Shown here in pieces: positions 1 through 64,000 of a stretch of 64,000 bases of DNA; position 1 is the first letter of the stretch; each line of letters opens with the position of its first letter. The stretch comes from Watersipora subatra (taxonomy: Eukaryota; Bryozoa; Gymnolaemata; Cheilostomatida; Watersiporidae), in assembly GCF_963576615.1 (NCBI RefSeq), contig NC_088708.1, positions 48,285,196 through 48,349,195 of the forward strand, read 5' to 3'. Position numbers and translations under genes: made by a program. The notes beneath the pieces are model-generated. The model was not told the origin of the DNA, ran no database searches, and saw nothing but the letters and a program-made list of their open reading frames with translations.

Positions 1-124
1 AGTTCACCGCAGGCCTGTATTCACTGGTTGCAAGTTGGGGTGGCTAATGTTAGGCGACTAGTTATGAACACCTGGGGGTGTTGAGGGGGCGGTGTAAGCC
101 CCCCAACTGGTTTCCTCAGCCGGG

Positions 125-699
125 CCTCTCATGGGAAGTTTTAAAACATTTTATCGGAAAGGTATCAACATTTTTCTATTTTTTGAGATTAGTTTTGTTT
201 TAGGTGATGTGACTGACGAGACGTCTTTAAATTAAAATAGGCAAAACTTGACCGCAGTTGAAACACTCAGAAAAAAGACATCTTTTTCTTTTGAGCATTT
301 TAACAAAGATCAATTTTGCCGATTTTATTTTAAGTTCATACGGTGGTTTCCACGCTTTCAATGGGACATGACCACGCGGATGTTTGGTAAAACTTGATAT
401 TTTGCAAACCTTTATAAAGGTCGTTAACAAGAATATTTTGCCACTGATGATAATAATTAAAACTACTAAAAGTTGATGTTTATCTCTATGGCTTCGAATA
501 AAGTGATATTCTAGAGCGATAAAAACTGTCTCCATAGCCGTTGGGCAAATAACTTTTCGAATAAATGATGTTGAGGTCGAGTTATCTGAAGCAATTTGTC
601 ATTGCGTGGGAACAGACCAAACAAATCCGTTCGAGTTAACCTTGTGTTTGAGATGAAATGTTACATTTTATCCGAGAGCGAGTTATCCGAGTTTGACTG
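125..699 (-). mobile_element. MITE copy (TA-flanked, pogo/Tigger-like), one end lost
   Basis: This stretch aligns, in reverse orientation, with most of the complete element at 54823-55584. Shared blocks include the stretch around the repeated 'ttcttttgagcatttt' and the block around 'tttatctctatggctt'. The inner end at 699 carries the same terminal motif (gagttatcc...gtttgactg) followed by TA. The opposite end stops matching near 125, where unrelated GC-richer sequence (1-124) begins, so that terminal repeat is missing. No transposase is encoded. It is clearly older than the 54823 copy, judging from many substitutions. Confidence 0.7.
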
Positions 700-1646
700 T
701 ACTTAGCCGCGGAAAGTTCCTAAAAAATTGGGACGGCTCAGCCAGCCAGCTGCTCCAGGGAATACGGGCCTGGTTCACCGATAAGAAAAAAATTTCAATT
801 TGCGACTAGTTTGTAATTGTGAACCGCAGGTAGAATGGTGTGGGCGAGGTCGATAATGCAATTTGATCGCTTGCTGCCATTTGTTTCTTGGACTATCAAT
901 GAACAAAGCTATTTAATTTCGCAGTTTCGCTCGTTCGTTATGATAGTTTAGTTTCGCACATGAAATTTTCGTGAGAGGATGACTCCGCGAGAATGCGAAA
1001 GTTAGATGAGGCGAATACATAAGTGTCCTAGGGTATACTACGTGTCAACTGGTCAAAGTGATGAATAATTGTGAACATATTTATGCACCTGCCAATCTTT
1101 AATGGCTTCATGCTTCAGCTAGCATGCTTTGTGCTTCAGCTAGCACGCTAGAAGATAATGGTTGTGTGAGACATCATGACGCAATCTTTTTCCAATCTTT
1201 TTTGCTGGCATATGTTATAATAATTAATTAATTAATAATAATCTTATTCTAGTAACGGCTTTTATTATAGTAAGGTTACTAGCTTAAGTTACTCAAATTC
1301 ATTGGAGAAAGAAACTTAGCCAATGAAAAGTAAATTTTTTTTGTTAAAAAACTTTATTATTAATCATGCAATGCGGGTCATTCAGCTACTAATATAATAT
1401 AATATAGCATAATATGATATAATATGATGTAAAGTGATATGATGTAATGTAATACGATATAGTATACTGAAATATGGCATTCTTATGCTATGATACGGTG
1501 TGGTGTGATTTCCTGTGATGTAAAATGATATACTGTGATATTACATGATATAGTGTAATATAGTATAAGGTAGTACATGTATAATATAATATGAAATAAT
1601 ATCATATATATGTACATTTATATATAGATATATATCTATATAAAAA

Positions 1647-1693
<47 letters not shown>

Positions 1694-2807
1694 CTAGCTG
1701 TACTACCCGGCGTTGCTCGAGTAATAAAAAAGTCTTTGGACAAAGAATTTATTTGTATTTAACATATAACAACATTTATTTGTATTTAACATATAACAAC
1801 CTTCGCCATTCTAGCTTTCAAATTACATATCATGAGAAAAGTGTTGTGTGTAGTTGAAATAAATTAAGAGAGAAAATAAAAACAATTGCAAAGGTTTTCA
1901 AAATTTGTCAAACAACTGTAACTTTCAAATGTCATATGTTGAGGAAAATGTTTTGTGCAAGTCAAATAAATTTAAAAAAAAATAAAACAATTATAAAAGG
2001 ATTTGAATCTATATGTGAAATAATTAGCAAGTAATAGCTAAATTAAGTCTGTTGTACTACGATTACAATAAAAGACGATTCAGTAATAGTACAATTAATG
2101 CGAGCCGAGAAAACAAAATAAAAATCCTGAATATGTTGCATTAATAATAACATTTCTTGCATAGAAGTGCGTGCACGCGCGTGTATAAGGTTACTGTTTC
2201 ACCAGAAGCTATCCACCAAAACTGTGAATACGATGATACCACTACCTCTCGATACTAGTACAAATGTAAAAATTAGATATCGTACTGTACTTGTCTGAGC
2301 GAACAGTATTAGAATGTAGAGGCTCTTCCTACGGAGATAATACAGTTGAAAAACTGAAAAACCAACTAACTGCACGAAAAACCAACTAACTGCAACCCTC
2401 TTCCTTACGAAAAACCAAAAATAGAAGTTCAAGAAAACACGAAAAAGTGTAGTGTTTCATAGAGTTAATAGAATTCATAGAGTTTCAAATAATACGTCAT
2501 TTAGTGTGTGCATACGCTATACAGTGTATGATAACATGTGTGATCAATATACCTTGTATAGCTCAATAGCAGAGCGTGTGGATACAAAACTTGAGGTGAC
2601 AATCTCTGAGTTCAAACCCATCAAAACGTGGAAGTTTAATTTCAAGTTTTTAATAGTATAGCTGTACATACCGAAGAACAGACAGACAACAAACTTTAAA
2701 AAATATATATAGATTTATATATATATTAGTGTTCACCTCACAAACGATAAGATTTGACAGCTAGATCACGCATAATTAACAATGTAGCTCAATTGTTCGT
2801 CACTTAC
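700..2807. other. non-coding flank left of SLC22 gene 1 exon 7
   Basis: No exon can be supported here. It holds degenerate TATAA/ATGATAT simple sequence (about 1385-1620), a (TA)n tract (about 1645-1692) and a dispersed repeat fragment (1690-1960). The expected exons 8 and 9 of the minus-strand SLC22 gene were looked for and not found, so they probably lie left of the window. Confidence 0.6.
1690..1960 (+). repeat. dispersed repeat with 'CCCGGCGTTGC' end
   Basis: The stretch starts with 'tagctgtactacccggcg' and continues into 'aagtctttggacaaag' and 'gtatttaacatataacaac'. The same blocks occur in reverse at about 4925-5145, so the two are inverted copies of one family. A partly duplicated 30-bp block (tttatttgtatttaacatataacaac) occurs inside this copy. 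Family assignment is uncertain; it looks like a SINE or a LINE 3' end. Confidence 0.55.
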
Positions 2808-23849
<21,042 letters not shown>

Positions 23850-24339
23850 GATGTTGCAGTAGAGCTGACCAGTCTTACAGTGTTCAGAGAGGTATCTTAA
23901 AAATTTTGACAGGACTCCCAGCTTGACTGATATGTATGAGCATGTTCTTGCTGTATTTCTATTGGTTAGTTGCAAGCATAGCCTCTCTTCACTACTGGAT
24001 GACAAGTATCCATGCACAAGATAGAATGATCAAGGCTTATTTGTAGGATCAGTGATTTTATCTGTGACTCTCGATTCCCTGCTATTATAATTGCAAAACT
24101 GAGAGAGTTCATTTAATGTGACTGGGGGTTATTTTGTATGCCGCCTGCCAAAAGGTATCAAAAGCCTTCCTTGACACTTTTGAACTTGTATGTAGACAGT
24201 GGCTACTATGAACAGGCTTGTGTATGAGCATATGCATACGCCTGTATGTGCGTATGCATGCGTGTGCATATGCGTGGGTGTGAGTATATGTATGCGCGCG
24301 TACATATATATAAATATATATCTACAATGTGTATATATA

Positions 24340-24735
24340 CCAGCTGAATGCCCTGTGTTGCACAGGTAATAAAAACAGCTTATAAACATTACATTACCTG
24401 ACCTACTACTTTAACCCACGTTACCTTTACACTACAATGCCTGCAACCATTTATAAGCTGTTTTAATTACCTATACCAGGCATTCACCTGTGAGGCCAGC
24501 TGATTTTAATTACGTGTGACACAACGTCATTATGCATATTTTAACTGATATAATGAATATCTTCACCATTATAGTCACTATGCTCAGTTGAACACGGTAG
24601 TTTAATAGTTAAGCTCAATGCCTCCAGAACCAGACATCTGGATCAAATCCTCTGCAAAGCAGATTTTTCGTTACTGAAACTTATAAATATCGCTATAACT
24701 GGAAAGACAAACACTGAGGTTTATATAAACTAGCC
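24340..24735 (+). repeat. dispersed element with tRNA-like promoter, copy A
   Basis: It starts 'agctgaatgccctgtgttgc'. It contains 'gtagtttaatagttaagctc' (A-box-like) and 'tggatcaaatcctctgc' (B-box-like), and ends '...caaacactgaggtttatata'. Block by block it matches 36815-37195. Best read as a SINE of roughly 390 bp. Confidence 0.65.
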
Positions 24736-24964
24736 GAAATTCCAGCAAATGCCCAGCATTGCACTGGTAATAGAATAATTATTTAATGAATTTGAGTAAC
24801 TTATGTGGAAAGCTAGATCTTCACTAAAACGATACCCACATTTTGGGCCAGCTTAACTATCGTTATGGTCAATAGTGCTAGTTATTACCCTCAAGCAAGC
24901 GCTTTAGCATGAGTATTTCAACCAATGCAATCACTGTTTGCCCAATGTATTCATTGTATTTTGT

Positions 24965-25075
24965 GTAGTTTAAGGTTACATTCGCCGCCTCTATATCTGA
25001 AGGTCCTGAGATCAAATCCAGAGCTGTGTGGATTTTTCATTGTTCGATTTCATTTGCTATAACTATTGCTGTAAT
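24965..25075 (+). repeat. tRNA-like repeat fragment
   Basis: 'ttaaggttacattcgccgcc' and 'gagatcaaatccagagc' resemble the tRNA-like part of the 24340/36815 element. It is followed directly by the hairpin at 25076. Confidence 0.4.
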
Positions 25076-25152
25076 TTTTTGTTGAACCCTGTTTTCAGTT
25101 ATAGGAAACTGTTTCCAGTTTTCCTATAACTAGAAACAGGGTTCAACAAAAA
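25076..25152. repeat. 34-bp inverted repeat
   Basis: 'tttttgttgaaccctgttt' to 25109 and its near-perfect reverse complement from 25119 flank a nine-base loop, just before the (TA)n tract that borders the ribozyme array. Confidence 0.85.
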
Positions 25153-25165
25153 GAAAAACACTGAG

Positions 25166-25242
<77 letters not shown>

Positions 25243-25243
<1 letters not shown>

Positions 25244-25299
25244 TCATGCTACAGACAGTACTGTTTCGGCTATTGAAGCCTCATCAGTGCAGCTCAGAG
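25243..25299 (-). ncRNA. hammerhead ribozyme 1 (type I)
   Basis: On the minus strand: 5' stem I strand GCTGCA, core CTGATGA, stem II GGCT/AGCC with loop TCAAT, GAAA, stem III CAG-TA-CTG, cleavage triplet GTC, then the 3' stem I strand TGTAGC. Stem I pairs 6 of 6 with one G-U. Beyond an internal loop, CTC pairs with GAG. Predicted cleavage is between 25254 and 25253. Confidence 0.9.
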
Positions 25300-25501
25300 C
25301 TTAGGCAAGGGACACAAATCCCATTACCAATGAGAGTTGACTTCCTGCCACGAAACAACTAAGTTGACTCGCAGACTTTAAGAAAATCAATGTGCTGGCA
25401 CCAGAGTGCTCAAATCACAAAAGTGATGAGCTTTGCACAAAGGCTAATAGTGCCGCACCTCTCACAGAGTGCTCAACCAAACCGAAGTAAGGGAGCATAT
25501 A

Positions 25502-25558
25502 CTCATGCTACAGACAGTGCTGTTTCGGCTATTGAAGCCTCATCAGTGCAGCTCAGAG
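25502..25558 (-). ncRNA. hammerhead ribozyme 2 (type I)
   Basis: Same as copy 1 except that the stem III loop is CA instead of TA. All core bases and stems are kept. Predicted cleavage is between 25513 and 25512, 259 nt from the neighbouring sites. Confidence 0.9.
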
Positions 25559-25760
25559 CTTAGGCAAGGGACACAAATCCCATTACCAATGAGAGTTGAC
25601 TTCCTGCCACGAAACAACTAAGTTGACTCGCAGACTTTAAGAAAATCAATGTGCTGGCACCAGAGTGCTCAAATCACAAAAGTGATGAGCTTTGCACAAA
25701 GGCTAATAGTGCCGCACCTCTCACAGAGTGCTCAACCAAACCGAAGTAAGGGAGCATATA

Positions 25761-25817
25761 CTCATGCTACAGACAGTACTGTTTCGGCTATTGAAGCCTC
25801 ATCAGTGCAGCTCAGAG
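25761..25817 (-). ncRNA. hammerhead ribozyme 3 (type I)
   Basis: Identical in core and stems to copy 1. Predicted cleavage is between 25772 and 25771. This is the first ribozyme met by a minus-strand transcript entering the array. Confidence 0.9.
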
Positions 25818-25892
25818 CTTAGGCAAGGGACACAAATCCCATTACCAATGAGAGTTGACTTCCTGCCACGAAACAACTAAGTTGGAACTTCA

Positions 25893-26475
<583 letters not shown>

Positions 26476-26646
26476 ACACACAAAGTGAATGCTGCACAGT
26501 TCGTTACAGAGTGCTCAATGATAAATCAGAGCTAAATTATAAAATATGTATAAGTGGAACTTCACTCTATAAGTTAAACATTTGATTACTAATAGTTTCA
26601 TGTGGTACAATAAGTATCACACTCTTCAGATAAAATGTCTAAAACT

Positions 26647-26806
<160 letters not shown>

Positions 26807-26847
26807 ATGCACCTGAGACCATCCAACACATCATCGGCATAATCATG
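26807..26847 (+). mobile_element. 41-bp chip of the R2-type LINE with internal deletion
   Basis: It matches 20249-20277 ('atgcacctgagaccatcc...') joined directly to 20318-20329 ('ggcataatcatg'), with only one ambiguity at the joint. The 40 bases in between are absent. It sits at the edge of a (TA)n tract. Confidence 0.75.
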
Positions 26848-27087
26848 AAAATGAAAACAAAAACTGCACTCTCTTGGGTGTTGTGATAAGAGTATATGTA
26901 GATGAACTAGCTTTCCTTAATTAGAAATTCATTCAAAATGGCTGACAGCATAAATCATAGTCTACCTTCAGGTATTCAAAAATACTTGTTCAGCGTATGC
27001 AGAAAGAACAAAAAAAATAGTCGCATAATTCCTTTTCAATTTCTGAAGTTGTTTTAGTTTTTGGTAAAACTCTATTTATATTTTAGT

Positions 27088-27605
27088 GTTTACGACAGAG
27101 TGCAATACATTCCATAACAGTTTAGAAGATGAGAGTGCATTACATTCCATAACAGTTTACAACAGAGTGCAATACATTTCATAACAGTTTACAACAGAGT
27201 GCAATACATTCCATAACAGTTTAGACAAAGTGCAATACATTCCATAACAGTTTACAACAGAGTGCAATACATTCCATAACAGTTTAGACAAAGTACAATA
27301 CATTCCATAACAGTTTACAACAGAGTGCAATACATTCCATAACAGTTTAGACGGAGTGCAATACATTCCATAACAGTTTAGACAAAGTGCAATACATTCC
27401 ATAACAGTTTAGACAAAGTGCAATACATTCCATAACAGTTTACAACAGAGTGCAATACATTCCATAACAGTTTACAACAGAGTGCAATACATTCCATAAC
27501 AGTTTAGAAGATGAGAGTGCAATACATTCCATAACAGTTTAGACAGAGTGCAATACATTCCATAACCGTTTAGACAGAGTGCAATACATTCCATAACAGT
27601 TTAGA
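27088..27605. repeat. 31/32-bp minisatellite, about 15 units
   Basis: The unit contains 'gtgcaatacattccataac' and then 'agttta', ending gaca or caaca, with two longer 'gaagatgaga' variants. It lies intergenic, between the divergent transporters. Confidence 0.95.
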
Positions 27606-28429
27606 AGATGAGAGTACGAGAAATCTCTAAATAGTAAAAATAAGACAAACAACAGTTTTTAATGCCTATTTTAGAGACTAATACAAAATTATTTTGATTC
27701 CGAAATACTCCGAGGAATGAAAACACCAAGGAATGAAAACTGTAAGGAATGAAAACACCAAGGAATGACAACTTCAAGGAAGCAATCATCATGAAGAAGA
27801 GATACAAATTAAGACCTTCCCTTGCTCATCAGACTTATTATTAATCAAGTTTGTGTTTTGATCTTTTTGTGCCAGTTTTCAGGCTCTGCTACTATGTCAG
27901 TCTTGAAGGCAAACAAGCTAGGTAAGCAGAATTTTCCTTTATATGTACATGTAAGTGTAAGTGTAAATGTAAAGAAGAGGCTGCAACCACATAGCAGTAA
28001 AATTTTACTTGTGACAAGAGCTATCAGCATAGGGTGACATCAACAGATTTGTAGAACATGGTGTCACTTGAAGTGCTTGCAGGTGTCTACTAAGGTATTT
28101 AGTAGGAAATGTAGCTAATGTTAGACTAATGTATATAGCATGAGCATAAAAATCTATTCATGTAGAGTACAGAGAAAAGAGTCAATGAGAAAGCTTTCAT
28201 ATTACAAAATCTTCATCAATGCCTAAAACAACCTATGGATTTAAAACTTTAACACCTTTGCAGTAAATACATAGCAAATGGAAAACACCAACTGAAAATA
28301 GTTAGGGCAAAGAACTGCTCTGTCTAGTACAGTCGAGCCCTGAGTCTTCAAATTTCACTTCCCAGTATTTTCAATTGTTCAGTTGGGTAATGTCTGGGGT
28401 CCGGGTGATTGTCTGATGTGGCCAGCTTA

Positions 28430-28675
28430 ACAGCTTCTGTTAAACTTGTTTACTTGACAGTTCCTGTTAGACTTGTTCACTTGACAGCTTCTGTTATATC
28501 TGTTCACTTGACAGCTTCTGTTATATCTGTTCACTTGACAGCTTCTGTTAGACTTGTTTACTTGACAGCTTCTGTTAGATCTGTTTACTTGACAGCTTCT
28601 GTTATATCTGTTTATTTGACAGCTTCTGTTAGACTTGTTTACTTGACAGCCGCTGTTAGACTTGCTTTCGTTAGT
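28430..28675. repeat. 27-bp minisatellite, about 9 units
   Basis: The unit contains 'cttgacagcttctgttag' and then 'acttgttta', with ATATCTG variants. Because 27 is a multiple of three it leaves a short open frame, which is not a gene. Confidence 0.92.
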
Positions 28676-28679
28676 CTGA

Positions 28680-31600
28680 ATTAAAATACAAACAGCAGTT
28701 CATTTTGTAAAAACTACCTAATCACGTGGAAGGACTCTGCTAAGGTTCCTCACACAAAAGTTAAAAACACAACTAGTTAAAAACACAACTTCTCCACTTC
28801 ACACCTTCTAGCAAAGGTGTGAAGTGGAGAAGTCTGTTTTCCCTATAGAGAGTTCAGGCCTTGACTTAAGACATCTGTAATACAATACTTTACGACTGCC
28901 AGAAATTATGATAGTAATAGTGAAAGTAATCGCTTCCAGATGTTTTGAATTGTACCAATCGATACTTCTTAGAGGCAGCAATTGCTAAGCAAATGAGTAG
29001 TATAATATCACAACAATATTGTCAGAGACGCAGTAGGCTTGGTATGACAACAAAAAGCAACTAACCATTGCGGAAAAAAATACTGAGGTACGTTCACTTT
29101 ACTTAAATAACTAGAGTTGTCTTCTCCAAAAACTAAAAAGATTCCGGCAGTGTTGAATAATGGTGTGTGTGGTATAACTGTAAAACTTTTAGCAATTTCA
29201 ATAGTTCATTTTAAGGCTATGTTATACCCATAGTCAATTAGGCAACCAACAGCAAAAGTTCAATAGGTCAACATTTTTAGATTACTGACTTTTCATACAG
29301 TAAGTTTCTGAATCAACTAGAGTCAGTCCAAACAGTTGAGTAAAGCTACATCAATAAGGTACTTAGTAGGTTACAAGTTATTAGAGCTGAGGCTACAATT
29401 TGAGGATTAAACACACACACAGTTCTTAAGCTAAAAGTGGCTAATAGATAAATAATTCATCACTTATGTTGGTGAAGAGAAATAGAGGGCTCAGTTATTC
29501 TACACATTAATCATAGAGGTATGAAGTATGAAATATGAGTGTGACAACTCCTTAATAGTGATTTCTTTTAGAAGATAAATATATGACATCAGCAGATCTT
29601 CTTTTAGTTTTTTTAAAGCAAAGTGAAAAAATCAAAAAATGAAGGCTTTAAGCTGAAATATTTTAATCAAATTTTTGAGAGCCCTCAGAAATATACCTTA
29701 ATGAATTGCTATTAAAATGTCTAGCTAAAATATGTATGCTTTTATTGTATGTTATGACACGATAAGAAACTAGTTAATGGCACGCTCAATCTTCAAATTT
29801 CACAGTAGACATTTTCATCTATACCCTGGGATATTCAATAACTATCAATTTGCAAATGTCACCCACAGGCCATGCCAAGATATACTTGATAAATCAATCT
29901 ACCCCATTCTCTTTGCATGAGAAATTTGAACTGCTATTTGAATAAGTGATATTGGTTGCATTTAGTCATATACAGAAAACTATGTTGAAAATAATCTGCC
30001 AACGTATCAATACATTGGATCTGTCTCTCAAGATATGGTTTATGTTGCTATTGTGTATGCTCATAAGGTATCAAGTATACAACTATATATTAGTGCTGCT
30101 CAAAACTCAATAGCAGTGCAGCAGCAAAAATACAAAGATGAAATGTGTGTTAGCTGGTTAGCAAGTGGCCTTTCCATCAGTAGTTGAATAAAGAAATGGG
30201 CGTGTAATCAAGGATGCTGCAGGGTTACGTCAAGTCACTGAAGTAAATCTAACAGATGCAATAATTTCAAGCTATTGAACAGGTTAGCCAATGAGGTGTA
30301 TAAGTGCAATAATTATGCATTATGTATAGAGTTTGTTTATTGGCTGCAGCATAAATTTTTTATTGTATATCACACATATCACACACATATCACACATAAT
30401 TGGGTCGGCATTTGATTTTGAATTCATAATATTCTAACAAGGTTATTGAGACCCTGTCATGAGCTAATGACTACACACTATCAAATATTATATATCCTGT
30501 CAAATTCGTTGATCTTCGTGAAAAATAAGTTGAGATAGAGATGTAATACAACATAAAAAACTACATTCTTCATGTTCAGAACTATTCGCCGAGTGAAAAC
30601 CTAGCATCATGTATTTGCTGTTTGGTATTCAAGGCATATCACAAACTCCTACTTGACCAGCATTATCATGAGTGTCATAATTTCTCATCAATTGGACAGC
30701 CGCTGGCTATTATAATATGGCAGGTAGCGCTAGGTGTCCTGTGTCATTGCTGCGCTATTATGAACAAGTGTCAATGTGTGTACCGCGCGCAAACAGCTTA
30801 TTCTATATCTCAGCAGGTGCTTGTTAGGTAAGCCAAGTCTAGTCAACTACAAAATACTCCATGTTTGAAATATGATTCCGGTACTGTTTTATTCTTAACA
30901 AACTTTATATAAGAATGCGAAGCATTTTAGCAGATGGATTAATGAAACTGCACATGATGATGCATTCATTTATTTGTCACTCCTTTATGTGACATAAAAA
31001 TTATTAGTAGCAATTATGAAATATCTGCTTTTATAACTGCAATTTACTAAATGTATCTACCAGAACATAAGCATGCATTTCCGCATTATAAAAATACCAA
31101 CTTTTTTTGTTTAAATTATTCACAATGAATTACAATATTTTTAATAGTTTTATTGCTTCAAAGTTGATGAGGACCAAAACCATAGTGAAGAAAATTAGTA
31201 AAAGTTTTCTTTAAATCCAAAAGTTTTTTTTTGTTTTTAATGATGAATAAATAATCATATAAAAATGGTGCAAACATAAAAAAATTATATAATCCTGAAA
31301 ATTTTTCTTGGCAACAATATGGGCTGTAGTGAAATTTTTATGCAAAGCATTTACATATTGATATGTGGTAATAACAGGTACTCCTTTACATTCTATGGCA
31401 TGACAACCTCAAACTTCTTGCAGTCCGTGGAGCCCACAATTGTGAGTCTCTGCATAATCAAGGAATAACCTGTACTAAAGGCTGTAAAGGCAGCGCTCCT
31501 ACTATCAATGAATTTTTCACTCAAGAAATGAAGATGTTAAACTATCTACTCAACTAAAGCTGTTGCAATTGACTTCTATATTAATAAACTTTATATAAAT

Positions 31601-31890
31601 TTTCAACCAGATTCAAATAAAAACGAGTACATGACATAAGTTTGTAACGGTATCTGCTCTACAATTACTTCTAACCGTATTAAGATAAGAAAAGCAGTAA
31701 CAGATACAAAAATTAATTTGAAAGAATTTTACCCCTATATATTACACCTGAAACAAATTAAAGTAACTCGGCGATTATAAATGTATGCTTGTTTGTAGGC
31801 TGTTTGGTTACCCGACTTTTATTTATCCTGTCGTGCTGCCAGGGAAGAAATTATTATATTCATATATTTAATAATAACTACTCTAAATGC
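28680..31890. other. intergenic region between the divergent SLC22 genes
   Basis: Mostly unique AT-rich sequence. It holds a perfect 20-bp hairpin (28788-28833) and short CACATA repeats near 30365. A slightly GC-richer patch at 30690-30830 ends in 'gttag|gtaagcc' and could be an untranslated first exon of SLC22 gene 2, but nothing proves it. Confidence 0.4.
28788..28833. repeat. perfect 20-bp hairpin
   Basis: 'acttctccacttcacacctt' at 28788-28807 and its exact reverse complement at 28814-28833 flank a six-base loop. Confidence 0.92.
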
Positions 31891-31899
31891 CTGAGGAAT

Positions 31900-32175
31900 A
31901 CAGATACAGAATACAGAATACAGATACGCTGCAGAGTACAGACAGTCTACACAATACCAATGTGCTGAAGACTACAGACATGCTACAGATTACAGACATC
32001 CTATAAACTACATACATGCCAGATATTACAGACATGCCACATACTACATATACACTGCAGACTACAGGCATACTACAGACTACGACTATACTACGCATCA
32101 CACCCATGCCACAGAGTACAGATGTGATGCAGACTACAGATGTGATACAGACTACAGATATTCTACAGACTACAG
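31900..32175. repeat. degenerate ~19-bp tandem repeat
   Basis: Imperfect iterations of 'tgctacagactacagacat' occur, with older variants at the left side. The 131-codon minus-strand frame over it is a repeat artefact. Confidence 0.75.
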
Positions 32176-33840
32176 ACATGCTAAGATAAATTCTCATGAT
32201 GTGATGCTCTTTCATAAATACAGATAAGAACATTGAGAGGTTATAATCTAGGTCATTGGCGCTAGCCAGCCACTTCATAGTAATCCTCCATATAAATAGA
32301 CATTATTCTGTTGGATGTTTGATGAACTTGCGATAGCATTGAAGAAAGATTTAATTTTGTGAATGATTTGAAAATCTGCAAGGACGGGTCACCTGCGCAT
32401 AATAGGAGTGTGGGTGATTAATAGATGTATAGATAGCATTCTATTCGTCTATTCAAACCCTGTATGGCCGTATGTCTTATGTAAAGCCTATCACTGTGGT
32501 CAGTGCTGAGGTATCTGACAGTTGAGGTGTAGAGAGATTGTGGGTGACTGGATCAGGTGAAGTAAAGGATTCATTCTTGTTACAGGAAGGTGAGAATTCT
32601 ACTTTCAAGGTTCAATTAAACACTGATGAGATGAATAATTAAACCTGCATAGATGAAATAAAAAACACTGTCTTTGTTGTTTTTTTTGCGCAAATACATA
32701 TGTGCATTCATATTTTATTTACATAACTACCTTTCACAAAAAGTAGGAGTCTTCGTTAAGTATTCACATTTTTTATCAGAAAAAAGTGCAGAAAAAGTTA
32801 AAGGGTTGAGATGTTACAACGCATTTATTAAAAGCAAAATTAAGATATCATCAAGGCATCACCTAACGACAGCGATTGAAGCAATTTTTTAGATCATAAT
32901 AAATTGATTCAGCTGAGCTGCACAATAGTTATGGCAAATGGCAACTTCAATCCATCAATTAACTTTAAACTAGCATTTTTCAAAGTAGTTAGGAAATGGC
33001 ATGGCATTAAAAAGTACAAAGGAGTCAGTGATGATTCAATTGGTTACTAAAGACCAAAGATATTTCAGGTAAATGTTGGGAACATACATAAGAACAAATT
33101 ATTATTGAAAAACCTAAAAGGCGATGTTCCATTTGTGAAAAGTTTTTGACTGTTTTTATGAACTGTTTTTTAATAAAAACACAACAACGAGAACTTATTT
33201 TTCTATTTATAACTTATCATTCATAGTTTGATAGTCACTTAACTAAACTGAAAACGGTTTTTAATTTTGCCAAGATTGAATGACAGCTTTGAGTGAGATT
33301 TAGCAATTACATGTACTTTTTCAAAGATGCATAGCATCCTGTGTTATATTTAGTGTAATATATTAAATAAAATATATAATAAAATATATAATAAAATAAA
33401 ATAATAATAAATATATAATAAAAATATATAATATATTAAATAAGCACGCTGGCTGAATCACAAATAAGCAGTGTACTCAAATTGAAAACAATGTAACAAG
33501 ATTCTGTTTACATGGTTTACTAGCTCTGCGGAGAGATTCATTCCTTCTGTAATAAAGAGTTAGTCAGCTGACTGGCAGTTCTTGAACACTAAGTTTAGTA
33601 GCTAACAGGTTTATTGTATGACAATGTTTTATGAATCACCATAAAATCATACGTTAAAAATTAAGGAACTGAAACATTTACACATCAAAAGATAAACATT
33701 CATCACGATTGATTAACTAAAGAAGGTAACTCATGTACCTATCAATAGGTGAAACCTTTGGGTCCCTCACTTTACATATATATAGTATTCCAGCAGTCTT
33801 GTGGGCTCTGAGAGATCAACAGGTATAATAATGATTATTC
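32176..33840. other. intergenic AT-rich stretch
   Basis: No gene is seen. There is an (ATAAA)n-like tract at 33355-33440. Short frames here lack any recognisable domain. Confidence 0.4.
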
Positions 33841-33841
33841 A

Positions 33842-33990
33842 AACACAGCATGGTGGTTAATTGGTGTGGGTTTTAGGGTGTTGCCTACCATTCTGACAGT
33901 TGTTAGTTCAAACCCTGTTCAGAGCAATCTTTTCATAACCTCTAAGCGCAGCCTTGGACAGACGAATGAACTGGTATCCTGACAGTCTCG
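33842..33990 (+). repeat. tRNA-like SINE copy
   Basis: 'tggtggttaattggtgtggg' (A-box-like) and 'ttagttcaaaccctgttc' (good B box) are spaced as in a tRNA, followed by 'cagccttggacagacg'. It is too diverged for a functional tRNA and no anticodon arm could be drawn. Confidence 0.55.
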
Positions 33991-34214
33991 TGTGCAGTGA
34001 GAGCTCACCATATGTAATAACAACACATACAATTATATGTGAATGCTGTGTGGTGCAGTTATTACAGTGTAAGTTTACTGTGCCGAAAGTTAGAGACCAA
34101 ATCCCATAAATGACAATTGTTTTTTTCGAGCTCTGAAATAAATGCATTATTTTCCCACCAACTTATTAGATGTCAACTTTCACATGTCCTAACCAGTCAT
34201 TAGAGATTTGTGTC

Positions 34215-34610
34215 TGGCATTGCAATTTGAGGCCTCTATAATTACAATGTTCCTATGATATCAAGCTACTGGCCAAAGTTTTATTGCGAAAAATAATATA
34301 GGTTTGAAGCCTTGAACTCAGGTACTCCACATTATCATGATAACAAATGTCCGGAGAATGTTTTTTTCAAGTTCATCTGTGAACTATTTAAAGCTTAATT
34401 GTGCTTTACAAATTATATATATAATACTTTATTAGTAGTAATTCACTAGTAATAGTAGGTATGCAGATACATACATACACTTGTAATCTGTCTTTATCCT
34501 TATATAGTTCACTGCACAGCAGTTCAACTTTTTTTTTTATATTATTATATTATATTGGCACCCTGTCAGTATCAAGAGCCGTGATAGATCATTAGGTGTG
34601 CCAGTAATTT
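34215..34610 (+). repeat. dispersed repeat, left arm of an inverted pair
   Basis: It matches the reverse complement of 36105-36490 along its whole length; for example 'atatcaagctac', 'ggtttgaagccttgaactc', 'ttcatctgtgaactatttaa' and 'caccctgtcagtatcaagag' occur in the same order. It ends 68 bases before the SLC22 gene 2 start codon. Confidence 0.85.
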
Positions 34611-34677
34611 GTAATTCAAGGTCTCTATAATGACATGGTAGTTTTATCACATTGCAGATATCTAGCTAAGGGTAAGA

Positions 34678-34829
34678 ATGAGCAAGCTGGATGTTAATGA
34701 CCATTTAGTGGTGGTTGGTAACTTTGGAGTCTACCAGTGGCTCGTTCTCATCCTCAATGGAATGCTAGCCTGTCTCTTTGGCATGCAGATGTTCGTGACC
34801 GTCTTCACACACGCCACTCCTGACTTCAG
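34678..34829 (+). CDS. SLC22 gene 2 exon 1 (start codon)
   Basis: 152 bp. It encodes MSKLDVNDHLVVVGNFGVYQ and helix 1, ending TPDF-R, with donor CAG|gtaggct. A splice-acceptor-like 'tcacattgcag' at 34646-34656 suggests that a short 5' UTR segment may be spliced on just before the ATG. Confidence 0.85.
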
Positions 34830-37800
34830 GTAGGCTATTAAATAACTGCGGCGTGTTAGCTAGTGATATACTCCTAACTCTGACCAGTCATTCTAAAACT
34901 GAGTCAAGTGTCAGAAATTCAGCTAACAGCCAGCTAGGAAAAATTGTTACAAAAGATTTTACATAGATTTTTTAAAACCTATATTCCCGTTCCACTTAGC
35001 TAATGTGTGTGTGTGCATGTGTGCATGTGTGTGGTATGTGGTGTGTGAGGTGTGTGGTATGTGGTGTGTGGTATGTGGTATGTGGCGTGTGAGGTGTGTG
35101 TGGTATGTGGTGTGTGAGGTGTGTGAGGTGTGTGGTGTGTGTGGTATGTGGTGTGTGAGGTGTGTGGTGTGTGAGGTGTGTGGGTGGTATGTGGTGTGTG
35201 AGGTGTGTGTGGTATGTGGTGTGTGAGGTGTGTGGTGTGTGAGGTGTGTGGTGTGTGTGGTATGTGGTGTGTCTGATTTGGTATGTGTTGCGTGTCTTTT
35301 AGTCTGTGTAAAGGCTATGTATTTCCACATTTTATGGCCAGTTCAATCCAAACTTCCCAAGTTTATGCTTTGCGCCTTTTGCTAGGTTGCCAAAACTATT
35401 TGGTTTCAAAATACCATTTGATTTCCAAGAACGAGCCTATTAAACAGCCTGCTGGCTATCTGATTGAGAATAAAAGGAATCAAGTGCGTCTGGCTCACTG
35501 CTAGGATCAGTTAAACTGATGAACACATGAATCACAACGAGTAACAGAGTTCTCGCCTGTATTTAGTTCTCTCACTAAACTGGTCATATCTTACTTATGC
35601 TTGTAGATTTATTGTTTTACCTTTGTTATTGTTAACAAGGTGACAGATTGATATCTAACATTAAATGTATAACATATTATAATGTTTATGATAAAAAATT
35701 GTTTCAAATTAAACTATTTAAGCATATAACTTTTTAAAAAATTTTATAGCGTTTTTCATTCTTTCTAGTTACAAATGGATTTTTTTACTTTCTAATTAAC
35801 TTGTCATTCTTCCTAGAGCATATAATACCCTAGGACACTTATATTTCGCTAGTATTTAGTTTCATGAGTAGCATACATAGTAAAATTTCACTGCAACTTA
35901 ATTTCGCAGCTCTGATGAGTGCGAAAATATAGTGATGTGAAAATAAATGCATCTGAATATTGATATGATCTGAAATGATAAATGATCTGAATATTTATTG
36001 CATCATACAGGATTTGAACTCACAGCAATCATCTTTGTACACTAACAAGCAAACCACTACACCAATTATTCAATTTCTGTAATGTAAAACTATACGTATT
36101 CTTTGTGCTTTATTGACACGCCTTCATGGTCTCTCACGGCTCTTGCTACTGACAGGGTGCTAGTATAATATAGTAATATAAAGAAAAATGGTGAACTGCT
36201 GCGCAGTAAACTATATAAGAATAAAGACTGATTACAAGTATATATATATATATATGTAGATGTATACCTAATATCACTAGTGAATTACTGCTAAGAAAGT
36301 AATATATATATATAATTATGTATCTAATGACTGTCACACAGTAAAGCTTTAAATAGTTCACAGATGAACTTGAAAAAAACACTCTTCTGACATTGTTATC
36401 AGAATAACGTGGAGTACCTGAGTTCAAGGCTTCAAACCTATATTCTGTTTTTGCAATAAAACTTTGGCCGGTAGCTTGATATAACAGAAACATAATGAGA
36501 TTTATAAGGGAAAATAATATTACATTGCAAAGCTAATCTTCGTTGTCTCTGTAGTCTACAGTTGTGTCGAGGTGTAGCCTTTAAGAATTTAATGCAATGG
36601 ACATGGTGGGAGATGTGTTAAAGGGTGGTCACATTTCCCACCCTGTCTTATAATTTACAAAGTAGTTAGCAAAAATGAACAAGTAGCATTGCGGAGTAGC
36701 TCCTACGTAAATTTAACAGTGATGAAAGGCATGTCCTTGAAAGTTGAAATTTTGTGAAATTCTGACCCACTACATTGTTTAAGTTAATAGCAGCCTTTGC
36801 CTTCATACTGTTTCCTAGGTGAATTCTCGGCGTTGCACGAGCAAACAAGAAATAGCTTATAAACATGGCATAACACTTTACCTACTGCACTACCTTTACA
36901 CTATATTACCTGCAACTGTTTATAAGCCATTTTTATTACCTGTGCAACGTTGAGCATTTAGCCATGAGGCTAGCTGGTAATTATTAACCGATTTAATGAA
37001 TATCTTCACTATTATTGATCACAATGCTCAGTTAAGCACGAAGTTTAATGGCTAAGCTCACTGCCTCTAGAAATGGAAGTTCCGAGATCAAAACCTCTGT
37101 GCTGCAGATTTTTCATTCCTAAAACATTATCATTATATCAGGACACACAGACAAACCAACAAACAAAAGGCAAACATTGAAATTTACATATAAAGATTAA
37201 ATTAAAATGTTACTGCTATTTACTGCAGGCGCTATCATGTAAAGTTTGTAAGAGAGGATAACTCTTAGAGAAACTACTATTTTATTCAGCAAACGTGATA
37301 AAAGTCGTGCAGTGCAACCTGTTGACTAAGTCAATACTGGTAATCTTAGATGAACAAATATTAAAGTACATTTCTTTTAACTTTATAACGATAGTTTGTT
37401 TATTCTGACTTGTAGATGCATTCAAGAAAGTGTGGTTTCTAACAGTTCAGTACAATATGATAATCAGTGCACCCTTAACAGCAGTACCGCTGAAGTTACA
37501 ATTGACTGTGAAAGATTTGAATATGACACAAGTATCTTCACTGCCACGCTTGCCACTGAAGTGAGTACCTAGTAATTTCACAGCCACTCTCGCCAGAATT
37601 TTTACTGCCATCTTTCACATTACTTGTACTGAGGTACGTCACTAGTAGCTACACAATCACTCTCACCACTAAGGTGAGTATCTAGTACTGTCACAGCTAC
37701 CCTCACCACTGGGGTAAGTAATCTAGTATCTGCACAGCTACTCTTGCAACTGAAGTAAGTACCTAGTCCTTTCACAGTCACCCTCACCATTGAGATAAGT

Positions 37801-40800
37801 ATTTAGTACAGTCAAAGCCACTCTTGGCATTGAGCTATCTAGTACCTTCAAAGCCACCCTCGCTATTGAAGTACATAAAAGAGCAGAAAAAACTACTTCA
37901 ATAGCTGTTTTTCAGTGAGTGAGTGAGAAAAAAGTTTGCAAGTCAGCAACCTTACAGCCTTCTATTCAAATTATTGTCTAGCTATCATAGCAAAGTTTTA
38001 CATATTAGTATTGGAATATTTACAGGGCTCTAAAAGGAGTAATGAGTTTTGTGCTGAAGGATTTAAAATCACCCAAGAATAGCAGTATTAAACAGATTAA
38101 AGTGATAAATTCTTTCATTAATTTTGATATATCTAGTTATACAAACTTGAATAGACTTCTAAAAAAGAATGTGCTATGTATTGCAGTTTGATGCTGTCTG
38201 TGGTGCTGCTCAGTACGTAACCATGGTGAACGTGGCTTGGATGATAAGTGAGGGAGTTGGTTCCATTTTAGGATCATATATCTGTGATCGGTAAGTGCTG
38301 TATATAGGACTTAACTATACACTTACATGTATAACCAATGAATTATATGATATACAGTTGAATAACTATAGCCAGTTATTTGTGTGGTGTACAACTGTAC
38401 ATTCCTAATCAATGGGTTGTCAAAGATGAAACTGTACAACTTTAGCCAGTGAGTTGTCTGGGCTACATCTGCACAGCTATAGTAAGTTAATTGTCTGCAG
38501 TAAAACTGTGCATCTATAATTAGTGAGTTGCCTAGGGTACAACTGTGCACCTATAGTCAGTGAGTTGTTTGGTGTACTACTGTACAGCTATAATTAGTGA
38601 GCTCTTAGGAACACCGGCTAATGTCTAAAGCCAAAAGGTTACCTGAATTAAAAATGATCTCCACATCCAATGAATTATGTAAGATACAACTGTACCTCCG
38701 TAGACAGTAAGCTATTGAGGATGCAGCCGTATATGTGTAACCAGTAAGGTATGTGAGATACAATTGTATATGTGTAACTAGTAAGGTATGTGAGATACAA
38801 CTGTACACGTGTAACTAGTAACGTTTGTGAAATACAACTGTACATGTGTAACTAGTAAGGTATGTGAGATACAACTGTACATGTGTAACTAGTAAAGCAT
38901 GTGAAATACAACTGTACATGTGTAACTAGTAAGGTATGTGAAATACAACTGTACATGTGTAACCAGTAAGGTATGTGAGATACAACTGTATAGGTGTAAC
39001 TAGTAAGGTATGTGAGATACAACTGTACTCGTGTAACTAGTAAGGTATGTGAGATACAACTGTACATGTGTAACTAATAAGGTATGTGAAATACAACTGT
39101 ACATGTGTAACCAGTAAGGTATGTGAGATACAACTGTACATGTGTAACTAGTAAGGTATGTGAAATACAACTGTACATGTGTAACTAGTAAGGTATGTGA
39201 GATACAACTGTACATGTGTAACCAGTAAGGTATGTGAAATACAACTGTACATGTGTAACCAGTAAGGTATGTGAAATACAACTGTACATGTGTAACCAGT
39301 AAGGTATGTGAGATACAACTGTACATGTGTAACCAGTAAGGTATGTGAAATACAACTGTACATGTGTAACTAGTAAGGTATGTGAAATACAACTGTACAT
39401 GTGTAACCAGTAAGGTATGTGAGATACAACTGTACATGTGTAACCAGTAAGGTATGTGAGATACAACTGTACATGTGTAACTAGTAAGGTATGTGAGATA
39501 CAACTGTACATGTGTAACTAGTAAGGTATGTAAAATACAACTGTACATGTGTAACTAGTAAGGTATGTGAAATACAACTGTACATGTGTAACTAGTAGCT
39601 TATTTAAAAGCAAACCAATGCTATATTTAATCAGTAATGGGAGTTAATTTTACATTTCTTTCACTGTTGTGAATATGGATGTACCTGCAGGTTTGGTCGC
39701 AAGCCTATGATCATAGTCACATTTGTGACTATCGGTGTGTTTGGGACAACATGCGTACTCTCTGTCAATCTAATTATGTATACCATAATGAGGTGCGCCA
39801 TGGCACTCGTCTGTTTCGCGGGATTTGCCTCATCACTTTCACTAAGTAAGTGGTTATTTTTATTAGATTTTATATTATTTGTAATAGCATTTAATTAAAT
39901 GTTTAGTTATATAACTCACAAATATTAAGAAAATCGTAATAGCTGTACTGTTATATAACTTATATATATTAAGATTATGGTAATAGATGTATTGTTATAT
40001 GACTCATAAGTAATCAGAGAATTGTAATAGATATATTATTATATGACTCATAAGTACTCAGAGAATTGTAATAGATATATTGTTATATGACTCATAAGTA
40101 TTAAGATAATTGTAATGGATTTATAATTATTATATAGCTCTGAAGATAGTTAATAATTTTATAGCTTCATAAAAAACTATTTTAGGTTTTTAAATGTTAA
40201 TTTAGAAAAAAGTGAAGTGGTGGAGATGAAAAAAGAGATTTCCATTAAAAACAACTAACTGCCGCAGTGTTAATTGTGTAGCTATCCTTTTTTATTTGCA
40301 CTAGCAAACTTTCAAACATTTAAAAATGAATGTATATTCTACTTAATACGGTAGCACTTCCACCTGCTGTCAGCATCCCATTTATGTGACTGTATTGTCT
40401 AATGACTGCCATAAATTCCTTGGTACACAGCAGCAACTTGTAGACGTTCTAAACTTTTTGCTCAGCGAATTTCCCCTTTTCTACAAAATGCGAAAGTGTC
40501 TCAAAAGAAAGAGTAAACTGCTAGTTCTTATAATAAATAGAGACTTGCAGGAGCCTATAACAACTGCTTATAGTTATCAATTGGTGTTATATTTGTTTCA
40601 ACTACAGTAACTGAGACTACAGCTCCCAACAAAAGGGCATATGCATTAAATGCACTCGATCTCTTCTGGGCGGCTGGTGCGGCGTCCCTCTCACTTTGGG
40701 GCTATTTTCTTAGGAACTGGAAGCATTTACAGCTGTTCATCAGTGCCTCTGCCTTACCACTTGGTATCTTATGTATCTGGTGAGTTTATGTCTTTATATA

Positions 40801-43800
40801 AACTTGTATCGCTGAATATTTTGAAAAAACCTTTTGAGATGATGGATAGTTGAACAACAAATTTTGCTTCAAAAACTGCAAATGTTTTTTGAGTTACTAA
40901 AAACAATCGAGGCTGTCATCAAATGCCTATTCATCGTCTTCGAGTAGGCTTCTGACTTTTTATGAACAAATGAGTCAGCTTCATGTGTTGTTTAGAAGCA
41001 AACGGAGTTCATTGCCAAGGTATGTAGGTGATTTCATGAACTGTCAGCAGAGTCTCGGCATCATCTCCTTTGCAAAATGGATCAAAAGATCTAAGCCTTT
41101 TAAACACCAGTTTATAAAAGTCTAATGTCACACTATATTTCTAAACAAACACATAATCCTAAGTGATTCTCGAGTCAGCTGGAGGTGAAGGAAAATCAGT
41201 GAAGCTTTGAGCAAGAAGCAAAAATCTTTGGCCAGCTAATGTTTATAGCATAGTCCACTGAAAAAGACTATTTGAATATTCGGAGTCAGAATTAGTGCAC
41301 TGTATAATATTATCACTTTGTTATTTCACCTTTCTACTCATATTTATAAAGATCAGGGGCAAACAGTAACCTATGACTTCCGTTTTTAAGCTCTTCTCTT
41401 CTATGCCTATCAACATTTTATTTTATTTTTTTATTACATAATAATGAACAATTATAAATAATGAACAATAGTAAACAGTAAAAATCGTTACATCACTGCA
41501 AAGCAAAAGTTCCAAGGAAGTTTATTCAAGAACTATCTATCTGCTGCCAAGAATGAAAATACTTATAATTATGCTAAAATGTGTTAAATCATGAACAATG
41601 GTTTAAAACAATATAAGAATTACCAATTTTCAGTATGACTTCACTTGCTGTATTGTACATATGGTTGAAAACCCTGCTTAGCTACATGTATTCTAAAATG
41701 ACTGTCTGTGATTAGTAGATTGTTCAAATAATTTTTTTTAGCATCGCTGCTGCTGACAATTATAGATCTGTAGCTATTTATTGGAAAGCTATATCCATGC
41801 TGTCGTTTTTAACGATTGCACGAATATTTGTTTGTTAGACTAAATTTCACTACATGGATTTGCAACGTTTTGGCAGGGCTCTTGACGAAAGCCCTCATTG
41901 GCTGGTTACAAATGGTAAACAAGATAAAGCTATAGATGTGCTAAATAAGATGGCAAGATGGAATAAGGTAGTCGCTCCTCATCTAGAGAGGAAGGAAAAT
42001 GGTTTGCTCGATGCGAAGGAGGAAGAAGCTCCTAGCCACAAAAGAGATAGACCTGAGAGCTGCTGCAATATTTGGAAATATCCACGAGTTGTTATTCGCT
42101 TTTTTGTCTTCTCAGCCGGCTGGTATGTGAATCACTCATTGGCTCATTGTATTTATTTAAGGGAAACTCAATCACAGGTCATGATCAGCATCGGGGTCCT
42201 TTGACAGCGAGTGCCCAATTGTGCGAGTTCATGGTCACTAGTTCGTTTCAAAGTCAACTAAAATGAGACAGATTAGATCTGATGCTGCGAGATCACTCAA
42301 GATTATAAGTTGTAACTGAGATAGTATGTTACTCATATTTATGAAAGATTATAGGGGTTAGCATAGGTTCTTTAATAGTCTTTGCCTTGATCTTAAAGCA
42401 TTTTTGTAATGCATATTTAAAAATACAACTTTTGTACTTAAATTGCTAAAAAAATTTAACAGCTCACAGGAGTAACATGATACTTGTGAGTTTTTCATTT
42501 TTCGAATTTGCCAATAGAGCACAAAAGTTTTAGCAATTGCAAGCTTTAGTGCAAAGTTTTATAAAGTATATGTAATATATAAAAGTAATTATTGCACTGA
42601 AATATTCTGGATTTATTGCTAAAAAATATGTTTAATGCGTACCGCTCTCTATCAATATGAGTAATAGTATATCACGATTGCAATACCTCGAAAGTGAGTA
42701 AGGCTTGATGTTACTTGAATTGAAGATCGTTTTATAAATTATTCAAAAACAGCGTATGCAAAATTTACATGTTTCAGATGCACTAGAAATATAAAAAAAA
42801 CAATTTTGTCATGTGGGTCGATATGAAGTATTACAACCAATAGGAATAAAGATAGCATCAAGCAATAGCAATAAAGATAACATCAACCAATAACAATAAA
42901 GATAACATCAACCACTAGGAATAAAGATAACATCAACCAATAGGAATAAAGATAACATCAACCAATAGGAATAAGGATAACATCAACCACTAGGAATAAA
43001 GATAACATCAACCAATAGGAATAAAGATAACATCAACCAATAAGCAATAAGAACCTACTGCTTAGAAAGTAATCATAAATGAAATTACATACTCTTAAGC
43101 AAAACTAGTCACTCTATAATCTTTACTACAGAGGTAATTGTGGTAGTATCAGTTTGTATTGACAGCTTTCCCTGTTTGTTATCACTTTCACTCGGTTTAT
43201 GATCCACGATCCCCGTAATTTTACGTCAAGGAGAGTTCATACCTTTAATTTCAATTCAAATTGACTTTCTCACTTTTCGCCACACTCCAAAATCTATGCT
43301 AAAAATATTGTATGTCTAAAATAAAGTAAAAATATATGTCTTTGCTATAATAAAGTTCATCTGTTCATCCAAAGCTTGAGTTAGTGGTTAGGATAATAGT
43401 TTGCTTTGCGTGCAACTCGCCCTCTTGACTTTCAGCCTATTACCCTGACACTCTACTACCTACATTAATCGGCTACCTTTCAGTATTCATAATAATTGTG
43501 AAAATATCTAGCCTGTGTGCTGTATCGACACACCTGACCATCACTCACAGCACATTAGACTGCCATGGTACTAGTACTGGTAAAATGAGATGAAAACTAA
43601 ATCTAAAATGTACAATCTTACAACCGACACAAGTCTGATGTAAAGCCTTCAACGAAGGAGTAGACAATTCCAACAACACCATTTATGTTGATGAAGTAAA
43701 ATTGATCCTGATCATTAAAGGAGATTGCACAAAATACTTGCTAGCTTGCTTAACTAAATCAGCTGCGTTGGCAACATACGCAGAGCTGTCTTGAAGGATG

Positions 43801-44367
43801 TTGTATGATATATGGAGAACTCTGTTGTATGTTTACAGGATATCGTGCGCCTTCTGCTACTATTCTCTCTCGTTTGGTGTTGGAAAGTTGCCAGGAAACT
43901 TGTATGTCAACAATTTTATCATGTGTGCTGTTGAAGGTTTCGCCTATATCTGCTGCTTCTGTGTAGCATGGTGGGGTCGCAAGTGGCCTGCAGTAGGCGT
44001 GTACTTAGGAGGCGGGATTAGCCTGCTTGTCTCCATCTTACTGATGAAGTATGCAGCAGGTAAATCTTATGAAGTGACATTTGGTGCTTTAGTAGTTGTG
44101 TGAATATGACTTGAATGTTGACTCTGAACATAGTTTACTCTGGATAAAAAGAATTATGTTGTCGTAGCAGTACGAATGGAACCAATATGGTCCTTTATCC
44201 TTTTGGTGACGCTACTCTCCCTCTCTCCCCCATCTCTCCGCCATCTCTCTCTCTCTCTCTCCCTCTCTCTCCCTCTCTCTCCCTTTCTCTCCCTCCCTCT
44301 CTCCCTCTCTCTCTCTCTCTCTCTCCCTCTCTCTCCCTCTCTCTCCCTCTCTCTCCCTCTCTCTCCC

Positions 44368-44414
<47 letters not shown>

Positions 44415-47400
44415 GAGTTATTTATATAAATAACAGACTAAATAAAAAGGTTTTTGTTTATATTTGTAGATTCGGTGGCAATCACAATTCTTAGCTTTAC
44501 CGGAAAGTTCTGCATATCAGCAGCATGGCAGATAATTCTTATCTGGCACACAGAGGTTTACCCAACAACATATCGGTGTACACTCACAGTGTTGAATGGT
44601 GTCGTAGGCAGGATTGGTATTGTGTCTGCACCGTATATGGTTGATATGGTATGTGATAAATGCTGAGAGACTCAATGTTTTCATATGTAAATGTGAATAA
44701 AGTCGTACAAATTGATAAATGATGTACCAAGTTAGTAAACACCTGTACCAACGCAAAAAAAATTTTTTACAGTCAAACAAATAATACTTGCTCTAACTGG
44801 GCACACGAATGATAGATCAACAAACTCTGAGATTTATATATAGGTAAAAGATATACTTTTTTCTTAAGTTCTTAAAGGGGTTCTGAAATTATTACCTAGA
44901 TGAGAGCTAATCTAGACCTGCTTGAAACAAATTTGTAGTAATGGGATTGTAGTAATTGCTTAATGGCTACGTTCTCTTTATAGTTTGTACACAATATATT
45001 TATGTATATATTACGCTATATATACTATATATATATATGTATATATACACTATACATATACTAAATATATATACTATATACATGTATATGCATATGTATC
45101 TTATATATACAAATTTATGTCTATATATGTATGCTTCAAACCTGAACTCCTATATGTAAACAAAGAGTGCGCTTTTACAACAAGAATTTACGGATATCTA
45201 GAGCCTGTTTAAAGTTGATATTCAAATGAGAAGCCCATGCATTTTAGATGATTAGCATATCTATCTACTGGAATGCTAAAAATAAAGTAACAACTGCTAA
45301 ACTGTATTAAATCCTTTCAATTTCTAAAGACTATTATTATTATTATTATAACTAATTTTATGGCATCAATAGGCTTGTCAGCATATGTCTCATCAGCTGT
45401 AACGATAGCATTGCATCACCACAATGTGGCGCTGTTGCAGGACAAGTACATTGATGTACCTAATGAGGAGTTTATCCTGCCTTCTATATATGTTGTGCTA
45501 ATGATCAGTGTCGGCCTCCTCCATATTATTCCTCCAGAGACCAACAACAGGAAACTTCCAGAAACCTTATTTGAAGCCAACGTTCGCAGGTTAGAAGCAC
45601 TTACCGCTTACTGTTTGAGAGTGTTCAAAAAGGCAAAAGATATGTTTAAAAAGGCAAAATTATGTTCCTTATATGTTGTTCTACAACTTTCGATTAAGTA
45701 TTTTCAAGGAGAATAGAAAAAAGCTTGGATGATTATATATTAAACTCTAACAAAATGTCAAGAGACTTTGTTGGTAGCCGTGATTAATTACAGTCAAGCC
45801 ATTAGCATAAAATAATATAGGTATATGGCATTATATGATACTATATAAAGATATAATATTGTATGATAGTGTATAAATATATATATATAGTATATATTAT
45901 TACACGAATATATAATATTATACGCAAGTTTAGAAGGCTAAATTATCACAGGACTTGAAAAAAAAGTGAGATATTTCCATGTGAAGATTTGATACCATTT
46001 CCACCATCACTACTCTCCTATTCGGAAATCAAACCACAAGCTGTTGTTCATTGGTCAAATGTTCTAGATGAGTAGGACATACCCACAGAATCTCATACAT
46101 AGTATGATATAGTCAAACATTAGTAATATCTATACATGTTAACACCATATTGTATGACCGAGTCTGTCAAAACGGATAAAAACCTACTTGGAGAGAAGCA
46201 AGCAGTCACAAGGCAGCTTAATCTACCGTATTTTAGAAAATGTTCGACAAAGATTTCCTGAAGCATACAACTTTCATAAAATTGTGAATTTCAAAGCAAC
46301 GCTTTGTAGCGTATCTGTAATATATAAAAGTAGTTATTGGCTCTGAATTTTTCAAAAAATTTTCTCAAAACATTTTAGTTTTTTGCGTACTGGTGTCTAT
46401 CAATAGGAGTGTCTATAAATAGGATTGTCTATCAATAGGAGCTGTCTATCAATAGGAGTGTCTATCAATAGGAGCTGTCTATCAATAACATTGTCTATCA
46501 ATAGGAGCTGTCTATCAATAAGAGTGTCTATCAATAGGAGCTGTCTATCAATAGGAGCTGTCTATCAATAAGAGTGTCTATCAATAGGAGCTGTCTATCA
46601 ATAGGAGCTGTCTATCAATAAGAGTGTCTATCAATAGGAGCTGTCTATCAATAGGAGTGTCTATCAATAAGAGTGTCTATCAATAGGAGCTGTCTATCAA
46701 TAGGAGTGTCTATCAATAGGAGTGTCTATCAATAGGAGCTGTCTATCAATAGGAGCTGTCTATCAATAGGATTGTCTATCAATAGGAGTGTCTATCAATA
46801 GGAGCTGTCTATCAATAAGAGTGTCTATCAATAGGAGCTGTCTATCAATAGGAGTGTCTATCAATAAGAGTATCTATCAATAGGAGCTGTCTATCAATAG
46901 GAGTGTCTATCAATAAGAGTGTCTATCAATAGGAGCTGTCTATCAATAGGAGTGTCTATCAATAGGAGTGTCTATCAATAGGAGCTGTCTATCAATAGGA
47001 GCTGTCTATCAATAAGAGTGTCAATCAATAGGAGCTGTCTATCAATAGGAGTGTCTATCAATAAGAGTGTCTATCAATAGGAGCTGTCTATCAATAGGAG
47101 TATCTATCAATAGGAGTATCCATCAATAGGAGCTGTCTATCAATAGGAGTGTCTATCAATAAGAGTATCTATCAATAGGAGCTGTCTATCAATAGGAGTG
47201 TCTATCAATAAGAGTGTCTATCAATAGGAGCTGTCTATCAATAGGAGCTGTCTATCAATAGGAGCTGTCTATCAATAGGATTATCTATCAATAGGAGCTG
47301 TCTATCAATAGGAGCTGTCTATCAATAGGAGTGTATATCAATAAAAGTGTCTATCAATAGGAGCTGTCTATCAATAGGAGTGTCTATCAATAGGAGTGTC

Positions 47401-50400
47401 TATCAATAAGAGTGTCTATCAATAGGAGCTGTCTATCAATAGGAGTATCTATCAATAGGAGTATCTATCAATAGGAGCTGTCTATCAATAGGAGCTGTCT
47501 ATCAATAGGAGTGTATATCAATAAAAGTGTCTATCAATAGGAGCTGTCTATCAATAGGATTGTCTATCAATAGGAGTATCTATCAATAGAAGCTGTCTAT
47601 CAATAGGAGCTGTCTATCAATAGGAGTGTATATCAATAAAAGTGTCTATCAATAGGAGCTGTCTATCAATAGGAGCTGTCTATCAATAGGAGTGTCTATC
47701 AATAAAAGTGTCTATCAATAGGAGCTGTCTATCAATAGGAGTGTCTATCAATAGGAGTGTCTATCAATAAGAGTGTCTATCAATAGGAGCTGTCTATCAA
47801 TAGGAGTATCTATCAATAGGAGTATCCATCAATAGGAGCTGTCTATCAATAGGAGTGTCTATCAATAAGAGTATCTATCAATAGGAGCTGTCTATCAATA
47901 GGAGTGTCTATCAATAAGAGTGTCTATCAATAGGGGCTGTCTATCAATAGGAGCTGTCTATCAATAGGAGCTGTCTATCAATAGGAGTGTCTATCAATAG
48001 GAGCTGTCTATCAATAGGAGTATCTATCAATAGGAGTGTCTATCAATAGGAGTGTCTATCAATAGGATTGTCTATCAGTAGGAGCTGTCTATCAATAGGA
48101 GTGTCTATCAATAGGAGTGTCTATCAATAGGAGCTGTCTATCAATAGGAGTGTCTATCAATTGGAGTATCTATCAATAGGAGCTGTCTATCAATAGGAGT
48201 GTCTATCAATAGGTGTGTCTATCAATAGGAGCTGTCTATCAATAGGAGCTGTCTATCAATAGGAGCTGTCTATCAATAGGAGCTGTCTATCAATAGGATT
48301 GTTTATCAATAGGTGCTGTCTATCAATAGGTGCTGTCTATCAATAGGAGCTGTCTATCAATAGGATTGTTTATCAATAGGAGCTGTCTATCAATAGGAGC
48401 TGTCTATCAATAGGTGCTGTCTATCAATAGGATTGTTTATCAATAGGAGCTGTCTATCAATAGGAGCTGTCTATCAATAGGAGCTGTCTATCAATAGTAT
48501 TGTTTATCAATTGGAGCTGTCTATCAATAGGAGTATCTATCAATAGGAGCTGTCTATCAATAGGAGTATCTATCAATAGGAGTATCTATCAATAGGAGCT
48601 GTCTATCAATAGGAGTGTCTATCAATTGGAGTGTCTATCAATAGGAGTATCTATCAATAGGAGTATCTATCAATAGGAGCTGTCTATCAATAGGAGTATC
48701 TATCAATAGGAGTATCCATCAATAGGAGCTGTCTATCAATAGGAGTGTCTATCAATAAGAGTGTCTATCAATAGGAGCTGTCTATCGATAGGACTATCTA
48801 TCAATATGAGCTGTCTATCAATAGGAGTCTCTATCAATTGGAGTATCTATCAATAGGAGCTGTCTATCAATAGGAGTATCTATCAATAGAAGTATCTATC
48901 AATAGGAGTGTCTATCAATAGGAGTATCTATCAATAGGAGTATCTATCAATAGGAGTGTCTATCAATAGGAGTGTCTATCAATAGGAGCTGTCTATCAAT
49001 AGGATTGTTTATCAATTGGAACTGTCTATCAATAGGAGTATCTATCAATAGGAGTATCTATTAATAGGAGCTGTCTATCAATAGTAGTATCTATCAATAG
49101 GAGTATCTATCAATAGGAGTGTCTATCAATAGGAGTATCTATCAATAGGAGCTGTCTATCAATAGGAGCTGTCTATCAATAGGAGTGTCTATCAATAAGA
49201 GTGTCTATCAATAGGAGCTGTCTATCAATAGGAGCTGTCTATCAATAGGAGTGTCTATCAATAGGAGCTGTCTATCAATAGGTGCTGTCTATCAATAGGA
49301 GTGTCTATCAATAGGTGTGTCTATCAATAGGAGCTGTCTATCAATAGGAGCTGTCTATCAATAGGAGTATCTATCAATAGGATTGTTTATCAATAGGTGC
49401 TGTCTATCAATAGGTGCTGTCTATCAATAGGAGCTGTCTATCAATAGGAGTGTCTATCAATAGGAGCTGTCTATCAATAGGAGTATCTATCAATAGGAGT
49501 ATCTATCAATAGGAGTGTCTATCAATAGGAGTATCTATCAATAGGAGTGTCTATCAATAGGAGCTGTCTATCAATAGGAGTGTCTATCAATTGGAGTATC
49601 TATCAATAGGAGCTGTCTATCAATAGGAGTGTCTATCAATAGGTGTGTCTATCAATAGGAGCTGTCTATCAATAGGAGCTGTCTATCAATAGGAGTATCT
49701 ATCAATAGGATTGTTTATCAATGGGTGCTGTCTATCAATAGGTGCTGTCTATCAATAGGAGCTGTCTATCAATAGGTGCTGTCTATCAATAGGATTGTTT
49801 ATCAATAGGTGCTGTCTATTAATAGGTGCTGTCTATCAGAAGTACAAAAATCAGCAAAAGATAATATTACTTAAATTTTTGAATTTTCTCTACAAACTAT
49901 TACAAAACACAACATGAAAAATTTCCTTTTTCAGCAGCACAAGAAATAGAAAAACAGCCACTTTTTGTCATATGTGCCTATATCATGTATTGCATAATCA
50001 TCAGTATTTAAGTTCACCATTGCATGAAAAGTAGCCAAGGTAAAATAAACAAGTACGAGGTAAGCAAGTCCGAAATTAGTTTTAACATCAGAGTATAAAG
50101 ATACTACTAGTGTGTCAACTAGGCATAACTTTCATATCGCACATCCTTTTTAAAATCTTCTTTTTGAAATTGTCTACTCATAACACATTTACATTGTGGC
50201 ACTAAGCTATTCTGTAATATATGGTGGTCAAGTGAAAGTCTCAATATAATTGTAGCCTTAATAAGCTTGAGTGCTGCATTGAATAAGCCCACTGACAGTC
50301 ATTTACTTTGACAGGTAAAAAATTTTCCAGAAGATGAAATCCTTCAAAATAATTAGTGGAGCTTTCAAACACACCAGTATAGACACAACTAGCATCATTT

Positions 50401-50795
50401 CTAAAATTCTAGACACACTAATGCCCTGTTTTAGATAATATCTCCAAGCGAACACGCTCGCTAAAATCACCGGATTGTTGGCTTAATAACTTCTGTGCCG
50501 ACTAAAGCTTAGCAACCACTTGGTTTTAAGCTATGCTTCAACTCAGGTGATCCAGAGAGTACACTTTAAGACAACATGCCTGCTGACATTTAATAGTTAC
50601 CCTGGCACTGTTAAAATAGTTGGAAAAGAGTTACATCCTGCACACGCAGATTTCTGACTGACGGAGGTACTTAGCTAAACATTTCTATCACCTTGTCACT
50701 TCTCTCTTTATAGCTTTCCGATGGCCAAGAAAGACGAAGACTTTAAAACAGTTGAGCAGAACAAGCTTTTGGATGATGTCGCTACTAAAATCTAG
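34678..50795 (+). CDS. SLC22-like organic cation/anion transporter, gene 2 (complete)
   Basis: A 12-helix MFS transporter of the plasma membrane. Exons: 34678-34829, 37416-37560, 38187-38290, 39691-39845, 40608-40779, 41877-42122, 43839-44059, 44470-44648, 45441-45589, 50714-50795. All have GT-AG ends with phases 2,0,2,1,2,2,1,0,2. The product is 534 residues, or 549 if exon 9 reads on to its own stop at 45716. Visible marks are a Cys-rich loop with two NSS sequons (residues 51-99), ICDRFGRK (to 138), ESPHW (247-251), WWGRKWP (369-375) and LPETLFEA after helix 12. The length fits the family (about 520-560). Substrate unknown; the gene is the head-to-head paralogue of gene 1. Confidence 0.9.
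35002..35285. repeat. GT-rich tract (TGTGTGGTATGTGG-type)
   Basis: Irregular repeats of 'gtgtgtgaggtgtgtgg' and 'tatgtggtgtgtg' lie in intron 1 of SLC22 gene 2. The open frames on both strands are artefacts. It adjoins the repeat at 35286. Confidence 0.93.
35286..35515 (+). repeat. dispersed repeat next to GT tract, copy 1
   Basis: It matches 59465-59690: 'tttccacattttatggcc', 'caatccaaacttcccaagt', 'atttggtttcaaaatacc' and 'gaataaaaggaatcaagtgc' have close counterparts in the same order. Both copies directly follow a GT-rich tract, so that tract is probably part of the element. Confidence 0.75.
36105..36490 (-). repeat. dispersed repeat, right arm of an inverted pair
   Basis: Reverse-complement partner of 34215-34610, with extra (TA)n expansion near 36240. 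Its left end fuses with a tRNA-like SINE segment (36000-36100, 'caggatttgaactcacagc'), seen in the same order at 54590. Confidence 0.85.
36815..37195 (+). repeat. dispersed element with tRNA-like promoter, copy B
   Basis: Partner of 24340-24735 in the same orientation. It shares 'acagcttataaacat'-like, 'tttaatgaatatcttcac', 'gtttaatggctaagctcac' and 'gagatcaaaacctctg' blocks. It lies in intron 1 of SLC22 gene 2. Confidence 0.65.
37416..37560 (+). CDS. SLC22 gene 2 exon 2
   Basis: 145 bp. The acceptor is 'tgacttgtag' and the donor is GAA|gtgagta. It encodes the extracellular loop RCIQESVVSNSSVQYDNQC with a second NSS sequon and DCERF. Its last 30 bases plus the donor are re-iterated in the following intron (37561-37880). 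Confidence 0.87.
37561..37880. repeat. ~41-bp repeat derived from the exon 2 splice junction
   Basis: Imperfect copies of the exon 2 end plus donor occur: 'cagccactctcgcc', 'aaggtgagtatctagta', 'ggggtaagtaatctagta', 'tgaagtaagtacctagt', 'tgagataagtatttagta'. Spacing from 37674 is 40-41 bp. Several copies keep a consensus 5' splice site. Confidence 0.8.
38187..38290 (+). CDS. SLC22 gene 2 exon 3
   Basis: 104 bp. The acceptor is 'tgtattgcag' and the donor is TCG|gtaagtg. It encodes FDAVCGAAQYVTMVNVAWM, helix 2 and SYICDR leading into the FGRK motif. Confidence 0.9.
38310..39600. repeat. 37-bp minisatellite with divergence gradient
   Basis: The unit contains 'aaggtatgtgagatacaac' and 'tgtacatgtgtaactagt'. 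About 23 near-identical units run from 38740 to 39595; before that (38310-38740) older, diverged units of similar length ('tcagtgagttgtttggtg') are recognisable. It lies in intron 3 of SLC22 gene 2. Minus-strand frames (up to 182 codons) arise because 37-bp units cycle through frames without stops. Confidence 0.95.
39691..39845 (+). CDS. SLC22 gene 2 exon 4
   Basis: 155 bp. The acceptor is 'gtacctgcag' and the donor is TAA|gtaagtg. It encodes FGRKPMIIVTFVTIGVFG and the following helix (helices 3-4), phase 2 in and 1 out, as in gene 1. Confidence 0.9.
39902..40125. repeat. 44-bp tandem repeat, 5 units
   Basis: The unit is like 'gttatatgactcataagta' + 'gaattgtaatagatata'. It lies in intron 4 of SLC22 gene 2, a different array from those of gene 1. 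Confidence 0.88.
40608..40779 (+). CDS. SLC22 gene 2 exon 5
   Basis: 172 bp. The acceptor is 'caactacag' and the donor is CTG|gtgagtt. It encodes ITETTAPNKRAYALNALDLF and helices 5-6. Its length equals gene 1 exon 5. Confidence 0.9.
40780..41876. other. intron 5 of SLC22 gene 2
   Basis: AT-rich intron. No repeat array, exon or RNA gene is seen. Confidence 0.45.
41877..42122 (+). CDS. SLC22 gene 2 exon 6
   Basis: 246 bp. The acceptor is 'gttttggcag' and the donor is CTG|gtatgtg. It encodes ALDESPHWLVTNGKQDKAID, an acidic/basic cytoplasmic loop, and VVIRFFVFSAGW entering helix 7. Confidence 0.9.
42828..43050. repeat. 25-bp minisatellite, 9 units
   Basis: The unit contains 'aaccaataggaataaagat' and then 'aacatc'. 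It lies in intron 6 of SLC22 gene 2. Confidence 0.93.
43380..43585 (+). repeat. SINE-like dispersed repeat copy
   Basis: 'gttagtggttaggataatag' (A-box-like) occurs near the start. The end reads 'cacacctgaccatcactcac' and 'agactgccatggtactagt', the same tail as the copies near 6880, 36150 and 54730. Confidence 0.5.
43839..44059 (+). CDS. SLC22 gene 2 exon 7
   Basis: 221 bp. The acceptor is 'tgtttacag' and the donor is CAG|gtaaatc. It encodes ISCAFCYYSLSFGVGKLPGN and WWGRKWP (helices 7-9). Confidence 0.9.
44215..44413. repeat. (CT)n/CCCTCTCT microsatellite
   Basis: A strand-asymmetric pyrimidine run in intron 7 of SLC22 gene 2, ending 57 bases before exon 8. It could act as an oversized polypyrimidine tract or form triplex DNA; that is inference. 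Confidence 0.97.
44470..44648 (+). CDS. SLC22 gene 2 exon 8
   Basis: 179 bp. The acceptor is 'atatttgtag' and the donor is ATG|gtatgtg. It encodes DSVAITILSFTGKFCISAAW, the family's EVYPTTYR segment, and helix 11 start VVGRIGIVSAPY. Confidence 0.88.
45441..45589 (+). CDS. SLC22 gene 2 exon 9
   Basis: The acceptor is 'gctgttgcag'. It encodes DKYIDVPNEEFILPSIYVVL, helix 12, then PPETNNRKLPETLFEANVR. The donor at 45590 (CAG|gttaga) links in phase to 50714. If unspliced, the frame continues through a basic tail (FKKAKDMFKKAK) to TAG at 45714-45716, giving an alternative C-terminus. Confidence 0.8.
46393..49838. repeat. 16/17-bp minisatellite, ~3.4 kb
   Basis: Two unit types, 'tctatcaataggagctg' (17 bp) and 'tctatcaataggagtg' (16 bp), are intermixed with AAGAG, GTATC and TTGTT variants, roughly 200 units in all. 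It lies between the two possible ends of SLC22 gene 2. If exon 10 is used, the array is in the last intron. Confidence 0.97.
49845..50713. other. unique sequence before the terminal exon of SLC22 gene 2
   Basis: No repeat or other gene is visible. It ends with a pyrimidine-rich stretch (50697-50713) that serves as the exon 10 acceptor region. Confidence 0.45.
50714..50795 (+). CDS. SLC22 gene 2 candidate terminal exon 10
   Basis: 82 bp after 'cttctctctttatag'. Joined in phase to 45589 it gives ANVRSFPMAKKDEDFKTVEQ and ends LLDDVATKI then TAG. A charged hydrophilic tail after LPET is usual for SLC22 proteins, which favours this end over the read-through tail. Confidence 0.65.
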
Positions 50796-52910
50796 CAAAG
50801 GGGATCCTGTAGATGATTTATGAGGATGTTGACTTCAAACGATGATCGATTCAACCAATTTATACAAAGCTGGGAGCTATGCCAAACTTTCAAGAACAAA
50901 GCGGAGAACATTCTTGCTTTTAAATTCCTTCAATCACTCTTGGCTAAAGTACCAACATAAGGTACCAAGGCTAAATTACCAAGATAAGATTACTTTGAAA
51001 CTTTACCAAGTATTATTTCAAATAACTGCTAGCAGAGCTTCTAACTGAGAATATTTTGGTTTATAATCACAAGACCAAAAGATTTTTGTATACCTAAGAA
51101 AAAAACAATTGTGAGAGAAATTTTGCCTAGAGATCAATTAACATCGATATATAATGTATACATGTATATATGATTAATATTTTTTAGGTTTGTTATTTTC
51201 CATTTATATTACTAACCAAAACAATAGACGCGCTATATTTTGTAGAATTATGAGGCTAAACATGGTATATTACTACTTGCTTCAGAATCCAACTTGGCCT
51301 ACTTTTACTAAAAATTACCTCTTTCATCTTCTTATCAGATACAAGTGCAGACAGCAATCTACACTTGTGTACATACGCTGCCTTTACGCTGCTAGATCAT
51401 TTTCTTTGATCTTTAGACTAATACAAACTCAGATGATTTTGCTTAACTTACATGATTTACTTTTGACCAGCAAACAATATACAAACATTATTATTAGAAC
51501 GTAAATATAGACATGCCTGAACAGAATTGCTAGATTACCAAATCTGCTGATCATATGTTGGCTGTTTCATTCTGAGCTGCTGACTTTTAGATTAACATTA
51601 TTACTAAAGTAAACAGTGCCCTGAGCTAAGGATAGCCTCAGTTACCAGCCATCCTTGTGCTAGCTCATTATTACATCTAGAATTGGTTTCAGCTGAATGT
51701 ATCAGATTATAGGCTAAGACAAACAAAAACACAACCAACATGAGAAACTGTCTACAGGTCAAGTATGACGGTCCTACACAGAATGATGACATGCCGAGGA
51801 GACAATTTAGTGGAATAATCTCAGCAGTTAATCTGATGATTTACTGGTTGTGTGAACATGACACGAGTGTTGATGAGTGTTACCAAAGTAATGTATAAAA
51901 AGAGTTATGGCAACATAACAGTAGAAATGGACTCAACATGGCCCCCTCATACTTCATAGAGAGATGACACTACTCTCTCTACACATGCTCTGTGAGGCTG
52001 GAGTTAAATTGTAACAATGATAGATTTGGCAGAAACAAAGCTCTTGCATCAATTATGCATAAATAATATTATCCTTTCGTGTTGTATTAAAGTCCTACTC
52101 AGAATGATGATATGCAGAGGAAAGAATCTACGTAGTGGGATGATCTCAGCAGTTCAACAGAGTTAAAATAATAGAGGTTTCTAATCCCAAACATCTCGAT
52201 TTAGCTAAATTCAGAGGACTACAGATTATGGCCAAAAAGCTACTAATTTTCTGTACTCACTCAATAAACTAGTAAAGTTTAGAAAAAGTTTATAAATTCT
52301 AACAAGGGTATTAAACATATAATGGTAGACTTGGTGCATGAACCATAATTTAAGCTAGTGGCTCATACAGCCAATATGAGTCGCGTAGATCAATCACCAT
52401 CAACCAGTATCAGTAATCTTACCAATACAGACCCTTATTTGTCATCTCACTCTCATTTTTTTAAAACTTGGGTGACATCCAATGAGATGTATTGAAGATA
52501 TCTAATAGTTGATAAAACTATTTGAGCTTGTATGCCAAAAAACGAATAACATTCCTGACAGTGAAAGCGATGCCTAGCCTTAGAATGTGAAGGTTCAACA
52601 AGTGAGGAAAGATGTAGCAGTTGATACAACAAACTTTCACAACATAAAAATATCAATCATGATATGGTGAGAACTGCGGAGTCAATTTTAAGAACAAACA
52701 TCTCCTTTAAAATAAAAGATGCATGTCATACAGAAGACACGCCTTTTTAAAAACAACCAGCAGCTTGAAGAAATTATTTTTTCAAAAGTTGAACAATCCG
52801 AGTAAATTTAGATAGCTTTTCAGCAAAATACATTTATGAACTGCGCTACCAAAATACACAACAATAGAAAAACAGAAAGATGGAAGCTACTTTGATGCAC
52901 TTGGAAAAAC
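50796..52910. other. intergenic, SLC22 gene 2 to SCO1 (convergent)
   Basis: It presumably holds the 3' UTRs of both convergent genes. Short open frames have no recognisable domain. No clear repeat array is seen. Two similar stretches (51770-51830 and 52095-52150, 'agaatgatgacatgc' and 'agcagtt') hint at a small old duplication. Confidence 0.4.
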
Positions 52911-53066
52911 TCAAAAAGGTAGGAATGTCTTACGCCTGAGCTTTTCATGTTCACTTATGTGTTTGATTGAACCTCGGATGATGCCATCAGCTTTGGCTGA
53001 CTTGTCATAGACATCTACAATCTTTCCGTCTGGGTTGATGAGGTACATGAGTATTGTGTGGTCAAC
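52911..53066 (-). CDS. SCO1: SCO1 exon 7 (stop)
   Basis: 156 bp after acceptor 'tgcaaccag'. It begins [17 protein letters not shown] with the copper-binding His and ends LRRKTFLPF then TGA at 52913-52911. Confidence 0.93.
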   Translation of the reverse strand, partial: VDHTILMYLINPDGKIVDVYDKSAKADGIIRGSIKHISEHEKLRRKTFLPF

Positions 53067-56000
53067 CTGGTTGCAGCCACAGACAATGAAAGACAGTGAC
53101 ATATCTTGATAATAATAACAAGCAACCGTAGAATTATAAGACAATTTGCAGCCTGTTACAGAATACTTACATTAGATGATTTTCAAACAAGCATTCGCGC
53201 GAGTTTGGTACAAATATATACAAAGTTTACGCGTTTCTTCTCATGGCATTGGAACAAAAAATAAGACAACTCCAAATTTCTTATCTTGCATAACAATGGT
53301 AGTTTTTGTGACAAATTCATGGCACTTTAGTGATTGGTATTGAAAACAATTTGTTAAAAAAAACAACTTGTGTATGAGTCACAAACTCCCTGTTTTAACA
53401 AAGTCAGCAAGACTAGTAGCAAATTTACTGCAAATCTAGGGTAAAAGATATTTTTAAAAATTATGTACAAAAAACAAAAAGTTGTTAAAAATAAAACTCT
53501 AAAACAAACCACAACACATTCAGAATATAAGATTGGCTATCAGCAAATCTACATGTATATTGTATGAATGTTTAAATGTATAAACAGAATGAGAAACTGT
53601 CTTCTCTGTTTTGGATTGTAGCATCCAAACTCAATGGTATTCTTAAATGCAGTATTGATTTCACATTTATATTAAAAATACCAAAACTTACAGATGTCAC
53701 TGCATAAAAAACATATATATATATGTAATAATCAAAACATACAAGCTTAAAAGAATTATTCAACATATTTTAGTAAGTTTAGGGTCTATTACTAGCATCA
53801 CTAAGATAGAACATGCCTAATAACCCTCTGCTGGGCGAGCTGAAATGGCTTACAAACGCTCCCTCCGTTTAGACAGTTGACAACAGTATATACAGCGTCT
53901 GGTTACAGCGTGGAAAATATTATACTAGAAAATAAACTAAGAACTGAACTCACTATGTAATCCCCATCTTCATCCTTCTCTCCCAGGCTATAGTATGTTT
54001 TAAATGACTTGGCTACAGTGTCAATTTCTTCTGTTGTGCCAGTAAATCCAATTAATTTAGGAGAAAAGTCTACAACATTAACAAAGTTGGGAGAAATCAT
54101 GCAGACCATACTGAGACTGCTGACACTGACAACATCCACCAATAGCAAAGAGCATCAGTCAAATGCCATAAGCAAACCACTTACGTAAAGTTATACAAAA
54201 TGTATTATATATTTTGTACGCCTTTACAATATATCTGTTGAAACAGCATTTGGTAATATAATCATTTTATTATTGACTCACATAGAAGGCGGGCTGCCAG
54301 GTAAAATTTAATAACCCCAATCATACAGTGTCCTTAATGTGGTTTAGCAAGAATCAAAGACACCAATCTGTAGTTCCATGACGGCTGAGTCTAATGTGCC
54401 ATCTGTTACAACATTGTAATGGAAGCACCCTGCTCCTCTACATCCTGCACCTGCTACTCATAATGTTCTGTCCTATACTGAAAACTACATATTTTAAATA
54501 ATAATAAGGTGGTGGGTGTGTACACGCTGTGTGTCACAATCTTCAACCATGGTTTGGAATGTTACTGGTTAGAACAAAAAATTGATATAAGTTGGATTTG
54601 AACTTGCAACATTCAGCTTGGTAGACAGACACTAATCGACATTCTTCAACTGTTTCAGCATAGTTGTGTACATACTAATTCTCTGTACTTTATTGACGCA
54701 CCTGATACTCATAGCACACTAGACTGTCAGGGTACTAGTGTGTTAGTTCACTGTGTGTCACGCTCTTCAGTAATAATATTATGGAAATATTATGGTATCA
54801 CTGATAAAAAGGACTCTATATACAGTCAAACATGGATAACTCGCCCACGGATAGCTCGAACACATGGTTAATTCGAACAGTTTCTTTGGTCCGTTCCCAC
54901 GTAATGATAAATTGCTACAGATAACTCGAACTCAACACTGTTAACTCGAACTGTTTTTTGCCCCAACGGCTACCGAAACGGTTGTTATCGCTTTAGAAAA
55001 TCACTTTATTCCAAGCCATAGAGATAAACCTCAACTTTTCGTAATTCATAAGTGTCGTTATTACCACCATCGGCAAAATATTTTTGTCAACGACTTTTCT
55101 AAAGGTTTGGTGAAATTTGATTTATACCAAACATCCGCTTAGCGATCGCCCTTCGGAAGCAAGGTAAAGTGAGGTAATCTTTGCATAAACTTCAAGAAAA
55201 ATCGACAAAATTGATCGTGGGTAAAACGCTCAAAAGAAAAAGATGTCTTTTCTTTTGAGCATTTCAACAACGATCAAGTTTTGCCAATGTCAATCTAAAA
55301 AACGTCCTGGCAATAACATCACTTCAAACAACAAACCAATCTCAAGTGATAGAAAAATCTCAATACTTTTTGATAAAAACGTTTTAAACTTTACATTAGA
55401 AGCATTTAATTTGAAACAAGCCATTTATGCTTTTGATTTATATTATAGTTTGTATAAGTACATGTATCTACTAATAAATAAGTAAATACATGGACTTGTG
55501 ACAGTGCTCTGATAACTTGAACGCTCTGATAATTCGAACACTTTCGCTCGGTCCTGTGAAGTTCGAGTTATCCATGTTTGACTGTAGTTAGTTAATCATC
55601 CTTCTTAGCTAACAACGTCCTTCCATTTTTTTGCTGTTCAAATGCTTAGAGAATCTCCTAAGAGCATTCTTGACTTAAAAATGAAAAAAAAAATCAAATT
55701 GAATGTGGAAAATTAATCATGGTGGTGAAGTAAACACTGCAGAAAATTAAAAATTGGAAAAGGCCATCATGGGTTTTTCTCTGTTTTGTTAATGATCAAC
55801 CGAAGACTAACATAAGCTGTTGATTGCCTGCGTTGAAGAGTGAGCTCTAGACAAAGAACACAACCGTCAAATTTTCACTGGTCTCAATAGTTAACTATTA
55901 TAGCAGTGAAAGTCATAACAACAGCGAGAGATCAAGTGATAGTACAAGATGGCAATCATGAGTTGCTGAATAAATAACACTACCACAAATTGGATGTTTA

Positions 56001-59000
56001 GAATGGTTAGTGATATTATATTGAATATCACTGTTTGATGATCAAAAACTACTATTATATTAACACCACTTCATTTATAATTAATTTCACTTTTCAATGC
56101 GTTCTAGAAAAAATCCAATTGAAATATTATAAATTCGCTTTAGCTGCCTGCAAACATTACAAGTGAAATGCTTTGGCAGAATAAGAAGTAGTCGTACATG
56201 TTAGAGTACGTAGTTCCTTTACATATTAGTAACATTCAACACATTTCAGTGCATCACCCAGCAGTTGCCCTCAGCTGGACTGTATTCAACAGTGCCCTCA
56301 ACGTCAAAGACATTGATTGAGTTATACAGACCTTTGCAATACTTGTGCATGTATTCGACTGTGTCCCGGCCTGGATCAAGGGTGATGAATATCGGTTGTA
56401 TATCTGGAGTGCTAGGATTACCATCTGTAATAGAAATTTTTCTTAAAAAGTCAAAATTTCTCACAGAAAATAGCAAAACAAGCGCTAAGCCGTGCTTTAT
56501 GGATGAACACAGTAAATGACATATTCTAAGAACATTAGGGTTTACTTAAACAGCTTCAACTATTACATAATGATTACCAAAGATGAGAGTAGTCTCCCCA
56601 TACCACAGATTTTTTTACAATACAATGTATATTACAGCTTTTAATATTGTGCATAAAATGTCAGGAGATATCAAACTTCCAACAGCCATGGCTCAATTCT
56701 GTTAAAAAATAATGTTTAGCAAATACAATAAGCCAACCTTAAAGGAATCAGGACTCTGACCATCTGTCTAGAGGTAAACATAATTACCATTTGCTAGCTG
56801 ACATAAACAGGTACTCTTTCCCGTATATAGTGCAAACAAACAAATAAAATACAAACATAAAATAATTAGTAATAATAACAAAATTAAAACAAAAAATAAG
56901 ACTCTCACCAATTCCTTCAACAACCTCGACAAGTTTCTCGAGCTCCTCAGGACAGATGTCTGGGCAATGGGTGAAACCAAAGTAAAGAATGAGCCACTGT
57001 CCACGGAACTCTGCATACTCCCTCCTCTTGCCATTCTGGTCTGTGAGAGTCCAATTTAGTGTACCGATGCCGCTGTCTGACAGCGCAGCAATTCTACCTC
57101 CTGCTTGATCTGTTAACAGAGACTAATATCACGGAGACAAATTCACCTAGTGACGATAAGATGTTAGACCAAAACTTCATATAGCTACATTCCTTGTTAA
57201 CAGCAAACCAAGGTTGCGCGGTGTTAACCATATATTTTAATTGTTTATGTTTGTTAGCAGTGAGTGACTAGGGATGAGTGTTAATATCCATTAAAATTGG
57301 AATTAGCTAGTCTTTTAATTTGTAGCATGAGTATTTCTTAGTTTGGTTCACAACTCAAATATCATGACTAATCTCCCATCCACTTCAACTCAAATATCAT
57401 GACTCATCTCCCATCCATTTCAACTCAAATATCATGACTAATCTCCCATCCATTTCAACTCGGTTCTAAAAAACTAAAATTTAACTTGAAACTTTCCAAA
57501 ATGAAATGGAAATACAGTGCTGACTAGTTCCAAACTAAACAGAATAAATTAATCAGCCCACAAAGGCAAAGTGCTGATAACCATCTAACTACTCTTGCTT
57601 TTCATATTTATTTTTAAAAATCCTATTTATTTACTAATTGAGTACATTTACTTTCCATCATATACTAGTTAAATTAAATGCCATAAAACATACAGCTACA
57701 TGGCAGCTTGAATTTTATTCCCTCCCTGTAGAACATTCAAGAACAAACAGCAGATAAACTACTTCCATTCAAACTAACCCAACTATCATTATTTCCCAGC
57801 TCGCAAAGTCTTCCGTTGAAGGTTTTCTTCAACACTCTGTAGTTTTATTCTGCCATAAGCAGCTCCTTTATGTTCTGCTATATCACAAGTCTCTTTAATT
57901 GTCTCCCTTGGCACAGAAATAATTTAGGGCTGAATGCTCTTTTTCACATCCCACAGCAGATCTCAAACCATTGAATTTCCATTTGTAAGTCTAGAATGCT
58001 AACTGTTGTTCTATTGCCAATCCTTCCTCAAAAGTGAACAGGATTCATTGATTAACTAAAAACTCATAAATTTGATTTAGATTCATGTTTATTTAAAGTG
58101 ACCAGCTCAAATGGAACATCAGAAATTTTTGAAATGGTTATAAACAAATAACCAGTCGTGCAAAAAAGTACAACAATAGTTATTCAAAGAAGAGACACGT
58201 GAATCACAACCTAGCCCATGTGACCCTTCGAGAAAAGCTGACACAAACTGCTGAAGGTATAACAGTACACAGAAGACTGAATAATTGAATATACATACGA
58301 ACAAACTTTTTCCACTCTAACCAAATGTAGACTGCCGCCACCATCCCTGTGATGAGGGCAGCAACGAGCAGGCTCTGTGGCGTGATGTTTAACTGAAAGC
58401 GAAAAACACAGCACATGTACTGGTGAAATATTCAGAGAGTTTCATAACTGCTAATGATTATAGCCCAACCCTAACTGGTTGTGCTCCCTATTTATAAATT
58501 TATTAGGATTCCATACACAGTTTGTGAGAGATATAAAATGGCTAGTATATTCAGAGAGACCATTTCATGTCTATGTCTATGAGTGTAGATGGTTATAAGG
58601 ACCATCATGATTCTCATGTAGATAGTGGCCAGTGGCCAAAGGTTTAAAATTGTATCAACATTCTGAGATTAAAATAAAACTTGGTGACATTCTGTTTAGA
58701 AATATGCGAATTATTGGGAATATATTTACAAAAAACAGCTTGTGCATAAGAATTTCAGTAAAGAGGTAATGTTATCATCAAGGAACGATGATGATAACAC
58801 CGAAACTGGTGGTCATGAGAGCAGCACTTTCAAATTATTAGCACAAACAATAGCAGCAGAATGAAAATATGAAAACATGTGCAAGTACATATACTTACAT
58901 GTGCAATATCCAATACATGTACAAGGTATCACCACAAAAGCATGTCTTTACTCATGTGCACGCAATCATACTAAGCTAACAAAAAATTAAAACCAATTTT

Positions 59001-60157
59001 CTCAGGAATAGATCAAATATTTTACCTACCAATCTTTTCTTGGGCGCTGACTGACTTTGCCATCTGATGACAGAGGGTCTCCTTCTGGATGCATGCAATG
59101 TCTAAACAGACAGTAAGACTTTCTATAAAAGAGTTTAATTACATTCAAAACCTAAACAGGGGTTGTGTGATACTCGAGTGATGAAGTTACACGTAAATAG
59201 AGCAGACTGAACATTGGCAACTTTATATCGCACATTTTGATCAGCTTTTTGATCTTCAAATGCTCTTAGATAGAACATATCGTGTCATAAACTATGAGTC
59301 ACCTCGATAGTTTATACATGTTTCAACTACTAGCTCAAAGGGCAAGTGACAAGATATATATTAATAAATCCCACATTGTCATTGTACATGTGGTGTGTAT
59401 GTGGTGTGCATGTGGTGTGTACGTGGTGTGTATGTGATGTGCATGTGGTGTGTATGTGGTGTGGTAGTCTGCGTAATCGCTACGTGTTTCCACATTTTTA
59501 GCCTATTTCATCCAAACTTCACAAGCAAATCCTCTATACCTTCCGTCAGGTAGCCAAACCTGTTGATTTCAAAATTCCGCCTGGTGCCTGAGAACCAGCC
59601 TTCTAAACACCCATCTGTGAGCTAGCTGATTGACAATGAAATAAATCAAGTGCATCGGCAAGCTTACCGCTAGTTTTGACTAAAATACTGGCTATTTAAA
59701 GATGCCCATAGAGTTGTGATGAAACCAGCGGATAGGACTATAAATCAATGAATGTAGTCAGTGCATTTAAAGAAAACTAGCAAGCAAAAGCAAAAAAGTA
59801 TGACATGTTGGATAGCTGCATAATACACACTGGGCACCAGTTATTAACAGTTGGAAGATATTTTAACCAACACTTAACCTAAGATATTCACATAGATTGG
59901 TAAATGATTATTTACACATCAAAATTTAAATAAAGCATTCAGTTGTTTTAATGAGCATTCACAGATGCAACAGAGAGAAGATTATTTCTAAAGACTACAG
60001 CTGCCAACGTAGTTAATACGCTTACCTTAAGCAAAGCCTTATGGGGTCGCCTTGTGGATACAAACATTGTACGAATACTGCAATATGGAGGACTTTGCCT
60101 ACTAACTAGGACTAGCATCTGATTGGCTGCGGGTGTCAAACATCTGCAGTAAGCCAT
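52911..60157 (-). CDS. SCO1: SCO1/SCO2-type mitochondrial copper chaperone
   Basis: An inner-membrane protein that delivers copper to the CuA site of cytochrome c oxidase subunit II. Exons in coding order: 60157-60026, 59101-59030, 58392-58299, 57109-56909, 56424-56332, 54069-53954, 53066-52911; phases 0,0,1,1,1,0; 287 residues (human SCO1 is 301). It has an Arg/Ser-rich N-terminal mitochondrial presequence and one membrane helix (about residues 75-92). The thioredoxin-like domain carries CPDIC (148-152) in [13 protein letters not shown], then [33 protein letters not shown] with His 239, and [13 protein letters not shown]. The CxxxC-to-His spacing of 87 equals that of human SCO1. All metal ligands are present and the gene looks intact. 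SCO1 versus SCO2 cannot be settled in an invertebrate. Confidence 0.95.
53067..53953. other. SCO1 intron 6
   Basis: AT-rich with a short (TA)n run near 53712. Nothing else is visible. Confidence 0.5.
53954..54069 (-). CDS. SCO1: SCO1 exon 6
   Basis: 116 bp. The acceptor is 'atgttgtag' and the donor is ATA|gtgagtt. It encodes [20 protein letters not shown] and [12 protein letters not shown]. Confidence 0.93.
54590..54765 (-). repeat. SINE-like dispersed repeat copy (SCO1 intron 5)
   Basis: It contains 'ttggatttgaacttgcaac' (reverse B box). 'tctctgtactttattgacgc' and 'agactgtcagggtactagtg' follow, the same block order as 36000-36170. Confidence 0.6.
54823..55584. mobile_element. MITE, complete, 21-bp terminal inverted repeats, TA duplication
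   Basis: Both ends start 'cagtcaaacatggataactc' and the 21-bp inverted repeats match exactly; both sides are flanked by TA. At 762 bp it has no transposase frame. The TA target and CAG-starting termini fit the Tc1/mariner-pogo (Tigger) superfamily. It sits in SCO1 intron 5. Related remnants are at 125-699 and 10510-10675. Confidence 0.88.
55590..56331. other. SCO1 intron 5, part after the MITE
   Basis: Unique intron sequence with no exon. A read-through of exon 5 into this intron would meet a stop within about 28 codons. Confidence 0.5.
56332..56424 (-). CDS. SCO1: SCO1 exon 5
   Basis: 93 bp. The acceptor is 'ctattacag' and the donor is AAAG|gtctgt. It encodes [20 protein letters not shown] and EYMHKYCK. 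The longer open frame to 56246 is intronic; only this donor joins exon 6 in phase (G|AC = Asp). Confidence 0.92.
56909..57109 (-). CDS. SCO1: SCO1 exon 4 (CPDIC motif)
   Basis: 201 bp. The acceptor is 'ctgttaacag' and the donor is ATTG|gtgaga. It carries [39 protein letters not shown] and the first part of the helix after the copper site. Confidence 0.95.
57351..57455. repeat. 35-bp tandem repeat, 3 units
   Basis: The unit starts 'caactcaaatatcatgacta'. It lies in SCO1 intron 3, with only two or three substitutions among units. Confidence 0.92.
58299..58392 (-). CDS. SCO1: SCO1 exon 3 (membrane helix)
   Basis: 94 bp. The acceptor is 'gctttcag' and the donor is GTTC|gtatgt. It encodes [20 protein letters not shown] then [11 protein letters not shown], the inner-membrane anchor. 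Confidence 0.92.
59030..59101 (-). CDS. SCO1: SCO1 exon 2
   Basis: 72 bp. The acceptor is 'tctgtttag' and the donor is TTG|gtaggta. It encodes [24 protein letters not shown], basic and Ser-rich, the matrix-side part of the presequence. It is poorly conserved in the family, so it rests on phase, splice sites and composition. Confidence 0.8.
59385..59465. repeat. GT-rich tract
   Basis: 'gtgtgtatgtggtgtgcatg'-type repeats lie in SCO1 intron 1, directly before the repeat at 59465. Confidence 0.9.
59465..59690 (+). repeat. dispersed repeat next to GT tract, copy 2
   Basis: Partner of 35286-35515: 'tttccacatttttagcc', 'catccaaacttcacaagc', 'gttgatttcaaaattcc' and 'gaaataaatcaagtgcat' occur in the same order and orientation. 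Confidence 0.75.
60026..60157 (-). CDS. SCO1: SCO1 exon 1 (start codon)
   Basis: 132 bp. ATG at 60157; donor AAG|gtaagcg, phase 0. It encodes [20 protein letters not shown] and further Arg/Ser-rich sequence without acidic residues, a typical mitochondrial targeting peptide. Confidence 0.88.
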
Positions 60158-62390
60158 CTTACAGCAGAAAGTTGAAACTAAAATTAGTTGCAGAAAGATT
60201 AATCAAACTGTGACAATCGTAATGTAAAAGTTCAAAGTATCTGTAACACCGATGAAAAACAGAGCTATGCAATGTGCTCCTCCAGCAGTTGTCAATAAAT
60301 AGCCAAACACAATACTATATTGGAGAGTTTCTCAAGAATATTCACTGTTTTGCTTTTGTTACATATTAAATAAATCAATTAAAAAGAGGAAACCTCGTTA
60401 CTATGTGCAAGTTTTTCAGCGACATACACAGCATGCACTGCTTTAACCTGCAAACGCTCCTCCAAATATATAATTTATAACGGCATATTGAGTTTATAGC
60501 ATGGGCATCAGACAGTTTCTTGCAGATTGCTCAAGCAAGTTTCAAAACTGGCATAAAAACTATAGATTAATGCCAAACATGTTAACTCAGTGGTAACAGT
60601 AGAAATCTTGTTTTCGATACAAATTGTTTTCATGGAACAGGAAGGGTCTAAAAAATGAAGATATGGACAGGGACATCTCATAATTGTAACAATTTAATGT
60701 ATTCAAATAAAATATATGTAATTTGAAGTCGTAAACAAAATCTGCAAAAGGGGAAAGAAATACTAACTATAAATATATTGGCGGGACTTGACGACATGTA
60801 TTCCGGTGCATTATAGTAAGCATAAGCCAAAAGCACATTTGTCAGGTTTTAAGAAAATGAGTCAACACTGGTGATAAGGCTAACATCAGAATGTAAGCTT
60901 TTGGTATTACTCAAACCAGCAGGTGTCCTTCAAGGTGGTAATAAATGCGTACTAAGTAAATTAGTAGTGTAAGATGCTCAGTCTTTTTATTTTAAAATTG
61001 AATTCTTGAGTAAGATTCCTTTTTTAGGGTTCTGTACAGATATACTTTAAATGAATTTCTTAGCAATACGACCCTGGGATATGAAGTAATTATAGCAAAA
61101 TCATCATTGTGTAGATTAGTTTTACTAAGAGTAGAGCCAAATTGGCTACGCTTTCTGTAGGTGGGCAAAGTTACGGAATTTACTTCTCCAAGAAAACATA
61201 GCTTTCACATGTTGTCATAAGGTGCTTTGTGTCAACTCATGTTTAAAATGCTTCATTACTGTAAATGTATTGCCTAGCTATTGCAGATGCAAATAACCTG
61301 CTACCAACAGAAGCTGGCTTTTTTGCTACAGCCATGGTGTCGTTAAACTTTAATCACTTATGATAAAAGAAACTGTGAGCTAGCATGACAGCATGCAAGT
61401 ACAAAAATAGCATAAACAGTAAGACCTAGAGTAACTCTGATAGATGAACCAGCTGCGCAGTTCCCTAACCTTTGTTTATTATTTCAAGTCAAAATTGCTG
61501 ATGAATAAAAAATATTCCAAGCGCTGCTGATAAAATAAACGACAGTGCAGTATCAACTTCAAATTTGCACATGCCAAACATGTCTTTAGTTATTATCCTG
61601 AATAGATACATACAGCGCACATAAAATTCCCAACTCCCTAACAATGTTGAAAAACAATGAATAGATACTCTAAAACTCAACTAGTCACAACTAACACAAA
61701 AAACGACGTAATTTGCAAGAGAAATTAGCAGTTGAGCACAGGTACTACGGACTTTGCAAAGTAACCACGCATTTGAGCCTATACTCAAAAACAGAATATA
61801 AATAGGAAGAGCATTCTAACCCAACTAACTGAGACACAGCGCCAAGTTTAAAAAATCAAATAAGTGAGTCAAATAACAACTGCTTCGCTAATTAGTAATA
61901 TTAAAAAAGAATATAACTATTATTTAACGTCAGAGCCGCATTCACTTTCGCTATGTGAAGCTATACGGCTCCGATTTAACGCAAGGGAGAGCAAATTTAT
62001 ACAGAAGGCAACAAAATTTCACAATTGTCACAACGAGAATCGCTAAATAGCTGCAAGAACATTTTGCCGGTCAAGAAACATTTACGGGCGTTCCTTCCTA
62101 TCAAGTAAAATTTCTTATGATTTTGGGCAAAATGCCAATGTATAATGTTTGGCGGCATAGCGAAGTGATATTATAATAAAAATGTTTTTAGAATAAGCAA
62201 CAGTTGACTACTACAATAATGCATACTAACGTTTAAAAACTATTAATATTTAATTATTTTAAATTACTTAAACAAAAAAAACTAGATAAATTAGTTTATA
62301 CAATTGTTTTATAATTTTAGAGTTTCTGACCTACGCGGTATAAATGTCGGTTTAAAAGTAGTTAGTCGTACTGGCTCTTACAGAGTACAG
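60158..62390. other. region upstream of SCO1, possibly a divergent promoter region
   Basis: No repeat array or gene is recognised. A TATA-like 'gcggtataaatg' at about 62336 lies some 55 bases before the candidate ATG at 62391. Short frames have no visible domain. Confidence 0.4.
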
Positions 62391-62451
62391 ATGGCTGGAT
62401 TGTGCGCACAGAAAGTCATATGTAGCCAGTCACTTGGGACTTCCTCTAAAG
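62391..62451 (+). CDS. candidate first coding exon, unknown gene
   Basis: The ATG follows 'cagagtacag' and opens MAGLCAQKVICSQSLGTSSK, basic and Ser-rich without acidic residues (compatible with a mitochondrial presequence). It ends at AAAG|gtataac. A TATA-like box lies upstream. No second exon was found before the window edge, and no homology is recognised, so this is a weak call. Confidence 0.3.
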
Positions 62452-63772
62452 GTATAACTGTTGAAAATAAATTGTAAAAAGAACTATGCTAGTATGATTA
62501 AATGGCCTTCGCCTTGTAAGTTGTTTATGCAAGAACTTGTATACCCTTTTCAGCAATAATAATGAACCGAGTGCGATTAGGCATATATACACAGGATGGT
62601 TCATTACGCCTTTGGGCATTGCATGAATATTTACTAGAATAAAAATAAATCAAAAGGCGTTCACAAAAGTCCTCATGGACTTTTCTTGAAATCATTCGGT
62701 AAGCTAGTTCTTTATGTTAATTGATAAGTTAGAAGAACCATTTTACAACGTGATTTTAAAAAACCGAATATTGAAGGATATGTGTGTAAATTAACTGCAG
62801 GCACGACTGTTGTTTTGCAAAACCTTGTGTTGGGCTGATACTATTCTTATATAACTAAGACTTACCTAATTGTCACGCAACTGTTGTTTTATAGCGTGTG
62901 TGATGTTGTTAACTAGTATTGTGTTAGCAAGCTATAATCAGCATGACAGTTTGAAGTTCAGTAGTTTAATGTAAGCTCCACTCGACAACTACAAACAGCA
63001 ATGACATGAACTCAACAATAGGGATAAACTGATAATACATGTACATACACGTGTATGAAACACAGGTGTAACTCACATACATCCCCTTTTGCATAACTTG
63101 AAAAGGGAGAGTAGATCAGATCACAAAATAAGACTTACTAGTGTGTGCGAATGTATACATCAAAGTTGTTTGAAAACAAAACTATTACACCAAGCGTCAG
63201 ATTGGGTATAACCGAAATGAGTGCAAGCCAGGAATAGATTTTGGTTGATACAACAAACTATATCTATGTAGGTGTGTTAGTGGCGTTACCCGTTCGTCCA
63301 CATCAGTGATGAGTCACCCATTAGAGCACATACAGCTTAAATCTACTGGGTGTTTTGTTAATCCTGTTCTCTGCCATGTTGGTTTTTTGTGCCTTGAGAT
63401 ACTGGTACTGCTACCTCTGCCATTTTTTTACGGTCATGGTCTGGGTGTGGAGACTTGGAGATAGGGGCATCTACTTATCTGGAAGATGTCCCTAACATCT
63501 ACCAGAAATAGTAAATGGTAAATGTCAGGGATGTAAATAGACATCTCTAAATGGTAATTAACAGTAGCTTTCAGCCTTAATGCAGCTCCTGTACAATGTA
63601 CAGTCAAATCTCAACAAATAAAATTCATCAGTTCTGATACTTACATTGCATGTCAAAACTGTTGTACATTGAAGAAATTTTGTTGTACAAATACATTGAA
63701 CTCCGTTTAATTAGTTCAATAGCTAAAAACAACAGCAATAAATAATTCAATTTTATATATACTTCATATTAA
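62452..63772. other. right-end non-coding sequence
   Basis: Nothing supportable is seen. If the 62391 exon is real, this is its first intron. Confidence 0.35.
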
Positions 63773-63850
63773 AGCTGCACAATGATCGCGTTAATTAAAC
63801 GGTTAACGCAATCAATACAAATGCACGATTAACTGAGTTGAGCCAATTAA
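63773..63850. repeat. possible hAT-type MITE end
   Basis: 'agctgcacaatgatcgcg', 'cggttaacgcaatc' and 'atgcacgattaactgagt' resemble the 'GCTGCACGATTAAT' ends known from hAT-family MITEs. Only a short segment is recognisable and no target duplication was found. Confidence 0.25.
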
Positions 63851-64000
63851 TCTTCAAATAAAATGCAACCAAGGTGATGATCATGATGTGATTTTTTGCA
63901 ATGTTTAATACATTGTACAAGATTTTGCCAGTCTTTACTCAGCACGATTTAAGTTGTAAGAAATGTTGCATAAATTGTAAGAGAAGTGAGTATAGTTTTT

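Follow-up and report, generated by a model that had tools for sequence, protein, structure and literature searches.

The question raised by this locus is how a short tandem array of hammerhead ribozymes with no long reading frame came to lie inside a (TA)n microsatellite, and with whose machinery. Within the window, by which we mean the whole 64-kb stretch of DNA analysed, TRF delineated an array at 25238-25884 with a period of 259, 2.5 copies and 99% matches. The first-pass annotation had described three complete hammerheads in tandem 259-bp units on the minus strand, and TRF and our structural scan agree on this; of the span that it had given (25241..25884) the right end stands, but the left end has to be moved, as the array reaches 25238. 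The features concerned are as follows.

25238..25884, minus strand: retrozyme insertion (TRF, BLAST of the unit on the window, sequence)
25772-25884, minus strand: 5′-truncated piece of 113 nt, part of the retrozyme insertion
25513-25771 and 25254-25512, minus strand: two full 259-nt units, parts of the retrozyme insertion
25238-25253, minus strand: 16-nt 3′ tail past the last cleavage site, part of the retrozyme insertion
25243..25299, minus strand: hammerhead ribozyme 1, predicted cleavage after 25254 (structural scan; Rfam HH9 23.5 bits, below gathering)
25502..25558, minus strand: hammerhead ribozyme 2, predicted cleavage after 25513 (structural scan; Rfam HH9 21.0 bits, below gathering)
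25761..25817, minus strand: hammerhead ribozyme 3, predicted cleavage after 25772 (structural scan; Rfam HH9 21.7 bits, below gathering)
25238..25242, minus strand: TATAT, unit positions 12-16, where the (TA)n primer putatively anneals and where the insertion stops on its 3′ side
25169..25242, no strand: (TA)n tract on the 3′ side in the sense of the element, putative target (TRF, sequence)
25896..25947, no strand: (TA)n tract on the 5′ side, putative other half of the target (TRF, sequence)
25885..25895, no strand: 5′ junction filler, within the 17-nt stretch 25883-25899 (repeat search)
18412..20875, plus strand: R2-type LINE, candidate helper (Pfam, PDB, flanks, other genome copies)

The final 5 nt of the 3′-side tract are common to tract and retrozyme. 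At the other end, the junction filler is made by the first copy of an exact 17-nt repeat, TGGAACTTCACTCTATA, which is found at 25883-25899 and again at 26555-26571. Two SINE-like repeats (24600-24730 and 24960-25174) have GATCAAATCC and AAAGACAAACACTGAGG-like stretches in common, and the second stops directly at the (TA)n tract of the retrozyme. Large minisatellites were also delineated by TRF in the window, at 46393-49838 (period 16/33/49), 7091-8571 (45 bp), 22271-23621 (50 bp) and 38676-39597 (37 bp). The window also has two host exons: one at 56784-57122 (minus strand) matching SCO1/SCO2 (Pfam E 1e-15), for which the best PDB matches are labelled SCO2/SCO1 homolog, mitochondrial, and one at 41839-42204 (plus strand) with a sugar-transporter match under the cut-off (E 0.002).

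Read on the minus strand, the core of the unit comprises CTGATGA, a stem II GGCT/AGCC with the loop TCAAT, GAAA and GTC. Stem I (GCTGCA/TGTAGC) has 6 bp including one G-U, with a further CTC/GAG pairing past its internal loop, and stem III is short, with 3-4 pairs. When both strands of the 64 kb were scanned for the core CTGANGA / GAA / A..TH with stems I-III enforced, exactly three hammerhead sites were found, with predicted cleavage after 25254, 25513 and 25772, and the same scan returned no site in 150 first-order random windows (19.2 M strand-bases). Rfam at the gathering threshold gave no match anywhere in the window; in relaxed mode over 25150-25950, all three copies matched Hammerhead_HH9 on the minus strand with 23.5, 21.0 and 21.7 bits (E 0.003-0.018), and since these values lie below the gathering score of 52, the covariance models, to which the first-pass annotation had looked for a decision, neither accept nor reject the three copies. 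The free-fold minimum of a 67-nt hammerhead piece did not contain the hammerhead (z 0.29). The whole unit folds better than its shuffles (-92.4 kcal/mol, z -3.8), likewise with a free minimum lacking the hammerhead, and forcing the hammerhead in a rotated unit costs 3.6 kcal/mol (from -91.1 to -87.5), a figure that leaves tertiary contacts out. Judged from its core, the unit hammerhead is likely to cleave itself.

The window lies on contig C1 of a genome that we searched in full (783.7 Mb in 239 contigs, C1 to C11 measuring 46-79 Mb each). Its size and repeats are those of a eukaryote, probably an animal, as the type of element and the SCO1/SCO2-like exon suggest. Matches to the unit, whole or in pieces, numbered at least 118 with 94-100% identity among the best 40 of 1330 candidates that were scored. 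The pattern CTGATGA-N8-20-GAAA-N5-13-GTCTGTAG had 1460 genome matches vs 2 for the reversed pattern, the exact 25-nt ribozyme core 1253 vs 0 for its control, and the exact 3′ junction TAGCATGAGTATATATATATA 667 copies vs 0 for the reversed control, although the last number should not be read as a tally of insertions, since one short-period array on C2 accounts for at least nine of the places listed. We observed short-period tandem arrays derived from sequence around the retrozyme 3′ junction at L141 (C1:19225125-19225300) and at C2:36461440-36461773, as if a fragment of the retrozyme had turned minisatellite. The unit has a GC content of 45.9%, i.e. below 50%, and no long reading frame, the longest stop-free run in a tripled unit being 37 aa in sense and 66 aa in antisense. 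The type I core, the 259-bp tandem units, the 46% GC, the lack of a long frame and the dispersed multicopy insertions bear out the retrozyme design that the first-pass annotation had recognized, and the genome-wide search for the 259-bp unit that it had proposed did bring out a dispersed family. These data support the view that the window array arose as a single insertion of a non-LTR retrozyme that is dispersed and codes for no protein.

The identical 25-nt core (CTGATGAGGCTTCAATAGCCGAAAC) also occurs in 27 IMG/VR contigs (L111-L137), within short hammerheads that have different stems I and III and no 259-nt unit, and an ATG follows 7-48 nt downstream of the core in all 27; a search of genome_contigs for the core returned no match. 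With the loop left free, 82 matches with 24 different loops were obtained in 80 listed IMG/VR contigs, and TCAAT ranked third, with 7, among the matches listed. We take this identity of core between the IMG/VR hammerheads and the retrozyme to be convergence.

To see where insertions begin and end, we fetched 70 loci (L021-L090), comprising the best-scoring unit matches (L021-L060, from the search in which 40 of 1330 candidates were scored) and the first 30 matches of a hammerhead pattern crossing the cleavage site (L061-L090). Two matches shorter than 60 nt were dropped, leaving 68 insertion records, which were aligned to the unit with numbering that starts at the cleavage site. In 64 of the 68 records the retrozyme stops on its 3′ side a short way beyond that site, at unit positions 13-16; position 16 accounts for 61 of these, and positions 13, 14 and 15 for one apiece. 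The exceptional 3′ ends lie at 83 (L053 and L054), 3 (L033, a diverged or irregular copy) and 233 (one copy in L042). Two pairs of records are duplicates, L053/L054 being a single insertion within a duplication and L034/L035 a single insertion with 1792 bp identical; with both pairs merged there are 66 events, 63 of them with a 3′ end at 13-16. It is in this stretch (positions 12-16) that TATAT, and even TATA, occurs for the only time in the unit. The flanks are rich in the same dinucleotide: a TA run of at least 10 nt was present in the 40-nt 3′ flank of 59 of the 68 records and in the 40-nt 5′ flank of 56, while the background in the window outside the retrozyme was 935 of 62961 40-nt stretches (1.5%).

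Insertions that stop at the cleavage site might escape a pattern crossing it, and we therefore ran a second search with the core by itself. In the region compared (C1, and C2 up to 14.6 Mb), 14 core matches lacked the crossing pattern among the matches listed, and 16 core matches were fetched, 11 of these 14 and 5 lying beyond the end of the crossing list. They have point changes in the crossing pattern, run into another unit, or end in TA beyond it; the nearest to the cleavage site, L145, ends a few bases past it with GTCTGTATATAT. No 3′ end at the cleavage point was found among the 68 insertion records or the 16 further core matches.

The 5′ ends are of another kind. They range from unit position 1 to 249, all round the circle and mostly in (TA)n, with insertion lengths of 65 to 1403 nt. 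Their distribution across the unit is non-uniform (P 0.004), and 11 of the 66 events start in unit positions 1-16 (P 0.002). A cluster of 16 of the 66 insertion 5′ ends (L021-L090) was also seen in unit positions 67-82, with a P of 2e-6 for a range that was chosen after seeing the data; as it lies near the odd 3′ end at 83, it is possibly a site where reverse transcription stops or where the RNA breaks. The insertion with that odd 3′ end (L053:1080-1680 and L054:1069-1669, one insertion in a duplicated segment) covers unit positions 1 to 83 and is followed by A8 and then by DNA for which BLAST gave no matches except in other cuts of these two loci, and looks like a polyadenylated or differently primed copy.

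Where the TA flanks are imperfect, the TA run after GAG often does not exceed the TATAT of the unit itself, measuring 5 nt in L023, L029 and L072 and 3-4 nt in L078 and one L028 copy. In others the run before the flank changes is longer, at 6 nt in L024 and L083 and 8-10 nt in L031, L059 and L064. Target-site duplications, which exceed 4 bp in those metazoan retrozymes that show them, would not be visible in pure (TA)n. In L029 an 18-nt repeat flanks both sides, but the same 18-mer recurs twice more downstream, so it is no clean target-site duplication. Units differ on average by 0.4% inside an array and by 1.9% between arrays (52 loci, 60 arrays and 142 units, duplicate insertions included). 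Ten variants shared inside arrays gave 8 array cases that were mixed and 18 that were fixed, which is not decisive between a circular and a multimeric template.

A circle-templated, (TA)n-primed insertion of a hammerhead retrozyme is, in our judgement and with considerable confidence, the best explanation of the motif, the copy number, the fixed 3′ end, the (TA)n flanks and the spread of 5′ ends observed. Each hammerhead would cleave the minus-strand transcript in which it lies, and ligation would close the resulting 259-nt monomers into circles. A helper reverse transcriptase would nick a (TA)n microsatellite, and the freed TATAT 3′ end would pair with the sole UAUAU that the circle contains, 12-16 nt downstream of where the cleavage site was resealed. 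The annealed (TA)n DNA would then prime rolling-circle reverse transcription, with copying carried round the circle for anything from a quarter turn to more than 5 turns. Rolling-circle copying from one primer site would leave arrays inside (TA)n that share their 3′ end but differ in where they start. Against this reading, a few 5′ ends (positions 1, 3 and 4) may reflect run-off from RNA with a cleaved 5′ terminus. The exceptional 3′ ends of L053/L054, L042 and L033 also speak against it, as does the free fold of the unit, in which the hammerhead is missing.

A linear self-cleaved monomer does not suit these junctions as a template. If it were primed at its own 3′ end, the insertions would stop at the cleavage site, and none of those examined does; if it were primed at positions 12-16, only 16 nt of cDNA could be made. 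The template would therefore have to be continuous over the resealed junction, that is, a circle or an uncut multimer. The second of these is an alternative, though clearly a less probable one: a linear multimeric or read-through transcript of an array would serve as template, (TA)n would anneal either to an internal UAUAU or to the (UA)n flank at the 3′ side of the transcript, and transposition would not involve the hammerhead. Since (TA)n terminates the copies in the genome, read-through would give the transcript a long (UA)n stretch that matches better than UAUAU; the TA runs of 6-10 nt that precede imperfect flanks in L024, L083, L031, L059 and L064 agree with this. The Penelope-like element (PLE) Poseidon inserts uncleaved RNA in vitro, according to the accessible part of PMC11167929, and uncleaved multimers primed at an internal UAUAU would be expected to give an identical footprint. 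Yet L023, L029, L072 and L078 have no copied (TA)n tail and hold no more than their own TATAT, to which a (UA)n donor flank would have added; the three hammerheads of the window look intact and should cut multimers; and the 3′ end of the insertions falls on the single internal TATAT of the unit. We thus favour the circle over the uncut multimer because the hammerheads look intact and because some insertions with imperfect TA hold TATAT and nothing further, and more weakly because units differ less within arrays, since the copying of a homogeneous array would also yield similar units. An ordinary satellite, made tandem by unequal crossing-over or replication slippage and retaining the hammerhead as a relic, can be dismissed as highly improbable, for although the units stand head to tail and some descendants have become short-period tandem arrays (L141; C2:36461440-36461773), slippage does not yield short arrays that are scattered yet have one 3′ end and a target in common, and copies of less than one unit share the same 3′ end.

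The circle-templated reading calls for a helper, and a candidate lies in the same window, 4.4 kb from the array. The LINE at 18412-20875 encodes a reverse transcriptase domain (RVT_1, Pfam E 3e-27) and its protein is nearest, among solved proteins in the PDB, to R2 (E 6e-29), ahead of LINE-1 ORF2 (about 1e-15 to 1e-14). A C-terminal piece aligned with R2 at E 0.06, with CCHC aligned, and a second, non-significant stretch contains PD..D, which we take to be the restriction-like endonuclease motif. The frame in the window is shorter than the 1123-aa frames of other copies, and TA runs lie near both ends. Among the scored genome places, 56 match the LINE protein, namely the window's own and 55 at 96-97%, many with open 1123-aa frames. 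LINE copies (L103-L110) start with GGACAGATAGCGCAGTTGGTAAGG, which in our view resembles a tRNA A box; ARAGORN called no tRNA in the head of the LINE in 5 loci, each with only 28-48 nt of head.

The LINE and the retrozyme insert at the same (TA)n target. Nine of the 12 LINE 3′ ends that were fetched run into TATATA, and 6 of 8 fetched 5′ ends are preceded by (TA)n. Genome-wide, TATATATATA lies within 20 nt of 996 of the 1271 exact plus-strand LINE 3′ ends; counts on the minus strand are not comparable, every gap length being counted there. The two elements also lie near each other. The 61 retrozyme loci compared (175 kb) hold 8 exact LINE 3′ ends where the genome-wide total of 2564 would predict 0.57 (P 2e-7), and on C1 up to 46.8 Mb, where 100 LINE 3′ ends were listed, 5 of the 22 listed retrozyme 3′ junctions are at most 2 kb from a LINE 3′ end, with 0.19 expected. 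A piece of the LINE was found in 22 of 63 loci, a count that includes L034/L035 twice and a 29-bp match at the window locus, and of the 19 such loci that were mapped, several (L026, L034, L039, L057 and L073) show hardly anything except TA separating the two elements.

This R2-type LINE is the most likely helper of the retrozyme, and we put its having mobilised the family at about even odds. The fuller proposal, in which the circles are copied by (TA)n-preferring R2-type LINE machinery through rolling-circle reverse transcription started at UAUAU, and are not satellites of PLEs, we advance tentatively, with somewhat less assurance. Alternatively, and more neutrally, (TA)n tracts may accept several types of element, as the SINE-like repeat that also adjoins the tract of the window would suggest. 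That the helper is a PLE and not the LINE seems rather unlikely to us. PLEs were considered a strong candidate for metazoan retrozymes by Cervera and de la Peña (PMC7229834), in whose account they carry type I hammerheads and form tandems, and Poseidon cleaves AT-rich DNA and begins reverse transcription at an internal point, which lies downstream of the hammerhead cut site (PMC11167929). A genome search with GIY-YIG (PF01541), whose scope is PLEs that bear this endonuclease, gave 16 candidates and one match, in a 92-aa frame; hence no multicopy endonuclease-bearing PLE was found by this model, which divergent PLEs may escape. Moreover, Frangieh et al. (PMC11167929) describe, in the part of their paper that is accessible, an internal initiation site of Poseidon that is not homologous to the cut DNA, whereas the retrozyme 3′ end lies in a stretch homologous to its target.

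The family is otherwise similar to the metazoan non-LTR retrozymes, with which it shares the type I hammerhead, tandem units (about 150-450 bp in those published) from dimers to multimers, a low GC content and a multicopy state (PMC7229834); the accessible part of that paper describes them as having no LTR or PBS. Circular RNAs were shown there in coral, mussel and axolotl, and the life cycle suggested for them, of self-cleavage, ligation to a circRNA and reverse transcription of the circle, is like the one proposed here; reverse transcription of the circle, possibly target-primed, was suggested to be carried out by LINEs or PLEs (PMC7229834). What goes beyond the known design is the insertion footprint, with its fixed 3′ end and (TA)n target: the metazoan retrozymes have no 3′ end, target or priming site defined in the accessible part of PMC7229834, while here there is a TATAT end and a (TA)n target shared with a LINE. 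In the accessible literature, judged by titles and the beginnings of abstracts, we came across no description of the target into which an animal retrozyme inserts or of the site at which it is primed.

Poseidon PLEs resemble the present family in having a hammerhead near an internal start of reverse transcription, AT-rich targets and tandem copies, but they are protein-coding and start in an AC-rich stem loop (PMC11167929, accessible part). Plant LTR retrozymes (the subject of PMC4918200) are likewise non-autonomous and hammerhead-flanked with circRNA intermediates, but differ in their type III hammerheads, LTR-like repeats, PBS, PPT and 4-bp target duplications (PMC7761336, as far as accessible). 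The carnation retroviroid-like RNA CarSV, a plant element, is a small RNA whose multimeric DNA copies have been reported from microsatellite-like genome sequences (PMC9695139), so circle-derived DNA in microsatellites is not a wholly new idea; the likeness to the present retrozyme is by that description and not by target or junctions. On the side of the LINE, microsatellite specificity was described for LINEs with a restriction-like endonuclease by Kojima and Jurka (PMC4640811, accessible part), in HERO families and in Togen for (TG)n. The LINE of the window, too, is R2-related and sits in a dinucleotide microsatellite, which here is (TA)n.

As far as the accessible part of PMC7229834 goes, the enzyme that moves animal retrozymes and the way in which their circles are primed were left open, and the present junctions address both questions. 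Found in hundreds of copies, they point to one priming site and one target, with a candidate helper in the same genome, which makes both questions directly testable. If the circles are indeed copied by the (TA)n-preferring LINE machinery, the retrozyme would live as a parasite whose sole requirements are a circle-making hammerhead and a five-base match to the target of its helper.
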